Source of the DNA: Streptomyces sp. ADI95-17
GTDB taxonomy: Bacteria; Actinomycetota; Actinomycetes; Streptomycetales; Streptomycetaceae
Direction of reading: 5' to 3'
NCBI RefSeq assembly: GCF_003846175.1
Contig: NZ_ML123048.1
Location: 630,962-694,961 of the forward strand
DNA length: 64,000 nt
Under the pieces are notes generated by a model that had not been told where the DNA came from, made no database searches, and saw nothing but the letters and a program-made list of their open reading frames with translations. The translations under genes were made by a program, and so were the position numbers. Of the stretch, positions 1-64,000 are shown piece after piece; the stretch's first letter is position 1, and each line of letters opens with the position of its first letter.

Positions 1-409
1 CCTCGCGCGACATGCCCATCGCGAGGCCGCCGAGCACCACGTTGCGCTCACCGGTCAGATCGCTCATCAGCGCCGCGTTCACCCCGAGCAGCGAGGGCTG
101 CCCGTCGGTGTAGACCTTGCCGTGCTCGGTCGGCAGCAGGCCGGCGATGGCCCGCAGCAGGGTCGACTTGCCGGAGCCGTTGGTGCCGATGAGGCCGATC
201 GCCTCGCCACGGTAGGCGGTGAAGGAGACGCCGCGGACGGCGTGCACCTTGCGCACCCCGCGCGATTCGCCCTTGCCGCGCTTCATGATCCGGCTCAGTG
301 CCGCGGTCGCGCTGCCCTTGCCGCCGCCGGCGCCGTTGACGCGGTACACGATGTGCACGTCGTCGGCGATGACGGTGGGAACGCGCCCCGGAGTCTTGTC
401 GTCAGCCAC
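1..409 (-). CDS. ABC exporter ATP-binding protein, TagH-like (3' end outside window)
   Basis: Nucleotide-binding subunit of a polysaccharide/teichoic-acid-type ABC-2 exporter. About 136 codons are visible, starting at a GTG (407-409) that overlaps the permease stop by 8 bp (GTGGCTGA). The Walker A motif GTNGSGKST is clear. The N-terminus has an insertion rich in Gly, Lys and Arg before the first core strand, as in TagH/RfbE-type subunits. The Walker B and signature motifs, and any C-terminal substrate-recognition domain, lie beyond base 1. Overlap with the permease indicates translational coupling, and position at the end of the envelope-polymer cluster points to export of its product. Family call is firm, exact substrate is inferred. 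Confidence 0.88.
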   Translation of the reverse strand, partial: MADDKTPGRVPTVIADDVHIVYRVNGAGGGKGSATAALSRIMKRGKGESRGVRKVHAVRGVSFTAYRGEAIGLIGTNGSGKSTLLRAIAGLLPTEHGKVYTDGQPSLLGVNAALMSDLTGERNVVLGGLAMGMSRE

Positions 410-1331
410 GGCCGTACCGTTCCTCTGCCTTCCAGAAGTACACGAAGCCCACCAGGCCGACCAGGACCGCCCAGCCGAGCGCCACGATCCAGACGTGTGC
501 CGGCAGGTTGCCCGAGCCGTAGCCGTCGATCAGCGCGAAGCGGACCAGGTCCATGTAGATGGCCGCCGGGTTGTACTGCAGAACGTTGGCGATCCAGTCC
601 GGCTTGTCCTTGAGCATCACCGGGATGGAGAACATGACGCCCGACGCGTACATCCAGGTCCGCATGACGAACGGCATCAGCTGCGCGAGGTCGGGGGTCT
701 TGCTGCCGAGCCGGGCCATGATCAGCGCCAGGCCGGTGTTGAAGACGAACTGCATGACCAGCGCCGGAACGATCAGCAGCCAGGAGAGGCTCGGGTAGCT
801 GCCGAAGGCGATCGCCACGGCCGCCAGCACGATCATCGAGAACAGCAGCTGCTGGAGCTGCTGGAGCGAGAACGAGATCGGCAGCGAGGCGCGCGGGAAG
901 TGCAGTGCGCGGACCAGTCCCAGATTGCCGGAAATGGCCCGCACGCCCGCCATCACCGAACTCTGGGTGAAGGTGAAGACGAAGACGCCGGTCACCAGGA
1001 ACGGGATGAAGACCTCCTGGGTCATTCCCTTCCTGGTCCCCAGGATCAGCCCGAAGATCAAGTAGTAGACCAGGGCGTTCAGCAGCGGTGTGGCCACCTG
1101 CCAGAGCTGGCCCAGCTTCGCCTGGCTGTACTGGGCGGTCAGCTTCGCCCTGGAGAACGCCATGATGAAGTGGCGCCGGCCCCAGAGCTGCCGGATGTAT
1201 TCGAAGAGCCCTGGCCGGGCGCCGCTCACCGTCAGGCCGTACTTGGCGGCCAGGGCGGCCGAGGTCAGGCCGTCGTCGGCGGATGGTGGGGTGCTCAATG
1301 CGACCGCACCATCATGGGTTGTGTCACTCAC
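402..1331 (-). CDS. ABC-2 type polysaccharide/teichoic acid export permease, TagG-like
   Basis: A 309-residue membrane permease of the ABC-2 family. After a cytosolic N-terminus of about 65 residues it shows about six hydrophobic segments, including the stretch beginning ALVYYLIFGLILG and the C-terminal VALGWAVLVGLVG. This is the usual size and layout of TagG/RfbA/Wzm proteins that move lipid-linked glycans across the membrane. Start is a GTG at 1329-1331. The gap of 107 bp to the upstream glycosyltransferase stop is the largest in the cluster, so a secondary promoter is possible there. It should pair with the ATPase that overlaps its 3' end. A different lipid-linked substrate is possible. 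Confidence 0.88.
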   Translation of the reverse strand: MSDTTHDGAVALSTPPSADDGLTSAALAAKYGLTVSGARPGLFEYIRQLWGRRHFIMAFSRAKLTAQYSQAKLGQLWQVATPLLNALVYYLIFGLILGTRKGMTQEVFIPFLVTGVFVFTFTQSSVMAGVRAISGNLGLVRALHFPRASLPISFSLQQLQQLLFSMIVLAAVAIAFGSYPSLSWLLIVPALVMQFVFNTGLALIMARLGSKTPDLAQLMPFVMRTWMYASGVMFSIPVMLKDKPDWIANVLQYNPAAIYMDLVRFALIDGYGSGNLPAHVWIVALGWAVLVGLVGFVYFWKAEERYGRG

Positions 1332-1438
1332 CAGATGAAACTCTCGTATTCAGGATGCGCAGCCAGTCGCGGGCGCGGCTCGGAGCGGACAGGTCCCGTG
1401 AAGAAAACGTACGTCCCATGCTCTCAGAGGTGAGCCTC

Positions 1439-2323
1439 TCAGATCACGGGAGGTCGGCCCAGTCTGGTCAGCCGCCAGACCGTGCGCCATTTCATCGGGC
1501 GGCGGGTGCCGCACGGCGTGGCCCAGCCTTCCCGGAAGCCGCTGAGCCATGCCTTCAGCGCCGGGCCCGAGGGCTTGCGGACCAGGGTCAGCAGCAGCCA
1601 CACCCCGAGGTAGACGGGGACCAGCGGCGCGGGCAGATTGCGGCGGGCCAGCCAGACCCGGTTGCGGGCCACCATGCGGTGGTACACCGCGTGCCGCGAG
1701 GGGGCGGTCGTCGGGTGGTTGAGGACCATGTCCGCGCGGTAGTCGATCATCCAGCCGGCGTCCAGCGCCCGCCAGGCGAGATCGGTCTCCTCGTGCGCGT
1801 AGAAGAACCGGCCGGGCAGCGGTCCGACCTCGGCGATGACCTTGGTCCGTACGGCGTTGGCGCCGCCCAGGAAGGTCGTCACGCGTGAGGAGCGCATCGG
1901 GTCGGCGGCGCGCAGCCGGGGCACGTGGCGGCGCTGTGTGACCCCGGTGTCCGGGTCGGCGATGCGGAAGCTGATGATTCCCAGCCCGGGATCTGCCTCG
2001 AATGCCTGCCGGCAGAGCTCGGCGGTGTCGCTGAGCGGCAGCAGTCCGTCGTCGTCGAGGAAGAGCAGGGCGTCCACGTCGGCGCCGGACGGGCCGAAGG
2101 CCTCGATCCCGACGTTGCGGCCGCCGGGGATGCCCAGGTTCTCGGGCAGCTCGACGGTCCGCACCCCCGCGGGGACGTCCGGCACGGGGGCGCCGTTGCC
2201 GACGACCACCACCTCGATTCGGTCGCCGTCCTGCCCGGCGACCGAATCGAGGAGAGCGCGGAGCTCGTCAGGGCGGTTGCCCATCGTGATGACGACCGCG
2301 CCGAGTTTCATGGGGGTGCTCAC
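1439..2323 (-). CDS. glycosyltransferase family 2
   Basis: A 294-residue GT2 (GT-A fold) enzyme. It opens with a typical nucleotide-binding strand (GAVVITMGNRPDELRALLDS). At about residues 90-95 it has LFLDDD, the DxD-like motif that holds the metal and nucleotide sugar. The acceptor side includes ETDLAWRALDAG, the ED-like motif of inverting GT2 enzymes. No strong transmembrane domain is seen apart from a hydrophobic patch near residues 225-240, so it is probably a peripheral cytosolic enzyme. Its ATG overlaps the stop of the upstream CDP-alcohol phosphotransferase by 4 bp (ATGA). It probably adds sugar to the polymer or lipid made by this cluster. Donor and acceptor cannot be told from sequence. 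Confidence 0.88.
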   Translation of the reverse strand: MSTPMKLGAVVITMGNRPDELRALLDSVAGQDGDRIEVVVVGNGAPVPDVPAGVRTVELPENLGIPGGRNVGIEAFGPSGADVDALLFLDDDGLLPLSDTAELCRQAFEADPGLGIISFRIADPDTGVTQRRHVPRLRAADPMRSSRVTTFLGGANAVRTKVIAEVGPLPGRFFYAHEETDLAWRALDAGWMIDYRADMVLNHPTTAPSRHAVYHRMVARNRVWLARRNLPAPLVPVYLGVWLLLTLVRKPSGPALKAWLSGFREGWATPCGTRRPMKWRTVWRLTRLGRPPVI

Positions 2324-3099
2324 TTCAGCCTGCTCGACGCCAGGATCGACACCAGGTGCAGGAGCGTCTGGAGCAGCGCGATGCCGGCCAGCACCGCGAC
2401 CATGAGACGGCTGAAGAACAGGTCGTCACGGACCGCGTCGAGGACGGCCGCCACCAGGATGACCAGTGACGCCTCGACCCCGAGGATGAGCCGGTGGAAC
2501 TTGAGCGCGCCGGCGGCCCGGCGGGCGAACGCCATTCCGGACGAGCGCGGCTCCGAAGCGGCCTCCTTGACCGGCGGCAGTCCGCCCTGGTGGCGCGCGA
2601 CACCCACGAGGTCGGTCTCGGCCTTGATCAGGATGGCGCCGAGGGCCGCGAGCGTACCGAGGAAGGCCCAGAGCCAGTCGATCCGTCCGCTGCCCCACAG
2701 GTCGGCGGCGCGCAGGCCGAAGCCGACCAGCACGGCCGCGTCGCAGAGGTACGCGCCGACCCGGTCCAGGTAGACCCCGCCCAGCGAGAACTGCTTCTTC
2801 CAGCGGGCCACCTCGCCGTCGACGCAGTCGAGCAGCAGGTAGAGCTGGACGGCGAGCACTCCGAGGAGCGCGCCGGGGATGCCGGGAACGAGCAGGGCCG
2901 GTGCGGCGAGCACGCCCGCGACGGTCATCACGTAGGTCAGCTGGTTGGGCGTGACCCTGGTGTTCACCAGGTGCCGGTCGATGCGCAGCGAGATCTCGCG
3001 CATGTAGAGCCGACCCGCCCAGTGCTCACCGCTGCGCCGGTCCTTCACGCCCGGCGGGTGCACGACCGGACGGAGTTCAGCTATGGATGGCTTTTGCAT
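2320..3099 (-). CDS. CDP-alcohol phosphatidyltransferase family protein (atypical signature)
   Basis: A 259-residue membrane enzyme of the family that moves a phosphoalcohol from a CDP-alcohol to a hydroxyl acceptor. Start MQKPSIAEL (ATG 3097-3099) overlaps the upstream dehydrogenase by 23 bp. Hydrophobic segments flank the family signature beginning DCVDGEVAR. The canonical signature ends G-x3-D-x3-D. Here it reads GVYLDRVGA, so the last aspartate, the usual catalytic base, is alanine, with another Asp five residues later. The sister enzyme in the same cluster (4860-6686) keeps all the aspartates. Either this protein uses an alternative residue or it works as a partner of the sister protein. 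The reaction in this pathway is inferred from neighbours. Confidence 0.85.
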   Translation of the reverse strand: MQKPSIAELRPVVHPPGVKDRRSGEHWAGRLYMREISLRIDRHLVNTRVTPNQLTYVMTVAGVLAAPALLVPGIPGALLGVLAVQLYLLLDCVDGEVARWKKQFSLGGVYLDRVGAYLCDAAVLVGFGLRAADLWGSGRIDWLWAFLGTLAALGAILIKAETDLVGVARHQGGLPPVKEAASEPRSSGMAFARRAAGALKFHRLILGVEASLVILVAAVLDAVRDDLFFSRLMVAVLAGIALLQTLLHLVSILASSRLK

Positions 3100-4138
3100 A
3101 GTCGGCGTACGCGTCCCTGATCTGGTCGGTGGACAGGTTGAGGTGTTCCAGGATCGTGAAGCGCCCCGGACGGGTCTGCGGGGCGTAGTCGACGGCCTGG
3201 ACGAACTCGTCGGCGGTGAAACCGATCTCTTCGGGCACGACCGGCAGCCCGTGGCGGCGCAGCGTGGCAGCCATGTGCAGCGACTCCTCGCGGGCGCCGC
3301 GCAGATGCATGGCGAAGCAGGCGCCGAGGCCGACCTGCTCGCCGTGGCTGGCCGCACGCTTGGGGTACAGCAGGTCGAAGGCGTGGTTGATCTCGTGGCA
3401 GGCGCCGGAGGCCGGCCGGGAGTCCCCGGCGACGGACATCGAGATGCCGGTGAGCACCAGGCCCTCGGCCAGCACCTTGAGGAAGGCGTCGTCGCCGATC
3501 CCGCCCGGGTGGCGCAGCACGGCCTCGCCCGCCTGCCGGGCCATGGCCGCCGCGAGTCCGTCGATCTCCTCGCCGTTGACCTCGTGGGCGAGCTCCCAGT
3601 CGGCCACGCAGGAGATGTTGGAGACCGCGTCGCCGATGCCGGAGCGCACGAAGCGGGCCGGTGCCTGGCGGACGATGTCGAGGTCGATGACCACGGCGAT
3701 CGGGGTGGGTACTCCGTAGGAGCCCCGGCCGTTGTCGTTGTCGAGCGTCGCGACCGGCGAGCAGAGGCCGTCGTGGGCGAGGTTCGTCGCCACCGCGACC
3801 ATGGGCAGCCCGACCCGCGCCGCGGCGTACTTCGCCACGTCGACGATCTTGCCGCCGCCGAGGCCGACCACGGCGTCGTACCGGTTGCCCTTGATGTCGT
3901 CGGCCAGCTTGACCGCCGAGTCGAGGGTGCCGTCGGTCACGGGGTACCAGTGGGCTCCGGGCAGCGCGGGCGTCAGCCGCTCGCGCAGGGCACGCCCCGA
4001 GCCGTCGCTGATCGCGACGGCGAGCTTGCCGGAGGCGGAGATCCGCTGGTCGGCGAGGAGGCCGGCCAGATCGTCCAGGGCGCCGCGACGGATGTCGACG
4101 ACGACCGGGGACGGAATGAGCCGGGTCAGTACTGGCAC
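3077..4138 (-). CDS. iron-containing alcohol dehydrogenase, sn-glycerol-1-phosphate dehydrogenase-like
   Basis: A 353-residue group III alcohol dehydrogenase / dehydroquinate-synthase-fold protein. The nucleotide-binding motif GLGGGKIVDVAKYAA is present. Metal-site histidines sit in ACHEINHAFD and ASHGEQVGLG, with an upstream Asp in NLAHDGLCSP. The overall pattern resembles AraM/EgsA enzymes, which reduce dihydroxyacetone phosphate to sn-glycerol-1-phosphate. Start is a GTG (4136-4138) that overlaps the nucleotidyltransferase gene by 13 bp. Next to a cytidylyltransferase-like gene and two CDP-alcohol phosphotransferases, a role in making the alcohol-phosphate precursor is likely. Another polyol or keto-sugar substrate cannot be excluded. 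Confidence 0.82.
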   Translation of the reverse strand: MPVLTRLIPSPVVVDIRRGALDDLAGLLADQRISASGKLAVAISDGSGRALRERLTPALPGAHWYPVTDGTLDSAVKLADDIKGNRYDAVVGLGGGKIVDVAKYAAARVGLPMVAVATNLAHDGLCSPVATLDNDNGRGSYGVPTPIAVVIDLDIVRQAPARFVRSGIGDAVSNISCVADWELAHEVNGEEIDGLAAAMARQAGEAVLRHPGGIGDDAFLKVLAEGLVLTGISMSVAGDSRPASGACHEINHAFDLLYPKRAASHGEQVGLGACFAMHLRGAREESLHMAATLRRHGLPVVPEEIGFTADEFVQAVDYAPQTRPGRFTILEHLNLSTDQIRDAYADYAKAIHS

Positions 4139-4863
4139 GCGATCTCACGGCCCTTCGCGAGGTCGTCGTGGTTGTCGATCTCCACCCACGTGACTTCGCC
4201 GATGGGGGCCACGTCAATGGTGAAGCCGCGGTTCACGAGCTCCTGGTAGCCGTCCTCGTAGTAGAGGTCGGGGTCGCGCTCGAAGGTCGCCTTCAGGGCG
4301 TCCGCGAGCTCCTCGGCGGCCTCGGGCTCGATGAGGGTGACGCCGATGTACTCACCGGTCGCGGTGGCCGGGTCCATCAGCTTGGTGATGCGCCGCACAC
4401 CCTTGCCGTCCTCGGTGATGACCTTCATCTCCTCGTCGGCGAGCTGCTTCACCGTGTCGAGGGCGAGGATGATCTTCTGCCCCTCGCCGCGGGCGGCGAG
4501 CAGGGTCTTCTCGACGGAGACCGGGTGGACGGTGTCTCCGTTGGCCAGGATGACGCCGCGCTTGAGCACCTCGCGGGCGCACCACAGGGAGTAGGCGTTG
4601 TTCCACTCCTCGGCCTTGTCGTTGTCGATCAGGGTGAGGGTCACGCCGTACTTGGCCTCGAACTCGGCCTTGCGCGCGTACACGGCCTCCTTGCGGTAGC
4701 CGACGACGACGGCGACCTCGGTGAGGCCTATCTCCGCGAAGTTGGCCAGCGTGAGGTCCAGCACCGTCTTCTCGCCGTCGACAGGCACGAGGGCCTTCGG
4801 AAGCGTGTCGGTGTAGGGGCGCAGACGCCGTCCTGCACCGGCTGCCAGTACGAGGCCGATCAT
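4126..4863 (-). CDS. NTP transferase, phosphocholine/polyol-phosphate cytidylyltransferase-like
   Basis: A 245-residue nucleotidyltransferase with the signature AAGAGRRLRPYTDTLPKALV at its N-terminus. This matches sugar-phosphate and LicC-like nucleotidyltransferases. NGDTVH (about residue 111) supplies a metal-binding Asp, and the C-terminus has WVEIDNHDDLAKG, like the WxxxD...DL element of LicC and inositol-1-phosphate cytidylyltransferases. It lacks the long left-handed beta-helix of GlmU or RfbA-type variants. Its ATG overlaps the TGA of the DUF5941 gene by 4 bp. It probably activates the phosphorylated alcohol made by the neighbouring dehydrogenase, giving the CDP-alcohol used by the two phosphotransferases. 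Nucleotide and alcohol are inferred. Confidence 0.85.
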   Translation of the reverse strand: MIGLVLAAGAGRRLRPYTDTLPKALVPVDGEKTVLDLTLANFAEIGLTEVAVVVGYRKEAVYARKAEFEAKYGVTLTLIDNDKAEEWNNAYSLWCAREVLKRGVILANGDTVHPVSVEKTLLAARGEGQKIILALDTVKQLADEEMKVITEDGKGVRRITKLMDPATATGEYIGVTLIEPEAAEELADALKATFERDPDLYYEDGYQELVNRGFTIDVAPIGEVTWVEIDNHDDLAKGREIACQY

Positions 4864-6686
4864 GCGGGTTCTCCTTCGTCGTGAACGGCGGGTGCTCCGG
4901 AGGACACCCAGAAGCGGATGGACTCCACGAGCACCACCAGTGCCACCGCCACCGCGAGGGTGGTGAGCGCCACGGTGAAAGCCGAATGCTGTGTGAATAC
5001 GGCGGCGAGTACGGCCACCACCAGGGTGCGGCCCTCGTGCCCACCGATCGTGCGTACCAGCCACTGGGGCGGCGCGCCGGTGCCGCCGCGAATGCGGTAC
5101 ACCGTGTCGTAGTGATGGTAGGCGACCGCCGAGACCAGCCCGAAGGCCGCGGGAAGGGCTCCCGGGACGTCGCTGCGGGCGGCGAGGATCAGGACGGTGC
5201 AGTACTCGGCCGCCCTGAATATCGGGGGCACGAGCCAGTCGAGTGCGCCCTTGAGCGGGCGGGCCACCGCCACACCGGAGCAGATCGCGTAGAAGACCGC
5301 GGCGAAGATCATCTGCTTGCTGCCGAAGGGCTGCTGCAGGGCCGCGGCGATCAGCGCTCCGGTGCCGACGAATGCGATCACCGGGGCGCTGAAGGCACCC
5401 GGGATCCGGGGGCCCCGGGCCGCGACGAACTGGGCGAGGGGTCCGGAGTCGGCCAGCTCGGCGAGGGCACGGGCGGCCCGGTCGGTGCGCTCGGCCTTGC
5501 GGGTCAGCGAGCGCAGCAGCCGGCCGGCGGTGGTGTAGCAGGCGGCGAAGGCGCAGCCGATGAGCAGGGCGTAGAAGACGATCCGGGGGGTGGTCACCGC
5601 GGTCAGTACCGCGATCATCGCCCAGCGCTCACCGATCGGCAGCACTATCATCCGGCGCACCCAGACGGTCCAGCCGACGCTGTCGAGCCGGTCGGAGAGT
5701 GCCGCCGTGGGGCTGGAATTGGCCACCGCGTCGTGGTTGGCCTCGTTGAACGAGAAGTCGATGACGTGCCGGCATGCCTGGAGCACCATCGCGCCGAGGG
5801 CGAGCGCCCATACGTCGTCACCGCCGCGGGCGGCGCCGAGCGCGAGGCCCGCGTAGTAGGCGTACTCCTTGGCCCGGTCGAAGGTCGCGTCCAGCCAGGC
5901 GCCCATCGTCGAGTACTGCAGCGAGTAGCGGGCGAGCTGCCCGTCGGTGCAGTCCAGGATGAAGGAGAGGAGCAACAGCACCCCGGCCGCGACGTAGCCG
6001 CCGCGGGTGCCGGTCGCCGCGCTGCCGGCCGCGATCAGCGCGGTCAGCAGGGACGCGGTGGTGACCTGGTTCGGCGTGAGGCCGCGGCGGGCGCACCAGC
6101 GGGCGATGTAGCGGGAGTAGGGGCTGATGAAGAACGTGGTGAAGAAGCCGTCGTGGGCCTTCACCGCGCTGCGCAGCCGCACCGCCTCGTCGTCGACCGA
6201 GGCGAGGGCGCTCTCCGCCTCGGCGCGCGTGGGTGCGTCCGTCGGCACGGCCGCGACCAGCGAGCCCAGCTCGGGGCGCTGTACGGAGGTGCCCTCGGCG
6301 TCCATGGTGACGGCGAGGCGGCCCGGCACGGTGCGGTCAGTGACCGGTGCGGCGGGCGTGCCCGTGGGGACACCGGCGCCGACGGCCTCGGCCGTGGTGT
6401 CCAGGGCCCGGACGAGCGCGGGTCGTGCCTCCGGCTGCGCGGTGAGCGCGCCGGGCACGGTGGCGGCGGGGAAGCGCGGGTCGGTCAGTCCGAGCCGGAG
6501 GGCATGGACATGGCCGACGAAACGGGGGTCGACCAGTGCGACCCGGCGGTCGGCGGGGACGGCCGAGAGCAGCCGTGCGGCCTCGGTCACATCGGCGGCG
6601 ACCTGTACGTCGAAGCCCAGCGACCGCAGGTCGTCCGCGAGCGACGACCCGGGTACCGGTGCACCGGTGAGGATGGCGGTCGACAG
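4860..6686 (-). CDS. DUF5941 protein with CDP-alcohol phosphatidyltransferase domain; CTG start proposed
   Basis: A 608-residue protein if it starts at the CTG at 6684-6686; the first ATG/GTG in frame is at 6590. Residues 1 to about 150 resemble a nucleotide-sugar-like regulatory domain. The middle (about 190-330) is a CDP-alcohol phosphatidyltransferase domain with an intact signature, DCTDGQLAR then GAWLDATFD. The rest is a multi-pass membrane region that I place in the DUF5941 family. Start evidence: an in-frame stop lies just upstream, and AAGGAG (6696-6701) sits 9 nt before CTG, with none suitable before the GTG at 6590. It is the first gene of the minus-strand envelope cluster and overlaps the next gene by ATGA. 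It probably transfers a phosphoalcohol to a lipid or glycan acceptor. Confidence 0.83.
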   Translation of the reverse strand: MSTAILTGAPVPGSSLADDLRSLGFDVQVAADVTEAARLLSAVPADRRVALVDPRFVGHVHALRLGLTDPRFPAATVPGALTAQPEARPALVRALDTTAEAVGAGVPTGTPAAPVTDRTVPGRLAVTMDAEGTSVQRPELGSLVAAVPTDAPTRAEAESALASVDDEAVRLRSAVKAHDGFFTTFFISPYSRYIARWCARRGLTPNQVTTASLLTALIAAGSAATGTRGGYVAAGVLLLLSFILDCTDGQLARYSLQYSTMGAWLDATFDRAKEYAYYAGLALGAARGGDDVWALALGAMVLQACRHVIDFSFNEANHDAVANSSPTAALSDRLDSVGWTVWVRRMIVLPIGERWAMIAVLTAVTTPRIVFYALLIGCAFAACYTTAGRLLRSLTRKAERTDRAARALAELADSGPLAQFVAARGPRIPGAFSAPVIAFVGTGALIAAALQQPFGSKQMIFAAVFYAICSGVAVARPLKGALDWLVPPIFRAAEYCTVLILAARSDVPGALPAAFGLVSAVAYHHYDTVYRIRGGTGAPPQWLVRTIGGHEGRTLVVAVLAAVFTQHSAFTVALTTLAVAVALVVLVESIRFWVSSGAPAVHDEGEPA

Positions 6687-6701
6687 ACGAACTCACTCCT
6701 T
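6684..6701 (-). promoter_or_regulatory. ribosome-binding site and CTG start deciding the DUF5941 gene start
   Basis: On the minus strand AAGGAG (6696-6701) is followed after 9 nt by CTG (6684-6686), which opens the frame as (M)STAILTGAPVPGSS. An in-frame TGA lies immediately upstream, so there is no room for an earlier ATG or GTG. Confidence 0.6.
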
Positions 6702-6924
6702 GGTGCTGACGGGGTCGGCGCGCGACAGTGCGGCCCGGATGCGGGCCGGCGGCACGTCGGCAGAGGCTATCGGATGAACGGAAGCGCGAGTTCACTGCCT
6801 GTTTGCGCTCTGTTCGGGGTGGACCGGCATCATGCGACGCCGTCCGCGATCATCATCGTCGATCGCCGCCTCGCCTGACAAAACGCGAGGGTGCGGCCTC
6901 AGCCGGGCCCGCCGCGCCACCTCG

Positions 6925-6952
6925 CTGACCTGCAAGCATTTCCGCAGGTCAG
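6925..6952. promoter_or_regulatory. 9-bp perfect inverted repeat in the 380-bp divergent intergenic region
   Basis: CTGACCTGC (6925-6933) and GCAGGTCAG (6944-6952) form a perfect inverted repeat around 10 nt. It lies about 115 bp upstream of the CDF transporter and about 240 bp upstream of the DUF5941 gene. It could be an operator, for example for a metal-responsive regulator, or an RNA hairpin. Apart from it, I see no coding sequence between 6687 and 7066. Confidence 0.45.
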
Positions 6953-7066
6953 AGCATATGACAACGGTGTTCAGTGCCGTGTTGCCGGATACCCCCCACC
7001 CGTAGTTCACTGGCATTGCCCGGGCCGACCGCGTCCGGGCCGAACAACGACCGGGAGGCGTTCCCC

Positions 7067-8008
7067 ATGGGGGCAGGGCACGACCACGGGCACACACACG
7101 GCGGGCCGCCGCCCACCGGCACGGCAGCCGCCGCGTACCGGGGGCGGCTGCGGATCGCGCTCGGCATCACACTCACCGTGATGGTCGTGGAGATCGTCGG
7201 CGGTGTGCTCGCCGACTCGCTCGCGCTGATCGCCGACGCGGCCCACATGGCGACCGACGCCCTCGGCCTCGGCATGGCGCTGCTGGCGATCCACTTCGCC
7301 AACCGGCCGGCCGGGGTGAACCGCACCTTCGGCTACGCCCGCGCCGAGATCCTCGCCGCTCTGGCCAACTGTCTGCTGCTGCTCGGTGTGGGCGGCTTCC
7401 TGCTCTTCGAGGCCGTCGAGCGCTTCATCACCCCGGCCGAGACCAGGGGCGGGCTGACGATCGCGTTCGCCCTGGTCGGCATGGCCGCCAACATGGTCTC
7501 GCTGTCGCTGCTGATGCGCGGGCAGAAGGACAGTCTCAATGTGCGCGGGGCCTATCTGGAGGTGCTCGCGGACACGCTCGGCTCGTTCGCGGTGCTGGTC
7601 TCGGCGGGGATCATCCTGGCCACCGGCTGGCAGGCCGCCGACCCGATCGCCTCGCTGGTCATCGGCCTGATGATCGTCCCCCGTACCGTGAAGCTGCTCA
7701 GGGAGACGCTCAACGTGCTGCTGGAGTCGGCGCCCAAGGGGGTCGACATGGGAGAGGTGCGGGCCCACATCACCGCACTGCCCGGGGTGCTGGACGTGCA
7801 CGACCTGCACGCCTGGACGATCACCTCGGGGATGCCGGTGCTCTCCGCCCATGTGGTGGTGCGCCAGGACATGCTCGACTCGATCGGCCACGAGAAGCTC
7901 CTCCATGAGCTGCAGGGCTGCCTCGGCGTCCATTTCGACGTGGAGCACTGCACCTTCCAGCTGGAGCCGAGCGGCCATGCCGAGCACGAGGCCAAGCTCT
8001 GCCACTGA
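7067..8008 (+). CDS. cation diffusion facilitator (zinc/cobalt-type efflux), CzcD-like
   Basis: A 313-residue CDF transporter that exports divalent metal in exchange for protons. The His-rich N-terminus (GHDHGHTHGG) is typical of zinc members. Six transmembrane segments follow. The second carries HMATD (HxxxD) in ADAAHMATDALG, about residue 59. The fifth carries EVLAD, where many CzcD/ZitB proteins have HxxxD, so one metal-site His is replaced by Glu. The cytosolic C-terminal domain runs from about residue 210 to the end. ATG 7067 was chosen over an upstream in-frame start at 6974 because GGGAGG (7053-7058) lies 8 nt before it. It appears monocistronic. Confidence 0.9.
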   Translation: MGAGHDHGHTHGGPPPTGTAAAAYRGRLRIALGITLTVMVVEIVGGVLADSLALIADAAHMATDALGLGMALLAIHFANRPAGVNRTFGYARAEILAALANCLLLLGVGGFLLFEAVERFITPAETRGGLTIAFALVGMAANMVSLSLLMRGQKDSLNVRGAYLEVLADTLGSFAVLVSAGIILATGWQAADPIASLVIGLMIVPRTVKLLRETLNVLLESAPKGVDMGEVRAHITALPGVLDVHDLHAWTITSGMPVLSAHVVVRQDMLDSIGHEKLLHELQGCLGVHFDVEHCTFQLEPSGHAEHEAKLCH

Positions 8009-8095
8009 CCGGCCCCCGGCCCCGGTCAGACGGGCCATGTAAGGTATTCGCAGAGGCGTTCGGCCTCCCCATGTGCGAGAGAGGAGCTGAGGTTG

Positions 8096-8164
8096 ATGAC
8101 CGTCGCGACGGCGCCCGCCCGGCGCAGCATCCGGTCCTTCCTCATCTCCCGGGTTCTCGGCTAA
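8096..8164 (+). CDS. 22-residue short ORF upstream of the methyltransferase-GNAT gene
   Basis: ATG 8096-8098 is preceded by GAGGAG (8081-8086) with 9 nt spacing and ends at TAA 8162-8164. The peptide reads MTVATAPARRSIRSFLISRV then LG: basic, no Cys, no membrane segment. The spacing is as good as for any gene here. It lies 61 bp before the TTG of the next gene on the same strand, so it could be a leader peptide or a small protein. I do not recognise it. Confidence 0.45.
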   Translation: MTVATAPARRSIRSFLISRVLG

Positions 8165-8225
8165 CGCCCCGACTCCCACCGGGTCGACCCGTTGGCCGGA
8201 GCCCTCGTATTCAAGGGTTCCCACG

Positions 8226-9494
8226 TTGACCGACAACGATCACGCCGTCCGTACCGAGGCGTTCTTCTCCCTGCACCACAACCTGCCCCGGCAGAGCCCT
8301 GGCTCCGATGCCACCACCCGGCGGCTGCTGGAGCTCACCGGCCCGTTGCCGCGCCGTCCTCGCGTCCTGGATCTGGGCTGCGGGCCCGGCCGCGCCGCGT
8401 TGCTCCTCGCCGCGGAGGCCGGTGCCGAGGTGACCGCCGTCGACCTCCACCGGCCGTTCCTCGACGAACTGCGCGAGGCCGCCGGGGCCCGCGGGCTCGG
8501 CGACCGCATCCGTACGGTCCGGGCCGACATGGCAGAGCTGTCCGGCCCCGACTTCCCCGACGGGTCCTTCGACCTCGTCTGGGCCGAGGGGTCCGCGTAC
8601 AACATCGGTTTCGACACCGCGCTGCGTGACTGGAAGCGGCTGCTCGCCCCGGGCGGCTCCCTCGTCGTCACCGAGTGCGTCTGGACCACGGACGCGCCGA
8701 CGGCCGAGGCGCGCGCCTTCTGGGACCAGGAGACGTCGATGCGCCCCGTGGCGGGCAACACCGCGGCGGCCGTCGCGGCCGGCTACCACGTCCTCGGGGT
8801 GCTGGTACAGCCCGACAGCGACTGGGACGAGTACTACGTCCCGCTCGCCGAGCGCGTGGAGAGCGCCGACGCGTCCGCTCCCGGCATGCGGTGGGCGCTC
8901 GCGGCGACCCGCGAGGAGCTGGCCATGCGGCGCGACCACGGCACGGAGTACGGCTACGCCGGCCATGTGCTGCGCCCCGCCGACCCCCGCTGGACGACCC
9001 GTCCGGAGACGGCGGCGGACGCGGCGGCCGTCCACGCGGTCAACGCCGCGGCGTTCCCGACTCCGGACGAGGCCGATCTCGTCGACGCGCTGCGCGCCGA
9101 TCCGGCGGCCTGGCTGCCGGGCCTCGGCCGGGTGGCGACGGACGGCCCGGACGGGGACATCGCGGCGTACGCCCTGCTGACCCGGTGCCGGGTCGGGGAC
9201 GCGCCGGCGCTCGCGCTGGCCCCGGTGGCGACTGTCCCCGGACACCAGCGCCGGGGCGCGGGACAGGCCGCGGTGCGGGCGGTGCTCGACGCGGCGAGGC
9301 TGCGCGGCGAATCACTTGTCCTGGTGCTCGGTCATCCCGAGTACTACCCGAGGTTCGGTTTCGTACCGGCCTCGCGGTACGGGATCCGGCCGGGCTTCGA
9401 CGTCCCGGACGAGGCGATGATGGCCCTGGTGCTGGACGAGTCCGTGCCGGTGCGGCAGGGCACGATCCGTTACCCGGCCGCCTTCGGCGTCTGA
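8226..9494 (+). CDS. fusion of class I SAM methyltransferase and GNAT N-acetyltransferase
   Basis: A 422-residue two-domain protein. Residues about 10-250 are a class I methyltransferase: motif I is VLDLGCGPGRAALLLA, followed by the acidic loop VTAVDLH and motif DGSFDLVWAEG. Residues about 260-420 are a GNAT acetyltransferase with the acetyl-CoA loop VPGHQRRGAGQAAV, then HPEYYPRFGF, as in YhbS-like predicted N-acetyltransferases. Both domains appear complete. Start is a TTG (8226-8228) with AAGGG about 8 nt upstream. The two activities on one chain suggest double modification of one small molecule or peptide, but nothing nearby identifies the substrate. The 22-residue ORF just upstream is the only close neighbour. 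Confidence 0.85.
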   Translation: MTDNDHAVRTEAFFSLHHNLPRQSPGSDATTRRLLELTGPLPRRPRVLDLGCGPGRAALLLAAEAGAEVTAVDLHRPFLDELREAAGARGLGDRIRTVRADMAELSGPDFPDGSFDLVWAEGSAYNIGFDTALRDWKRLLAPGGSLVVTECVWTTDAPTAEARAFWDQETSMRPVAGNTAAAVAAGYHVLGVLVQPDSDWDEYYVPLAERVESADASAPGMRWALAATREELAMRRDHGTEYGYAGHVLRPADPRWTTRPETAADAAAVHAVNAAAFPTPDEADLVDALRADPAAWLPGLGRVATDGPDGDIAAYALLTRCRVGDAPALALAPVATVPGHQRRGAGQAAVRAVLDAARLRGESLVLVLGHPEYYPRFGFVPASRYGIRPGFDVPDEAMMALVLDESVPVRQGTIRYPAAFGV

Positions 9495-9641
9495 CGCACC
9501 GTCCGGTCCCGCCGCGCCCCGTGGTGCGGCGGGACCGGACATGCCAGACCCCGAGGTGCGGACAAGCGGCTTTTGTACGGCAGACTTGACCGGAATCGAC
9601 GGGACCGGCGCACCGGGCCGGGACCATAGCGAAGGATGGGT

Positions 9642-10235
9642 ATGCCGACCACACCAGCCACCGCGGCGCACAGCTCGTCGAACGGCACAGCAGAAGCGAT
9701 CATGCTCGAACTGGTCGACGAGGACGGCACCACCATCGGTACGGCGGAGAAGCTCGCCGCCCATCAGCCGCCCGGTCAGCTGCACCGCGCCTTCTCCGTG
9801 TTCCTCTTCGACGAGCAGGGCAGGCTGCTGCTCCAGCGCCGCGCGCTCGGCAAGTACCACTCCCCCGGTGTCTGGTCGAACACCTGCTGCGGCCACCCGT
9901 ACCCCGGTGAGGCTCCCTTCGCCGCCGCCGCCCGGCGTACGTACGAGGAGCTCGGCGTCTCGCCCTCCCTGCTGGCCGAGGCGGGCACGGTCCGCTACAA
10001 CCACCCGGACCCGGCCTCGGGTCTGGTGGAGCAGGAGTTCAACCATCTCTTCGTGGGCATGGCGCAGGACCGGCTGGACCCGGACCCGGAGGAGGTCGGC
10101 GAGACCGCGTTCGTGACGGCCGCGGAGCTTGCCGAGCGGCACGCCCGCTCGCCGTTCTCGGCCTGGTTCATGACGGTGCTGGACGCCGCGCGTCCGGCGA
10201 TCCGGGAGCTGACCGGGCCGTCCGCCGGCTGGTGA
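9642..10235 (+). CDS. idi: isopentenyl-diphosphate delta-isomerase, type 1
   Basis: A 197-residue Nudix-fold isomerase that interconverts isopentenyl and dimethylallyl diphosphate. Catalytic Cys is in NTCCGHP, with the metal-site His in the same motif. Further His residues are in HQPPGQLHRAFS, and the acidic pair is in GLVEQEFNHLF. Nudix helix residues are AAARRTYEELG. Two ATGs are possible, 9636 and 9642. GAAGG at 9631-9635 touches the first but is 6 nt from the second, so 9642 is preferred. No isoprenoid gene lies next to it. It faces a regulator across a short hairpin. Confidence 0.95.
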   Translation: MPTTPATAAHSSSNGTAEAIMLELVDEDGTTIGTAEKLAAHQPPGQLHRAFSVFLFDEQGRLLLQRRALGKYHSPGVWSNTCCGHPYPGEAPFAAAARRTYEELGVSPSLLAEAGTVRYNHPDPASGLVEQEFNHLFVGMAQDRLDPDPEEVGETAFVTAAELAERHARSPFSAWFMTVLDAARPAIRELTGPSAGW

Positions 10236-10241
10236 CGGACG

Positions 10242-10263
10242 GACGGCACCCGGGTGCGCCGTC
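10242..10263. terminator. hairpin between convergent idi and ATPase genes
   Basis: GACGGC (10242-10247) and GCCGTC (10258-10263) pair around a GC-rich centre that itself contains the palindrome GCACCCGGGTGC. It fills the 40-bp gap between two convergent stops and could serve both. Confidence 0.5.
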
Positions 10264-10275
10264 GGGTACGGGCGG

Positions 10276-10731
10276 TCAGGGCCGGGGATTCAGCGGCAGC
10301 GCCGCCCAGATGATCTTTCCGCCGCCTGCGGTGTGCTCCACATCGCAGGCCCCGCCCGCTTCCCGGGTGATCTCCCGGACCAGCAGCAGACCGCGTCCGC
10401 CGGTCTGCGCGTAGTCCGTCTCCAGGGCCGTCGGCCGGTAGGGGTGGTTGTCCTCGACGGACACCCTGATCCACTCCTCGCCGACGGCCACCTCGACGGC
10501 GAGCTCCGGCGAGAGCAGCGCGGCGTGCTTCACCGCGTTGGTGACCAGCTCGGAGACGATGAGCAACAGTCCCTCGGCGACGTCGTCGTCCAGCGGCACG
10601 CCCTGGCGTTTCAGCAGATCGCGTACCGCGTGCCGGGCCTGCGGTACGGATACGTCCACGGCCGGAGCTGTGAACCGCCAGACTCCCTCGTACGGGACGG
10701 GCCGGGCAGGGACACTCCCGCGGCTCTCCAT
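10276..10731 (-). CDS. HATPase-type regulatory protein (anti-sigma/SpoIIAB-like ATP-binding)
   Basis: A 151-residue protein with a GHKL-type ATPase fold. The N-box SELVTNAVKHA, the acidic VEDNHPYRP region and the glycine box QTGGRGLLLVREI are all intact, so ATP binding is likely. Such short stand-alone proteins in streptomycetes resemble anti-sigma-factor kinases, usually without an adjacent target gene, as here. The start was set at ATG 10731 (MESRGSV); an in-frame GTG at 10752 would add seven residues. Partner unknown. Confidence 0.82.
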   Translation of the reverse strand: MESRGSVPARPVPYEGVWRFTAPAVDVSVPQARHAVRDLLKRQGVPLDDDVAEGLLLIVSELVTNAVKHAALLSPELAVEVAVGEEWIRVSVEDNHPYRPTALETDYAQTGGRGLLLVREITREAGGACDVEHTAGGGKIIWAALPLNPRP

Positions 10732-10867
10732 AGTCCGGTACCCGCTCTCCACTCGGTGGTGACTGCACGTCGAAGTACAGAGTGCGGGGCGTAGTCGGCC
10801 CGGGCCGTGCCACTGACCACAAGTCGACTTCTATCGGCGGCTTTTGACCGAACAGAACATCAATGAA

Positions 10868-11491
10868 TCAGCCTTTGGACCGTTTCTGCTCGTTTCCCCG
10901 GGGTTGGTCGGTCAGCTCGTCGGTCACCCTCTGTTCCGAAACCATCGAGACGATGCGACGGCCGCCCACACCCATGGCGATCAGGCCGAGCCCGTCGAAG
11001 AGCAGCGCCAGCGAGAAGAAGAGTCCCAGTACGTAGAGGCTGCTGTGCGGCCAGTCGAAGAGCACCAGCAGCCCCAGCAGCAGGCCGAAGGCTCCTTGCA
11101 GCAGCGTCCAGCCGAACTGCGGGCCGCGCACCACGACGCTGCCCACCAGGCGGAACACCCCGCCGGTCAGGAAGAGCAGCGCGGCGAACATGGTCAGCGC
11201 CTCGGCGGTGCCGTGCGGGTGGCGGATGACGACGACCCCCGCGGCGATGTTCAGCGCGGCCACCACGACGCCCAGCCAGAAGTAGTCGCTGCCGCGGGAG
11301 TCGATGGCGTGCAGCAGCCCGACGATGCCGCCGAGCAGCAGCAGCCAGCCGAACAGGAGCATCGAGGTCAGCGTCGCGACGCCGGTGTAGACGAGACCGA
11401 CCAGGCCGGCCACGACGAGCAGGGTGCCGAGCAGGGCGAGCCAGCCGAAGCTGCGGCTCAGTCTCCTGCCCTCGGTTGCGGGATCTGCCAC
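10868..11491 (-). CDS. HdeD/DUF308-family membrane protein
   Basis: A 207-residue integral membrane protein with about six short hydrophobic helices arranged as paired repeats, for example WLALLGTLLVVAGLVGLVYT and FGLLLGLLVLFDWPHSSLYV. This is the HdeD-type pattern linked to acid or envelope stress. The last 35 residues are a charged tail (RGNEQKRSKG at the end). It is divergent from the enoyl-CoA hydratase gene, with 80 bp between the starts. Function beyond family is unknown. Confidence 0.8.
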   Translation of the reverse strand: MADPATEGRRLSRSFGWLALLGTLLVVAGLVGLVYTGVATLTSMLLFGWLLLLGGIVGLLHAIDSRGSDYFWLGVVVAALNIAAGVVVIRHPHGTAEALTMFAALLFLTGGVFRLVGSVVVRGPQFGWTLLQGAFGLLLGLLVLFDWPHSSLYVLGLFFSLALLFDGLGLIAMGVGGRRIVSMVSEQRVTDELTDQPRGNEQKRSKG

Positions 11492-11571
11492 GGGAAGCTC
11501 CTCACGGTGCGTACCTGGTCCCAGACCCCTTCTTGATCATAGGTTCGAACCGTACGGATAGCATCCGGCAC

Positions 11572-12330
11572 ATGGACCGTACGGAACCCGGGCTGGAGCA
11601 CACCGTCTCGGACGGCGTCGCCACCGTCGTGATCAGCAATCCCGCCAAGCGCAACGCGATGACGGCCGCGATGTGGGGCGAGCTGCCCGGGCTGCTGGAG
11701 CGGCTGGCGGCCGACCCCGGGGTCCGGGTGCTGGTGCTGACCGGCGCCGGGGAGACCTTCTGCGCCGGGGCGGACATCTCCTCGCTGCGGGATCCGGAAG
11801 GTGATCCGCAGGCGCTCGCGGTGGCGGCCGAGGAGGCACTGGCCGCGTTCCCCCGGCCGACGCTCGCGGTGATCCGGGGGTACTGCGTGGGCGGTGGCAG
11901 CCAGTTGGCGGCCGCCTGCGACCTGCGGTTCGCCGAGGAGGGCGCGTCCTTCGGGGTCACCCCGGCCAAGCTCGGCATCGTGTACGCCGCGTCGTCGACG
12001 CGGCGTCTGGTGGCGCTGACCGGCCCGGCCACGGCGAAGCACCTGCTGTTCTCCGGCGAGCTGATCGACACCGCGCGGGCGCTGCGCACCGGCCTGGTCG
12101 ACGAGGTGCTGCCGGCCGGCGAGCTGGACAAGCGGGTCGAGGCGTACACGCGGACCCTGACGGCCCGCTCTCAGCTGACGCAGGCGGCGGCGAAGGAGTT
12201 CGCCGACGGCCGCGAGGACCGGGACGCGTACTGGGCCCGGCAGGCGCGCAGCAGCGGCGACACCGCCGAGGGTGTCGCCGCCTTCCTGGAGCGGCGCACG
12301 CCGCGGTTCACCTGGACGACCGGGGCCTGA
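11572..12330 (+). CDS. enoyl-CoA hydratase/isomerase family protein
   Basis: A 252-residue crotonase-fold enzyme. The oxyanion-hole segments are ETFCAGADISSL and RGYCVGGGSQLAAACDLR. In crotonase the two catalytic glutamates lie after GGG and in the following G-x-PE loop. Here they are replaced by GGGSQ and GVTPAKLG, so plain hydratase activity is doubtful and isomerase, hydrolase or another reaction is possible. ATG 11572 was chosen because a -10-like TAGCAT lies 6 nt upstream, which fits leaderless transcription; the upstream in-frame ATG would run into the divergent gene. Confidence 0.85.
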   Translation: MDRTEPGLEHTVSDGVATVVISNPAKRNAMTAAMWGELPGLLERLAADPGVRVLVLTGAGETFCAGADISSLRDPEGDPQALAVAAEEALAAFPRPTLAVIRGYCVGGGSQLAAACDLRFAEEGASFGVTPAKLGIVYAASSTRRLVALTGPATAKHLLFSGELIDTARALRTGLVDEVLPAGELDKRVEAYTRTLTARSQLTQAAAKEFADGREDRDAYWARQARSSGDTAEGVAAFLERRTPRFTWTTGA

Positions 12331-12341
12331 CCGCCCGCGCC

Positions 12342-12977
12342 CTACTGGAGGAGGTAGTGGCGCTGGGCACGGAACTTCTCGACCATGGCCGCCGGGGCCT
12401 TCTCCGGCGATCCCGCGTCGTACGGCGGCTGCGGGTCGTACTCGGTCAGCAGCTGTACGGCCAGGGCGTGCTCGTCGCCCGCGATCCGGCCGGCCAGGGT
12501 GAGTCCCATGTCGATGCCGGAGGAGACGCCGGCCGCGGTGACGTACTTGCCGTCGATGACGACGCGCTCACCGGTCGGCTCGGCACCGAACTCCGTCAGC
12601 ACGTCCAGCATGAGCCAGTGCGAGGTGGCCCGCCGCCCGGTCAGCAGTCCCGCCGCGGCGAGCAGCAGCGAGCCGGTGCAGACGGAGGTGGTCCAGGTGC
12701 TGGTGGCATCGGCGGCGCGCAGCCAGCCGAGCAGCGCCTCGTTCTCCATCTGGTCGCGCTGGCCGGGGCCTCCGGGCACGACCACCACGTCCGGTGCCGG
12801 TACGTCGGCGAAGGTCCTGTCGGCGACGAGCGTGAGGCTGTCGGTGTCGTTGCGTACGGGGCCGGTCCGCTCGGCGACGAACACGGTCCCGGCGCCCGGG
12901 GTGCGGGCGAGCATTTCGTGCGGGCCCACCGCGTCGAGTGCGGTGAAGCGGTCGAAGAGGACGATGGCGATCTGCAT
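12342..12977 (-). CDS. DJ-1/PfpI family protein
   Basis: A 211-residue glutamine-amidotransferase-like protein. The nucleophile-elbow Cys is in TTSVCTGSLLLAAAGLL, with His later in ATSHWLML. The start of the fold is QIAIVLFDRFTALDAVGPHE. Relatives include isonitrile hydratases and the N-terminal half of GlxA regulators; this one has no DNA-binding domain. It lies 38 bp after the GlxA-type regulator on the same strand and shares its fold, so the two probably form an operon. Start is ATG 12975-12977 with TTTCGT-poor upstream sequence but a good GGGAACC. Substrate unknown. Confidence 0.85.
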   Translation of the reverse strand: MQIAIVLFDRFTALDAVGPHEMLARTPGAGTVFVAERTGPVRNDTDSLTLVADRTFADVPAPDVVVVPGGPGQRDQMENEALLGWLRAADATSTWTTSVCTGSLLLAAAGLLTGRRATSHWLMLDVLTEFGAEPTGERVVIDGKYVTAAGVSSGIDMGLTLAGRIAGDEHALAVQLLTEYDPQPPYDAGSPEKAPAAMVEKFRAQRHYLLQ

Positions 12978-13015
12978 GGGTTCCCTTTCGTGGTCGGGCG
13001 GTCGGGCGGCAGCGG

Positions 13016-13993
13016 TCACGTCGTGGCGCGTCGATCGGTGGCGGGGTGGGAGCGGAAGCGTCGGCGGTATTCGGCGGGGGCGGTGCCCAGGGCCTTGACG
13101 AACGCGCGGCGCATGGCCTCCGGGGTGCCATATCCGCAGGCGCGTGAGATGCCGGTGACGCCGTCGGTGGTGTCCTCCAGCAGCCTGCGGGCCTGCTCCA
13201 GGCGTACGCGGTCGACGTAGCGGCCGGGCGTGAGGCCCGTCTCGGCCTGGAAGGCGCGGGCGAAATGCCGGGGAGAGAGGCGGGCGCGGGCGGCGAGCGC
13301 CTCGACGCAGAGGTCCTCGCCGGGGTTCTCGGTGATCCAGTGCTGGACCTCGCGCAGCGGTTCGCGCCGGGCGGTCTGGGCGACGAGCTGGGCGCTGAAC
13401 TGGGCCTGGTTGCCTGGCCTGCGCAGAAAGACCACGAGGTGCCTGGCGACGGTGAGCGCGATGTCCCTGCCGTGGTCCTCCTCCACGAGCGCGAGGGCCA
13501 GGTCGATTCCGGCGGTGACTCCGGCGGAGGTGGCCAGCCTGCCGTCGCGTACGAAGATCGGGTCCGGGTCGACCTCGACGGCCGGGTGGCTGCGGGCGAG
13601 GTGCTCGCAGACCGTCCAGTGCGTGGTCACCCGGTGTCCGTCCAGCAGTCCGGCCTCGGCGAGCAGCAGTGCACCGGTGCAGACGGAGACGAGCCGTTCG
13701 GGGTGCGGGGCGTGCTCGCGCAGCCAGTCCACGAGCGCCGGGTTGGGGTCGCGGGTGCCCTCGCCGCCGGGGACGAGGAGGGTGTGGGGCGGTTCGGCGT
13801 CGGCGAGGCTGCTGTCCGGGACGAGGACGAGGCCGCTGCAGGTACGGACCGGGGCGCCGTCGAGCGAGGCGGTGCGCAGTCCGTACCCGGCCCCGGGGAA
13901 ACGGGAGGCCCCGGCGAAGACCTCCACCGGTCCGGTGACATCGAGGCTCTGGACGCCGTCGTAGAGGACGACGAGAACGGATCGCTGCGTCAT
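13016..13993 (-). CDS. GlxA-family transcriptional regulator (DJ-1/PfpI + AraC HTH)
   Basis: A 325-residue regulator. Residues about 1-180 are a DJ-1/PfpI domain with Cys in LVSVCTGALLLAEAGLLDG. Residues about 220-320 are a double-HTH AraC domain ending in GISRACGYGTPEAMRRAF and KALGTAPAEYRRRF. Start MTQRSVLVV (ATG 13991-13993) is preceded by AGGA at 8 nt; a second ATG three codons upstream is less well placed. It probably controls the PfpI-like gene immediately downstream and itself. The signal is unknown. Confidence 0.9.
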   Translation of the reverse strand: MTQRSVLVVLYDGVQSLDVTGPVEVFAGASRFPGAGYGLRTASLDGAPVRTCSGLVLVPDSSLADAEPPHTLLVPGGEGTRDPNPALVDWLREHAPHPERLVSVCTGALLLAEAGLLDGHRVTTHWTVCEHLARSHPAVEVDPDPIFVRDGRLATSAGVTAGIDLALALVEEDHGRDIALTVARHLVVFLRRPGNQAQFSAQLVAQTARREPLREVQHWITENPGEDLCVEALAARARLSPRHFARAFQAETGLTPGRYVDRVRLEQARRLLEDTTDGVTGISRACGYGTPEAMRRAFVKALGTAPAEYRRRFRSHPATDRRATT

Positions 13994-14101
13994 GACCGTC
14001 ATCCTGATGGGCCCGGATGTTGGCCGCAATGACGAAGAACCCACCTTTTCTGCCATCGCGCGACCCTCGCGATTGCGGCGCCGACCCGGGGCTACCGGGC
14101 G

Positions 14102-14117
14102 TACCGACCAGTCGGTA
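14102..14117. promoter_or_regulatory. 16-bp TetR-type palindrome over a leaderless promoter
   Basis: TACCGAC-CA-GTCGGTA is a 7+7 inverted repeat with a 2-bp centre. The overlapping TAATGT (14116-14121) fits a -10 hexamer, and only 6 nt separate it from ATG 14128, so transcription is probably leaderless and blocked when the site is bound. The regulator is not encoded next to it. Confidence 0.6.
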
Positions 14118-14127
14118 ATGTGCCCGC

Positions 14128-14991
14128 ATGAGTACTCTGCCGCCGCGCGCCGGACGCCGCTGCCACAACGCCATCAACCCGCTGCACTCGACGGTCTACT
14201 TCTCCCCCGACCTCGGCAAGGAGCTCGGTGAGCTCGGCATCGACGACCCGAACGCCGCCTATTTCGCCGCGCGTTCGGCGGCGATGGGTGCCGTCGGTCC
14301 GGGCACCGTCACGGCGGCGTTCTACAACTTCAACCACGACCTCGTCGCCCGGCATCTGCCCGCCGTGTGGTCCGTCGCCGCCCCGCAGGCGGTGCTGGAC
14401 GCCCGGCTGCGCGCCGCCGACACCACCCTGCGGCGACTGCTGGGCGAGGAGGTCATCGCCTCCCCGGAGCTGGCCGAGGCGGCCGGACTGGCGCTGCGCG
14501 CCGCCGAGGGATGCACCCGACACGCCCGGCCGCTCTACGCCGCGCACGCCGATCTCCCGGTGCCCGAGGAGCCGCATCTGGCGTACTGGCACGCCGGCAC
14601 ACTGCTGCGGGAGCACCGCGGCGACGGCCATCTCGCCGCGCTCCTGACCGCCGGGCTCGATCCGCTGGAGGCGCTGGTCAGCCACACGGCGACCGGCAAG
14701 GGGATGTCCCCGCGCTGGGTGCTCACCACCCGCGGCTGGCACCGCGACGACTGGGACGCGGCGCGCGAGCGGCTGCGCGGACGCGGAATCCTGGACGCCG
14801 AGGGCGAGTTGACGGAGGCGGGCGTCGCGCTCCGGGCGGAGCTGGAGGAGGCCACGGACCGGATGGACGCGGCCCCCTACGAGCACCTGGGCGCGGAGGG
14901 TGTGGAGCGGCTGACCGAGCTGGGACGCGGGTTCCTGTTCACGGCGGCGTCGGCGGGCGCGTTCCCGGCCGATCTGATGGGCAAGGACTGA
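14128..14991 (+). CDS. SCO6745-family protein
   Basis: A 287-residue protein of the streptomycete SCO6745 family. It is mostly alpha-helical, with conserved stretches PLHSTVYFSPDLGKELG, FYNFNHDLVARHLP and SHTATGKGMSPRWV. The C-terminal third (SPRWVLTTRGWHRDDWDAAR onward) looks like a winged-helix segment, so a regulatory role is possible, but the biochemical role is unknown. ATG 14128 is only 6 nt after a -10-like hexamer inside a TetR-type palindrome. A 13-bp hairpin terminator follows the stop. Confidence 0.82.
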   Translation: MSTLPPRAGRRCHNAINPLHSTVYFSPDLGKELGELGIDDPNAAYFAARSAAMGAVGPGTVTAAFYNFNHDLVARHLPAVWSVAAPQAVLDARLRAADTTLRRLLGEEVIASPELAEAAGLALRAAEGCTRHARPLYAAHADLPVPEEPHLAYWHAGTLLREHRGDGHLAALLTAGLDPLEALVSHTATGKGMSPRWVLTTRGWHRDDWDAARERLRGRGILDAEGELTEAGVALRAELEEATDRMDAAPYEHLGAEGVERLTELGRGFLFTAASAGAFPADLMGKD

Positions 14992-15027
14992 TCCTCCGGC
15001 CGGCCCGGTCCGGACGAGAGGCCCCGG

Positions 15028-15059
15028 GGGTGGCCGGGCGACACGGCGCCCGGCCACCC
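15028..15059 (+). terminator. 13-bp perfect hairpin terminator after the SCO6745-family gene
   Basis: GGGTGGCCGGGCG (15028-15040) and its exact complement (15047-15059) surround a 6-nt loop ACACGG, 36 bp after the stop at 14991. There is no U-tract, as is common in this lineage. Confidence 0.75.
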
Positions 15060-15138
15060 GGCACAATGCAGGCCAAGGGGCCCCGCCCCGGCAAGCACAG
15101 CCAGTAGAGCCAGTACGAGAAGGCGAGTCGGTAGAACC

Positions 15139-17538
15139 GTGACGACGTCCATCGAAGGCAGGATCGCCGAGGAGCTCGGCGTACGCGAACGGCAGGTGAA
15201 GGCGGCCGTCGAGCTGCTCGACGGCGGGTCGACCGTGCCGTTCATCGCGCGCTACCGCAAGGAAGCGACCGAGATGCTCGACGACGCGCAGCTGCGCACG
15301 TTGGAGGAGCGGCTGCGGTATCTGCGGGAGCTGGAGGACCGCCGGACGGCGATCCTCGACTCGGTGCGCGAGCAGGGCAAGCTGGACGAGGCGCTGGAGG
15401 CGCAGATCCGGGCCGCCGACACCAAGGCGCGCCTGGAGGACATCTATCTGCCGTTCAAGCCCAAGCGGCGCACCAAGGCGCAGATCGCCCGGGAGGCGGG
15501 GCTCGAACCGCTCGCCGACGGCCTGCTCGGTGACCCGTCCGTGGAGCCGCTCGCGGCCGCCGCCGCCTTCGTGGACGCCGACAAGGGCGTCGCGGACGGC
15601 GCCGCCGCGCTGGACGGGGCCCGTGCCATCCTCACCGAGCGGTTCTCCGAGGACGCCGATCTGATCGGTGAGCTGCGTGAGCGCATGTGGTCGCGCGGGC
15701 GGCTGGCCGCCAAGGTGCGGGACGGCAAGGAGGAGGCGGGCGCGAAGTTCGCCGACTACTTCGACTTCGCCGAGCCGTTCACCGCACTGCCCTCGCACCG
15801 GGTGCTCGCGATGCTCCGGGGCGAGAAGGAGGACGTGCTCGACCTGGTCATGGAGCCGGAGGAGCCCTCCGAGACCCCGGGGCCCTCCACGTACGAGAAC
15901 ATGGTCGCCCGGCGCTTCGGCGTGGCCGACCGCGGCCGCCCCGGCGACAAGTGGCTCGGCGACACCGTGCGCTGGGCCTGGCGGACCAGGATCCTGGTGC
16001 ACCTGGGCATCGATCTGCGGCTGCGGCTGCGCACCGCGGCCGAGGACGAGGCGGTACGCGTCTTCGCGTCGAACCTGCGCGATCTGCTGCTCGCCGCACC
16101 GGCAGGTACGCGCGCCACGCTGGGGCTGGACCCCGGCTTCCGTACCGGTGTGAAGGTCGCCGTCGTCGACGCGACCGGAAAGGTCGTCGCGACGGACGTC
16201 ATCCACCCGCACGTCCCGGCGAACAAGTGGGACCAGTCGCTGGCCTCGCTGGAGCGGCTGGCGAAGGCGCACAATGTCGACCTGATCGCCATCGGCAACG
16301 GCACCGCTTCCCGGGAGACCGACAAGCTCGCCGGTGAACTGATCGACAACCACCCGGAGTTGAAGCTCACCAAGGTGATGGTCTCCGAGGCCGGCGCCTC
16401 GGTGTACTCGGCCTCGGCCTTCGCCTCGCAGGAACTCCCCGACATGGACGTGTCGTTGCGCGGGGCCGTCTCCATCGCGCGGCGGCTGCAGGACCCGCTC
16501 GCCGAGCTGGTGAAGATCGACCCGAAGTCGATCGGGGTCGGCCAGTACCAGCACGACCTGTCCGAGGTGAAGCTGTCGCGCTCGCTGGACGCGGTCGTCG
16601 AGGACTGTGTGAACGGTGTCGGTGTCGACGTCAACACCGCGTCCGCGCCGCTGCTTTCGCGGGTTTCCGGGATCGGCTCGGGGCTCGCCGAGAACATCGT
16701 CGCGCACCGCGACGCGAACGGCCCCTTCCGGTCGCGCCGGGCGCTGAAGGACGTGGCGCGGCTGGGTCCGAAGGCGTACGAGCAGTGCGCGGGCTTCCTG
16801 CGCATCCGGGGCGACGATCCGCTGGACGCGTCGAGCGTGCACCCGGAGGCGTATCCGGTGGTGCGGTCGATGGTGAAGCGGACCGGCGGCGATGTCGCGT
16901 CGCTGATCGGCAACACCGGTGTGCTGCGGTCGCTGCGGGCCGACGACTTCGTGGACGAGAAGTTCGGTCTGCCGACGGTCACCGACATCCTGAAGGAGCT
17001 GGAGAAGCCGGGGCGCGACCCGCGGCCCGCCTTCAAGACGGCCACCTTCAAGGAGGGCGTCGAGAAGATCGGTGATCTGGCGTCCGGCATGGTACTGGAG
17101 GGTGTGGTCACCAACGTCGCGGCGTTCGGCGCGTTCGTGGACATCGGCGTGCACCAGGACGGCCTGGTGCACGTGTCGGCGATGTCGCGGACGTTCGTGA
17201 AGGACCCGAGGGACGTCGTGAAGCCGGGCGACATCGTGAAGGTCAAGGTCATGGACGTCGATGTGCCGCGGAAGCGGATCTCGTTGACGCTGCGGCTGGA
17301 CGACGAGGCGGCGGCCGACGCGGGCGCTCAGGGCGGCGGCCGGCGGCGCGAGCGCGGTGAGCGCGGCGGACAGGGCGGCCGGCCGCCGAGGCAGCGCCAG
17401 GGCCAGGGGCAGGGCGGCCAGGACCGGCGCGGCGGCGGCTCCGCCCGTCAGGCACCCGCGCCGGTGAACAGCGCGATGGCGGACGCACTGCGGCGGGCCG
17501 GACTGACGGACCCGGACCAGGGCGGCAGGAAGCGGTAG
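15139..17538 (+). CDS. tex: Tex family S1 RNA-binding transcription accessory protein
   Basis: A 799-residue protein with the full Tex layout. The N-terminal helical region contains [20 protein letters not shown] YqgF-like domain starts at about residue 326 ([17 protein letters not shown]). Helix-hairpin-helix motifs lie at about 503-554 ([20 protein letters not shown]). The S1 domain spans about 650-720 ([20 protein letters not shown]). The last 75 residues are low-complexity, rich in Gly, Arg and Gln, ending in a short ordered helix. Tex proteins bind RNA and act on transcription; the exact role in streptomycetes is open. Start is a GTG (15139-15141). A strong hairpin follows the stop. Confidence 0.95.
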
Positions 17539-17547
17539 CCGCACCCG

Positions 17548-17587
17548 GGGCGGGGAGGGGCGAGCCTGTGACGGCCCCTCCCCGCCC
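17548..17587 (+). terminator. 14-bp perfect hairpin terminator after tex
   Basis: GGGCGGGGAGGGGC (17548-17561) pairs exactly with 17574-17587 around a 12-nt loop, 10 bp after the tex stop. Confidence 0.8.
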
Positions 17588-17884
17588 TTCCTCTTCTCTT
17601 CACGGGTCCGGTGAGTACGCCCCGGACCACGAACCGGTGCCCTCTTCGCGGCGCCCCCACTCTCGCGACCCGGGCGTACCCCGTTCCGCCCGCGCGATCC
17701 GGGGCATTCGCCTTCCGGGGCTCCTGCACGCGCCTCCCCCGTCGATGCCACGCGTGCACGCGGCCGATCCACCATCCGGACGGAACGCCTTGTCGGTATA
17801 CCAAATCGGTCTCAGGTGAACGTAAAGCCCGGCAGAGGGCGCAGAATTGGGAAACACGATCCCTTTGGCATACCAGGAGGGGTG

Positions 17885-17923
17885 ATGGATCGTCCGGGCT
17901 GCCGGTCTCCGGGCCGCCGGTGA
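17885..17923 (+). other. orphan ribosome-binding site with 12-codon ORF in a 400-bp gap
   Basis: AGGAGG (17875-17880) stands 4 nt before an ATG that opens only 12 codons before TGA, running toward the convergent ABC-F gene. Upstream lie a GGTATACC palindrome (17795-17802) and a near copy GGCATACC (17868-17875). The rest of the 17588-17939 gap shows no gene. It could be a gene remnant, a leader peptide or chance. Confidence 0.3.
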
Positions 17924-17939
17924 CGGCCCGGAGCGGGGC

Positions 17940-19577
17940 TCAGAGCTCCGTGATCCGTCCCGCCGCCACCTCGACCCGCCGGGTCGTGCGTACCGCTTCC
18001 AGCATGCGCCGGTCGTGCGTGACCAGCAGCAGCGTTCCGGTGTACGAGTCGAGCGCCGACTCCAGCTGCTCGATCGCGGGCAGATCGAGGTGGTTCGTGG
18101 GCTCGTCGAGCACCAGGAGGTTGACGCCCCGGCCCTGGAGCAGGGCGAGCGCCGCCCGGGTGCGTTCGCCCGGGGAGAGCGTCGTGGCGGGGCGCATCAC
18201 ATGGTCGGCGCGCAGGCCGAACTTGGCGAGCAGGGTGCGCACTTCGGCCGGTTCGGTGTCGGGCACGGCGGCGCAGAACGCCTCCAGCAGTGACTCCGAG
18301 CCGTGGAAGAGCCTGCGTGCCTGGTCGACCTCGCCGACCACCACGCCCGAGCCGAGCGTCGCATGGCCGGAGTCCAGCGGGAGGCGGCCGAGCAGTGCGG
18401 CGAGCAGGGTGGACTTGCCCGCTCCGTTGGCGCCGGTGATGGCGACCCGGTCCGCCCAGTCGATCTGCAGCGACGCCGGGCCGAAGGCGAAGTCCCCGCG
18501 TACGGCCTGTGCTTCGCGCAGGGTGGCCACGACCGAGCCGGAGCGGGGCGCGGCGGCGATCTCCATCCGCAGTTCCCATTCCTTGCGCGGTTCCTCGACG
18601 ACATCGAGCCGTTCGATCATGCGCTGGGTCTGCCGGGCCTTCGCGGCCTGCTTCTCGCTCGACTCGCTGCGGAACTTGCGGCCGAGCTTGTCGGAGTCGG
18701 TGGCCTTGCGGCGGGCGTTCTTGACGCCCTTGTCCATCCAGGAGCGCTGCATCTGGGCACGCCCTTCGAGGGCGGAGCGCTTGTCGGCGTACTCCTCGAA
18801 CTCCTCCCGGGCGTGCCTGCGGGCGCGCTCGCGCTCCTCCAGATAGGCCGCGTAGCCACCGCCGTACAGATTGATCTGCTGCTGGGCGAGGTCCAGTTCG
18901 AGGACCTTGGTGACCGTGCGCATCAGGAATTCGCGGTCGTGGCTGATGACCACGGTGCCCGCGCGGAGCCCGGAGACGTAGCGTTCCAAGCGCTCCAGGC
19001 CGTCCAGGTCGAGGTCGTTGGTGGGCTCGTCGAGCAGGAAGACGTCGTAGCGGGAGAGCAGCAGGGAGGCCAGGCCCGCGCGGGCGGCCTGTCCGCCGGA
19101 GAGCGCGGTCATCGGCAGGTCGAGGCCGACGGTCAGTCCCAGCTCGACGGCGACCTCGTCGGCGCGCTCGTCCAGGTCCGCGCCGCCGAGGGCCAGCCAG
19201 CGCTCCAGTGTCTCGGAGTACGCGTCGTCCGCGCCCGGTGCCCCGTCGACGAGGCCCTGTGTGGCTGCGTCCATCGCGGCCTGGGCCTCGGCGACGCCGG
19301 TGCGGCGGGCCAGGAATTCCCGCACCGTCTCGCCGGCCCGCCGTTCCGGCTCCTGCGGGAGGTGGCCGACGGTGGCGGTGGGCGGGGAGAGCCGCAGCTC
19401 GCCCTCCTCCGGCCGGTCGAGCCCGGCGAGCAGCCGGAGCAGGGAAGATTTTCCGGCGCCGTTGACTCCGACGAGACCGATCACGTCACCGGGCGCGACG
19501 ACGAGGTCGAGTCCGGCGAAGAGTGCGCGGTCGCCGTGTCCGGCGGCGAGGTCCTTGGCGACGAGAGTGGCAGTCAT
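17940..19577 (-). CDS. ABC-F family ATP-binding protein
   Basis: A 545-residue protein with two ABC cassettes and no membrane domain. First cassette: Walker A GVNGAGKSS, signature LSGGQAARAGL, Walker B VFLLDEPTNDLD. Second cassette: Walker A GANGAGKST, signature LSPGERTRAAL, Walker B LLVLDEPTNHLD. The linker (about 235-320) is rich in Arg, Lys and Glu, as in ABC-F factors that enter the ribosomal E site. Members include antibiotic-resistance ribosome-protection proteins and housekeeping translation factors; sequence alone does not decide. No Shine-Dalgarno is seen. TAGGAT (19588-19593) lies 10 nt before the ATG, suggesting a near-leaderless mRNA. Confidence 0.92.
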   Translation of the reverse strand: MTATLVAKDLAAGHGDRALFAGLDLVVAPGDVIGLVGVNGAGKSSLLRLLAGLDRPEEGELRLSPPTATVGHLPQEPERRAGETVREFLARRTGVAEAQAAMDAATQGLVDGAPGADDAYSETLERWLALGGADLDERADEVAVELGLTVGLDLPMTALSGGQAARAGLASLLLSRYDVFLLDEPTNDLDLDGLERLERYVSGLRAGTVVISHDREFLMRTVTKVLELDLAQQQINLYGGGYAAYLEERERARRHAREEFEEYADKRSALEGRAQMQRSWMDKGVKNARRKATDSDKLGRKFRSESSEKQAAKARQTQRMIERLDVVEEPRKEWELRMEIAAAPRSGSVVATLREAQAVRGDFAFGPASLQIDWADRVAITGANGAGKSTLLAALLGRLPLDSGHATLGSGVVVGEVDQARRLFHGSESLLEAFCAAVPDTEPAEVRTLLAKFGLRADHVMRPATTLSPGERTRAALALLQGRGVNLLVLDEPTNHLDLPAIEQLESALDSYTGTLLLVTHDRRMLEAVRTTRRVEVAAGRITEL

Positions 19578-19611
19578 CAGGGTGTCGATCCTAATCGGCG
19601 CCGGGGGCCGG

Positions 19612-19644
19612 GCCGCCCGGCCGGTCGCGCTCCGGCCGGGCGGC
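19612..19644 (-). terminator. 13-bp perfect hairpin terminator after the BCCT transporter gene
   Basis: GCCGCCCGGCCGG (19612-19624) and its exact complement (19632-19644) surround a 7-nt loop, 8 bp downstream of the transporter stop and just upstream of the ABC-F promoter region. Confidence 0.75.
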
Positions 19645-19652
19645 GGGCGTCC

Positions 19653-21422
19653 TCAGCCGTCGCGCGGTGGGTCCGCCGGGCCGGCGGGGTCCCGGTCGGG
19701 TCCGTGGTCCTCGTGGAGCCCGGTGGTGATTTGGCTGCCGCCCGGACCGATCCGGATCTCGAAGTCACCGGCGTATTTCGCGTGCCCTTCGATGACTGCG
19801 GATTCGACGGCTTCCACACCGAATTCACGCCGGACGATCAGCGGGTCCTGGCGCAGGTCCCGCATCAGCGCCACACACATGCCGATCATGACGACGGTGA
19901 ACGGCGCGGCGACCAGGATCGTGAGGTTCTGGAGTCCGGCGAGCGCGTCGCCCTTGCCGTTGCCGATGAGCAGCATGATCGCGGCCACGGCTCCGGTGAC
20001 CACGCCCCAGAAGACGACGACCCACTTGGCGGGTTCGAGGATGCCCTTCTGGGAGAGCGTGCCCATCACGATGGAGGCGGCGTCGGCGCCCGAGACGAAG
20101 AAGATGCCGACCAGGATCATCACCAGCAGGCTCATCACGGTGGCGATCGGGAACTGCTGGAGCACGCCGAAGAGCTGTGCCTCCTGGGTGACGGCGTTGC
20201 CGAGCCTGCCCGCCTCCTGGAGGTTGATCGCCGTACCGCCGAAGATCGCGAACCACACCAGACTGACGGTGCTGGGCACCAGGATGACGCCCCCGATGAA
20301 CTGGCGGATCGTCCGGCCGCGGCTGATCCGGGCGATGAACATGCCGACGAAGGGCGTCCAGGAGATCCACCAGGCCCAGTAGAAGACGGTCCAGTTGCCG
20401 AGCCACTCGGCGACGTCGCCCTTGCCGGTCGCCTCGGTGCGTCCGGCGAGCTGGGCCAGATTGCCGAAGTAGGCGGCGATCGAGGTGGGCAGCAGGTCGA
20501 GCACGATGATGGTGGGGCCGGCGACGAAGACGAAGACGGCGAGGACCAGGGCGAGGACCATATTGGTGTTGGAGAGCCACTGGATGCCCTTCTCCACACC
20601 GGAGATCGCCGAGGCGACGAAGGCCACCGTCAGCACGGCGATGATCAGCACCAGCAGTCCGGTGCCGGTCTCCTCCTTCCAGTGCAGTTCGTGGAAGCCA
20701 CTGCCGATCTGGAGGGCGCCGAGGCCCAGGGAGGCGGCGGAGCCGAAGAGCGTCGCGAAGATGGCGAGGATGTCGATCAGCCGGCCGAGACCGCCGTGGG
20801 CGTGCCGGGCTCCGATGAGCGGCTCGAAGACCGCGCTGACCGTCTGCCTGCGGCGGCGCCGGAAGGTGCTGTACGCGATGGCCAGACCCACCACGGCGTA
20901 GATGGCCCAGGGGTGGAGCGTCCAGTGGAAGAGGGTGGTGGCCATCGCCGTCTGCATCGCCTCGGCGGCGTCGGCGGGGTGGGTGCCGGGCGGCGGGCTG
21001 GTGAAGTGCGCGAGCGGCTCGCTGACCCCGTAGAACATCAGGCCGATGCCCATGCCGGCGCTGAACATCATGGCGACCCAGGACACGGTCCGGAATTCGG
21101 GCTCCTCGCCCTCCTGACCGAGGGCGATCTTGCCGTAGCGGCTGACGGAGAGCCAGAGGGCGAAGACCACGAAGCCGGAAGCGGCGAGCATGAAGGCCCA
21201 ACCGCCGTTGTGGATCAGCCCGTTGAGCATGGAACTGGAGATGTCCTCCAGCGAGTCGGTGGCGGTGGCTCCCCAGACCACGAAGGCGAGGGTGAGCACG
21301 GCGGTGACGCCGAAGACCGCCCGGTCCGTCGTGGGGTGCCGGTTCCGGTCCGGGTCGCCGGGGAGGTCCGCCGTCACCGACAGTTCACCCCGGCCGCCCG
21401 TTCTCTGTTCGTCCTGCGACAC
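19653..21422 (-). CDS. BCCT family betaine/carnitine/choline transporter
   Basis: A 589-residue secondary transporter with twelve predicted membrane segments. Landmarks are the glycine-rich unwound helix MMFSAGMGIGLMFYGVSEPL and the tryptophan-rich NWTVFYWAWWISWTPFVGMF, which line the substrate and sodium sites in BetP-type proteins. The C-terminal tail of about 75 residues is cytosolic. The role is uptake of compatible solutes or choline coupled to ions. An in-frame GTG exists at 21431, but GTG at 21420-21422 has AAAGG at 8 nt and is preferred. Substrate not resolved; no betaine-synthesis genes are adjacent. Confidence 0.93.
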   Translation of the reverse strand: MSQDEQRTGGRGELSVTADLPGDPDRNRHPTTDRAVFGVTAVLTLAFVVWGATATDSLEDISSSMLNGLIHNGGWAFMLAASGFVVFALWLSVSRYGKIALGQEGEEPEFRTVSWVAMMFSAGMGIGLMFYGVSEPLAHFTSPPPGTHPADAAEAMQTAMATTLFHWTLHPWAIYAVVGLAIAYSTFRRRRRQTVSAVFEPLIGARHAHGGLGRLIDILAIFATLFGSAASLGLGALQIGSGFHELHWKEETGTGLLVLIIAVLTVAFVASAISGVEKGIQWLSNTNMVLALVLAVFVFVAGPTIIVLDLLPTSIAAYFGNLAQLAGRTEATGKGDVAEWLGNWTVFYWAWWISWTPFVGMFIARISRGRTIRQFIGGVILVPSTVSLVWFAIFGGTAINLQEAGRLGNAVTQEAQLFGVLQQFPIATVMSLLVMILVGIFFVSGADAASIVMGTLSQKGILEPAKWVVVFWGVVTGAVAAIMLLIGNGKGDALAGLQNLTILVAAPFTVVMIGMCVALMRDLRQDPLIVRREFGVEAVESAVIEGHAKYAGDFEIRIGPGGSQITTGLHEDHGPDRDPAGPADPPRDG

Positions 21423-21549
21423 GAATGGCACCTTTCACGGAAGCAATATTTTCGCTCTCCGTAGGCAGTACCACACGCAGCGCTCACCTCCCGGGATCAA
21501 CAAGCGGTACCGGTCGGCGCACCGGTCCCCGGGTCCGCAGCCCGCGGCG

Positions 21550-23544
21550 CTACGCGTGGCCGCCGCCCGGGACGCGGGCGGCGGGGCGCGGCGGTGCGAC
21601 GCCCCCCGCGTCGGCGGTCCCGGGGCTGTCCGGGACGGCTGCGGAGCCCGTGGTGGCGCGGACGAAGGCTCCGGTGCCGCCGACGAACGGCAGCTTCGCG
21701 AAGGTGCGGGCCAGGTCGATGGTGAGGGTGGGGGTGGAGTCCGGCGGGTCGATGAGGTCGCGGTCGGTTCCGGCGACGATCAGGGCGAGGCGGTGGCCGG
21801 CCGGGACGACATGGTCGGTGGCGGCCAGGTCGATGGTGAGGGTGACGGCCTTGCCGGGAGTGAGGGGGCGGCCCTTGCGCGCGTCGGCGTATGTGCCCAG
21901 GTCGGCCCAGCCGCGGCTGACCACGGTCCGGTCGACGGTGGCGGTGCCGGCCCTGGTCTCCTTGAAGCAGGAACTGTCCCCCGCGGTGCTCGCGCCCCAG
22001 CAACTGCGCTCGGTGAGGGTGACGATGCCCTCGCCGGACGAGCCGTAGTCACGGATGGTGTCGGGGCCGATGTCCACGAGGACCGCGGAGAGGTGGGCGG
22101 TCGTCGTGGACGGGGTGGCGGTGACGGTGACTCTGGAGGAGCCGGAGAGCCGCAGGCCGGTGGTGAGCGGTGCGGTGCGGAAGCCGGCCTTGGCGCCGGT
22201 GGTCCGGTCCAGGTCCGCGGCCCACTCCGTCTCGCTCTGCGACGGATCGTCGGTGAATGTCTCGGTGGCGCCGGGGCGGGCGGGCTTCAGGGCCAGAGTG
22301 CCGACGCCCGGCGCGTTCCCGGCGCCGGGGCGCACGGTGGTGACGTGGGTGGTGCGGGGCGGCCAGACCCGGTCGGTGGACCACTGGTCGGGGTGGCGTT
22401 CGATGTCGGCCATCGGCTCACGGTCGATGCCGTTGTCGTAGCCGAGCAGGTAGTGGTCGAACCAGCGGTGCAGTGTGTCGACCCATTCGGCGCGCCGGTA
22501 GTCGAACGGATCCACGTGTCCGGTCTGGGAGAGCCAGATCTTGCGCTCCACGCCCCGGTCCGCGAGCGCGTCCCACCACTGGCCGAGGTGCTTGGTCCGG
22601 ACGTTGAGGTCCTGCATGCCGTGTACGGCGAAGACGCTGGCGCGGACCTTGCGGGCGTCCTTCACGTAGTCGCGCCCTGTCCACAGGCCCGTCCAGTCGC
22701 CGGTGCGCGGGGCGCCGTCGACGAGCCGTTGCTGGACCGCGGCGCAGCGGCCCTGCGCCTCGGGGCTCTCCACGTAGCCGGAGAGCCATTCGGGGCCGCT
22801 GCCGTAGAGGGGTGCGCCCTGCGCGAAGTAGTAGTCGTACCAGGAGGAGATGGCACCGATCGGCACGATGGTCCGCAGCCCCTCGACGCCGGTCGCCGCG
22901 ACGCCGTTGGCGACGGTGCCGTCGTAGCTCTTGCCGATCATCCCGGTGCGTCCGTCGGACCAGCCGGCCGAGGCGCGCGCGGAGCCGGTGCGGGTGGTGT
23001 AGGCGCGGGCGCGGCCGTTGAGCCAGTCGATGACGGCCTTGGCGGACCGGACGTCCGATCGGCCCCCGACGTCCACACAGCCGTCGGACCGGTTGGTTCC
23101 GGCCAGATCGACGGCGACGAAGGCGTAACCGCGCGGCACGAAGTAGTTGTCGTAGTGCAGCGGGAACTGTACCGGCCGGCCGTCGGCGTCGTATGTCTTG
23201 AGCTGGCCCTCGTTGCCGCGCCCGCAGCAGGAGTAGTACGGGCTGGCGTCCATGATCACGGGGATCTTCCGGCCCTGCCGGGCGGGTTCGCGCGGCCGGA
23301 CGATGTCGGCGGCGACGCGGTCGTTGCGCCCGTCCCCGTCGCCGTCCAGGCCGGTGTCGACCCAGACCGATTCGCGGACGGCATCCCCGTACGAGTAGAC
23401 GGGCCTGCTCTCCGGTGGCCGGGCCTTCCCGGGGCTCGCGCCCTGGGCGCCGGCCGGTGAGAGCAGAACGGCCATCAGGGCGGCGACGGCCGCCACCACC
23501 AGCGATCGGTAACTCGAACGGGGGCCACGCGCACGAATCGGCAT
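21550..23544 (-). CDS. secreted Xaa-Pro dipeptidyl-peptidase-like hydrolase (S15/CocE family)
   Basis: A 664-residue secreted alpha/beta hydrolase. The N-terminal signal peptide has RSLVVAAVAALMAVLLSP as its core and ends near AGAQGA. The nucleophile Ser is in MIGKSYDGTVAN, the acid is probably in VHGMQDLNVRT, and the His is in SQTGHVDPFD, which together fit the S15 triad. The C-terminal beta-sandwich (about 440-640) is the X-Pro peptidase C domain. The region CVDVGGRSD is common in the family. It likely releases Xaa-Pro dipeptides from extracellular peptides or hydrolyses esters. It is probably monocistronic. Confidence 0.9.
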   Translation of the reverse strand: MPIRARGPRSSYRSLVVAAVAALMAVLLSPAGAQGASPGKARPPESRPVYSYGDAVRESVWVDTGLDGDGDGRNDRVAADIVRPREPARQGRKIPVIMDASPYYSCCGRGNEGQLKTYDADGRPVQFPLHYDNYFVPRGYAFVAVDLAGTNRSDGCVDVGGRSDVRSAKAVIDWLNGRARAYTTRTGSARASAGWSDGRTGMIGKSYDGTVANGVAATGVEGLRTIVPIGAISSWYDYYFAQGAPLYGSGPEWLSGYVESPEAQGRCAAVQQRLVDGAPRTGDWTGLWTGRDYVKDARKVRASVFAVHGMQDLNVRTKHLGQWWDALADRGVERKIWLSQTGHVDPFDYRRAEWVDTLHRWFDHYLLGYDNGIDREPMADIERHPDQWSTDRVWPPRTTHVTTVRPGAGNAPGVGTLALKPARPGATETFTDDPSQSETEWAADLDRTTGAKAGFRTAPLTTGLRLSGSSRVTVTATPSTTTAHLSAVLVDIGPDTIRDYGSSGEGIVTLTERSCWGASTAGDSSCFKETRAGTATVDRTVVSRGWADLGTYADARKGRPLTPGKAVTLTIDLAATDHVVPAGHRLALIVAGTDRDLIDPPDSTPTLTIDLARTFAKLPFVGGTGAFVRATTGSAAVPDSPGTADAGGVAPPRPAARVPGGGHA

Positions 23545-23756
23545 GGGCGGAAGGTACCCCGGTCAACTCCTCCGCGACAGAGGGCGATCAGCGAGATGAA
23601 TGGCATGATCATGGCGTAAATTCGACGGGCCGGAGTGGCGGCCGAATGGCGATCGTGTGACAGCTGTGGCCATGGACACGACTGTTGCGACGGTCGCTGA
23701 ATAGTGTCGACGTGACGGTTCGAAAGATCATTCGCCCCGACGACTTGGAGCATTCC

Positions 23757-25250
23757 GTGCACCGCAGATTCATCGTCCCGAGCGCAATCGCGGCCTCCCT
23801 GCTGCTGGCGATCCCGGCCTCGGCCGCCGAAGGCACCGTGGGCGCCCCGGGCATCGGCGACCCCTACTACCCGGCCAGCGGCAACGGCGGCTACGACGTG
23901 TCCCACTACGACCTGCGGCTGAAGTACCAGCCCTCGACCGATCTGCTGGAGGGCACGGCGACCATCCTCGCCACGACCACCCAGGAACTCAGCCGCTTCA
24001 ACCTGGACTTCGGGCTGGAGGTCTCCGAGGTGCGGGTCGACGGCAAGAAGGCCGGCCATGTGAAGAACGGCGAGCAGGAGCTGGAGATCACCCCGGCCGC
24101 TCCGCTGGCGAAGGGCAGATCCGTCTCGGTGGTCGTGCGGTACGCCGGGAAGCCCTCCGAGGTGAAGATCAACGGCTGGACGTCCTGGGTCCGCACCCCG
24201 GACGGCGCGGTGGCCGCCCAGGAGCCGGAGTCGGCCGCGTGGTGGTACCCGAGCAACGACCACCCGCTGGACAAGGCGACGTACGACATCTCGGTCTCCG
24301 TCCCGGACGGCACCCAGGCGATCAGCAACGGCAGGCTCCAGTCCCAGAGTTCGAAGCTCGGCTGGACCCGCTTCAACTGGCGCTCCGCCCAGCCGCAGGC
24401 GACCTATCTGACGACGCTGGCGGTCGGGAAGTTCGACATCACCACGGACACCACGTCGGACGGGCTGCCGGTCGTCAACGCCTACAGCAAGGACCTGGGT
24501 GCCAACGCCGGTGCGGCCCGCGCCAGCATCGAGCGGACCGCCGAGGTCGCCGAGTGGCTGACCGGTATCTTCGGGCCGTACCCCTTCGACGCGCTCGGCG
24601 GCTACTCCCCCAATGTGACCAGCGGCTTCGCCCTGGAGACCCAGACCAGGCCGTTCTACAGCCCCAAGCAGTTCGCCAACGGCTCCAATGTCTCGGTCGT
24701 CGTCCATGAGCTGGCGCACCAGTGGTACGGCGACAGCGTGTCCCTCAAGGGCTGGAAGGACATCTGGGTCAACGAGGGCTTCGCCCGCTACAGCCAGTGG
24801 CTGTGGTCGGAGAAGGAGGGCGAGGGAACCGCGCAGGAACTGGCGGACTACACCTACGCCCTGCACCCGGCCGACGACCCCTTCTGGGAGGTGAAGCCGG
24901 GCGACCCGGGCCCCGACAACCAGTTCGACGCGGCCGTCTACGACCGGGGCGCGATGGCGATCCAGGCGCTGCGCAACGAGCTGGGCGACGAGACGTTCTT
25001 CGCGCTGCTGAAGGGCTGGCCCGCCGAGCACGCGCACGGCAACGCGAGCGTGAGCGACTTCGTGACATACGCGGAGCGGGTCTCGGGCAAGCCGCTCGCC
25101 GCCCTCTTCGACGCCTGGCTGTTCCGCGCGGAGCGGCCCGCGGCCCCGGCGGCGGCCGGCCCGCACGCCCTGCACTCCGCCGGGCAGCCGGCCCGTCCCG
25201 CCTCCTGGAAGAAGATCGCGGCGACGAACTCCGTGCACGACCACCGCTGA
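23757..25250 (+). CDS. secreted M1 family aminopeptidase-like metallopeptidase
   Basis: A 497-residue zinc peptidase. The signal peptide (RRFIVPSAIAASLLLAIPAS) supports the GTG start at 23757, which has GGAG 6 nt upstream; an in-frame ATG at 23685 would put 24 residues before it. Zinc motif HELAH is at residues 317-321, with the third ligand Glu340 in NEGFA, the exact M1 spacing. The exopeptidase motif appears as GFALETQ, a variant of GxMEN. It lacks the long C-terminal helical domain of aminopeptidase N, as is usual for short secreted actinobacterial M1 proteins. A hairpin terminator follows. Confidence 0.92.
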   Translation: MHRRFIVPSAIAASLLLAIPASAAEGTVGAPGIGDPYYPASGNGGYDVSHYDLRLKYQPSTDLLEGTATILATTTQELSRFNLDFGLEVSEVRVDGKKAGHVKNGEQELEITPAAPLAKGRSVSVVVRYAGKPSEVKINGWTSWVRTPDGAVAAQEPESAAWWYPSNDHPLDKATYDISVSVPDGTQAISNGRLQSQSSKLGWTRFNWRSAQPQATYLTTLAVGKFDITTDTTSDGLPVVNAYSKDLGANAGAARASIERTAEVAEWLTGIFGPYPFDALGGYSPNVTSGFALETQTRPFYSPKQFANGSNVSVVVHELAHQWYGDSVSLKGWKDIWVNEGFARYSQWLWSEKEGEGTAQELADYTYALHPADDPFWEVKPGDPGPDNQFDAAVYDRGAMAIQALRNELGDETFFALLKGWPAEHAHGNASVSDFVTYAERVSGKPLAALFDAWLFRAERPAAPAAAGPHALHSAGQPARPASWKKIAATNSVHDHR

Positions 25251-25275
25251 CCGGAACGCGGACCGGGTCCGGACG

Positions 25276-25308
25276 CCGTCGCCCCTCCTCCTCCACGTGG
25301 GGCGACGG
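25276..25308 (+). terminator. 10-bp hairpin terminator after the M1 peptidase gene
   Basis: CCGTCGCCCC (25276-25285) and GGGGCGACGG (25299-25308) are exact complements with a 13-nt loop, 25 bp after the stop. Confidence 0.7.
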
Positions 25309-25414
25309 TGCCCCCGGCGGCGGGCCGGCGGCGCCGGTTAGGCTGATGGCGTCGGTGCTGTCCGGCCGGCCCCGGCCGTTTCCGGCCCGATTCCGCGTGT
25401 ACGAGGAGCGTCCC

Positions 25415-26464
25415 TTGCCCGGTCCGTCCCACGACCCCGCCGCCGATGCCCGCCCCACCCTGGAAGCGGTGGCGGCCCGCTCCGGGGTCTCCCGGGCGAC
25501 GGTCTCCCGGGTGGTGAACGGCGGGGCCGGGGTGCGCAAGCCGCTGGCGGACCGGGTGCGCAAGGCGGTCGAGGAGCTCGGCTACGTACCGAACCACGCG
25601 GCCCGGACCCTGGTCACCCGGCGCAACGGCGCGGTCGCCGTGATCATCGACGAGCCGGAGTTCCGGATCTTCTCCGACCCGTTCTTCTCTCAGCAGATCC
25701 GTGGCATCAGCCGCGAACTCACCTTGCACGACTCCCAGTTGGTCCTGCTCCTGGTGGAGGGCAGCGGAGACTTCGACCGGGTCGCCCGCTATCTGGCCGG
25801 TGGCCATGTGGACGGCGTGCTGGCCTTCTCGCTGCACACCGACGACGAACTCCCCGCGATCATCCGCAGGTTCCGGGTGCCCACCGTGTACGGCGGCCGT
25901 CCGGGCCTGCCGGGCGCCGCCTCCGAACTGGCCGTCCCGTACGTCGACTGCGACAACCGCGGCGGCGCGGCCGCGGCCGTACGCCATCTCGTCGCCCTGG
26001 GGCGGCGGCGGATCGCGCACATCGCCGGACCGCCCGACCAGACCTCGGCCCTGGACCGGGTGGACGGCTACCGCGACGTGCTGCCCGACAACGATCCGAC
26101 GCTGCTCGCGGAAGGCGATTTCACCGTCGAAGGCGGCGCGCGGGCGATGGCGGAGCTGCTCGATCGCCACCCCGGTCTGGACGCGGTCTTCGCCGCCAAC
26201 GACCTGATGGCCTCGGGCGCCCTGCGGGTGCTGCGCGAGCGCGGCCGCGGTGTGCCGGACGAGGTGGCCCTGGTCGGCTTCGACGACATGGTGTCGATAG
26301 CCGAGGCCACCGAGCCGCCGCTGACGACGGTCCGTCAGGACGTGGAGGGCATGGGCCGGTTGATGGTGCGGATGCTGATGAGCCGGCTCGACGGCGAGGC
26401 CGGGGGCGACGAGCAGGACTCGGTGATCACACCGACCGAGCTGGTGCGCCGGGCCTCCGCGTGA
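25415..26464 (+). CDS. LacI family transcriptional regulator
   Basis: A 349-residue regulator with an N-terminal HTH (TLEAVAARSGVSRATVSRVV) and hinge-helix region (GYVPNHAARTLVTRR), followed by a periplasmic-binding-protein-like sensor domain. The C-terminal part has GFDDMVSIAEATEPPLTTV, typical of the family. Start is a TTG (25415-25417) with GAGGAG 6 nt upstream. No sugar operon is adjacent, so its targets are unclear. Its 3' end overlaps the convergent MpaB-like gene by 38 bp. Confidence 0.92.
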   Translation: MPGPSHDPAADARPTLEAVAARSGVSRATVSRVVNGGAGVRKPLADRVRKAVEELGYVPNHAARTLVTRRNGAVAVIIDEPEFRIFSDPFFSQQIRGISRELTLHDSQLVLLLVEGSGDFDRVARYLAGGHVDGVLAFSLHTDDELPAIIRRFRVPTVYGGRPGLPGAASELAVPYVDCDNRGGAAAAVRHLVALGRRRIAHIAGPPDQTSALDRVDGYRDVLPDNDPTLLAEGDFTVEGGARAMAELLDRHPGLDAVFAANDLMASGALRVLRERGRGVPDEVALVGFDDMVSIAEATEPPLTTVRQDVEGMGRLMVRMLMSRLDGEAGGDEQDSVITPTELVRRASA

Positions 26465-27323
26465 TCCCGCGGTGGGCCGCCCGTGCCCTGCGCGCGTACG
26501 GGAGATAGCGCAGCCGCTCGGGGAGCACCGGCACCACACGCCGCACCACCCCGCTGAAGCGCCGCAGTCTGCGCTCCTGCCGGTCCGTCCACTCCAGCCC
26601 GATGGCCTCGCGTGCCTCCGGCGGCATCAGCCCGATGGTGACGAAGCGCCGGAACCGGGCCAGCGGCGGGAACAGCACCGGCCACAGCACCTTCAGCAGC
26701 AGCCTGAGCGGCAGGGGTCCGCGGTCCGGCGGCGGGACGGGGCGGTCGACGGCGACCAGGTCCTCGACGACCGCGGTCGCCCCGATCTCGTCGGCGAGCA
26801 CCTTCCGGTAGTACGGCCAGAACTCCTCGATCGTCTGCGGCATGTCCCGGTCGTGGATGCCGAGGATCCTGCCGACCTGGAGCCATTCCCGGTACAGGGC
26901 GCGTTCCTGTGCCGGGGTGAGCGGCCGGACGAGATAGCGGGCGGCGTGCTGGTAGACCGGGAAGCCCGTGGCGTGCACCCACGCGTAGTTGGCGGGCGAC
27001 AGCGCGTGGTAGCGGCGCCCCCGGGTGTCGGTGCCCTGGATGGTGTGGTGCAGGGCGCGCAGCCTGCGCCCCTCCTCGGCCGCCGCCTCGCCCCCGTACA
27101 CCCAGAGCTGGAGCGAGCGCAGGGACCTCTCGCCGCGTCCCCAGGGGTCCGTGCGGAAGACGGAGTGTTCGTCGACCCCGGCGCCGACCGCCGGGTGTGC
27201 CACCTGGAGGGTGAGCGCGGCGGGCAGCATCAGCAGGGCCCGGATGTCGCCGGAGAGGCTCCAGAGCACACCGCCGGGTGGCGGCGGTACGGGTTCGGCG
27301 CCCCTGGCCGGTTCGCTGCTCAT
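26427..27323 (-). CDS. oxygenase MpaB-like family protein (DUF2236), first copy
   Basis: A 298-residue helical protein of the MpaB/latex-clearing-protein-like family. Conserved features are LMLPAALTLQVAHPAVGAG near the N-terminus and the His-containing segments ANYAWVHATGFPVYQHAARY. The family includes haem-dependent oxygenases, but most bacterial members are uncharacterised. Start ATG 27321-27323 has GGGAG upstream. It is divergent from a second family member (27618-28592) with which it shares a 294-bp promoter region, and it ends 38 bp inside the LacI gene. Confidence 0.82.
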   Translation of the reverse strand: MSSEPARGAEPVPPPPGGVLWSLSGDIRALLMLPAALTLQVAHPAVGAGVDEHSVFRTDPWGRGERSLRSLQLWVYGGEAAAEEGRRLRALHHTIQGTDTRGRRYHALSPANYAWVHATGFPVYQHAARYLVRPLTPAQERALYREWLQVGRILGIHDRDMPQTIEEFWPYYRKVLADEIGATAVVEDLVAVDRPVPPPDRGPLPLRLLLKVLWPVLFPPLARFRRFVTIGLMPPEAREAIGLEWTDRQERRLRRFSGVVRRVVPVLPERLRYLPYARRARAAHRGITRRPGAPARSV

Positions 27324-27456
27324 ACGGTGCTCCCGACGGTCGGCGGGCGCACGGCTCGGCGCCCGGTCCCCTGTGTGACCCAGTATGCGAGCGCCCGGGA
27401 AGTCATGCGCACCGGCCCCCCGCGGCAGCCCGTCGCATGCCCGGTCGTCGGTGGTG

Positions 27457-27486
27457 TTGACGGGACTCGTGAAACAAGTCGATAGT
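27457..27486 (+). promoter_or_regulatory. candidate promoter in the AT-rich centre of the MpaB divergent region
   Basis: TTGACG (27457-27462) and GATAGT (27481-27486) are spaced 18 nt and point to the second MpaB-like gene. The local AT-rich patch (about 27470-27505) stands out against the GC-rich surroundings. The remaining 27324-27617 gap has no gene. Confidence 0.4.
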
Positions 27487-27617
27487 ATTTGTAACTTTGA
27501 CTCCCGGGCCGGACGGTCTCTCATGTTCCTTGCGCAGAGGGTGAGTTGGTCCGTCGCGCAGCGACAACACACAGGAGGGCCCCGCAGGGAGTCGGTACCC
27601 GGACAGGAGGGCGCACC

Positions 27618-28592
27618 ATGGGCCGATACAGCCGCCTGCACGAGATACGCCGGATGGATCCGGCGCGCGACTACGCCGAGATCCTTCGGCTGATCTCCCA
27701 GTACGAGTTCCCCTGGGACTACCGGCAGGGGGTGAGTGTCGCCTTCCTCCGGGACTACGGCGTGCCCCGGATCTCCCTGCTCCTCGACCGGACCCAGGAG
27801 TTCGAACGGGCCGGGCAGAAGCGGTACGACGACACGGTGCTGATCGGGTACGAGATGGCCGCCGACGGCTTCGACTCGGAGCGCGGGCGGGCGGCGGCGC
27901 GTCACCTCAACCGGATCCACGGCAAGTACAGGATCCCGAACGACGACTTCCGCTATGTCCTCGCGACCACGGTCGTGGGGCCGAAGCGCTGGATCGACCG
28001 GTTCGGCTGGCGTCCCCTGTGCACCCAGGAGGTCCAGGCCCTGGTGGAGGCCGGCCGCAGGACGGCGGCGATGATGGGCATCGAGAGGGTGCCCGACACC
28101 TACGAGGGGTTCGAGCGGCTCCTCGACTCCTACGAGGAGCGGATGTTCGCGTACGACCCGGCGAACCGGCGGGTCGCGAACGCCACGTTCCGTGTGATCG
28201 CGAGCTGGTATCCGCGTCCGTTGCGGCCCCTGGTGGCGCGATTCGCGCTCGGGCTGCTGGACGAGCCGCTGCTGGCGGCGCTGGGCTTCCGGCCGCAGCC
28301 GCCGTGGGTGCGGGCCTCGGCGTCGGCGGCCCTGCGTCTGCGCGCGCGCTGTGTCCGCAGGCTGCCGGCCCGGCCGCGCAGGTTTCCCGCGCGCCCTCGG
28401 CCCCGTTCGTACCCCTTCGGCTGGCGGCTCGACGACCTCGGACCGCACTGGGCCCGCAACCGCCCCTTGGAACCCCTGCCCGACGAGACGGAAGGCCGCG
28501 CCGGTGGTGCTACCCGGCAGCGAGCAGCGGCACCAGATAGCGGCGGGCGAACTCCCGCACCTGGGTGTCGTCGTCCAGCTCGAAACAGCTGA
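27618..28592 (+). CDS. oxygenase MpaB-like family protein (DUF2236), second copy
   Basis: A 324-residue protein of the same broad family as the divergent neighbour but not a recent duplicate. Features: FPWDYRQGVSVAFLRDYGVP, RHLNRIHGKYRIPNDDFRYV (a His-x-x-Tyr region typical of the family) and FRVIASWYPRPLRPL. The last 55 residues are basic and Pro/Arg-rich. ATG 27618 has ACAGGAGG with 7 nt spacing. The 3' end runs 83 bp into the convergent TetR gene, so the two transcripts would be antisense to each other. The reaction is unknown. Confidence 0.8.
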   Translation: MGRYSRLHEIRRMDPARDYAEILRLISQYEFPWDYRQGVSVAFLRDYGVPRISLLLDRTQEFERAGQKRYDDTVLIGYEMAADGFDSERGRAAARHLNRIHGKYRIPNDDFRYVLATTVVGPKRWIDRFGWRPLCTQEVQALVEAGRRTAAMMGIERVPDTYEGFERLLDSYEERMFAYDPANRRVANATFRVIASWYPRPLRPLVARFALGLLDEPLLAALGFRPQPPWVRASASAALRLRARCVRRLPARPRRFPARPRPRSYPFGWRLDDLGPHWARNRPLEPLPDETEGRAGGATRQRAAAPDSGGRTPAPGCRRPARNS

Positions 28593-29142
28593 CGGGGTTG
28601 AGGAGGAAGGAGACGGTGATCCGCACCATCAGTTCGGCGACCGGGGTCGGATCGCACGCCGGCCGGCCCTCCGCGCGCCGGGCGTCCCGCAGCCGGTCCG
28701 CCAGGTACTCGCGGATGGCGAGGAAGGCCGGTCCGCTCTCCAGGGTCAGGAACGGCAGCATCGTCTCGGGCTCCAGCCTCAGCAGACCGCCGATGAGCGG
28801 ATGCTCGCGGATGTGCCGGAGAACCGCGGCGAAGCCCTCGACGAGCCGGTCCTCCGTCGTCGGCAGCGCGGCCACGGCATCGTCCACCTCCACGACGAAG
28901 CGGCGGTACTCGCGCAACAGACAGGCGGAGACGAGGCTGTCCTTGCCGCCGATCCGGCGGTACACGGTCACCCGTGAGACCCTGGCGCGCTTGGCGACGT
29001 CGTCGACGGTGGAGCGGCGCAGCCCGAAGGTCATGAACTGCTCGCGCGCGGCGTCCAGGATCTGCTCGCTCAGCGCGTCGGAGGGCGGCGTCGCGCGGAG
29101 CGCCAGGGCCAGCCGTGTCTCGTCGGTGCTCCGTGCCGTCAT
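28510..29142 (-). CDS. TetR family transcriptional regulator
   Basis: A 210-residue regulator. The HTH lies at about residues 25-70: EQILDAAREQFMTFGLRRST, then VAKRARVSRVTVYRRIGGKD. The remaining all-helical part is the ligand domain. A 25-bp near-perfect palindrome 45 bp upstream of its start is a good autoregulatory operator. Its position beside two MpaB-like genes suggests it also controls them, though I found no clear second copy of the palindrome there. The 3' end overlaps the convergent MpaB-like gene by 83 bp. Confidence 0.92.
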   Translation of the reverse strand: MTARSTDETRLALALRATPPSDALSEQILDAAREQFMTFGLRRSTVDDVAKRARVSRVTVYRRIGGKDSLVSACLLREYRRFVVEVDDAVAALPTTEDRLVEGFAAVLRHIREHPLIGGLLRLEPETMLPFLTLESGPAFLAIREYLADRLRDARRAEGRPACDPTPVAELMVRITVSFLLNPVSCFELDDDTQVREFARRYLVPLLAAG

Positions 29143-29186
29143 GGGCCCTCTCCCGTTCCGCCGCGTCCACTCCCACGATAGGAGTC

Positions 29187-29211
29187 GATACGGAGTGACT
29201 CACCCCGTATC
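29187..29211. promoter_or_regulatory. 25-bp TetR-type operator palindrome
   Basis: Arms GATACGG (29187-29193) and CCGTATC (29205-29211) enclose GTGA-C-TCAC (29195-29203). Only one pair (29194/29204) breaks the symmetry. It lies 45-69 bp upstream of the TetR start, where autoregulatory operators usually sit. Confidence 0.7.
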
Positions 29212-29221
29212 CCTGTATCAG

Positions 29222-29266
29222 CGAGGGCAGGGCGCCCACCGGAGTCCGGTGGGCGCCCTGCCCTCG
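29222..29266 (-). terminator. 22-bp perfect inverted repeat, terminator of the M4 protease gene
   Basis: Positions 29222-29243 pair exactly with 29245-29266 around a single base, the longest perfect stem in the window. It lies 20 bp after the protease stop, between that gene and the TetR operator. Confidence 0.8.
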
Positions 29267-29286
29267 GTACGAAGGTGCGGTCGGTA

Positions 29287-31977
29287 CTACTCGCAGGTCC
29301 CGGCGAACGTCTCGCGGGTCACCACGTCGGTGGCCGCCGCGCTCGTGTCCAGCCAGGCGACGCGCTGTCCGTCCCCGAGCGACGGGGCGAGCTGGGCGCC
29401 GGAGGAGCAGGAGATCCGGCTGTAGTCGTCGGCACCGGCGATCACGTCGGCGGTCTTGGCGACCATCGCCTTGCCGGGACCGCTCCACGAGCCGAGGGCG
29501 CCCCAGAAGTCGTAGGTGGAGTAGGCGAAGTACTCGTCGTTGACCGAGAACTGGGCGAGGTAGGTGCTCGACGGGTACCGCAGTGTCGCTGCCTTGGACA
29601 GGTCGTCGAGCGGAGCCGACACGAACTTCGAGGACGGAACCAGGAAGCCGCCGGTCTCACGCCAGAACACCCGGTCCGAGGTGATCTGGATGCCCGAGAT
29701 GTAGTTGAAGAGGAAGCCGGAGATGCGCTTGGTCTGCGTGGTGCCCTTGGCGATGTCGTAGACGGTGACCCAGGTGCCGTCGACTCCGGCCCAGGCGATC
29801 CTGCCGTGCTTCATCGCGAGCCGGGCGGCCTTGGTGCCGGCCTCCGGGGTCACGTTGACCGTCGTTCCGTCGGCCTTGCGGAGCATGACGTCCTGCTCGC
29901 CGTCGGGAGTGGTGCTGATGTAGGCGAGCGCGCCGTTGTCGGTCACCGGCTCGGTCTCGTCGGCGCCCGGCAGGTCGACCAGCTTCTTGATCGCGCCCTG
30001 GCCCTTTGCGCCGGTCCGGTAGATGCCGATGCCGTCGGCGGTGATCCGGGTGAAGACGATGCGGTCGTCGTCCAGGGAGGGGTCGAGCAGATAGGCGTCC
30101 TTCTGGGCCACCTCGTGCACCGGCTTCTTGCCGAAGCGGCCCACGGTGATGCCGAAGGCGGCGCTGCCCTGGTCCCAGGCGATGGCGTCGCCGTGGCTGA
30201 TCGCGTAGACGTCGCCGTTGATCTGGGCCGCCTGCTCGTCGACGCCGCTGTAGACCTCGTAGGCGGGCAGGATGTCGGCGCCGATGGTGGTGCCGTCGTG
30301 TGTGCCGCCCTTGCGCTCCCAGCCGGCCTCGATGCCGTGGTCGTCGAAGGCCTTGCCGATGGTGGCGAGGTCGGCCTTGGAGACCTTCAGGGACTTGGCG
30401 GCCAGGGTCACCGCGTTGCGCATGTCGGTGAAGCCGGACAGCGGCGTGAGGTAGTTCTGCGCGGAGCGGTAGATGATGCGGTCCGCGAGCTCGGTGTCGA
30501 GGTTCTTGCGGATGTCCCACAGCGCGCCGCCGACGATGGTGGAGTTGTAGTGCACCCCGCCGTTGTCGATGTCGAGCGTGATGGGCTCGTAGTCCTTCTG
30601 CGCGTTGCGCCCGTCGTTCAGGTCGCGCAGGGCGCACTCCTCCAGCGGCTTGGTGCCGTTGCAGAGGTACTCCCCGATGAGGCCGGACGTCGGGTCGCTC
30701 ATCGCGACGCCCTTGTCGGCGGTCTCCATGGCGTTGCCGAAGTAGTCGGATATCGCCTCGTTGAGCGCGCCCGACTGGTTGAGGTAGACGAGCCCGGCGG
30801 AATGCTCGGTGACCCCGTGCGTCATCTCGTGGCCGACGACATCCAGGCCGACGGAGAGCGGTACGCCGTCCATGTGGCCGTAGACCATCTTGGAGCCGTC
30901 CCAGAAGGCGTTGGCGTAGTCCTTGCCGTTCGCGGCGACGTTGACGACGGATTGGATCGTGCCGCCCTTGCCGTCGATGCCGTCGCGGCCGATCCGGTTC
31001 TTGTAGAACTCGTAGACCTTGGCCGCGTTCAGGTGGGCGTCGACCGCGCCCGAGGAGGTGTTCGCGCCGTCGAAGCGGTCGCTCGCCGAGGTGCTCAGCG
31101 GGATGTCGTCGGTGACCGGGCCGCCGGCGACGAGCGTGTATTCCTTGCGCTGCGCGTCGTAGGTACGTATCTGGCCGCCGGTCCGCGGGTACATGGCGCG
31201 CGTCGAGTCGACGAGCGTGTACGAGCCGTCCGCCTCCTTGCTGACGTCCAGCTTCGCCTCGCCGCCGTCGACGCGTACGCCCGTCCCCTGCGCGGGCGAC
31301 GCGTCCGCCGCGTCGATGTTGTTGTACGAGAGCGCGATGCCGCCCACCCGTGCGTCGACGTACACCTCCTGGCGCACCGGGCCGCCGTCCGCCTCGGCGC
31401 CGGTGACGGTGAAGTGCCAGGCGAGCCTGCCGCCGTGGGTGTCGGGCAGCACGGACAGGCCGTGCGCCTCGGTCTTCGCGCCCCGGACTCCGGACAGGCC
31501 GCGGTCGAGCGTGAACATCCGCTGCTTCGCGGTGGCTTCGGCGACCTTCGGTGTGGTGGAGACGGTGAGGTCGGTGTAGAGCGTGCCGGTCGCGGAGGTG
31601 ACCTGCCGGCCGCCGTCGGCCGCCTCGGTCTGGACCGCGTACTCGGCGCCGAAGACCGGCACGCCGTCGTGCTGCTGCTGGAATCGCACCGAGGACTGCT
31701 TGCCCTCCTCGGTGGTGCTCAGCGTCTTCAGGTCGGAGACCGGGACCTTGTACGTGTCCTTGTGGTCCTTGATGTGGGCGCGGGCCGCCTCGGCGGGGGT
31801 GCCCTGCCGGGCGGTCCGGTCCAGGCCCTGGGTCATCGCCGGGGCGACGGCCACCGGCTCCGTCGGCTGCGCCGTGGCGGTGTCGTCCGCCCAGGCGGGT
31901 GCGGCCAGCAACGTCGCGCCGGTCGCGGCGGCGACCACTCCGGTCGCCAGCATCCGCAGCACACTCGTTCGTCTCAC
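29287..31977 (-). CDS. secreted M4 (thermolysin-like) metallopeptidase with C-terminal propeller-like domain
   Basis: An 896-residue preproprotein. The signal peptide ends near LLAAPAWA. FTP and PepSY propeptide regions span about 50-200. The catalytic domain has HEMTH at 383-387 and the third zinc ligand in GALNEAISD, then DIDNGGVHYNS with the acid-base His region. After the M4 C domain (to about 545) come some 340 residues of repeated beta-strand motifs (AWDQGSAAF, IVFTRITADGIGIYR, LAYISTTPDGEQDVM), probably a propeller-like domain for substrate or wall binding. GTG 31975-31977 is preferred: GGGGAGG lies 4 nt upstream, and the ATG at 31995 lies before that site. The upstream LuxR-type gene may regulate it. 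Confidence 0.92.
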   Translation of the reverse strand: MRRTSVLRMLATGVVAAATGATLLAAPAWADDTATAQPTEPVAVAPAMTQGLDRTARQGTPAEAARAHIKDHKDTYKVPVSDLKTLSTTEEGKQSSVRFQQQHDGVPVFGAEYAVQTEAADGGRQVTSATGTLYTDLTVSTTPKVAEATAKQRMFTLDRGLSGVRGAKTEAHGLSVLPDTHGGRLAWHFTVTGAEADGGPVRQEVYVDARVGGIALSYNNIDAADASPAQGTGVRVDGGEAKLDVSKEADGSYTLVDSTRAMYPRTGGQIRTYDAQRKEYTLVAGGPVTDDIPLSTSASDRFDGANTSSGAVDAHLNAAKVYEFYKNRIGRDGIDGKGGTIQSVVNVAANGKDYANAFWDGSKMVYGHMDGVPLSVGLDVVGHEMTHGVTEHSAGLVYLNQSGALNEAISDYFGNAMETADKGVAMSDPTSGLIGEYLCNGTKPLEECALRDLNDGRNAQKDYEPITLDIDNGGVHYNSTIVGGALWDIRKNLDTELADRIIYRSAQNYLTPLSGFTDMRNAVTLAAKSLKVSKADLATIGKAFDDHGIEAGWERKGGTHDGTTIGADILPAYEVYSGVDEQAAQINGDVYAISHGDAIAWDQGSAAFGITVGRFGKKPVHEVAQKDAYLLDPSLDDDRIVFTRITADGIGIYRTGAKGQGAIKKLVDLPGADETEPVTDNGALAYISTTPDGEQDVMLRKADGTTVNVTPEAGTKAARLAMKHGRIAWAGVDGTWVTVYDIAKGTTQTKRISGFLFNYISGIQITSDRVFWRETGGFLVPSSKFVSAPLDDLSKAATLRYPSSTYLAQFSVNDEYFAYSTYDFWGALGSWSGPGKAMVAKTADVIAGADDYSRISCSSGAQLAPSLGDGQRVAWLDTSAAATDVVTRETFAGTCE

Positions 31978-32106
31978 GGGACCTCCCCATCGCACACCTG
32001 CGCCTGAACCACGGGGGCTCAGGCGTTGACGTGCTGATCGTTCGCCATGGAGATCGGGTGAACAAGAGATGACGCTGGCGCGAAAGTGCCGTGGCGTAAT
32101 TACGCC

Positions 32107-33213
32107 TCAGCTGCCTTCCGGGGCCCCGGAGTTGTCCGCGATGTCGGGCAGCCACCCGGCTCGTGCGGCGTACCAGCCGAGCTGGAAGCGGGTGGCCGCG
32201 CCCACTTCGTCCATCAGCGCGTGCAGTCTCCGCTGGACGGTGCGGTGGCCCATGCCCAACTGGCGGGCTATGGCCGCGTCGGTCAGGCCGACGTGGAGGA
32301 GCGCCACGATCTGCCGGTCGATCGCCGCGACCGGGGCCTCGTGTTCCTCCTCCGTACCGGAGACGCTCAGTCTCCAGCCCTTCTCGAAGTGCTCCTCGAA
32401 GAGCGAGACCAGCGCGGCGAGCAGGCCGGTCCGGTGCACCACGAGCGCCACCGGTTCCGCCTCGCGCTCCGGGTCCAGCGGCAGCAGGGCGACCCGGCGG
32501 TCCACGATGGCGAGCTTGATCGGCAGCCGGTCCGTGACGGAGATGTGCTGGCCCTGGGCGACACAGGAGGCCAGTACGGCCGCGGTCTCCGGGTGCTCCA
32601 GCCATTCGCGTTCGACGACGCTGCGCACGGTCACGCCGCGGTCCATCATCTCCGAGTCCACCTCTTGGTGGTTGTCCTCGAAGCTGAGCACCGCGGGCAC
32701 ATGCCTGGCCGGCACCAGGGTGCACACCTCGGTCCTGGCCTGGCGCTGCATGGTCAGCAGGCGTCGCCGGATCGCCGCCGGACCGGACAGCACCTCCACC
32801 GGTGCCCCCGACGCGTGCGACTGGGCCGCGCGGTGGCGTTCGGTGAGGTCGCCGACCAGCGACTCGACGCGGTGCAGCGCGGACCGGCGGGATTCCAGGA
32901 ACGGCCCGAGCGCGAGGACGGGCGAGGCGGCCCGGTACCGGACGGTTCCGTCGGCGTCCGGCCGCGAGGCGCTGGCGAGCCCGCGTTCGACGAGCGAGTC
33001 GAGGACGCGTGCCGCCTCGGGGCCGCTCACCGGGCCCGCGAGCGCGGCCGGTTCGCTGTCGGGACGGTCCACGAGCAGGCGGTAGACCGCATCCTCGTCC
33101 GCCCCGAGGCCGAGCAGGGTCAGCAGGGACATGTCCACCGGGTCGCGCGGTGCGGCGGCTTCGGGGCGCCCGGGCTCTCCGCGCCCCGTCTCGGCACCCG
33201 TCACCGGCCCCAC
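32107..33213 (-). CDS. LuxR-type helix-turn-helix regulator with TrmB-like N-terminal region
   Basis: A 368-residue regulator. The N-terminal part (LLTLLGLGADEDAVYRLLVD, then EAARVLDSLVERGLASASRP) is a winged-helix, TrmB-like module. The C-terminus carries a LuxR-type HTH, GLTDAAIARQLGMGHRTVQR. The middle resembles the phospholipase-D-like sensor region of such proteins. It sits 129 bp upstream of the M4 protease on the same strand, an arrangement typical of regulators of secreted proteases. The start is uncertain: MSLLTLLGLG at 33132 would remove 27 low-complexity residues. Confidence 0.85.
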   Translation of the reverse strand: MGPVTGAETGRGEPGRPEAAAPRDPVDMSLLTLLGLGADEDAVYRLLVDRPDSEPAALAGPVSGPEAARVLDSLVERGLASASRPDADGTVRYRAASPVLALGPFLESRRSALHRVESLVGDLTERHRAAQSHASGAPVEVLSGPAAIRRRLLTMQRQARTEVCTLVPARHVPAVLSFEDNHQEVDSEMMDRGVTVRSVVEREWLEHPETAAVLASCVAQGQHISVTDRLPIKLAIVDRRVALLPLDPEREAEPVALVVHRTGLLAALVSLFEEHFEKGWRLSVSGTEEEHEAPVAAIDRQIVALLHVGLTDAAIARQLGMGHRTVQRRLHALMDEVGAATRFQLGWYAARAGWLPDIADNSGAPEGS

Positions 33214-33273
33214 CCCTTCCCGCCGCCCCTCGACCGGGGTCAGATTATCCGGCGGAACACGGCCGGACGGCTC

Positions 33274-33750
33274 CTAGTCGAAGTCGTACACCGTCACCGG
33301 TATGCCCCGTCCGGTCAGCCGCCGCTCTATCAGGGGCTCGATCCGGGACCACTTCCCGCCCGCGAGCCCGCAGCCGATCCGCGGCATGTGGACCGAGGCC
33401 CCCAGCTCGCGGGCCCGGACGGCCACCGCCTCCAGGGCCGTGTCGATCGCCTCGTAGCGCACCGGAACCCCGTTGCTGCCCGTGCGCATCCCCCGCTGGC
33501 CCACCGTGTTCGCCACCCAGATGTACGGGCTCACCTGCACGAACTGCACCGCGCCGAGGGCGAAGTCGTTGCCCGCGCGCTCCCGGTGCCAGCGGCGGTA
33601 GGCCGCCTCGGGCTCGGGCCAGCGGCGGGAGACGGCCAGGACGAACCCCTTGCCCCAGCCGCCGAGGTCGTTGCAGACGTGGACGATCAGCTTGACGCCG
33701 TTGCCATGGGGTGCGGTCGCGTCCCCCCGTACATATGAGATCTCGGACAT
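33274..33750 (-). CDS. macro domain (ADP-ribose-binding) protein, TARG1/Poa1-like
   Basis: A 158-residue single macro domain. It opens SEISYVRGDATAPHGNGVKL, with VHVCNDLGGWGKGFVLAVS as the ADP-ribose-binding and glycine loop, and ends with MPRIGCGLAGGKWSRIEPLI as the second binding loop. The pattern resembles TARG1 and Poa1 proteins, which hydrolyse ADP-ribose esters or ADP-ribose-1''-phosphate. No DarT-like toxin or ADP-ribosyltransferase is adjacent, so it is not an obvious toxin-antitoxin unit. Start ATG 33748-33750. Confidence 0.88.
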   Translation of the reverse strand: MSEISYVRGDATAPHGNGVKLIVHVCNDLGGWGKGFVLAVSRRWPEPEAAYRRWHRERAGNDFALGAVQFVQVSPYIWVANTVGQRGMRTGSNGVPVRYEAIDTALEAVAVRARELGASVHMPRIGCGLAGGKWSRIEPLIERRLTGRGIPVTVYDFD

Positions 33751-33878
33751 GGCAGCAGGCTACGTCCCGCCTCTGACACCGAGCACTTTCACATCAATGG
33801 TGAGACAGCAATACTGTTGCACCGGGGCGGGCCACGCGTACAGCCGCTCGCCCTCAGGGTCGGACACGAGGAGCAGAC

Positions 33879-34610
33879 ATGGCGACCGGCACCGAGGAGC
33901 CGACGCTCACCGTCGACGAGCTGGCGGCGCGCGCCGGTGTCACGGTACGCACCGTGCGTTTCTACAGCACCCGGGGTCTGCTGCCGCCCCCGGTGATCGG
34001 GCCGCGCCGGGTCGGGCACTACGGCCACGAGCACCTGTCCAGGCTGGCGCTCATCGAGGAGCTCCAGCACCAGGGCATGACACTTGCCGCGATCGAACGC
34101 TATCTGGAACAGCTGCCGCCGGACCTGAGCGCGCACGACCTGGCGATCCACCGCGCGCTGGTGGCCTCGTGGGCACCCGACTCGGCGGAGGACGCGACGC
34201 GGGCGGAGCTGGAGCGGCGGGCCGGCCGGGCACTGACCGAGCAGGACATCGCGCGGCTGGCCGCGATGGGTGTGCTGGAACGCGCGGAGCCGGTCGACGG
34301 GAGGTACCGGGTGGATCCGGGGCTGCTGCGGCTCGGCGTGGAGCTGCTCGGTGTGCCGATCGCCCACGAGACGATCCTGGCCGCCCGTACGGTGCTGCTG
34401 GAGCACTCCCGGTCCGCCGCACAGGACCTGACCCGGCTGTTCCGGGACGAGGTCTGGGGTCCGTACCGCGAGCGGGAGGCGGACCCCGAGCACGTGGCCG
34501 CCATGAAGTCGCTGTCCGCCCATATGCAGCCGATGGTGCTCCAGGCACTGGTGACCGCGTTCCAGCGGTCGTTGAAGCAGGAGCTGCGGGCCGCGTTCAC
34601 GGCGGAGTGA
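33879..34610 (+). CDS. MerR family transcriptional regulator
   Basis: A 243-residue regulator with the MerR winged HTH at residues about 9-77 (LTVDELAARAGVTVRTVRFY, then LSRLALIEELQHQGMTLAAI). The effector domain is long and all-helical with no Cys cluster, so it is not a metal sensor. RBS GAGGAG lies before ATG 33879. It is convergent with the FadB-like gene (21 bp apart) and is a candidate regulator of the fatty-acid operon. The upstream region has TCAC (33790-33793) and GTGA (33800-33803) half sites and an AT-richer stretch. Confidence 0.9.
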   Translation: MATGTEEPTLTVDELAARAGVTVRTVRFYSTRGLLPPPVIGPRRVGHYGHEHLSRLALIEELQHQGMTLAAIERYLEQLPPDLSAHDLAIHRALVASWAPDSAEDATRAELERRAGRALTEQDIARLAAMGVLERAEPVDGRYRVDPGLLRLGVELLGVPIAHETILAARTVLLEHSRSAAQDLTRLFRDEVWGPYREREADPEHVAAMKSLSAHMQPMVLQALVTAFQRSLKQELRAAFTAE

Positions 34611-34631
34611 GCGCGGCCCGCGGGTGGTGCG

Positions 34632-36803
34632 TCAGTCGTGGAAGGTCTCGCCCTTCTCGGCCTTCTCCACGAGCAGCGCGGGCGGCAGGAAGCGGTCGCC
34701 GTACCGCTGCGCGAGCTCCCGGGCGCGGGCGACGAAGCCGGGCAGGCCGCCCTCGTACCCGTTGATGTACTGGAGCACGCCGCCGGTCCACGGCGGGAAG
34801 CCGATGCCCATGATGGAGCCGATGTTGGCGTCGGCGACGGTGATCAGGACGTTCTCCTCCAGGCAGCGGACGCTGTCCAGCGCCTCGGAGAACAGCATCC
34901 GCTCCTTCATGTCGATGAAGGGGACGTCGGTGTCCGGCTTGGTGAAGTGCTCCCGAAGTCCGGGCCAGAGGCGGGTGCGCTTGCCGGCCTCGTCGTACTC
35001 GTAGAAGCCCGCGCCGCCGCTGCGTCCCGTGCGGCCGAACTCGTCGACCATCCGGTCGATGACCGCGTCCGACGGGTGTCCGGGCCAGGTGCCGCCGGCC
35101 TCCTCGACGGCCCGCTTGGTCTCGTTGCGGATCTTGCGGGGCAGGGTGAGCGTCAGCTCGTCCATCAGGGAGAGCACCTTGGCCGGGTACCCGGACTGGG
35201 CCGCGGCCTGCTCGACGGAGGCGGGCTCGACGCCCTCGCCGACCATGGCGACGCCCTCGTTGATGAACTGGCCGATGACGCGCGAGGTGAAGAAGCCGCG
35301 CGAGTCGTTGACGACGATCGGGGTCTTCTTGATCCGGCGGACCAGGTCGAAGGCGCGGGCCAGGGCCTCGTCGCCGGTCTGTTCGCCCTTGATGATCTCG
35401 ACCAGCGGCATCTTGTCGACGGGCGAGAAGAAGTGCAGCCCGATGAAGTCGGCCGGGCGCGAGACGCCCTCGGCGAGGACGGTGATGGGCAGCGTCGAGG
35501 TGTTGGAGCAGAGCAGCGCGTCCGGCTCGATGATGTCCTGGATCTCCTGGAACACCTTGTGCTTGAGCGCGGTGTCCTCGAAGACGGCCTCGATGACCGC
35601 GTCGCAGCCGGCCAGGTCGGCCGGGTCGCCGGTCGGGGTGATCCGGGCCAGCAGCTCGTCGCGCTTGGCCTCGGTGGTGCGGCCCCGGGAGAGCGCCTTG
35701 TCGAGCAGCTTCTCGCTGTACGCCTTGCCCTTGGCGGCGGCTTCGGTGGAGACGTCCTTGAGGACGACCTCGATACCGGCGCGGGCGCAGGAGTACGCGA
35801 TGCCGGCGCCCATCATCCCGGCGCCGAGCACGGCGACCTTGTCGACCTGGCGTTCCTCGATGCCCTTGGGACGGCTGGCACCGGAGTTGACGGCCTGGAG
35901 GTCGAAGAAGAACGCCTGGATCATGTTCTTCGCGACCTGGCCGGTGACCAGCTCGGTGAAGTACCGGGCCTCGATGGTCAGCGCGGTCTCGAAGTCCACC
36001 TGGGAGCCCTCGACTGCGGCGGCCAGGATGTTGCGCGGCGCGGGCATGGGGGCGCCCGCGAGCTGCTTCTTCAGGTTGGACGGGAAAGCCGGCAGGTTGG
36101 CGGCGAACTTCGGGTTGGACGGGGTGCCGCCGGGGATCCGGTAGCCCTTGACGTCCCAGGGCTGCTGGGACTCGGGGTGGGCGTCGATGAAGGCGCGGGC
36201 CTTTTCGAGCATCTCCTCCCGGGTGGCGGCGACCTCGTGGACCAGGCCGTTCTCCAGGGCGCGCGACGGGGTGTACTGGGTGCCCTGGAGGAGGACCTTC
36301 AGCAGCGCGTCGGCGATGCCCATGAGGCGTACGGTGCGGGTGACGCCGCCACCGGCGGGCAGCAGGCCGAGGGTGACCTCGGGCAGGCCGATCCGGGAGC
36401 CGGGGGCGTCGAGGGCGACGCGGTGGTGCGAGGCGAGCGCGATCTCGTAACCGCCGCCGAGCGCCGCGCCGTTGATGGCGGCGACGACCGGGATGCCGAG
36501 GGTCTCGATGCGGCGCAGCGAGTTCTTGATGGCGGTGCCGGTGTCGAAGGCCAGCTGGGCGTTCTCCGGACCGATCCTGATCATGTCCTTGAGGTCGCCG
36601 CCCGCGAAGAAGGTCTTCTTGGCGGAGGTGTAGATGATGCCGCGGATGGCGTCCTTCTCGGCCTCGGCGCGGTCGGCGACGGCCGCGATGGAGTCCTTGA
36701 ACGCCTGGTTCATCGTGTTGGCGGACTGGTTCGGGTCGTCGAGTACGAGGGTGACGACGCCGGTCTCGTCCTGTTCCCAGCGGATGGTCGTGCTCTCGGT
36801 CAT
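34632..36803 (-). CDS. fatty acid oxidation complex alpha subunit, FadB-like (enoyl-CoA hydratase + 3-hydroxyacyl-CoA dehydrogenase)
   Basis: A 723-residue bifunctional enzyme that hydrates enoyl-CoA and oxidises 3-hydroxyacyl-CoA. The N-terminal crotonase domain has both catalytic glutamates, in ALGGGYEIALAS and IGLPEVTLGLLPAGGG. The dehydrogenase part starts at about residue 325 with VAVLGAGMMGAGIAYSCARA (NAD site), followed by FIGLHFFSPVDKMPLVEIIK with the catalytic His. C-terminal helical domains complete the fold. It lies 39 bp downstream of the thiolase gene and is the last gene of the operon. Confidence 0.93.
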   Translation of the reverse strand: MTESTTIRWEQDETGVVTLVLDDPNQSANTMNQAFKDSIAAVADRAEAEKDAIRGIIYTSAKKTFFAGGDLKDMIRIGPENAQLAFDTGTAIKNSLRRIETLGIPVVAAINGAALGGGYEIALASHHRVALDAPGSRIGLPEVTLGLLPAGGGVTRTVRLMGIADALLKVLLQGTQYTPSRALENGLVHEVAATREEMLEKARAFIDAHPESQQPWDVKGYRIPGGTPSNPKFAANLPAFPSNLKKQLAGAPMPAPRNILAAAVEGSQVDFETALTIEARYFTELVTGQVAKNMIQAFFFDLQAVNSGASRPKGIEERQVDKVAVLGAGMMGAGIAYSCARAGIEVVLKDVSTEAAAKGKAYSEKLLDKALSRGRTTEAKRDELLARITPTGDPADLAGCDAVIEAVFEDTALKHKVFQEIQDIIEPDALLCSNTSTLPITVLAEGVSRPADFIGLHFFSPVDKMPLVEIIKGEQTGDEALARAFDLVRRIKKTPIVVNDSRGFFTSRVIGQFINEGVAMVGEGVEPASVEQAAAQSGYPAKVLSLMDELTLTLPRKIRNETKRAVEEAGGTWPGHPSDAVIDRMVDEFGRTGRSGGAGFYEYDEAGKRTRLWPGLREHFTKPDTDVPFIDMKERMLFSEALDSVRCLEENVLITVADANIGSIMGIGFPPWTGGVLQYINGYEGGLPGFVARARELAQRYGDRFLPPALLVEKAEKGETFHD

Positions 36804-36842
36804 GTGTCTGTCTTCTCCGTAAGCAGGGGTGGCCGGGGACGG

Positions 36843-38057
36843 TCAGAGACGCTCGATGACGGTGGCGATGCCCATGCCGCCGCCGACGCAGAGGGTGGCG
36901 AGGCCGTACCGCTGGTCACGGCGCTCCAGTTCGTCGATGAGGGTGCCGAGGATCATCGCGCCGGTGGCGCCGAGCGGGTGGCCGAGGGCGATGGCGCCGC
37001 CGTTGACGTTGATCTTGTCGAGGGAGAGCCCCATGTCCCTGGCGAAGCGGAGGACGACGCCGGCGAACGCCTCGTTGATCTCGACGAGGTCGATGTCGTC
37101 GATGGTCAGCCCGGCCTTGGCGAGGGCCTTGCGGGTGGCGGGCGCGGGGCCGGTGAGCATGATGGTCGGCTCGGAGCCGGAGACGGCGGCGGAGATGATC
37201 CGGGCGCGCGGCGTGAGTCCGTAGCGCTCGCCGACCTCCTTGTTGCCGATCGCGACGAGCGCGGCGCCGTCGACGATGCCGGAGGAGTTGCCCGCGTGGT
37301 GGACGTGGTCGATCTTCTCGACCCAGTGGTACTTCTGCAGCGCCACCGCGTCGAAGCCGCCCATCTCGCCGATCGCGGCGAAGGACGGCTTGAGCGCGGC
37401 GAGCGAGTCGGCGGTGGTGCCGGGCCGCATGTGCTCGTCGTGGTCGAGCACGACGAGGCCGTTGCGGTCCTTGACGGGGACGACGGAGCGGGCGAAGCGG
37501 CCGTCCTTCCACGCTTCGGCGGCGCGTTCCTGGGAGAGCGCGGCGAATTCGTCGACGTCGCGGCGGCTGAAGCCCTCGATGGTGGCGATGAGGTCGGCGC
37601 CGACGCCCTGCGGGGCGAAGCCGGTCTCGAAGTTGGTCATCGGGTCCATCGCCCAGGCGCCGCCGTCGGAGCCCATCGGCACCCTGGACATCGACTCGAC
37701 GCCGCCGGCGAGTACGAGGTCCTCCCAGCCCGAGCGGACCTTGGCGGCGGCCAGGTTGACGGCCTCCAGGCCCGAGGCACAGAAGCGGTTCTCCTGGACG
37801 CCCGCGACGGTGTCCGGGAGGCCGGCCGCGATGGCGGCGATCCGGGCGATGTCGGAGCCCTGGTCGCCGAGCGGGCTGACCACGCCGAGGACGATGTCGT
37901 CGATGGCCGCCGGGTCGAGGCCGGGGAAGCGGCTGCGGAGTTCGTGGATGAGGCCGACGACGAGGTCGATCGGCTTGGTGCCGTGCAGGGCGCCATTGGC
38001 CTTGCCGCGGCCGCGCGGGGTGCGGATCGCGTCGTAGACAAACGCTTCGGTACTCAA
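36843..38057 (-). CDS. acetyl-CoA C-acyltransferase (thiolase)
   Basis: A 404-residue thiolase that cleaves 3-ketoacyl-CoA. The nucleophile Cys is in [13 protein letters not shown], followed by NEAFAG, the His motif [15 protein letters not shown] and the second Cys in CVGGGMG. Start is a TTG (38055-38057) with CGAAAGG 8 nt upstream; there is no ATG in the right place. It follows the acyl-CoA dehydrogenase by 35 bp and precedes the FadB-like gene by 39 bp. Together they provide the full beta-oxidation cycle. Confidence 0.93.
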
Positions 38058-38092
38058 GACAGCAGCCTTTCGAGGGTGGTTGTGCGACAGGA

Positions 38093-39235
38093 TCAGGCGA
38101 GCAGCGAGCGGCCGATGATCTCCTTCATGATCTCGGTCGTGCCGCCGTAGATGGTCTGGATGCGGCCGTCGGTGAATGCCCTGGCGACGGGAAAATCCGC
38201 CATGTAGCCGTATCCGCCATGGAGTTGGAGACAGCGGTCGGCGGCGCGCTTCTGCAGTTCGGTGGCCCACCACTTGGCCATCGAGGCGTGCACGGCGTCG
38301 AGCGTGCCGTCGGAGTGGTCGACGATGCAGCGGTCGATGAAGGTGCGGGTGACGGCGCACTCGGTGGCCATCTCGGCGATCTCGAACCGGATGTGCTGGA
38401 GCTTGGAGAGCGGCCTTCCGAAGGCCTCGCGCTCCTTGACGTACTTCGTGGTGATCTCCAGGAGGTGTTCCGCGGCGGCGATCCCGGCGACCGCTATGCC
38501 CATCCGTTCCTGTGCCAGATTGGTCATGAGATGGATGAAGGCGCCGTCCCGTTCGCCCAGCAGGTTCTCCTTGGGCACGCGGACGTCGTTGAAGAACAGC
38601 TCCGCGGTGTCCTGGGACTTCTGGCCGATCTTGTCGAGGTTGCGGCCCCGCTCGAAGCCCTCCGCGCCGCGTTCGACGACGATCAGCGAGAGCCCCTTGG
38701 CGCCGCCCTCCGGGGTGGTCCTGGCGACCACGACCACCAGGTCGGCGAGGATGCCGTTGGAGATGAAGGTCTTGGAGCCGTTGAGCAGCCAGTGGTCGCC
38801 CTTGTCCTCGGCGGTGGTGCGGATGCCCTGGAGGTCGGAGCCCGCGCCGGGTTCGGTCATGGCGATGGCGGTGATGGTCTCGCCGCTGCAGAATCCGGGC
38901 AGCCAGCGCCGCTTCTGCTCGTCGGTGGCGAGGCCGGTGAGGTAGGGGCCGATGATGTCGTTGTGCAGCCCGAGCGCGAGGCCGGGGGTGCCGGCCCGGG
39001 TGAACTCCTCGGCGAGGACTGCGCTGTAGCGGAAGTCGGTGTTGCCGCCGCCCCCGTACTCCTCGGGCACGGCGAGGCCCAGCAGCCCCTGCCGGCCGGC
39101 CGCGAGCCATGCCTCGCGCGAGACGATGCCGTCCTTCTCCCACTGCTCGTAGTGCGGGAGAACCTCCTTGGTGAGGAAGGTACGCACGGTCTCGCGGAAC
39201 GCCTCGTGCTCTTCGGTGAAGATCTGCCGCTGCAC
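38093..39235 (-). CDS. acyl-CoA dehydrogenase, long-chain-type
   Basis: A 380-residue flavoprotein that introduces the 2,3 double bond. FAD/substrate motifs include [20 protein letters not shown] and [11 protein letters not shown]; the C-terminus has [11 protein letters not shown] and [14 protein letters not shown]. The Gly-Gly in IYGGT stands where short- and medium-chain enzymes carry the catalytic Glu, as in mammalian long-chain dehydrogenase, whose base comes from another helix. Start is ATG 39233-39235. It is the second gene of the operon, 83 bp after the racemase. Confidence 0.92.
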
Positions 39236-39318
39236 TGCGTGCCTCCTGGAACCAGTTCTTGACGGTGGGGACCGGCCGGTCCGGTGCGGGCCCGCCGGGG
39301 ATCACATCGAGCCGCTCG

Positions 39319-40470
39319 TCAGCCGGCGTCCCGCTCCGGGGGCCGCGCGATGCCGGGTACGCCCCAGTCGGCGGCCACCGCCTCGGTGTCCGCGCCGGGC
39401 CGGGCGGGTGCGCGGCGCACCGAGACGGGGGTCGCGGAGAAGCGCGGTGCGGGCGCCGGCTGGGTGAGCCCGTCGTGCTCGACGAAGGTGGAGCGGGCCG
39501 CGAGGTGCGGGTGGTGCGGCGCCTCGCGGAGCGAGAGGACGGGGGCGACGCAGGCGTCCGACCCCTCGAACACCTCGGTCCACTCGGCACGCGTACGGGT
39601 TCTGAACCGGTCGGCGACGACGGTGCGCAGCTCCTCCCACCGGCCGATGTCACTCCGGTCCGGGGCGTCGTCCCCGATCCCGAGAAGCCTGCCGAACTCC
39701 TCGTAGAAGCGCTGTTCCAGCGGCCCGACCGCCATGTACTGGCCGTCGGCGGTCTCGTACGTGCCGTAGAAGGGGCAGCCGCCGTCCAGGAGGTTGGAGC
39801 CGCGCCGGTCCTGCCAGCCGCCGGCCGCCAGCATTCCGTGGATCATCATGGCGAGATGGGAGGCACCGTCGACGATGGCCGCGTCCACGACCTGGCCCCG
39901 GCCGCCGGGGGTGCGAGCGTGCTGGAGGGCGGCGAGCACACCGACGACGAGATAGAGCGAGCCGCCCGCGTAGTCGCCGACGAGATTGGCCGGGACGGTG
40001 GGCGGCTCGCCGGGTTTGCCGATCATGGAGAGGGTGCCGGTGAGCGCGATGTAGGCGACGTCGTGGCCGGCCCGCTCGGCGAGCGGCCCGTCCTGGCCCC
40101 AGCCGGTCATCCGCCCGTAGACGAGCCGCGGATTGCGGGCCAGCGCCGCGTCGGGACCGACGCCGAGGCGTTCGGCGACGCCCGGCCGGAAGCCCTCGAT
40201 CAGGATGTCGGCGCGCTCGACCAGATCGAGCACCCGGGCGGCTCCGTCCTCGGCCTTGAGGTCGACGAGCACGGAGCGTTTGTTGCGGTTGGTGAGGTCG
40301 TACGCGGGGTCGATGCCCAGCCCCGCACCGCCGGGCCGGTCGACCCTGACGACGTCGGCGCCAAGGTCGGCCAGGAGCATCGCGGCGAACGGGCCGGGTC
40401 CGATGCCTGCCAGTTCGACCACCCGCACCCCTGACAGCGGGCCGTGCGAGCCGTGCTCTGTCGTTGCCAT
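39319..40470 (-). CDS. CaiB/BaiF family protein, alpha-methylacyl-CoA racemase-like
   Basis: A 383-residue type III CoA-transferase-fold protein. It matches alpha-methylacyl-CoA racemases: the active-site His136 in [12 protein letters not shown], Asp166 in [12 protein letters not shown] (30 residues later, the same distance as in the mycobacterial racemase) and Glu239 in [10 protein letters not shown]. The racemase converts 2R-methylacyl-CoA to the 2S form accepted by acyl-CoA dehydrogenases. It is the first gene of the beta-oxidation operon, which suggests growth on methyl-branched fatty acids or sterol side chains. ATG 40468-40470. A general CoA transferase is the alternative. Confidence 0.87.
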
Positions 40471-40552
40471 CGAGCCCCCAGCGGTATGACACAACTGATG
40501 TAACAGCGATGATGCTAAGAACGCGCCACGCTCCGCACAACCCCTTGGGGCG

Positions 40553-40566
40553 AGCAAGCGCTTAGT
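40553..40566. promoter_or_regulatory. palindromic site in the racemase/enoyl-reductase divergent region
   Basis: The palindrome AAGCGCTT (40556-40563) sits inside AGCAAGCGCTTAGT. It lies 83-108 bp from both divergent starts (40470 and 40674), in a suitable place to control both. This type of centre is common for TetR-family lipid regulators in actinobacteria, but the protein is not identified. Confidence 0.4.
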
Positions 40567-40673
40567 TCTTTCTCCGGGATCCTCTCCCATGAGGGCCGCC
40601 CGGCCGCACACCGCCACGACCCCCTCCGCTAACCTCTGCCTGCCACATCGGCGCCGGCCCCGCGGAGGCACGT

Positions 40674-41864
40674 ATGAACAGGCAGAACGGGGCACAACGC
40701 CCCTTTGACGTAATCCTCTTCGGTGCCACCGGCTTCGTGGGCGCCCTCACCGCCGAATATCTCGCCGCCCACGCGCCCTCCGGCTGCCGCTGGGCCGTGG
40801 CCGGACGCGACCGGGCCAAGCTGGAGCGCCTGCGCGAACGGCTCGCCGCGATCGACCCGGGCTGCGCGGAGCTCCCGCTGCTGCACGCCGACGCCGGGGA
40901 CGAGCACTCGCTGCGCGAACTCGCCGAGTCCGCCCATGTGGTGGCCACGACGGTGGGCCCCTACGTCTGGTACGGCGAGAAGCTGGTCGCGGCCTGCGCC
41001 GAGGCGGGGACGGACTACGCGGACCTCACCGGCGAGGCGGAGTTCGTGGACCGGATGTATCTGGAGCACGACGCGCGGGCCCGCGAGACCGGGGCCAGGA
41101 TCGTGCACGCCTGCGGCTTCGACTCCGTACCGCACGACCTCGGGGTGTACTTCACCGTCCAGCAGCTGCCGCGGGACGTCCCCCTGACCGTCGACGGCTT
41201 CGTACGCAGCAACGCCGTCTTCTCCGGCGGTACGTTCGCCTCGGCGCTCACCGCGATGGGCCGCGGCCCCCGGATGCTCAGCGCCGCCCGGGAGCGCCGG
41301 CTGCACGAGCCGCGGCTGGTCGCCCGCCGGGCCCGCGCCCTGCTCGGCACCCCGCACTTCAGCGCGGAGACCGGCACCTGGGCGCTCCCGCTGCCGACGC
41401 TGGACCCGCAGGTCGTCGAACGCTCGGCGCGGGTGCTGGCCCGCTACGGCCCCGACTTCCGCTACCGCCACTTCGCCTCGGTACGCCGCCTGCCCGTGGC
41501 ACTCGGCGGCACGGCCGCGGTCGGCGCACTGCTGGGCGCCGCGCAGGTCCCGGCGGCCCGGTCCTGGCTGATGGACCGGTACGAGCCGGGCAAGGGGCCG
41601 GACGCGGAGCGCCGCCGGCGCAGCTGGTTCACCGTGCGCTTCGTCGGCGAGGGCGGCGGGCACCGGGTCTTCACCGAGGTCTCGGGCGGTGATCCCGGCT
41701 ACGACGAGACGGCGAAGATGCTCGCCGAGTCCGCGCTGTGCCTCGCCCTGGACGAGCTCCCGCCGGCCTCGGGTCAGGTCACCACGGCCGCTGCCATGGG
41801 TGACGCGCTGCTGGAGCGGCTGCGCTCGGCCGGTCTGCGCTTCCGGGTCGCGTCGGCCCGCTGA
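40674..41864 (+). CDS. saccharopine dehydrogenase-like / trans-acting enoyl reductase family protein
   Basis: A 396-residue Rossmann-fold protein. The N-terminus has FDVILFGATGFVGALTAEYL, the NADP-binding GxxGxxG. Conserved blocks ADLTGEAEFVDRMYLEHDAR and ACGFDSVPHDLGVYF match the saccharopine-dehydrogenase-like and mycobacterial trans-acting enoyl-reductase group. A hydrophobic segment around residues 275-290 suggests membrane association. It is divergent from the racemase-led fatty acid operon, so a role in lipid metabolism is plausible. Substrate unknown. Confidence 0.85.
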   Translation: MNRQNGAQRPFDVILFGATGFVGALTAEYLAAHAPSGCRWAVAGRDRAKLERLRERLAAIDPGCAELPLLHADAGDEHSLRELAESAHVVATTVGPYVWYGEKLVAACAEAGTDYADLTGEAEFVDRMYLEHDARARETGARIVHACGFDSVPHDLGVYFTVQQLPRDVPLTVDGFVRSNAVFSGGTFASALTAMGRGPRMLSAARERRLHEPRLVARRARALLGTPHFSAETGTWALPLPTLDPQVVERSARVLARYGPDFRYRHFASVRRLPVALGGTAAVGALLGAAQVPAARSWLMDRYEPGKGPDAERRRRSWFTVRFVGEGGGHRVFTEVSGGDPGYDETAKMLAESALCLALDELPPASGQVTTAAAMGDALLERLRSAGLRFRVASAR

Positions 41865-42213
41865 GCGACGGTCGCCCGGGGCGGGTGGACGGCTCGTCCG
41901 CGTGGTGACCCGTGCCGGCCGGGGCGACGCGCACTCGTACGGGTGATGTCCGCTGCGCGCCCGGATCCTCCCGTGCCCCCGGCGACGGGCCCGTGACCAG
42001 CCGCTCCGCCGCGTAAGCGCAGGCAGGAGCACCTCCGGGAAGAGGTGGGAGCGGAGCGGCCCCGCGGTGCGGGCGGGTCGGCCGCTCCTCGGCCGTCCGG
42101 CACCGAACGGGGCTTTCACTACGATCTGCGTCCCGCGGGTCGGCGCACCTGGGCACGTTCCCGATGCACGGCGTTGACCTGCGGCTATGCACACAGAGAG
42201 TCGGGGAAGAACC
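41865..42213. other. 349-bp gap without a gene
   Basis: I see no supported gene here. GC-rich dyads flank about 42050-42090 (for example GAGCGGCC and GGCCGCTC), possibly the terminator of the upstream gene. TTGACC (42174-42179) could be a -35 element for the next gene, with no clear -10. Confidence 0.4.
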
Positions 42214-43194
42214 ATGACGGACAACACTGTGGCGGGCCGGGACGAGCAGCCGGGGCGAGCGCTCGCCGAGTTGCTGAGGAACTGGTGGGAGTCGTCGGCC
42301 CGCGACGGCCGCGAGAAACCCACTCAGCAGTCCCTCGCCAAACGGCTCGGTGTCGACCAGACCACCCTGTCGCGCTATCTGAATCCCACCCACGCCTCCA
42401 ACGCACCGCGCAGGATCGTCGAGCAGTTGCACTCGGCGCTGCGGGCTCCGGCCGACGACCTGGTCCGGGCGTGCGCCCTGGCCGAGGCGGCGGCGGGGGC
42501 GGCCCCGTCCCGCAAGCGCCCGGCGGCCACGGCCGCGCCCGGAACGGCGTCCGTGCCCGCCGGAACGGCGTCCGTGCCCGCCGGACCAACGGGCCGGCGC
42601 GGGGCGACGGCCCGTTGGTGGGACCGCTCCCCCGTCGCGTATCCGACCCTGGCCATCGCCTCGCTCCTCCTGCTCGTGCTCGGCGGCTTCGTGTGGTGGC
42701 TGGCGCCGACCGCCTGGCAGAGCGATGCCAAGGCCACGGCGAACGTGTCGGACCGGCCGTCGCAGGGCACGGACTGGCCGTTGGCCCGCAAGGGCGATGT
42801 GCTCTGGAAGGCGCGTACGGTGCAGTTGCTGCTGCGGGCCAACGGCTTCGACGTGAAGGTCGACGCCGACTACGGTCCGGCCACGGCGGAGGCCGTGAAG
42901 CAGTTCCAGTCCGCACACGGTCTGACCCCGGACGGCAAGGTCGGGAAGGACACCTGGCCACTGCTGGTCATCACGGTCGACTCGCGCACCACCAAGCCCG
43001 ACGCCGTCACGGCGGTGCAGTACCTGCTGCACCACGCCGGGGTGCCGACCGACAGCACCGGTACGTACACCCTCTCGACCATGCGGTCGCTCAAGGAGTT
43101 CCAGGAGTCCCGGAATCTGCCGGCGACGGGGACCGGGGACGAGGGCACCTGGCGCGCGCTGCTCAACGCCCAGGGGCCGGATCAGCACGAATAG
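42214..43194 (+). CDS. membrane-anchored helix-turn-helix protein with two peptidoglycan-binding domains
   Basis: A 326-residue protein of unusual order. Residues about 10-85 are a cytosolic XRE-like HTH (TQQSLAKRLGVDQTTLSRYL). A low-complexity linker with a 7-residue tandem repeat (GTASVPA twice) follows. One membrane helix lies near 150-168 (PTLAIASLLLLVLGGFVWWL). Outside are two PG_binding_1 domains (about 195-250 and 262-325: VDADYGPATAEAVKQFQSAH and TLSTMRSLKEFQES). It could carry a wall signal to DNA in one chain. ATG 42214 (MTDNTVAG) is preferred over an in-frame ATG nine codons upstream. Confidence 0.85.
   Translation: MTDNTVAGRDEQPGRALAELLRNWWESSARDGREKPTQQSLAKRLGVDQTTLSRYLNPTHASNAPRRIVEQLHSALRAPADDLVRACALAEAAAGAAPSRKRPAATAAPGTASVPAGTASVPAGPTGRRGATARWWDRSPVAYPTLAIASLLLLVLGGFVWWLAPTAWQSDAKATANVSDRPSQGTDWPLARKGDVLWKARTVQLLLRANGFDVKVDADYGPATAEAVKQFQSAHGLTPDGKVGKDTWPLLVITVDSRTTKPDAVTAVQYLLHHAGVPTDSTGTYTLSTMRSLKEFQESRNLPATGTGDEGTWRALLNAQGPDQHE
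42541..42582 (+). repeat. two perfect 21-bp tandem repeats in the linker of the HTH/peptidoglycan-binding gene
   Basis: Units 42541-42561 and 42562-42582 are identical and encode GTASVPA twice. Such in-frame repeats can change copy number and so linker length between strains. Confidence 0.85.
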
Positions 43195-43242
43195 CCGCGG
43201 GCCGCCGGGCAGGCGGACAAGTGGCGGCCGTGCGCCGTGGGC

Positions 43243-43386
43243 TCAGAGCGCCCAGGAAACCAGCGTGCAGATCATCGAGACGGCCCAGACCGCTCCCGCG
43301 ATCATCCCGAGTGTCATCCCTATCGCGACCCGGCGCTGAGCGAGGTAGACGGTGCCGGGTCGTGTGGGCGTTCGATGTTCGTTCAT
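43243..43386 (-). CDS. 47-residue single-pass membrane protein
   Basis: ATG 43384-43386 to TGA 43243-43245. The N-terminal half is basic (NEHRTPTRPGTVYLAQRRVA). Then comes one long hydrophobic helix, GMTLGMIAGAVWAVSMICTL, ending VSWAL. No homologue is recalled. There is no strong RBS, so it may be leaderless. It lies between the wall-binding HTH gene and endonuclease V; its basic-in topology suggests the N-terminus is cytosolic. Confidence 0.6.
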   Translation of the reverse strand: MNEHRTPTRPGTVYLAQRRVAIGMTLGMIAGAVWAVSMICTLVSWAL

Positions 43387-43452
43387 GCGTACAAGCTTGC
43401 CGGTGATGATCGGCAAACGGTATCCGTACGCGTACTCAAGGGCCCCACGCCG

Positions 43453-44130
43453 TCAGACGGCCGCCTCCCGCAGCGCCTTCCGGCAGAGCGAGTCGGCCCT
43501 GCGGGTGGTCTCCGGCTGACGGAAGTCGCGGGCCAGCAGCAGGGTGTGGGCGCAGGCGTTGTCCAGGCCGGTCCGGTGTCCGACCGACACGAAGACGGGC
43601 TTCACGCCGTCCTGGGTACGCAGCGCCCGGCCCACCTCCTCCTCGCCGTCGAGCAGCGGGGACCAGTCGCCGCGACGGGGGCCCGGCTGCTCGTACGAGA
43701 AGGTGAAGGGGTTCTTGGCGACGCCGATCACCGGGAGGCCGGTGAGCACCCCGAGGTGGCTGGCGAGTCCGAAGCGGCGCGGGTGCGCCCGGCCGTATCC
43801 GTCGCAGATCACCAGTCCGGGGTCGACCGGCAGGGATTCGAGCGCGGCCAGCACGGTCGGGATCTCCCGGAAGGCGAGGAGGCCGGGGACGTACGGGAAG
43901 GTGACCCGGCCGACGGCGGTGGTCTCGGCGACCACTTCGAACGTCGCCCCGTCGAGGACGACCGCCGCCGCGACGACGACATCCCGCTCGTCGTCGTAGG
44001 CGACGTCCACCCCCGTGACCCGGCCGGTTCCGGGCGGCGGGCCGGGTTCGTCGAGCACCACCCGGGAGCGCAGGGTGTCCTGGACGGCCCGGGCTTCGGC
44101 CTCACCGGCGGGCATCGGAAGGTTTGTCAT
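43453..44130 (-). CDS. nfi: endonuclease V (deoxyinosine-specific)
   Basis: A 225-residue repair nuclease that cuts near deoxyinosine. The catalytic acids are in VTGVDVAYDD, FPYVPGLLAFREIPTVL (Tyr for strand separation, Glu) and VICDGYGRAHPRRFGLASHL (Asp). The sequence is of normal length and intact. ATG 44128-44130 (MTNLPMPAG) was chosen; the longer in-frame start at 44211 would overlap the divergent YciI gene. 79 bp separate it from that gene. Confidence 0.95.
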   Translation of the reverse strand: MTNLPMPAGEAEARAVQDTLRSRVVLDEPGPPPGTGRVTGVDVAYDDERDVVVAAAVVLDGATFEVVAETTAVGRVTFPYVPGLLAFREIPTVLAALESLPVDPGLVICDGYGRAHPRRFGLASHLGVLTGLPVIGVAKNPFTFSYEQPGPRRGDWSPLLDGEEEVGRALRTQDGVKPVFVSVGHRTGLDNACAHTLLLARDFRQPETTRRADSLCRKALREAAV

Positions 44131-44209
44131 GGTGCGGCCGATTCTAAGGGCTGCCCAAGGGACGGGCCCGGGGTCCGCCGTGGCCCGGCGTCCCCGTAGC
44201 CTGGAGATC

Positions 44210-44509
44210 ATGTTTGTACTCGAACTGACCTACACCGCCCCTTTCGAGCGCGTCGACGAGCTGCTCCAGGACCACGTCGTCTGGCTGGACGCGCAGTACG
44301 CGGCGGGGGTGTTCATCGCGTCGGGCCGCAAGAACCCGCGCGACGGCGGGGTGATCCTGGCCGTCGGGGACGACCGCGCGGGGATCGAGAGGATCGTCTC
44401 GCAGGATCCGTTCTCGGTGCAGGGCGTGTGCGCGTACCGCATCACCGAATTCATCGCGACGAAGACCTCGGACGAACTCGCCCCCTACCGGCAGCAGTTG
44501 CCCGCATAG
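44210..44509 (+). CDS. YciI-like protein
   Basis: A 99-residue ferredoxin-like-fold protein of the YciI family: FVLELTYTAPFERVDELLQD, HVVWLDAQYAAGVFIASGRK, then DPFSVQGVCAYRITEF, with the conserved His in the HVVWL loop. Family members resemble muconolactone isomerases or chlorite-dismutase-related proteins, with mostly unknown function. GGAG is only 3 nt from ATG 44210, but TAGCCT (44197-44202) lies 7 nt upstream, so a leaderless start is likely. The next gene follows 24 bp later. Confidence 0.85.
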   Translation: MFVLELTYTAPFERVDELLQDHVVWLDAQYAAGVFIASGRKNPRDGGVILAVGDDRAGIERIVSQDPFSVQGVCAYRITEFIATKTSDELAPYRQQLPA

Positions 44510-44533
44510 CGGGCGCTCGGTACGGAACGGGCC

Positions 44534-45343
44534 ATGCCGTGGAGTACGCACACCGTCGACCTCCGGTCCGACCGCGTGATCAAGACGTTCCGGCCCGGCA
44601 GTCACGCGGAGTGCGAGCGGGAGTGGCGCGCGCTCGGGCTTCTCGCCGCGTACGCACCGGGCCTGGCCCCGGTCCCGCACAGCGTGGACCTCGCGGCGGA
44701 GGAACCGGTGGTGATGATGGAGCGCGTGCCGGGCGAGCCGCTGCGTAGTCGGCCGCTCGACGACCGGCGGCTGCGGGCCCTGGCGGCGGCCGCCGGTGAG
44801 CTGTACTCGGCGGTGCCGGCCGATGTCCTGGCCGGGGTCCCCGTGCGGCCCGACCGGCAGCAGCAGCTCATCGCCCGGATCCGTGCCTGGGTGCCGCGGG
44901 TGCGCCCGCGAGCGGGCGGCGAGGTGGGCGAGGCCATGGACCGCGGTCTGGCCTGGCTCTCCCGTTCGGGCATGGACCGGGCCGGCCGGCCGGACGTCCC
45001 GATGGTGTTCGGGCCGGGGGACGGCAACCTCGCCAACTACCTGTGGGACGGCACTCGTGTACGGGTCGTCGACTTCGAGGACTCCGGTCTCAGCGACCGG
45101 CCCTTCGAACTGGCGGAGATCACGGAACACGTGGGCGCCTGGACCGGCCCGCCGCTCGATGCGGCGGCGTTCCTCGGTCTGTTCGACCTGACCGCCGCCG
45201 AACGTGCGCGACTGCCGGAATGCCGCAGGCTGCTGGCGCTCGTCTGGTTGTTCCTTCTGTCCTTCGACGACCCCCGGCATCCCCGTAACCCGCCGGGAAC
45301 GGCCGAACGGCAGGCAGCCCGGCTGTCCGGGCTGCTCGCCTGA
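44534..45343 (+). CDS. phosphotransferase family protein (choline kinase/APH-like), atypical catalytic loop
   Basis: A 269-residue aminoglycoside/choline-kinase-fold protein. The ATP site region is VIKTFRPGSHAECEREWRAL and VVMMERVPGEPL. The catalytic loop reads FGPGDGNLANYLWDG, so the His of the usual HGD motif is replaced by Pro while the Asp and Asn (DxxxxN) remain. The metal-binding Asp is in VRVVDFEDSGLSDRPFELAE. It is therefore probably active, but the substrate is unknown. It follows the YciI gene by 24 bp and could be co-transcribed. A hairpin separates it from the convergent gene. Confidence 0.8.
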   Translation: MPWSTHTVDLRSDRVIKTFRPGSHAECEREWRALGLLAAYAPGLAPVPHSVDLAAEEPVVMMERVPGEPLRSRPLDDRRLRALAAAAGELYSAVPADVLAGVPVRPDRQQQLIARIRAWVPRVRPRAGGEVGEAMDRGLAWLSRSGMDRAGRPDVPMVFGPGDGNLANYLWDGTRVRVVDFEDSGLSDRPFELAEITEHVGAWTGPPLDAAAFLGLFDLTAAERARLPECRRLLALVWLFLLSFDDPRHPRNPPGTAERQAARLSGLLA

Positions 45344-45365
45344 GGCCGGGGCCGCGGGCAGGCCT

Positions 45366-45403
45366 CCCCGCCGCCTGCCCGACGGTGCGGGGAGGCGGCG
45401 GGG
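45366..45403. terminator. hairpin between convergent phosphotransferase and propeller-protein genes
   Basis: CCCCGCCGCCT (45366-45376) and AGGCGGCGGGG (45393-45403) are exact complements with a 16-nt loop, centred in the 87-bp gap between two stops, so it could serve both. Confidence 0.7.
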
Positions 45404-45430
45404 AAACCCTGCGGCCCGTGGTGGTCCCGG

Positions 45431-46543
45431 CTACCGGGCCGGACGCTGTCCCGCGTGTGCCACGCGGCCCTTCTCTCCCGCGGCCCAGCAGCCGCCGTCC
45501 GGGGTGCAGTCGACGGTGTCGTACGAGCCGGTGTCGACCGTGCGCCAGGTGCGGCCGCCGTCCGTCGTGAGGTCGGTGCCGGTCGGGCCGACCGCCAGCG
45601 CGCCGGACCTGCTGTGCGGCAGCCAGGCGACGCCCGAGCGGTAGGCGGTGGGCGGGGTGGCGGCCTGTCGCCAGCTGCGGCCCGCGTCGCCCGTCACCGC
45701 GGCGGCGTTCGGCGACGGCTCTCCGGCCCGGTAGTCGCCGCCGACCGCGATGCCGTGGTGCCGGTCGCGGAAGGCGAGCCCGAAGACGCCGCGGGCCGGG
45801 TCGCCGGCGGGGATGGTCGATTCGGTCGCGGTCCAGGTCAGCCCGCGGTCGGCGGAGTGCAGCACCCGCGCGGTGGCGGCGCCTCCGGTGGCGAGCCAGA
45901 CGTCCCGGGGGCCCGACGAGACCAGGCACTGGCCGCTCGCGGCGAACCCGGCCTCACCGGACTGGGCCCGCGGCATGCCCGCGTCGGGCAGCACCCGCCA
46001 GTTCCGGCCGCCGTCCGAGGTGGACAGGATGCGGTACTTGCCGTCCACGGGATCGCTCATCGCCAGTCCGTGCCGGCTGTCGAAGAAGGTGAGGCAGTCG
46101 TAGAAGGCACGCGCGTCGGTGTTGCGGAACGACTCCGTCCAGGTCGCTCCCCCGTCGTCCGTGCGGAACACCCGGGAGGCCTCGCCCTCCCCGATGGCCA
46201 GGGCCACCGCGCGCCGGCCGTCGAACGCCTCGATGTCGCGGAACTCCAGCGCCTCCCGGGCCGCGCCCGGCGGCGACACATCGCGCCAGTTCCTGCCCCC
46301 GTCGGAGGTGCGCAGCACCGTACCCCCGGTGCCCGCGACCCAGGCGGTGCGGCGGCTGACCGCGGCGAGGCCGCGGAAGCGGGCGTCGGTCTTGGTGTCG
46401 GTGAGCGTCCAGGCCGGTCGTTCGCCGGGCCGGTGGTGTTCCCACGGTGTCGCCGCGGCTGCCGGTGTGGCCAGTGCCGCGGTCAGCGCCGCCGCACAGA
46501 GTCCCCATGACATCAGTCGTCTCGTCTTCCCCTTGACCCTCAT
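45431..46543 (-). CDS. secreted BNR/Asp-box beta-propeller protein (Ycf48-like)
   Basis: A 370-residue secreted protein. The signal peptide is KTRRLMSWGLCAAALTAALA with cleavage near AAA. It has six Asp-box type repeats (SDGGRNWRD, DDGGATWTE, SDGGRNWRV, ADRGLTWTA, GDAGRSWRQ, TDGGRTWRT), which form a propeller like those in sialidase-fold or Ycf48 photosystem-assembly proteins. No sialidase catalytic arginine triad is evident, so binding rather than catalysis is likely. Start ATG 46541-46543 gives the signal peptide; the longer upstream frame is not supported. It is divergent from the SsgA-like gene. Confidence 0.85.
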   Translation of the reverse strand: MRVKGKTRRLMSWGLCAAALTAALATPAAAATPWEHHRPGERPAWTLTDTKTDARFRGLAAVSRRTAWVAGTGGTVLRTSDGGRNWRDVSPPGAAREALEFRDIEAFDGRRAVALAIGEGEASRVFRTDDGGATWTESFRNTDARAFYDCLTFFDSRHGLAMSDPVDGKYRILSTSDGGRNWRVLPDAGMPRAQSGEAGFAASGQCLVSSGPRDVWLATGGAATARVLHSADRGLTWTATESTIPAGDPARGVFGLAFRDRHHGIAVGGDYRAGEPSPNAAAVTGDAGRSWRQAATPPTAYRSGVAWLPHSRSGALAVGPTGTDLTTDGGRTWRTVDTGSYDTVDCTPDGGCWAAGEKGRVAHAGQRPAR

Positions 46544-46721
46544 GGCGCTGGAAGCTAGCCCACGAGCGGTGCCCAGTCCAGGGCACGCCGCCGGGAAGCG
46601 GCCGAGCGCCGGGTCCTGGCGGTGATACAGCTCACGCCACCTTCCGGTGCACGGATGAGGGACTTCCCTCGTCTGTATCAGTGCCGGGAACCGTTCATCT
46701 GGCCGAGAAAGGGAGCAGGTC

Positions 46722-47138
46722 TTGTCCACAGTCATCGAGCAGTCCGTGCAGGCCCGCATGGTCGCGTCCGCGCCGCGGATGGAGACCCTTCCCGCCACTC
46801 TGCACTACGACCCGAAGGATCCGTTCGCCGTACGCATGGCGTTTCCCGCTCCGGCGACCCTGGAAGGCACCGAGGTCGCCTGGGAGTTCTCGCGCGAGCT
46901 GCTGGCGGCGGGGATGGACGGGGCGGCCGGTGTCGGGGACGTACGCGTCAGGCCGTTCGGCTACGAGCGTACGGTCCTGGAGTTCCATGCCGTCGAGGGA
47001 ATCGCGATGGTGCACGTCCGCACGGCGGAGCTGCGCCGTTTTCTGGAGCGGGCGCAGGAGATGGTGCCCGTCGGTGACGAACACCGGTTCCTGGATCTCG
47101 ACCGCGGTCTGACCGATCTGCTCGGCGGTCCCTGCTGA
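46722..47138 (+). CDS. SsgA-like protein (SALP), sporulation/cell division regulator
   Basis: A 138-residue SsgA/SsgB-family protein, found in sporulating actinobacteria, where members guide septum placement and wall remodelling. Typical blocks: LPATLHYDPKDPFAVRMAFP, EVAWEFSRELLAAGM, GDVRVRPFG and RRFLERAQEMVPVGDEHRFL. The start is a TTG (46722-46724) with AAAGGGAG 7 nt upstream. Which SALP subfamily it belongs to is not certain. No membrane segment. Confidence 0.92.
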   Translation: MSTVIEQSVQARMVASAPRMETLPATLHYDPKDPFAVRMAFPAPATLEGTEVAWEFSRELLAAGMDGAAGVGDVRVRPFGYERTVLEFHAVEGIAMVHVRTAELRRFLERAQEMVPVGDEHRFLDLDRGLTDLLGGPC

Positions 47139-47194
47139 GGCCTCTCGTCCGGCGGTGCGGACCGGCCCCGGGCCCGGCCGTACGGGGCGGGGCG

Positions 47195-47656
47195 TCAGCT
47201 GTGGAGTAAGGCCCAGGCCTTGCAGCCGCCGGACGGGGTCAGCGCGGGCGCCAGCCCCCAGTCCCCGCCGTGCGCGCCGACCGCGGCGGCCAGCAGCCAC
47301 ATGCTGTCGCTGCGGCGCTCGCGGCATTCCTCGGACCTGACGGCCGAGCTGTGGGAGGGGTGCTGGTCGTAGAGGGTGATGCGGAGTGCGTCGAACTGCC
47401 AGTGCACCCGCAGCAGCATCTCCCGGTCCGGGGTGAACCGGTAGGCGGTGGCGACCAGTTCCGAGGCGGCGAGTACGGCCGGCTCCCGGAGGTCGGCCAG
47501 GCCGTGCCGGGAGAGAAGGTCACTCACGGCGCCGCGTGCGAGGCCGGCGCAGAAGGCGCCGCCGGGCAGTGCGAACGAATAACTCAGGTTGTCCGCCACC
47601 GGTGGGTGGGGTCCGGCAGATGTGACGGCCGGAAGACAACGCAGTGCGCCCTTCAT
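47195..47656 (-). CDS. ATPase-like regulatory protein with degenerate N-box (AbaA/anti-sigma-like)
   Basis: A 153-residue protein of the small HATPase-like family often linked to XRE/DUF397 genes. The fold is recognisable (FALPGGAFCAGLARGAVSDL, then LAASELVATAYRF), but the N-box Asn and His are missing: ELVATAYRF instead of ELVTNAVRH. The glycine box is also altered (SMWLLAAAVGAHGGDWG). It therefore probably does not bind ATP in the usual way and may act by protein interaction. ATG 47654-47656 is chosen; a GTG four codons upstream is possible. It is divergent from the XRE gene across 159 bp. Confidence 0.72.
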   Translation of the reverse strand: MKGALRCLPAVTSAGPHPPVADNLSYSFALPGGAFCAGLARGAVSDLLSRHGLADLREPAVLAASELVATAYRFTPDREMLLRVHWQFDALRITLYDQHPSHSSAVRSEECRERRSDSMWLLAAAVGAHGGDWGLAPALTPSGGCKAWALLHS

Positions 47657-47815
47657 CAAAATGCTCACATTTCGGTAATTGTGGTGACGATCACACATAG
47701 GCGCGATCGCCGCGTGTGAGACTGGCGCTACCGACCGTAGCGCACCCCGGAGCACAGTGCTACTACTTGTGCGGTTCCGGTCATTTCGTTCCCCGCCCCC
47801 GGAAGGAAACACACC

Positions 47816-48667
47816 TTGCCGCCCAGAAGCACCCCGACCGCCCGGCAACAGCGACTCGGGTACGAACTACGCAAACTGCGCGAGCAGTCGGGCATGCCGG
47901 TACAGCAGGCCGCCGCACTGCTCGGCGTCGACCGCACCCGCATCCCGAACATCGAATCGGGGCGGTTCGGCATCAGCGCCGAACGGGTCCGCACCCTCGC
48001 CTTCAACTACGGCTGCCCGGACACCGGACTGGTCGACCTGCTCGCCGAGATGGCCCAGGAGCGCGCCAGGGGCTGGTGGGAGGAGCACCGCGGACTGCTG
48101 CTGCCGGCCCTGCTCGACATCGCCGAACTGGAGTACCACGCGGTGGAGTTGACGACCTCCACCACCACGCACATCCCCGGTCTCCTGCAGACCGAGGAGC
48201 ATGCGCGGGCGGTCTTCGACACGGCCGATCCGCGACTGCCCGGACCCGATCTGATGGCCCGGCTGTCGCTGCGGCTGCGCCGCCAAGAGGTACTGGAGCG
48301 GGACCGTCCGCCGTTGTACGAGTCGGTGGTCCACGAGGCGGCGCTGCGCATGCAGTTCGGCGGCCCGAAGGTGGCGCGGGCCCAACTGGAACACATCCTG
48401 CGACAGTCCGAGCGGGACCGGATCACGGTCCGGGTGATCCCGTTCGCGGCCGGCGGTTTCCCGGGCGCCGGGCAGTCGTTCACCTACGTGGGCGCCGCGG
48501 TGCCGCAGCTCGACACCGTGCAGCTCGATTCCTCGCATGGTTCGATGCTGCTGGACTCCGACATGCAACTGCGCCGCTATCGCGGCCTGTTGGAGCGTCT
48601 GCGCACACTCGCGCTGCCCGTCGAGGAATCGCGCGACTTCATCCGATCCATAGTCCAGGACCTCTGA
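47816..48667 (+). CDS. XRE-family HTH regulator with DUF5753 domain (WhiJ-like)
   Basis: A 283-residue regulator. The HTH is residues about 15-65 (LREQSGMPVQQAAALLGVDR, then RIPNIESGRFGISAERVRTL). The remaining DUF5753 domain includes TTHIPGLLQTEEHARAVF, VVHEAALRMQFGG and GVRVIPF-like VRVIPFAAGGFPGAG. In streptomycetes such proteins act with a DUF397 partner to control development and antibiotic output. Start is a TTG (47816-47818) with GGAAGGAA upstream. The DUF397 gene follows 9 bp after the stop. Confidence 0.92.
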   Translation: MPPRSTPTARQQRLGYELRKLREQSGMPVQQAAALLGVDRTRIPNIESGRFGISAERVRTLAFNYGCPDTGLVDLLAEMAQERARGWWEEHRGLLLPALLDIAELEYHAVELTTSTTTHIPGLLQTEEHARAVFDTADPRLPGPDLMARLSLRLRRQEVLERDRPPLYESVVHEAALRMQFGGPKVARAQLEHILRQSERDRITVRVIPFAAGGFPGAGQSFTYVGAAVPQLDTVQLDSSHGSMLLDSDMQLRRYRGLLERLRTLALPVEESRDFIRSIVQDL

Positions 48668-48676
48668 GGAGCGACC

Positions 48677-48868
48677 ATGACCGATATCTGCTGGGACGAA
48701 GCCTTCTGCAGCGAGGGCGCCAACTGCTTCCGCTTCGGACTCGACGACCAGGGCAGGGCGTACATCGGCTCCACCACGGACACCACCGCCTATGTCAGCG
48801 ACTCCATGGAGGCGCTGCGGGCCCTGATCTCCGCGGTGAAGTCCGGCGCGGCGGACCATCTGCTCTGA
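48677..48868 (+). CDS. DUF397 protein, partner of the XRE regulator
   Basis: A 63-residue DUF397 protein of slightly unusual sequence: CWDEAFCSEGANCFRFGLDD with three Cys, then GRAYIGSTTDTT and the C-terminal EALRALISAVKSG helix, which is the family hallmark. Small DUF397 proteins are thought to bind and modulate the neighbouring XRE regulator. GAGGAG lies just before ATG 48677. It is translationally close to the upstream gene. Confidence 0.88.
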   Translation: MTDICWDEAFCSEGANCFRFGLDDQGRAYIGSTTDTTAYVSDSMEALRALISAVKSGAADHLL

Positions 48869-49053
48869 CCATACGACCCGACCGCGCCCGTGCCCCCGCG
48901 ATGGTTCGCTCCGAGTACGCCGACAGCTCTGAGCGCCCCGCGGCCGGGGGCCGGCCGGTCCCGGTCAACCGGAATCCGCCGGTACGTATCCCCCGCGGCA
49001 TGCCGCACCGTATCCCGTTCACTGCCCCGCATCCACCCCGGGACCTGCGCACA

Positions 49054-49067
49054 TAACGTTACGTAAC
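49054..49067. promoter_or_regulatory. overlapping palindromes upstream of the desaturase gene
   Basis: TAACGTTA (49054-49061) and GTTACGTAAC (49058-49067) are both exact palindromes and overlap by four bases. They lie 106-119 bp before the desaturase start, in a 304-bp gap with no gene. They share GTAAC/CGTAACC elements with the site nearer the gene. Confidence 0.4.
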
Positions 49068-49112
49068 CGGGCATCGCGAGAGCGGGCTTGGCGGCGGCCT
49101 TACCGCCGCTTT

Positions 49113-49146
49113 AACCTACGGTCTCGTAACCTACGTATCCGTAGGT
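49113..49146. promoter_or_regulatory. operator candidate with repeated AACCTACG half sites upstream of the desaturase gene
   Basis: AACCTACG occurs at 49113-49120 and 49128-49135. The second copy makes an inverted repeat, ACCTACG-TATC-CGTAGGT (49129-49146), 27 bp before the GTG start. This arrangement suits a TetR-type regulator of lipid desaturation. Confidence 0.6.
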
Positions 49147-49172
49147 AATTCTCCCGTCCCCAGGAGTCCCCC

Positions 49173-50147
49173 GTGACGATCACCGCTCCCCACCTCGGCA
49201 GCCCGAAGGCGTGGACCGACGCCCAGCTGCTGTACGCCCTGGAAGAGGTGGTGGAGAAGGAGCTCAACCGCCATCTCAAGGTCGCCAAGGACTGGATGCC
49301 CCACGAGTACGTGCCGTTCTCCGACGGACGGAACTTCCCCGGCGTGTTCGAGGACGGTGAGGCCTGGCAGGCCGACCAGTCCAAGGTCACCGACATCGGC
49401 AAGATCGCCCTGGTGGTGAACCTGCTGACCGAGGACAACCTCCCGAGCTACCACCACGAGATCGCCTCCCTCTTCGGCCGTGACGGCGCCTGGGGCACCT
49501 GGGTGCACCGCTGGACCGCCGAGGAGGGCCGGCACGGCATCGTGATGCGGGACTACCTGCTCACCTCGCGGGCCGTCGACCCGGACAAGCTGGAGCAGTT
49601 CCGGATGGCGCACATGGCGGAGGGCTTCGAGTCGGACAACCGGCACTCGATGCTGCACTCCGTGGCGTACGTCGCGTTCCAGGAGCTGGCCACCCGCGTC
49701 TCGCACCGCAACACCGGCCACCAGTCGGGCGACCCGGTCTGCGACCGCATGCTCGCGCGGATCGCGACCGACGAGAACCTGCACATGGTCTTCTACCGCA
49801 ACCTTCTCGGTGCGGCCTTCGAACTCGCCCCGGACCTGACGATGCAGGCCGTGCGCGATGTCGTCGTCAACTTCCGGATGCCCGGTCACGGCATGCCGGG
49901 CTTCGAGCGCGCCGCCGCGCAGATGGCGATCGGCGAGATCTACAACATGCGCATCCACCACGACGACGTGATCCAGCCCGTGCTGCGCTACCTGAGGGTC
50001 CTCTCCATCGACGGCCTGGGCCCCGAGGGCCTGAAGGCGCAGGAGGAGCTGGGCATGTACATGGGCGGTCTGGACAGCGAGGCGGCGAAGTTCGACGAGA
50101 AGCTGGCCGCCCGCAGGGCACGGATGGCCGCGCGCGCCGGCGCCTGA
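49173..50147 (+). CDS. acyl-ACP desaturase (ferritin-like di-iron)
   Basis: A 324-residue soluble di-iron desaturase that introduces a double bond into acyl-ACP. The two iron-binding motifs are RWTAEEGRHG (EExxH, about 116) and ATDENLHMVF (DExxH, about 199), with further helix ligands in LTEDNLPSYHHE. Membrane segments are absent, as in stearoyl-ACP desaturases. Start is a GTG (49173-49175) with CAGGAG about 5 nt upstream. The palindromes upstream are candidate operators. A bulged hairpin follows the stop. Confidence 0.93.
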   Translation: MTITAPHLGSPKAWTDAQLLYALEEVVEKELNRHLKVAKDWMPHEYVPFSDGRNFPGVFEDGEAWQADQSKVTDIGKIALVVNLLTEDNLPSYHHEIASLFGRDGAWGTWVHRWTAEEGRHGIVMRDYLLTSRAVDPDKLEQFRMAHMAEGFESDNRHSMLHSVAYVAFQELATRVSHRNTGHQSGDPVCDRMLARIATDENLHMVFYRNLLGAAFELAPDLTMQAVRDVVVNFRMPGHGMPGFERAAAQMAIGEIYNMRIHHDDVIQPVLRYLRVLSIDGLGPEGLKAQEELGMYMGGLDSEAAKFDEKLAARRARMAARAGA

Positions 50148-50160
50148 CGGCCCCGGGTCC

Positions 50161-50199
50161 GGCAGCCCCCGTCCGGCGTTCGGACGGACAGGGGCTGCC
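50161..50199. terminator. bulged hairpin between convergent desaturase and TPR genes
   Basis: GGCAGCCCC (50161-50169) pairs with GGGGCTGCC (50191-50199), and inside them CGTCCG pairs with CGGACG around GCGTT. It lies between two converging stops. Confidence 0.72.
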
Positions 50200-50204
50200 C
50201 GGTC

Positions 50205-50705
50205 TCACACCGTTTCGTGCAGGTCCCGCGCGTAGTGCTCGATGGCCGCCCGGTACTGACGCACATACGGGTCCGTGCTGCTGGTCGCGAGCAGTTCCAG
50301 CAGCAGCCGCATCGCCTCGTGGTGCTCACCGGTGTTGAACAGCGCCATGGCGAGAAACGTCCGCAGCGCCCCGTCGTCGGGGAACCGCTCGACACCGCCG
50401 CGCAACACCTCCACGGCCTTCTCGTACTGCCCGAGCACCCGGTACGTGCTCCCAAGGCCCAGGAGCGCGCCCCGGCGGTCCTCCTCCGAGAGCCCGGTCC
50501 CGCCGAGGCCGCGTTCGTAGAACGGCACCGCCTCGGCCTCCAGCCCGAGCACATCGTGGGCCCAGGCGGTCTGATAGGCGATCTCCGCGTCCGCGGGGAA
50601 CTCGGCGCAGAGGGCCAGCAGTCGCTGCCTGGCCTCCTCCCGGTGGCCCTCGGTGCGCAGTTGTACGGCCGCCGCGAGCGAACTGTCCCGGTCGTGATCA
50701 TTCAT
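50205..50705 (-). CDS. tetratricopeptide repeat protein
   Basis: A 166-residue, all-helical cytosolic protein with about four TPR units (EARQRLLALCAEFPADAEIA, LGLGSTYRVLGQYEKAVEVL, FLAMALFNTGEHHEAMRLLL). No catalytic domain, signal peptide or membrane helix. It is a stand-alone protein-interaction module. The start is ATG 50703-50705, 55 bp after the end of the truncated GMC gene, so co-transcription is possible. Confidence 0.85.
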   Translation of the reverse strand: MNDHDRDSSLAAAVQLRTEGHREEARQRLLALCAEFPADAEIAYQTAWAHDVLGLEAEAVPFYERGLGGTGLSEEDRRGALLGLGSTYRVLGQYEKAVEVLRGGVERFPDDGALRTFLAMALFNTGEHHEAMRLLLELLATSSTDPYVRQYRAAIEHYARDLHETV

Positions 50706-50760
50706 ACGGGCATCGTCCCAGGCCGGCGAGCCGCTCCGGTCACGGCCCCCGCCCCTCGCG

Positions 50761-51630
50761 TCACCGCGCGGCCGGCTGCAGCGCGTCCTCCCGGATCAGT
50801 TCCGCCGCCTTCAGCCGGTCGGGGTCGCCGATGCCGGAGCGGATCAGCAGATACGGCGAGCCGACGGCTCCCGCGCTCAGGACGACCTCGCGGCGGGCGG
50901 TGATCACCGGCGCGCCCGGGGCGTTCTCGGTGATCACGCCGACGGCCCGGTCGCCCTCGAGGGCGAGCGCACGGACCCGGACGCCGGTCAGCACGTCCAG
51001 GTTGGGTCGGCGGCCGGCCGGTTTCAGATAGCCGTCCGCCGCGCTCCAGCGGCGTCCGCCCCGCTGGCTGAGCGGGGTGATCGCGCAGCCGCTGTGGTCG
51101 GGGCCGTTCAGCTCGGCCAGCAGCGGGAGGTCCTCGTCCTGACAGGCGTCCAGGAAGGCGTCGGTGAGCGGGTTGGGGTCGCGGGGCGGCGAGATGAGCA
51201 GCGGGCCCTCGGTGCCGTACACCGTGCCGTCCGCGGTGTCGCCGGTCCACCGTTCCGCGCGCCTGAAGCAGCGGGCGAGCGCGTCGTACGACCAGTCCTC
51301 GCCGGCCGTCCCGGCCCAGGCGTCGTAGTCGTCGCGGTGGCCGCGCACCCACATCATCGCGTTGATCGACGAGCAGCCGCCGAGTGTGTGGCCACGCGGC
51401 CAGTACAGTTCACGGCCGCCGAGGGCCGGCTGTGCCACCGTGCTGAAGTCCCAGTCGTACGCCGTCCTGAACAGCTTCGGGAAGGCGGCCAGGATGCGGA
51501 TCTCCGGTCTGCGGTCACGCCCGCCCGACTCCAGGAGCGCGACCCGGACCGTCGGGTCCTCGGAGAGTCTCGCGGCCAGGACACAGCCGGCCGGTCCCGC
51601 TCCGACGACGATGTAGTCGTACTCGCTCAA
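50761..51630 (-). pseudogene. GMC oxidoreductase, C-terminally truncated
   Basis: A 289-residue FAD-binding N-terminal part of a GMC (choline dehydrogenase/oxidase-like) flavoprotein, normally about 510-540 residues. The FAD site YIVVGAGPAGCVLAARLSED and the motif HTLGGCSSINAMMWVRG are good, and the alignment runs to VLSAGAVGSPYLLIRSGIGD. After DPDRLKAA it goes into ELIREDALQPAAR and stops, so the GMC C-terminal domain with the catalytic His is absent. Either an internal deletion joined a piece of the C-terminal domain, or the end is random. TTG start (51628-51630), weak RBS. Probably a decaying gene; a non-catalytic FAD protein is the alternative. Confidence 0.75.
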
Positions 51631-51748
51631 CCCGGATCCCCTTGTGGCTCTCGCGAACGCCGCAACGGATGCGCGGAGGTCCGAATCGTCGTACGGCAGG
51701 GCGTGTTCGGACCTCGGGATCGCCGCCCTCCGATCCGAACGGGTGAGC

Positions 51749-51997
51749 TCAGTCGCGTCCGGTTCTGCGCAGCCGGTCCCGCTCCTTCTCGGACAGCCCG
51801 CCCCATACGCCGAAGCGCTCGTCGTTGGCGAGGGCGTACTCCAGGCAGGCCTCGCGCCCCTCGCAGGCGTTGCAGAGCTGCTTGGCCTCGCGGGTGGAGC
51901 TGCCGGGGGCGGGAAAGAAGAACTCGGGCCCCGCCTGGGCGCACAGCGCAGTCTCCTGCCAGGCGAGTGCGGGGTCGGCCGCGGTGTTGATCAGCAT
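51749..51997 (-). CDS. WhiB-family iron-sulfur regulator
   Basis: An 82-residue Wbl protein. The four cluster-binding cysteines are at 19, 42, 45 and 51 (Cx22Cx2Cx5C), followed by the WhiB turn FGVWGGLSEKERDRLRR. It resembles WhiB itself more than WblE, including WQETALCAQ and CLEYALANDERFGVWG. Such proteins use a [4Fe-4S] cluster and bind the principal sigma factor. ATG 51995-51997 was chosen (MLINTAADPALAW); a TTG 13 codons upstream is possible. Confidence 0.93.
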   Translation of the reverse strand: MLINTAADPALAWQETALCAQAGPEFFFPAPGSSTREAKQLCNACEGREACLEYALANDERFGVWGGLSEKERDRLRRTGRD

Positions 51998-52070
51998 GCG
52001 GTCCACAGTGCCCGGTCGCGATAAACGACCGATCAACGCTTCATCAATGCGGCGCGCCGGTGAGTTCCGG

Positions 52071-52871
52071 TCAGCTCTGCGGCGGCGGCGCGCTCTTGAT
52101 CAGAGCGAATTCGGCCCCGTCCGGATCGGCGGCACCGGCGAACTTTCCCACACCTTCCATCTCCGTGGGTTCCAGGGTCAGCCGGCCGCCCAGCCGTTCC
52201 ACGTCCGCGGCCGCCTCGTCGCAGTCGTCCACCTCGAAATAGGGCAGCCAGTGCGGCCCGGCCGCTGCCCTCGCCGGCACCGTGTTCAGCGGTACGAAGC
52301 CGCCGAAGCCCGCTTCCTCGCCCCCGCCGCCGGTCCGGATCACCATGTAGGAACCGCCGCCCCCTGGGTACGGCGCCCGGACGCTCTCCCATCCGAAGAC
52401 CGCGCTGTAGAACGCGGCGGCCGCGGGCACGTCCGGGGTGTACAGCTCGGCCCAGCAGAGACTTCCGGGGACGCCCACGGCGCCCAGGCCCGGGTTCTCC
52501 CCGGGCTGCCAGATGCCGAAGAAGGCCCCTGCCCGGTCCTTGAATCCGGCCATCCTGCCGAAGTCCAGGACATCCATCGGCGCGAACGGTACGGTGCCGC
52601 CGGCCTGCTGGACCGCCTGCGCCGTGGCATCGGCGTCCGACGACCGGAAATACACCGACCAGGACGGCTCGCCCTGCTCCTCGGTGACTGTCATCGCGCC
52701 GCCGACCGTCCTCCCGTCCAGCGTGAACATTCCGTAGCCGCCGGTCTCCGGACCACCGGCCGCGTACTCCCAGCCGAAGAGGCCGGTGTAGAAGTCGACG
52801 GCCCCGTCGAGATCGGGTGTGCCCAGATCGGTCCAGTTGGGCGCTCCATCGACATAACGGGTGGTGAGCAT
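52071..52871 (-). CDS. two-domain VOC (glyoxalase-like) protein
   Basis: A 266-residue protein made of two vicinal-oxygen-chelate domains. The first (about 10-120) starts PNWTDLGTPDLDGAVDFYTG. The second (about 135-260) starts GSLCWAELYTPDVPAAAAFY. Both have the FYTGLFGWE or FYSAVFGWE motif after the first strand. It lies in the CFP30B-like group, of unknown substrate. ATG 52869-52871 has AAGGAG 6 nt upstream. The 359-bp gap to the next start holds a LacI-type operator and no gene. Confidence 0.88.
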   Translation of the reverse strand: MLTTRYVDGAPNWTDLGTPDLDGAVDFYTGLFGWEYAAGGPETGGYGMFTLDGRTVGGAMTVTEEQGEPSWSVYFRSSDADATAQAVQQAGGTVPFAPMDVLDFGRMAGFKDRAGAFFGIWQPGENPGLGAVGVPGSLCWAELYTPDVPAAAAFYSAVFGWESVRAPYPGGGGSYMVIRTGGGGEEAGFGGFVPLNTVPARAAAGPHWLPYFEVDDCDEAAADVERLGGRLTLEPTEMEGVGKFAGAADPDGAEFALIKSAPPPQS

Positions 52872-53076
52872 GGCCGGCTCCTTCGGCGGTGCCCGTGCCG
52901 TGCGGCACGGCGGTCCTTCCCGACGCTCCGAGTCTCGCACCGGGCAGCGGCCACCGCAGCCCGCGCGGCCGGTACGGCGGCCGACGAACGCGCCCCCCGG
53001 GCCGGGACCGGCCGATCCATGTCCGTGAGCGCGGCGGGACGGACTGGTCGGTGTTCGACATCGGCCGCAGTGATCG

Positions 53077-53090
53077 ATGAAACGTATCAT
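53077..53090. promoter_or_regulatory. LacI-type operator upstream of the second LacI regulator
   Basis: ATGAAACGTATCAT is a 14-bp palindrome with a central CG and one mismatched pair, the classic LacI-family shape. It lies about 140 bp upstream of the LacI gene start and suggests autoregulation. No other gene is seen in the 52872-53230 gap. Confidence 0.6.
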
Positions 53091-53230
53091 TGACCCTGTT
53101 CGAAGGTGTCTGTTCTCGTGCCCCTCCGGCGGCCACCAGAGGCTTCGTACCGGGGCTAAGGGTTGCGGATAAGGATTCACCGTCCAGGAGTCGGCCGGCC
53201 GCCGCGGCCCGGCCCGGGAGGTACGCAGCA

Positions 53231-54253
53231 GTGGTCAGCATCCGAGAGGTCGCCGAACTTGCGGGGGTCTCCGTGGGAACGGTGTCCAAGTACTTGAACA
53301 CGCCGCATCGTGTGGCTCCGGCGACCTCGGACCGGGTGCGCCGGGCGATCAAGGACCTCGGCTATGTCCGCAACGAGGCGGCGCGGCAGATGCGTACGGG
53401 GCGGAGCAACACCCTGGCCTTCGTCGCGCTGGAGCTCAGGAACCCGTTCTTCGGCGAGGTGGCGCACGCGGTGGAGCGGCGGGCCGCGGAGAACGGGCTC
53501 TTCCTCGTGCTGGCGAGCAGCGACGGCGATCCGGTGCGGGAGTCCCAGTACATCGACATGTTCGTGCAGCAGCGGGTGCACGGGCTGATTCTCGCGTCCG
53601 GGACCACCCGGCCGGAGGACTTCGAACTCCTGGCGGCACGCGGCATCCCCACCGTGCTGGTGGACGCCTACGCCCCGTCGGACCGCTTCTCGTCGGTCGC
53701 GGTGGACGACGCGCTCGGCACCCGGCGGGCCGTGATCCACCTGATCGAACAGGGGTGCCGGTCGATCGCCTTCGTCGGCGGGCCGGAGTCGGTCCGCCAG
53801 ATCGGTGAGCGGCTCGACGGCGCGCGGAAGGCCGTACGGGAGCACCCCGGTGTGACGCTGGAGGTGATTGCCACCGAGGAGCGCATCGTGACCGCCGGGC
53901 TGCACGTCGGGGAGGTCATCGCGGCGCGCCGCCCGGCCGAGCGGCCGGACGGCATCGTCGCGGCCAATGATTCGGTGGCCCTGGGCCTGATGCAGTCGCT
54001 CGGGAACCGGGCCGGGTTGCGCGTCCCCGCCGACATCGCGCTGGTCGGCTTCGACGACATGGAGTTCGCGGCCACCACGACGGTTCCGCTGACGACCGTG
54101 CGGCGGCCCCGCGACATCTTCGGGCGGACCGCCGTCGACCTGGTCCGGGACCAGGCCGAGGCCGGCGTTCCGCTGCCGGTCCGCACCATTGTGATCCAGC
54201 CGGAGCTCATCGTCAGGGAGAGTTCCCTGCGCCGCGGACGTCCGGGCGCGTAG
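53231..54253 (+). CDS. LacI family transcriptional regulator (orphaned by adjacent deletion)
   Basis: A 340-residue regulator with HTH SIREVAELAGVSVGTVSKYL and hinge helix GYVRNEAARQMRTGRSNTLA, followed by the sugar-binding sensor domain (GFDDMEFAATTTVPLTTV near the end). Start is a GTG (53231-53233) with GGGAGG 9 nt upstream. A LacI-type palindrome lies upstream. Directly downstream are fragments of two carbohydrate-degradation genes, so its former targets probably were those genes. Effector unknown. Confidence 0.92.
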   Translation: MVSIREVAELAGVSVGTVSKYLNTPHRVAPATSDRVRRAIKDLGYVRNEAARQMRTGRSNTLAFVALELRNPFFGEVAHAVERRAAENGLFLVLASSDGDPVRESQYIDMFVQQRVHGLILASGTTRPEDFELLAARGIPTVLVDAYAPSDRFSSVAVDDALGTRRAVIHLIEQGCRSIAFVGGPESVRQIGERLDGARKAVREHPGVTLEVIATEERIVTAGLHVGEVIAARRPAERPDGIVAANDSVALGLMQSLGNRAGLRVPADIALVGFDDMEFAATTTVPLTTVRRPRDIFGRTAVDLVRDQAEAGVPLPVRTIVIQPELIVRESSLRRGRPGA

Positions 54254-54262
54254 GGCGGTTCG

Positions 54263-54602
54263 TCACTCGGGGTGCACCCGGAGTTCGAAGTGCGCGGTGG
54301 CGCCGGTGTGGCGCAGGTCGAGGCTGTGGACGGTGGTGCCGGTCGCGTCCTGGCGTACGTGGGGGTAATGGTTCACCCGTGGCTGCCACGCGCTCGCGTC
54401 GTAGTGCAGCCGCAGGGCTGCGGTGTCGCCCTGGATCAGGGCTTCGCCCGGTGCGGTCGACTCGATCGGGGCGAAGGACATGAACCGCTCGGTGATGTCG
54501 AGCGGGGTCTGGGCCCCGAACTGGTCGCGAAGGGTGAGCACTCCGTCGGCGAAGGTGAACTCCCGGACGAGGGAGGTCAGTCCGGAGACGGGGTAGGCGG
54601 CG
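54263..54602 (-). pseudogene. C-terminal remnant of a polysaccharide-degradation protein (heparinase II/III-like, tentative)
   Basis: A minus-strand frame that stays open from about 54602 to its stop at 54263, with no start codon of its own that makes sense. The translation (YPVSGLTSLVREFTFADGVL, then PLDITERFMSFAPIESTAPG and a C-terminal beta-sandwich-like end) looks like the C-terminus of a heparinase II/III-like polysaccharide lyase; the family call is tentative. The rest of the gene would lie to the right, where rhamnosidase fragments now sit, so the 5' part has been deleted. Only 9 bp separate it from the LacI stop. Confidence 0.5.
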
Positions 54603-54605
54603 GAG

Positions 54606-55062
54606 CCCTGCTCACGGCCCCCGACGTCTGGGACAGCGGCACGGTCGCCTCCGACGCCTCGGTACTGGTCCCCTACGACGGCCCCGAACCGAGGCCGCGC
54701 ACCCGCCCTTCAACCACTACGCGTACGGCTCGGTGGGCGAGTGGATGTACGCGCGCATCGCCGGGATCGCGCCGGGCGGTCCCGGGTTCAAGCACCTGGT
54801 CGTCCGGCCCAGGCCCGGTGGCGGGGTGAACGAGGCGCAGGCCCGCTTCGACTCGCCGTACGGACCGGTCTCCACCGGCTGGAGCACCGCCTCGGGCACC
54901 TTCCGGCTGGAGGTCTCGCTGCCGGTCAACACCACCGCCGAGGTGTGGATTCCGGCATCCGCCGCGTCGCAGGTGGCCCACGGCTCGGCGCGGTTCCTGC
55001 GTCTGGAGGACGGCTGCGCGGTCTTCGCCGTCGGCTCCGGCACACATCGCTTCTCCGCCTGA
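54606..55062 (+). pseudogene. alpha-L-rhamnosidase remnant (N-terminal piece joined to C-terminal piece)
   Basis: Two pieces of an alpha-L-rhamnosidase in different frames. About 54606-54705 reads LLTAPDVWDSGTVASDASVL then VPYDGPEPRPRT, typical of the N-terminal domain. About 54690-55062 reads PPFNHYAYGSVGEWMY, then GPGFKHLVVRPRPGGG to the stop, the C-terminal domain. The catalytic domain, several hundred residues, is missing and the pieces are out of frame, so no functional enzyme is made. A hairpin follows the stop. Confidence 0.75.
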
Positions 55063-55078
55063 GCGACGCTCTGTCCAC

Positions 55079-55119
55079 GGCAGGGGCGGGGGCACTCCTC
55101 GGTGCTCCCCGCCCCTGCC
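55079..55119. terminator. 13-bp hairpin between the rhamnosidase remnant and the organosulfur operon end
   Basis: GGCAGGGGCGGGG (55079-55091) pairs exactly with 55107-55119; inside, GCAC and GTGC extend the stem past a one-base bulge. It lies between two converging stops. Confidence 0.75.
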
Positions 55120-55122
55120 CGG

Positions 55123-56196
55123 TCAGCGGGTGACGCCCAGCGCCGGAAGCACCGTCTCCGCCACCCGGTAGGCCTCCTCCAGCAACGGGTTGCCGGAGAG
55201 GATGAAGGTGTCGACGCCCAGCTCCTCGAACTCCTTGAGGCGCTGGACGACCTGGGCCGTCGAGCCGACGACCGCGGTGCCCGGCCCCGGCCGGAACAGG
55301 CTCATCCCCGGCCACATGTTGGGGTGCGTCTCCAGCTCCCGGGCGTGCGCCGGGACCTTGCCGCCGTGCTGGCGGAACTGGCGCTGCCACCCCACGCCGT
55401 CCTCCCCCGCCCGGTCGCCGAGCTGCCGGGCGTACGTCGCCCCGCTCGTCACATCGAGGAGCCGGTCGGCCGCCGCCCAGGCCTCGTCCTCGGTGTCCCG
55501 GACGATGAGGTGGAGCCGGAGCCCGATCCTGAGCGTGCGGCCGTACGCCGCGGCCCGTGCCCTGACCCGCTCCAGCTTCTCCTTGAGCAGGTGCGGGGGT
55601 TCGCCCCAGGTGAGGAAGACGTCGACGTGCTCGGCCGCCATCTCGATCCCGGGGGCGGACGAGCCGCCGAACCAGAGCGGGATGTGCGATTCCTGGACCG
55701 GCCGCAGCTCCCTGAAGGACGCGCCCGCGTTCTTCAGGTCGTAGAAGCGGCCCTTGTGGTCGAAGACCTCACCCGCCGTGAGCCGCTTCACGATCGACCA
55801 GTACTCGGCGCTCAGCTCGTACCGCTCGTCGTGCTCGACGTGGAGTCCGTACTCCTGGAGCGATTTGGTGGAGCCGTTGACGACGTTGAAGCGGAGCCGG
55901 CCGCCGAAGAGGTGGTCGAAGCTGAGTGCCATCTTGGCGAGCAGGGTGGGCGAGATCAGCCCGGGGTGGACGGCCAGCAGGGGCTTGAACGCGGTGCTGG
56001 TGGAGGTGGCCAGCGCGCTGCCGAGCGGCCACACGTCGTACAGGTCGGTGGCGAGCAGCGCACCGCTGTAGCCGAGGCGTTCGACCGTGCCGGCGAGCTG
56101 GGCGAGGTAGCCGAGGTCGACCGGGCGCCGGCCCTCGGGTTCCCAGGGGTAGGCGCCTTCGCGCGGGATGACGTACCAGAGGACTTCGGTCGCCAT
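55123..56196 (-). CDS. LLM-class FMN-dependent monooxygenase, SsuD-like
   Basis: A 357-residue flavin monooxygenase of the bacterial luciferase family, close to alkanesulfonate monooxygenase SsuD. It uses reduced FMN and oxygen to release sulfite from alkanesulfonates. Characteristic parts are WYVIPREGAYPWEPEGRRPV, FKPLLAVHPGLISPTLLAKM, GRLRFNVVNGSTKSLQEYGL, SHIPLWFGGSSAPGIEMAAE and an Arg-rich region near the C-terminus. ATG 56194-56196 lies 4 bp after the upstream gene; an in-frame start at 56244 is less likely. No flavin reductase gene is seen in the operon. It is the last gene of the operon. Confidence 0.88.
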   Translation of the reverse strand: MATEVLWYVIPREGAYPWEPEGRRPVDLGYLAQLAGTVERLGYSGALLATDLYDVWPLGSALATSTSTAFKPLLAVHPGLISPTLLAKMALSFDHLFGGRLRFNVVNGSTKSLQEYGLHVEHDERYELSAEYWSIVKRLTAGEVFDHKGRFYDLKNAGASFRELRPVQESHIPLWFGGSSAPGIEMAAEHVDVFLTWGEPPHLLKEKLERVRARAAAYGRTLRIGLRLHLIVRDTEDEAWAAADRLLDVTSGATYARQLGDRAGEDGVGWQRQFRQHGGKVPAHARELETHPNMWPGMSLFRPGPGTAVVGSTAQVVQRLKEFEELGVDTFILSGNPLLEEAYRVAETVLPALGVTR

Positions 56197-56200
56197 GTCG

Positions 56201-57106
56201 TCATACCGCCTTGTCCGCGCCGGAGCCGACACCCTCGCCGGCACCGGCGAGGGCGTGGGCCACGGTGACCGGGCGGTCGATGAAGCCGGTGCGGTGGAAG
56301 ATGTCGGCCGCTTCCTGTTGCTCCGCGACGAAGGCGTCGGTGACCGGCTCGATCCGCCACGGCAGGGTGCGCAGCGCGGTCTCCCAGTCGTCGGCGCTTC
56401 CGCCGAGGTCGGCGGCGGCGATCTCGGCCGCCCGGCGGGGATGGGCCGCCGCCCAGTCGTCGGCCCGCTGGAGGGCGCGGGTGAGCGCCTCGACGACCTC
56501 GGGGCGGCTCTCGGCCAGGTCGCGGCGTGCGAAGAAGACGGAGCGGTCGGTGATCACGTCGCCGGTGCGGATCAGGGTGCGCAGTCCGCCGGTGCGGCGG
56601 GCCGCGGCCAGTTGGGCGCCCTGGGCCACCCAGGCGGCGATGGCGCCGGTGCGCAGCAGTTCCTCGCTGTCGTCGGCGCTGCGGACGGCGGTGATGTCGT
56701 CGGCGTAGGAGAGCCCGGCGTCGTCGAGCGCCTTGGCGACGAGGTGGGTCTGCCAGGAGCCGATCGCGAGGTGGACGGTGGCGCCCTTGAGGTCGGCGAC
56801 CGTCCGTACGGGGCTGTCCTCGGGGACCAGGAGCGCGCCGTGTTCGGGGCGCGGGGCGGAGACGGCGGTGTAGACGATGTCGTGGCCGGCGGCCTGGGCG
56901 GTGACCGGCGGGGTGGAGCCGGTGCCGCCGAAGTCGATGACGCCGCGGCTGAGGAGTTCGCCGGTGCGGACGCCGTTGGTGTACGGGTGGAAGACGACGC
57001 TCTCGCCGAGCGGGGCCAGTTCCTCCTGGGCGAGGCCGAGCCGGGTGAGGTGGTACAGGTGGTAGAGGGACGGGTTGCTGCTGTGCACACCGATGGTGAT
57101 GGTCAT
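56201..57106 (-). CDS. SsuA/TauA-like substrate-binding-fold protein without signal peptide
   Basis: A 301-residue protein with the fold of sulfonate/nitrate-type binding proteins (SRGVIDFGGTGSTPPVTAQA, then DLKGATVHLAIGSWQTHLVA and DADDW-like end segments). It starts directly with the first strand (TITIGVHSSNPSLYHLYHLT), so it has neither a signal peptide nor a lipobox and must stay in the cytosol. It also lacks the Cys seen at the matching place in the DszB-like protein of this operon. It may be a cytosolic enzyme or a chaperone for the substrate. Its ATG adjoins the ATPase stop. Confidence 0.78.
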   Translation of the reverse strand: MTITIGVHSSNPSLYHLYHLTRLGLAQEELAPLGESVVFHPYTNGVRTGELLSRGVIDFGGTGSTPPVTAQAAGHDIVYTAVSAPRPEHGALLVPEDSPVRTVADLKGATVHLAIGSWQTHLVAKALDDAGLSYADDITAVRSADDSEELLRTGAIAAWVAQGAQLAAARRTGGLRTLIRTGDVITDRSVFFARRDLAESRPEVVEALTRALQRADDWAAAHPRRAAEIAAADLGGSADDWETALRTLPWRIEPVTDAFVAEQQEAADIFHRTGFIDRPVTVAHALAGAGEGVGSGADKAV

Positions 57107-57862
57107 TCAGATCACTCCGACTTCGGTACGTTCGGGGGCGGTTGAGGGCTGCGGGGTCGTCGCGACCCCGAGGTCGTCGAGGAGGCGTCGGCGCAGCGCT
57201 CCGAAGGCGGGGTCGCCGGGGTCGCGCGGCCGGTCGACGGTGACCGGTTCGTCGGTGACGAGCCGGCCGTCGCGCAGTACGGCGACCCGGTCGGCGAGCC
57301 GTACGGCCTCGTCCACGTCGTGGGTGACGAGGAGGACGGCGGGCCGGTGCTTCCGGCACAGCTCACCCACCAGGTCCTGCATCTTCAGCCGGGTCAGGGC
57401 GTCGAGTGCGGCGAACGGCTCGTCGAGCAGCAGCAGTTCGGGTTCGCGGACCAGGGCGCGGGCGAGGGCGACCCGCTGCGCCTCGCCGCCGGAGAGGGTG
57501 GCGGGCCAGGCGTCGGCGTGCCGTTCGAGACCGACCTCGGCCAGGGCCCGCAGCCCGTGCCCGGAGCGGCCGCGCGGCAGGGCCACCGTCACATTGGCGA
57601 GGACCTTCTTCGACGGTACGAGGCGGGGTTCCTGGAAGACGACGGTACGGGCCTCGGGGACGAGGACCTCTCCGCCGTCGGCTCCGTCGAGTGCGCCCAG
57701 GATGCGCAGCAGGGTCGTCTTGCCGCTGCCGCTCGCGCCGAGCAGGGCGACGAACTCGCCCCGTGCGATGTCGAGCCGGAGGCCGTCGAGCACGGCACGG
57801 TCGCCGAAGACGCGCCGCAGTTCCCTCACGCGTACGGCGGGCCGGGGGGCGGGGTCGGTCAT
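57107..57862 (-). CDS. sulfonate-type ABC transporter ATP-binding protein, SsuB-like
   Basis: A 251-residue ATPase with Walker A GASGSGKTT, signature LSGGEAQR, Walker B LLLLDEPF and the H-loop LLVTHDVDEA. The Q-loop is TVVFQEPRLVP. Size and order are as in SsuB/TauB of the nitrate/sulfonate/taurine family. ATG 57860-57862 overlaps the permease 3' end by 4 bp. It powers uptake with the neighbouring permease. Confidence 0.93.
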   Translation of the reverse strand: MTDPAPRPAVRVRELRRVFGDRAVLDGLRLDIARGEFVALLGASGSGKTTLLRILGALDGADGGEVLVPEARTVVFQEPRLVPSKKVLANVTVALPRGRSGHGLRALAEVGLERHADAWPATLSGGEAQRVALARALVREPELLLLDEPFAALDALTRLKMQDLVGELCRKHRPAVLLVTHDVDEAVRLADRVAVLRDGRLVTDEPVTVDRPRDPGDPAFGALRRRLLDDLGVATTPQPSTAPERTEVGVI

Positions 57863-58689
57863 CGGGTGGCTCCCTGTGTGGTGCGCCAGGGCATCAGTAC
57901 GCGTTCCAGCAGCCGTACGACCATGTCGGCGGTGAGTCCGAGCAGCCCGTAGACGAGGATGCAGACGGCGAGGATGTCGGTGCGGGCGTAGCTCTGTGCC
58001 TGGGACATCAGATATCCGATGCCGGCCGTGGCGTTGATCTCCTCGGCGGCGATCAGGGCGATGACGCTGAGGGTCATGGACAGCCGCAGCCCGGCGAGCA
58101 GGGACGGCAGGGCCCCGGGCAGGACGACTTCGCGTACGAGGGCGAAACGGCCCATGCCGAAGCTGCGCATGGCCTCGACGAGTTTGGGGTCGGTGTTGCG
58201 TACCCCGCTCGATGTCGACACGTACATCGGGAAGGTGGTGGCGACGGCGATCAGAAGGATCTTCGCGGTCTCGTTGATCCCGAACCAGACCATGAACAGG
58301 GGCACCAGGGAGAGGAACGGAATGGTGCGCAGGGTCTGGATGGAGGAGTCGAGGAGTTCGTCGCCGAGGCGGGTGAATCCGGTGGTGATGCCGAGGACGA
58401 GTCCGGCGGCGAGCCCGATGAGGAGGCCGAGTCCGGAGCGGGTGAGGGAGGTGGTGAGTGCGTCGGGCAGCTGCCCGTTGCCCCACAACTCCCCCACCGC
58501 GCGCAGCACTTCACCGGGCGATGCGAGTACGTCGGGGGTGAGGACTCCGGTGGCGGACGCCGCCCACCACAGGACGAGGAGGGCGATGGGGCCGAGTGCC
58601 CGGACGGTGGCGGAGTAGGTGCGGCCGCGGCCCCTGCGCCGTTGCGGGCGGGGCCGGACGAGGCCCTGGTGCGCGGTGGTCCCGCTCAT
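57859..58689 (-). CDS. sulfonate-type ABC transporter permease, SsuC-like
   Basis: A 276-residue inner-membrane permease. It has about six membrane segments after a basic N-terminus. The EAA loop is EAMRSFGMGRFALVREVVLP with GALPSLLAGLRLS following, the contact point with the ATPase. It overlaps the upstream binding-protein gene and the downstream ATPase gene by 4 bp each, so all three are translationally coupled. Confidence 0.92.
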   Translation of the reverse strand: MSGTTAHQGLVRPRPQRRRGRGRTYSATVRALGPIALLVLWWAASATGVLTPDVLASPGEVLRAVGELWGNGQLPDALTTSLTRSGLGLLIGLAAGLVLGITTGFTRLGDELLDSSIQTLRTIPFLSLVPLFMVWFGINETAKILLIAVATTFPMYVSTSSGVRNTDPKLVEAMRSFGMGRFALVREVVLPGALPSLLAGLRLSMTLSVIALIAAEEINATAGIGYLMSQAQSYARTDILAVCILVYGLLGLTADMVVRLLERVLMPWRTTQGATR

Positions 58690-59699
58690 TTCAGCTTCTC
58701 GATGTCGAGGAGGTGGGTGGCGACGTCGACCTTGTCCGGGGTGACCTTCTGCTCGGCGTAGAAGCCGGCGACGTCCTCGAAGCGTTCGATGTCCTGCGGT
58801 CCGATGGCATCGACCGTGCCGCCCTCGCGGGTGAACGCGGTCTGGACCTCCTTCGCCTTTCCGGTGACGGCGGTCGGCCCGACATCGGTGAAGACGTTCA
58901 GATACGCGGCCGGGTCCTGCTTCTCCTTGGCGCTGGCGTCGTGGAGGTACCGGTACAGCGCCTTGACGACCCCGGGGTGCTGCTCGGCGAAGCCGGTGCG
59001 TACGGCGTTGAGGCTGTAGTTGTCGGAGCCGATCGCGGCGCCGTCGGCGACGAAGTGCGCCTTGCCGCTGCCGATCTCGGCCACGGCGTACGTCGCCCAG
59101 ACCGCCCAGGCGTCGACCTTGCCCGCGTTGAACACGGCGGCCGTCTGGTCGGGCCGCAGATAGACCCGCTCGACCTTCTCGGCGGGGATGCCGGCCTTGG
59201 CGAGTGCCTTCAGGAGCAGGTATTCGCCGGTGCCGCCCTGGTTGACGGCGACCTTCTTGCCGACCAGGTCGGCGACCGATCCGATACCGGAGCCGTTCTT
59301 CACGAGGATGCCCTCGCCGGCCGCGTCCGGGTCGACGGCGGTGAAGAACTTGAAGCCGGGGCGCTGGGCGAGCGAGGTGATGCCGGAGGTGATGGAGCCG
59401 GTGGCGATGTCGAGCTGGTTGGCGTTCATCGCCTGGGCGGCCGGGGCGAAGGGTCCGGCGCTTCCGGTCCAGCGCACCTTGGCGCCGGCCTTCGCGAGCG
59501 CCTTGTCGAGGCTGCCGTCCTTCTTGCCGAGGGCGAGCACTCCGGAGTTGCCGGGGTCGGGGATGCGGATCTCGACCGTGCCCCCGGCGCCGGAGCCGCT
59601 GTCGGCCTCGGACGAGCCGCAGGCGGTGAGGGCGAGGAGTGCGGTGGCCGTGAGGAGCGCGGGGGCGGCGGCCGTGCGCAGTGGTCGGGGAAGGTTCAT
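58686..59699 (-). CDS. sulfonate-type ABC transporter substrate-binding lipoprotein, SsuA-like
   Basis: A 337-residue exported lipoprotein. The signal peptide ends in the lipobox LLALTAC with Cys27 as the lipidated residue. The mature part has KVAVNQGGTGEYLLLKALAK and KVDAWAVWATYAVAEIGSGK, matching aliphatic-sulfonate/taurine-type binding proteins. It captures the substrate for the downstream permease and ATPase. ATG 59697-59699. A 14-bp gap separates it from the DszB-like gene upstream. Confidence 0.92.
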   Translation of the reverse strand: MNLPRPLRTAAAPALLTATALLALTACGSSEADSGSGAGGTVEIRIPDPGNSGVLALGKKDGSLDKALAKAGAKVRWTGSAGPFAPAAQAMNANQLDIATGSITSGITSLAQRPGFKFFTAVDPDAAGEGILVKNGSGIGSVADLVGKKVAVNQGGTGEYLLLKALAKAGIPAEKVERVYLRPDQTAAVFNAGKVDAWAVWATYAVAEIGSGKAHFVADGAAIGSDNYSLNAVRTGFAEQHPGVVKALYRYLHDASAKEKQDPAAYLNVFTDVGPTAVTGKAKEVQTAFTREGGTVDAIGPQDIERFEDVAGFYAEQKVTPDKVDVATHLLDIEKLK

Positions 59700-59713
59700 G
59701 GTGTCGGGGGTCC

Positions 59714-60739
59714 TCACAACTCGGGGGCGAAGGCGCGGTGGGCGGGGCGGGAGGCGGCCAGTGCGGTGGCGCGGCGCAGCGGCTCGGGGTCGGCCCAGGC
59801 CGTGATGTCGACGGGTTCGGGCAGGAAGCCGTGGGCGCGCAGCCCGGCCTCCTGCTCGGCGAGCAGGCTCAGTCGGTCCGGGGAGAGACCGGGGTGGAGG
59901 GTGAGATGGGTGCCCGGCCGGTAGGCCCCGGTGACGCCCTCGGCGCCCGCGCCGGTCTCGGCGCCGAGGATCCGGTCGACCTCGGCGGGCTGTTCGGCGG
60001 CCCAGTCGGCGGCCCTGAGCAGGACGGCGAGGAAGCGGTCGACGAGGCCGGGGTGGTCGTCGAGGAGCTGTTGGTGGACGGTGATGGGGCGCGGGGTGCC
60101 GTTGTTGACGCGGAACCGGCGGTCGGCCAGTTCGTCGAGTTCGACGGCGACCTCCGCACCGGCCCGCCGGGCGGCCTCGACGGCCAGGGCGCCCTTCACG
60201 TACACGGCGTCGACGTCGCCGCGCCGCAGCGCCGCCAGCTCGGGACCCCACTGGTCCCGGTGTCCGGCGGCGGGCACGTCGACGAACGTGGCGTCGTCCG
60301 GCCCGAGTCCGGCGGTGGCGAGTGCGCCCTCGAAGCCGCGCAGGGCCATGGCCCGCCAGAAGTCGATGGCAATGTCGTGCACGGGTGCGGCGAGCCGCAG
60401 TCCGCGCAGTGCTTCGACGCCCCGGATCCCGGTGCCGGGACGGACCAGTACGGTCTGCCGCTCCTCGATCCAGGTGAGACCGATCAGCCGGGTCCGCTCC
60501 CCGCGTGAACGGGCCCACAGCGCGGGTACGTTGCCGCCTTCGCGGAACAGGCCCGGCAGGGCGTGGGTGTAGTGGGCGGCCCGGTCGACGCCGGGTGCGG
60601 CGTCCTGGAGGGACCGCACCTCGATTCCGTCGGGGGCGAACTCTTCGGTGAGCCACCGGCGGTCGGCGGCGATGCCGGTCGCGGTGGGTACGGGACAGCG
60701 GGTGAACCAGAGGGTCCGGGGCAGGACGGCATGCGTCAT
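59714..60739 (-). CDS. DszB-like sulfinate desulfinase candidate (binding-protein fold, cytosolic)
   Basis: A 341-residue protein of the binding-protein-like fold with no signal peptide. It resembles DszB, the 2'-hydroxybiphenyl-2-sulfinate desulfinase. The N-terminus TLWFTRCPVPTA matches the DszB stretch with its catalytic Cys. His56 (AAHYTH) and Arg66 (FREGGNVPAL) are 10 residues apart, exactly as His60 and Arg70 in DszB. Cys15 is therefore the likely nucleophile. It would release sulfite from a sulfinate made by a flavin monooxygenase. It is the first structural gene after the leader peptide. Substrate unknown; a simple cytosolic binding protein is the alternative. Confidence 0.72.
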   Translation of the reverse strand: MTHAVLPRTLWFTRCPVPTATGIAADRRWLTEEFAPDGIEVRSLQDAAPGVDRAAHYTHALPGLFREGGNVPALWARSRGERTRLIGLTWIEERQTVLVRPGTGIRGVEALRGLRLAAPVHDIAIDFWRAMALRGFEGALATAGLGPDDATFVDVPAAGHRDQWGPELAALRRGDVDAVYVKGALAVEAARRAGAEVAVELDELADRRFRVNNGTPRPITVHQQLLDDHPGLVDRFLAVLLRAADWAAEQPAEVDRILGAETGAGAEGVTGAYRPGTHLTLHPGLSPDRLSLLAEQEAGLRAHGFLPEPVDITAWADPEPLRRATALAASRPAHRAFAPEL

Positions 60740-60901
60740 GGAGTCTTCCCGAGGGGTCGGCGAAGCGGGGGGCGCGCAGCGGGACGGTGTGGTGGGCGCG
60801 CGGCAGGTACGTCGGGGGTGTGGGACCGCGTACGGCGAAGCGCTCCGGACCGTGTCGGATCGCGGCGGAGTGAGGTGTGAAAGGGGCTGCGGGGGGAGCG
60901 G

Positions 60902-61012
60902 TCAGCGACAGGCGGCGCTGGAGACCCGCGCCAGGTCGATGTGACGGCGCAGCGTCAGGGCGAGCGGGACCGGGGCGGCGTGGGCGGGGGGCGCTGTTCG
61001 GCGGCCGGCCAT
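60902..61012 (-). CDS. sulfur-type leader peptide (HIDL...SSAACR)
   Basis: A 36-residue ORF starting at ATG 61010-61012 with GGGAG 7 nt upstream. Its end, TLRRHIDLARVSSAACR, is the pattern of streptomycete putative leader peptides found before sulfate, sulfonate and cysteine genes, with Cys as the last but one residue. It precedes the DszB-like gene by 162 bp. It probably lets ribosome stalling on the Cys codon raise expression when cysteine is short. I did not find a clear terminator/antiterminator pair in the gap; the RNA just after the stop is C-rich. Confidence 0.8.
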   Translation of the reverse strand: MAGRRTAPPAHAAPVPLALTLRRHIDLARVSSAACR

Positions 61013-61074
61013 GGCACTGCTCCCTTCCGCTCGTCGGTGGTGACGTGGTGCAGACTGCCACGGACCCGGACCGG

Positions 61075-61156
61075 CCCACAACTCGCTTCCCATGATGTGG
61101 GATCGAGCGTGAACGGAGTGTTTCCCGGCCAGGTACCAGTCAGGAACCCGGCCAGG
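61075..61156. promoter_or_regulatory. repeats in the divergent region of the organosulfur operon and the IclR gene
   Basis: CCCACA (61075-61080) and TGTGGG (61096-61101) form an inverted repeat. CCCGGCCAGG occurs twice in direct orientation (61124-61133 and 61147-61156), 23 bp apart, about two helix turns. These are candidate sites for the neighbouring IclR regulator. Confidence 0.45.
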
Positions 61157-61231
61157 AATCCGTACCTTTCAACTCCCGTAATGTGGCAACCGAATGCCCC
61201 CGAGCCCCTGACGAGCGGAGAGTGGACCGAC

Positions 61232-62014
61232 ATGACCGAGGCCGCGGCAGCACGTGCTCCCGGTGGCGCCCAGGCCGTCCGGCGCGCCCTGGACGTGCTG
61301 CACTGCTTCCACGACAACGGCCCCGACCTCAGCGCCTCCGACCTCGCCCGCCGCCTCGGGCTCTCCGCCTCCACGGCGCACCGCCTGGCCCGCACCCTGC
61401 TCGGCGCGGGCTTTCTGGAGCAGGACGCCCGCACCTCCCGCTACCGGCTGGGCCCCGCCGTCACCGAGCTGGGCAGGCTCTCTTACCACCAGCGGGGCCT
61501 GCATCTGGCCGCCCCCGAGCTGACCGATCTCGCCGAACGCACCGGCGCCACGGCCGACCTGGCGCTGCGCAGCGGCCCCCACGCGGTGATCGTGGCGGGC
61601 GGTTCGGTGACGCCGAAGGTGGGGCTGCGCAGACCGCTGCACTCCACCGCGCTGGGCAAGGTCCTGCTGGCCTGGGCCCGGCCGGGCGAGGGCGGGCCCT
61701 CCTCGCTGCCCCCGCTGCCCGCGTTCACCGACCGGACGATCGTCGAACCGGCGGCCCTGGAGGTCGAGTTGGCGAAGGTGCGGTCCGACGCCTACGCGCT
61801 CAACGACGGCGAGTCGGCGCACGGGGTGCGGACCCTGGCGGTCCCGGTCCTGGACGGCGCCGGTCATGCCCGCTTCGCCCTGGCGGTCCGGGCCACCCCG
61901 TCCGTGATCACGGACGCGCGCACCGACTGGTTCCTGTCGCAGGCCCGCTCCTGCGCGCGGGCCCTGGAGGTCCTGCTGCTCTCCCCGGCCGAGCGCCGTC
62001 CGCCGAGGCCCTGA
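61232..62014 (+). CDS. IclR family transcriptional regulator
   Basis: A 260-residue regulator: N-terminal winged HTH (VRRALDVLHCFHDNGPDLSA, then RLGLSASTAHRLARTLLGAG) and C-terminal effector domain (SRYRLGPAVTELGRL, RRPLHSTALGKVLLAW, then DDGES-like NDGESAHGVRTLAVPV). ATG 61232 with GCGGAG 11 nt upstream. It is divergent from the leader peptide and organosulfur operon and is the obvious candidate regulator. Confidence 0.92.
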   Translation: MTEAAAARAPGGAQAVRRALDVLHCFHDNGPDLSASDLARRLGLSASTAHRLARTLLGAGFLEQDARTSRYRLGPAVTELGRLSYHQRGLHLAAPELTDLAERTGATADLALRSGPHAVIVAGGSVTPKVGLRRPLHSTALGKVLLAWARPGEGGPSSLPPLPAFTDRTIVEPAALEVELAKVRSDAYALNDGESAHGVRTLAVPVLDGAGHARFALAVRATPSVITDARTDWFLSQARSCARALEVLLLSPAERRPPRP

Positions 62015-62111
62015 GCAGCCCGGTCTGTCGGTGCCGCGTGGCACGATAGGACGCGTCCGGGGCAGGTGCCGGGCAGGACGGCAGCCGGGCTGCGCGGACA
62101 GAGGGACGTAC

Positions 62112-64000
62112 ATGACACAGGCCGGAGCGACGGAGGACGGGGCGCCCACGGGTAGGGCCGCGCGCGAGCTGCTGACGCGGGCCGAGCGGCTGCTGGAGAC
62201 GGCGCGCGCCGTGCCGGCCGATCACACCCGTGCCGTCGATGCCGTGCACACCGCGCTGAAGCCGCTGCTCGACTCCCTCGTGCGCCGGGAGCTCGCCACG
62301 ATCCCGGCCTCCAGGCTCAAGGACGTCACCGAGGGCAGGCTGCGGATCGGCGCGGTCGAGCAGGCCGGGTTCACCACCGTCGGCCAGGTCCACGAGACCA
62401 GCCGCTACGAGCTGCGCCAGATCCCCGGGGTCGGTGCGCAGACCGCCGACCAGGTGCTGGCCGCGGCCGGGCAGATCGCCCACGCGGTGCGGGACACCGT
62501 CGCGGTCCGGATAGACGTGGACGCCCCGGACGACGCCACGACCGCTCTGGTCGTCGCACTGCACCGGCTGGTCGAGGCCGGTCCCGACGTGCGGCGGGCG
62601 GTGGCCGCCGCGGGCCGGCTCGTCGGGCGCCTCGAACCCCTGCTGGCCGCCGCGGGACCGGCGCGGGGGCGGCTGCGCATGGTGTTCACCCGGCGCCAGG
62701 CCCGCTCCCGGGCGCTGGAGGCGGTCGCCGAGGTGCGGGCCGTCGTCGCCGAGGCCGACGAGCGGGGACTGCCCCTGCTGTTCGGGCAGGTCTCGGTCGA
62801 TCTGCTGCGGGGCGCGGAGTCGGACGTCGCGGCCTGGGTGGACTTCGAGCTGCGCTCGGCCGAGTACTACAGCCTGATCGCCGAGCTGTCCGGCACCGGA
62901 CCGGACCGGGACGCGGCCGAGGGGTTCCTGCCGTCCGGGATGGCGGACCGGGTGCGCGGTCTGCGGCTGGACGACGCCCATCTTCGGGTCTCGCTGCGCG
63001 GCTACCAGTCGTTCGGCGCCCGGTTCGCGCTCGCGCAGAAGCGGGTGATCCTCGGTGACGAGATGGGGCTCGGCAAGACCGTGCAGGCCATCGCCGCGCT
63101 CGCGCACCTCTCGGCGCGGGGCGAGACGCACTTCCTGGTGGTCTGCCCGGCGAGCGTGCTGATCAACTGGGCGCGCGAGATCCGTGCCCGCTCCACCCTG
63201 CGCACCCTGCCGGTGCACGGCCCCGAGCGGCAGTCCGCCTTCGACGAATGGCGTCGCGGCGGCGGGGTCGCCCTCACCACGTTCGACGCCCTGCACACCC
63301 TGCCGGCCGCCCCGGACTGCGGCACCCGGCCCGGCATGCTGGTGGTCGACGAGGCCCATTACGTCAAGAACCCCGCCACCCGCCGGTCCCGGGCCGTGTC
63401 CGGCTGGACGCAGCACACCGAACGGGTGCTGTTCCTGACCGGTACGCCCATGGAGAACCGCGTCGAGGAGTTCCGCAGCCTGGTCCGTCACCTCCAGCCG
63501 GAGCTGGCCCCCTCGATACACACCACCCACGGGGCCGCCGGTTCGCTCGCCTTCCGAAGGGCGGTCGCCCCGGCCTATCTGCGGCGCAACCAGGTGGATG
63601 TGCTGACCGAACTCCCGGCGCTGGTGCAGGTCGACGAGTGGGAGGAGCTCAGCCCGGAGGATCTCGACGCCTACCGCGAGGCGGTGGGTGCCGGGCACTT
63701 CATGCGGATGCGCCGGGCCGCGTACGCCCGGCCCGCGACGTCCGCGAAGCTGAACCGGCTGCGCGAGCTGGTGGCCGAGGCCGCGGCCAACGGCCTGAAG
63801 GTCGTGGTGTTCTCCTACTTCCGTGACGTGCTCCAGACGGTCGGACAGGCCCTGGATTCACCGGTGTTCGGCCCGTTGTCGGGGAGCCTCGCGGCCGACC
63901 GCCGCCAGCGGCTGATCGACGATTTCGCTGCCGTGGACGGCCATGCCGTTCTGCTCAGCCAGATCCAGGCGGGCGGAGTCGGACTGAACATGCAGTCGGC
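62112..64000 (+). CDS. SNF2-family DEAD/DEAH helicase with N-terminal HhH region (3' end outside window)
   Basis: At least 629 codons of a Snf2-type ATP-dependent DNA translocase. An N-terminal region (about 1-130) has a helix-hairpin-helix motif, LRQIPGVGAQTADQVLAAAG. Then come the helicase motifs: LGDEMGLGKTVQAIAALAHL (I), VCPASVLINWAREI (Ia), MLVVDEAHYVKNPATRRS (II, DEAH), LFLTGTPMENRVEEF (III), and the start of the second lobe VVVFSYFRDVLQTVGQAL and SQIQAGGVGLNMQSA (V). Start is ATG 62112, with GAGGGAC upstream. The gene is cut by the window end. A role in DNA repair or chromatin-like remodelling is inferred from the family only. Confidence 0.9.
   Translation, partial: MTQAGATEDGAPTGRAARELLTRAERLLETARAVPADHTRAVDAVHTALKPLLDSLVRRELATIPASRLKDVTEGRLRIGAVEQAGFTTVGQVHETSRYELRQIPGVGAQTADQVLAAAGQIAHAVRDTVAVRIDVDAPDDATTALVVALHRLVEAGPDVRRAVAAAGRLVGRLEPLLAAAGPARGRLRMVFTRRQARSRALEAVAEVRAVVAEADERGLPLLFGQVSVDLLRGAESDVAAWVDFELRSAEYYSLIAELSGTGPDRDAAEGFLPSGMADRVRGLRLDDAHLRVSLRGYQSFGARFALAQKRVILGDEMGLGKTVQAIAALAHLSARGETHFLVVCPASVLINWAREIRARSTLRTLPVHGPERQSAFDEWRRGGGVALTTFDALHTLPAAPDCGTRPGMLVVDEAHYVKNPATRRSRAVSGWTQHTERVLFLTGTPMENRVEEFRSLVRHLQPELAPSIHTTHGAAGSLAFRRAVAPAYLRRNQVDVLTELPALVQVDEWEELSPEDLDAYREAVGAGHFMRMRRAAYARPATSAKLNRLRELVAEAAANGLKVVVFSYFRDVLQTVGQALDSPVFGPLSGSLAADRRQRLIDDFAAVDGHAVLLSQIQAGGVGLNMQS

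Follow-up and report, generated by a model that had tools for sequence, protein, structure and literature searches.

Introduction

DszB, the desulfinase of the 4S pathway, carries the catalytic set Cys27, His60, Arg70 and Gly73, whose roles are set out in PMC12168087. The bdsABC region of Gordonia terrae C-6, as described in PMC3868597, comprises genes with neighbouring numbers for a desulfinase, an 'alkanesulfonate monooxygenase' and a sulfonate-type transporter, all of which are induced by benzothiophene. According to the same account, E. coli extracts with Gordonia bdsABC and added DszD convert benzothiophene to o-hydroxystyrene, and sulfones are the substrate of DszA and, by proposal, of BdsC (PMC3868597). 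In IGTS8 (R. qingshengii), products of peg4799-4806, labelled SsuA, SsuB, 'SsuA/DszB', SsuD and SsuA, are among the proteins raised on dibenzothiophene vs sulfate (PMC8557817); we liken them to the present locus by these table rows, and the gene numbers suggest a single cluster. By analogy, these two regions are precedents already known for the operon described here. Two other accounts concern related chemistry: Acinetobacter baylyi oxidises methanesulfinate to the sulfonate, which is desulfonated in turn, and that description names no desulfinase (PMC13352529), and Gordonia alkanivorans 135 is said to be without DszB, a sulfonate/Ssu route being discussed for it (PMC11852219). We also considered a route from sulfolane; sulfolane and a desulfinase occur together in no paper that we found in the open-access literature. 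The open-access literature that we searched likewise yielded no Streptomyces desulfinase operon.

We analysed a stretch of 64,000 nucleotides from Streptomyces sp. ADI95-17 (contig NZ_ML123048.1), hereafter the window, in which such an operon is found. Import of an organic sulfur compound, and removal of its sulfur by a DszB relative, are very probably the task of the cluster. On balance, it is probable that this is a sulfur-starvation scavenging operon in which import is followed by the monooxygenase and then the desulfinase, as in a "lower 4S" sequence.

Organization of the operon

Every feature that the initial annotation had named is present in the place given, on the minus strand (Table 1). 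At each of the five junctions among the six genes, the neighbours overlap or lie no more than 14 bases apart, an arrangement as in a single transcript, and the leader is separated from the desulfinase gene by 162 bases. The start of the monooxygenase gene (56196) was picked by homology, a GTG 48 bases upstream being also open.

Table 1. Features of the operon and of the adjoining regulator gene (positions in the window).
Feature	Position	Strand	Basis
Putative cysteine leader peptide, 36 aa	60902..61012	-	NF042934 29.0 bits; ends SSAACR, ...LRRHIDLARVSSAACR
DszB-family sulfinate desulfinase, 341 aa	59714..60739	-	DszB sequence, structure and tree matches
Lipoprotein substrate-binding protein of ABC importer, 337 aa, NMT1 fold	58686..59699	-	PF09084 45.2 bits; lipobox LTAC
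SsuC-like ABC permease, 276 aa	57859..58689	-	PF00528; best NCBIfam SsuC 218.8 bits, cut-off 347
SsuB-like ABC ATPase, 251 aa	57107..57862	-	PF00005; best NCBIfam SsuB 222.5 bits, cut-off 395
Signal-less SsuA-like binding-protein-fold protein, 301 aa	56201..57106	-	TIGR01728 149 bits, cut-off 163.5
FMN-dependent LLM monooxygenase, SsuD/MsuD-related, 357 aa	55123..56196	-	PF00296 194 bits; TIGR03565 335 bits
Divergent IclR-family regulator	61232..62014	+	PF09339, PF01614; scanned from sixth codon

The layout recurs. Of 65 loci fetched by means of the desulfinase, 34 show the same six-gene order (hereafter type A), 33 of them from Streptomycetaceae and one from Sinosporangium. Moreover, in a survey of 200 genomes of this one bacterial family, which are related to each other, the monooxygenase was present in 49, always 3.5-4.1 kb from a desulfinase (at a cut-off of 1e-100, our own choice). 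Same-order recurrence and this invariable pairing indicate that the layout is not due to chance. A phylum-wide genome search at E 1e-40, with five candidates scored per genome, returned at least 2 of 396 genomes, which is a lower bound.

The transport genes had been read as SsuABC-type, and SsuC and SsuB are indeed the best NCBIfam matches of the permease and the ATPase. The SsuA-like protein (E 2.1e-31 against SsuA 2x26) had been described as signal-less, which holds in the window because its frame offers no start codon further upstream. In locus L092, the corresponding ORF can start 64 codons earlier, the start codons of the relatives having been picked as those nearest to the window's; the absence of a signal peptide is therefore firm for the window only. 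As for the comparison with the 4S and bdsABC systems, the desulfinase is present between 55123 and 61012, where a single LLM monooxygenase stands in place of two further monooxygenases and no DszC-like gene occurs, in agreement with the earlier view that this is not the classical 4S pathway. The gene order of the Gordonia bdsABC region, as it appears from its gene numbers, resembles that of four of our loci (L087, L090, L092 and L093). However, the Gordonia region, which we know by description, has a second monooxygenase, bdsB, and the monooxygenases of the four look-alike loci belong to other LLM clades.

The desulfinase is a relative of DszB

The product of 59714-60739 is a DszB relative. 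A sequence search of the PDB with E up to 1 gave DszB as the sole match (E 1.2e-15). In an AlphaFold model (pLDDT 90.3, pTM 0.89), the top structural match was DszB C27S with bound substrate (Z 30.9 over 305 residues), the best match other than DszB being SsuA 3uif (Z 26.1). On the tree, DszB falls within the desulfinase family with support of 100/100, away from SsuA and from the other binding-protein-fold proteins of the operon; this tree was flagged for long branches, that of DszB included. By inspection, the protein lacks a signal peptide, since its 341-residue ORF begins at the first start after a stop and the first strand occupies residues 9-13.

The initial annotation had recognised a DszB-type active site in Cys15, His56 and Arg66, to be judged by structural comparison with DszB. 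DszB is the top structural hit, and C15, H56, R66 and G69 align by sequence with DszB C27, H60, R70 and G73, so that the assignment stands. The spacing, said to be that of DszB, is equal between His and Arg (10 residues), whereas Cys and His are 41 residues apart here and 33 in DszB. The two proteins thus share the fold, the absence of a signal peptide, the Cys/His/Arg/Gly set and a single cysteine (DszB being compared over the stretch 18-359). They differ in that identity is 26-28% in structural alignments, other residues line the pocket, and the partner here is an SsuD-related enzyme and not DszA/DszC. In particular, the substrate loop 180-200 of DszB is mostly absent, with 19 alignment columns gapped, and DszB Tyr63 and Gln65 are replaced by His and Leu. 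These changes make a biphenyl substrate unlikely; the gaps in the loop argue against the substrate of DszB and not against its chemistry.

Alternatively, the protein might descend from SsuA and serve in the cytosol as a ligand sensor or as a binding protein without catalytic activity, which we regard as very unlikely. Its fold is typical of binding proteins, SsuA comes second to DszB among the structural matches, and the database label, in an annotated Streptomyces record, is ABC transporter substrate-binding protein. The distribution of the catalytic residues is informative here. We aligned 85 ORFs, dropped rows of 290 aa or less, and kept 77, to which the window and DszB were added; the 78 homologues come from loci fetched with the window desulfinase and include many near-copies. 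C15 and H56 are both kept in 73 of the 78, while five lack both, a point in favour of a binding function; these five represent three lineages on the tree. The two residues are thus invariant unless lost jointly, which speaks against a binding function, as do the grouping with DszB on the tree and the fact that this protein, depleted in sulfur, has no cysteine besides C15. Indeed, C15 is the sole cysteine in 70 of the 73 homologues that keep it. The only columns invariant in these 73 and changed in all five others are T13, C15 and H56. R66 (78/78), G68 and G69 are retained throughout, the five Cys/His-less proteins included. Finally, Gordonia bdsA, which its description calls a desulfinase, sits in an operon with demonstrated desulfurisation. 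The Cys/His-less paralogues would be natural negative controls within the family, which also provides a varied set of relatives of an industrial enzyme that is slow. All annotated rhizobial desulfinase rows among the 40 of 90 records listed bear the label ABC transporter substrate-binding protein as well, so other desulfinases may be hidden in databases under this name.

The monooxygenase and the proposed pathway

The nearest solved relatives of the monooxygenase are SsuD and MsuD (E 4e-87 and 5e-82), and like them it belongs to the LLM family and retains the FMN-site residues H123, R126, Y127 and S177. By sequence alignment, it also keeps three of the four direct sulfonate contacts of MsuD, W195, R225 and R296. 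Of 35 type A rows, at least 34 conserve these contacts, and the exception is probably the frame-broken ORF of L075. The enzyme differs in forming a clade of its own beside SsuD/MsuD (85/94), in carrying the motifs YPWEPEG and RPGP, the latter in place of RGGA/S, and in a TIGR03565 (SsuD equivalog) score below the cut-off of 518. A proline occupies position 299, where a backbone NH of MsuD holds the sulfonate, and in 34 of 35 type A rows an Asn replaces MsuD Tyr330; L097, outside the type A counts, has Ser there. On this tree, built from loci fetched through the desulfinase and from references, the clade occurs only beside desulfinases; given how the sample was drawn, the exclusivity of the pairing is taken from the 200-genome survey.

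We propose the following scheme, in which catalysis, the order of the two steps and the substrate class are inferred. The SsuABC-type importer (lipoprotein, permease and ATPase) would take up an already oxidised organosulfur compound. The LLM monooxygenase, supplied with FMNH2 by a reductase encoded elsewhere (the rest of the genome has seven FMN_red matches), would cut a single C-S bond in a sulfone or sulfonate-like substrate to give a sulfinate, taking the part that DszA plays in the 4S pathway. The desulfinase would then convert the sulfinate to sulfite, His56 and Arg66 holding the SO2 group and Cys15 acting as nucleophile. The strict pairing of the two enzymes fits this sequential route, the monooxygenase supplying the sulfinate.

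The initial annotation had instead taken the monooxygenase for an SsuD-like alkanesulfonatase running in parallel, freeing sulfite from one group of substrates while the desulfinase separately handles sulfinates. As stated, this is unsupported, given the equivalog score, the separate clade and the proline that removes the sulfonate-binding backbone NH. The replacement of Tyr330 and the inseparability of the two genes also weigh against it. In addition, the desulfinase-paired clade of Pseudomonas/Acinetobacter differs at W195, H227 and R296 in 12 of 12 rows, near-copies included and with a gapped alignment beside 296. Nevertheless, the solved neighbours are sulfonatases, the clade lies beside them, the transporter is SsuBC-like and three of the four contacts are kept; two parallel chemistries are therefore doubtful rather than negligible in our view, and a sulfonate could still be the substrate. 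We moderately favour the sequential "lower 4S" route over two parallel chemistries. Elsewhere, the genome encodes another SsuD-type enzyme, which has the RGGA loop; on the tree it stands apart from E. coli SsuD and is more distant from it than the window's monooxygenase, so that it is named the genome's SsuD by its loop motif, and its presence counts for less as an argument for the sequential route.

With no DszC-like oxygenase in the operon, a sulfone would need a ready-made supply. The lack of an S-oxygenase, together with several substrate-site residues unlike those of SsuD/MsuD, would also suit sequential enzymes in which the sulfinate is made from a sulfonamide, a sulfinate ester, a thioether or another compound that is neither sulfone nor sulfonate. 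We consider this unlikely: direct support is lacking, and in the known route, as described in PMC3868597, DszA and, by proposal, BdsC use sulfones. For the sequential route with sulfones or sulfonates, we tentatively suggest, as a possibility, that the lower half of the 4S pathway stands on its own here, with no S-oxygenase, and has evolved in streptomycetes for natural sulfones or sulfonates. The proline-remodelled SsuD relative would yield the sulfinate and the DszB relative the sulfite, with the SsuA-like protein as a third cytosolic member that has the binding-protein fold, be it an enzyme, a carrier or a sensor. Such a DszC-less pathway would point to natural sulfones, sulfonates or sulfinates that form an unrecognised pool in soil.

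Regulation and sulfur-sparing composition

A Cys leader peptide had been claimed upstream of the operon, and its NF042934 score does exceed the curated NCBI cut-off of 27. Among 69 starts tested, the window and 26 Streptomycetaceae loci have the leader motif upstream of their desulfinase gene; the strict pattern was missing at 42, including all five Kitasatospora loci. When the scan was loosened, three Kitasatospora loci showed Cys-rich ends, and L068, L070 and L102 a degenerate form, which chance could produce. The spacer between leader and gene aligned poorly among 11 sequences, and no terminator-like hairpin was found between them on searching 60650-61300; cysteine-dependent attenuation of the operon by the leader thus stays an inference. 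The IclR-family regulator, which the initial annotation overlooked, is a neighbour of the operon in 33 of the 34 type A loci. As a candidate IclR operator we considered a 17-bp direct repeat (61124-61163) and set it aside, since a search of 20 relatives with a simple pattern for it turned up no consistent match.

The four soluble proteins of the operon contain 0.16% Cys and 0.48% Met, compared with 0.76% and 1.64% in 33 other ORFs of the window. Together with the leader score, this low content supports the sulfur-starvation context proposed earlier. The signature is not unique to the operon, since the IclR protein is likewise poor in Cys and Met, as are L006 and L007 among five other binding proteins from the same genome. 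The SsuA-like protein has no Cys, and no Met beyond the start codon, in the window and in all 34 type A loci. This total absence extends across genera and offers a strong illustration of sulfur-sparing selection, and a Cys/Met-free operon protein is a directly testable sign of sulfur starvation.

Organization and recurrence of the operon

The operon comprises a 36-aa leader followed by six genes (see table) in a host genome of about 10 Mb. Among the 65 fetched loci, 34 contain the same six genes with their order conserved (hereafter, the Streptomyces type), and the closest named relatives of the desulfinase belong to Streptomyces. On a linear plasmid of Streptomyces sp. SAT1 the layout is identical, and the DszB-like product is annotated there as 'ABC transporter substrate-binding protein'. 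A Streptomyces violaceus locus (L063:8001-14000) retains the desulfinase and IclR genes; it has a divergent LLM, with permease and ATPase genes that lie further downstream and are less similar, and the lipoprotein and the signal-less protein had no match at that locus. Elsewhere in the window, an Rfam match to RF01781 (ASdes, a mycobacterial antisense sRNA; 59.1 bits versus a gathering score of 40) may reflect only conserved coding sequence.

Features of the operon and other matches in the window
Feature	Positions	Strand
Operon (36-aa leader, then the six genes in the order below)	61012 to 55123	minus
DszB-like protein (desulfinase)	59714-60739	minus
Lipoprotein		minus
SsuC-like permease		minus
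SsuB-like ATPase		minus
Signal-less SsuA-like protein	56201-57106	minus
LLM monooxygenase	55123-56196	minus
IclR-family regulator	61232-62014	divergent from operon
RF01781 match	49524-49591	minus

The DszB-like protein

DszB was the sole PDB protein matching the desulfinase by sequence at E values up to 1 (2de2, 1.2e-15; 2de3, 4.5e-14). The structural comparison suggested by the initial annotation, made with a confident model built from a 42-sequence alignment (pLDDT 90.3, pTM 0.89), likewise returned DszB as the top match: Foldseek ranked DszB first (E 3.8e-21) and SsuA second (1.3e-15), and VIA-align gave Z 30.9 (2.9 A, 305 residues) against substrate-bound DszB C27S and Z 26.1 against SsuA 3uif. 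In the tree, the long-branched DszB joins the desulfinase family at 100/100, apart from SsuA and the operon's other binding-protein-fold proteins.

Since a common fold is insufficient to prove function, we examined the active site. PMC12168087 names Cys27, His60, Arg70 and Gly73 among the key DszB residues and assigns binding of the sulfinate to His60 and Arg70. The counterparts of these four in the sequence alignment are C15, H56, R66 and G69, in agreement with the catalytic set first claimed for this protein (C15, H56, R66). Among 78 homologues (the window plus 77 from the fetched loci, near-copies counted), R66, G68 and G69 are always present; C15 and H56 are both kept in 73 and both missing from the same five, which represent three separate losses on the tree. 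Of the columns invariant in the 73, only T13, C15 and H56 are altered in all five. C15 is the sole cysteine in 70 of the 73, and the five that lack C15 and H56 have no cysteine at all; this would look like the pattern expected of a catalytic cysteine retained against the shedding of sulfur amino acids. Judged from homology, DszB-type catalysis by this protein is very probable. Most of DszB loop 180-200 is absent, and the substrate is therefore probably other than biphenyl sulfinate.

Paralogues without the cysteine and the catalytic histidine stand beside intact copies (L084:8595, L088:3289, L094:10435, L098:9303 and L099:719, all in fetched loci). These are perhaps natural non-catalytic versions, possibly binding proteins or sensors.

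Pairing of the desulfinase and the monooxygenase

A scan of 200 genomes of the family identified the desulfinase in 52 and, at an E value of 1e-100 or lower, the monooxygenase in 49. All 49 carry both enzymes on one strand, 3521-4106 bases apart, and three genomes have the desulfinase without the monooxygenase (Fisher value 1.5e-43, which overstates independence as the genomes are related). Because this coupling is complete, two steps of a single route are favoured. We propose that, after import, a C-S bond of the substrate would be cleaved in a flavin-dependent step, as the analogy to DszA and BdsC suggests, and that the resulting sulfinate would be desulfinated by Cys15, acting together with His56 and Arg66, to give sulfite. 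FMNH2 would come from a reductase encoded outside the operon; the host genome has seven FMN_red matches. The desulfination step is strongly supported by homology, and the whole sequence of steps lies, in our view, slightly on the favourable side of even.

The main rival is that the monooxygenase acts on sulfonates separately from the desulfinase. It matches SsuD (E 4e-87) and MsuD (5e-82), and its score of 335 is below the SsuD equivalog cut-off of 518. It forms a clade (100/100) with Pseudomonas and Acinetobacter enzymes adjoining desulfinases and one divergent S. violaceus sequence, and this clade adjoins E. coli SsuD and MsuD with weaker support (85/94). According to PMC8234197, MsuD contacts the sulfonate through W195, R225 and R296 and through the main-chain NH of residue 299. 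Three of the four are retained in the window enzyme, which speaks for the rival; at least 34 of 35 sequences of the Streptomyces type preserve W195, R225 and R296, position 299 is occupied by proline, and Asn replaces Tyr330 in 34 of 35 (Ser in L097, a locus outside this count). All 12 sequences of the Pseudomonas/Acinetobacter type carry substitutions at W195, H227 and R296. Both types retain the FMN-site residues, except for S177 to T in the latter. The host genome encodes a second SsuD-type enzyme, with an RGGA loop and adjoining transporter genes (L007); its tree position, apart from E. coli SsuD, means that it lends no more than modest weight to the view that the window monooxygenase has another role. 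Given the complete coupling, we consider separate action on sulfonates less likely and prefer the single route.

Probable marks of sulfur starvation

Leader peptides of this kind mediate cysteine-responsive attenuation in mycobacteria. The putative leader passes NF042934; of 69 starts, 27 (window counted) carry it, and every one of these belongs to Streptomyces or Embleya. Mean Cys and Met contents are 0.16% and 0.48% in the four soluble proteins of the operon, versus 0.76% and 1.64% in 33 further ORFs of the window chosen by a crude caller. Depletion extends to the IclR protein and not to the membrane permease; both residues are also scarce in two out of five further binding proteins from the host genome. 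The signal-less SsuA-like protein has neither Cys nor Met past the start codon, in the window as in 34 of 34 Streptomyces-type loci and five of six more distant homologues. Its homologues also occur at Nocardia, Rhodococcus and Tsukamurella loci. PMC8557817 describes comparable sulfur sparing in the desulfurisation enzymes of IGTS8.

Precedents and related loci

In Gordonia terrae, bdsABC encodes a desulfinase, an FMNH2 monooxygenase and an 'alkanesulfonate monooxygenase', with transporter genes at neighbouring gene numbers; it is induced on benzothiophene, and extracts of E. coli carrying it convert benzothiophene to o-hydroxystyrene with DszD, as reported in PMC3868597. For IGTS8 peg4799-4806, PMC8557817 tabulates SsuA, SsuB, 'SsuA/DszB', SsuD and SsuA entries that are raised on dibenzothiophene. 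Four fetched loci (L087, L090, L092, L093) have a similar layout, in which two LLM monooxygenases are encoded and an SsuA-like protein comes last. The Streptomyces operon is therefore a variant whose single monooxygenase belongs to another clade.

At L077:6279-13000, a related Pseudomonas desulfinase accompanies a class II aldolase, a Pseudomonas/Acinetobacter-type LLM monooxygenase and an oligopeptide-type binding protein, with an acyl-CoA-dehydrogenase-like gene divergent from the group; this would be a different organosulfur route built round the same desulfinase family. The same pairing of desulfinase and monooxygenase type is common to other Pseudomonas and Acinetobacter loci. Desulfinase homologues also occur on 90 plasmid records, mostly rhizobial (37-41% identical among the rhizobial matches listed). 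On Ensifer canadensis pT173c (L115), the homologue is named a substrate-binding protein; its neighbours are an oligopeptide-type transporter and a gene of acyl-CoA-dehydrogenase-like type.
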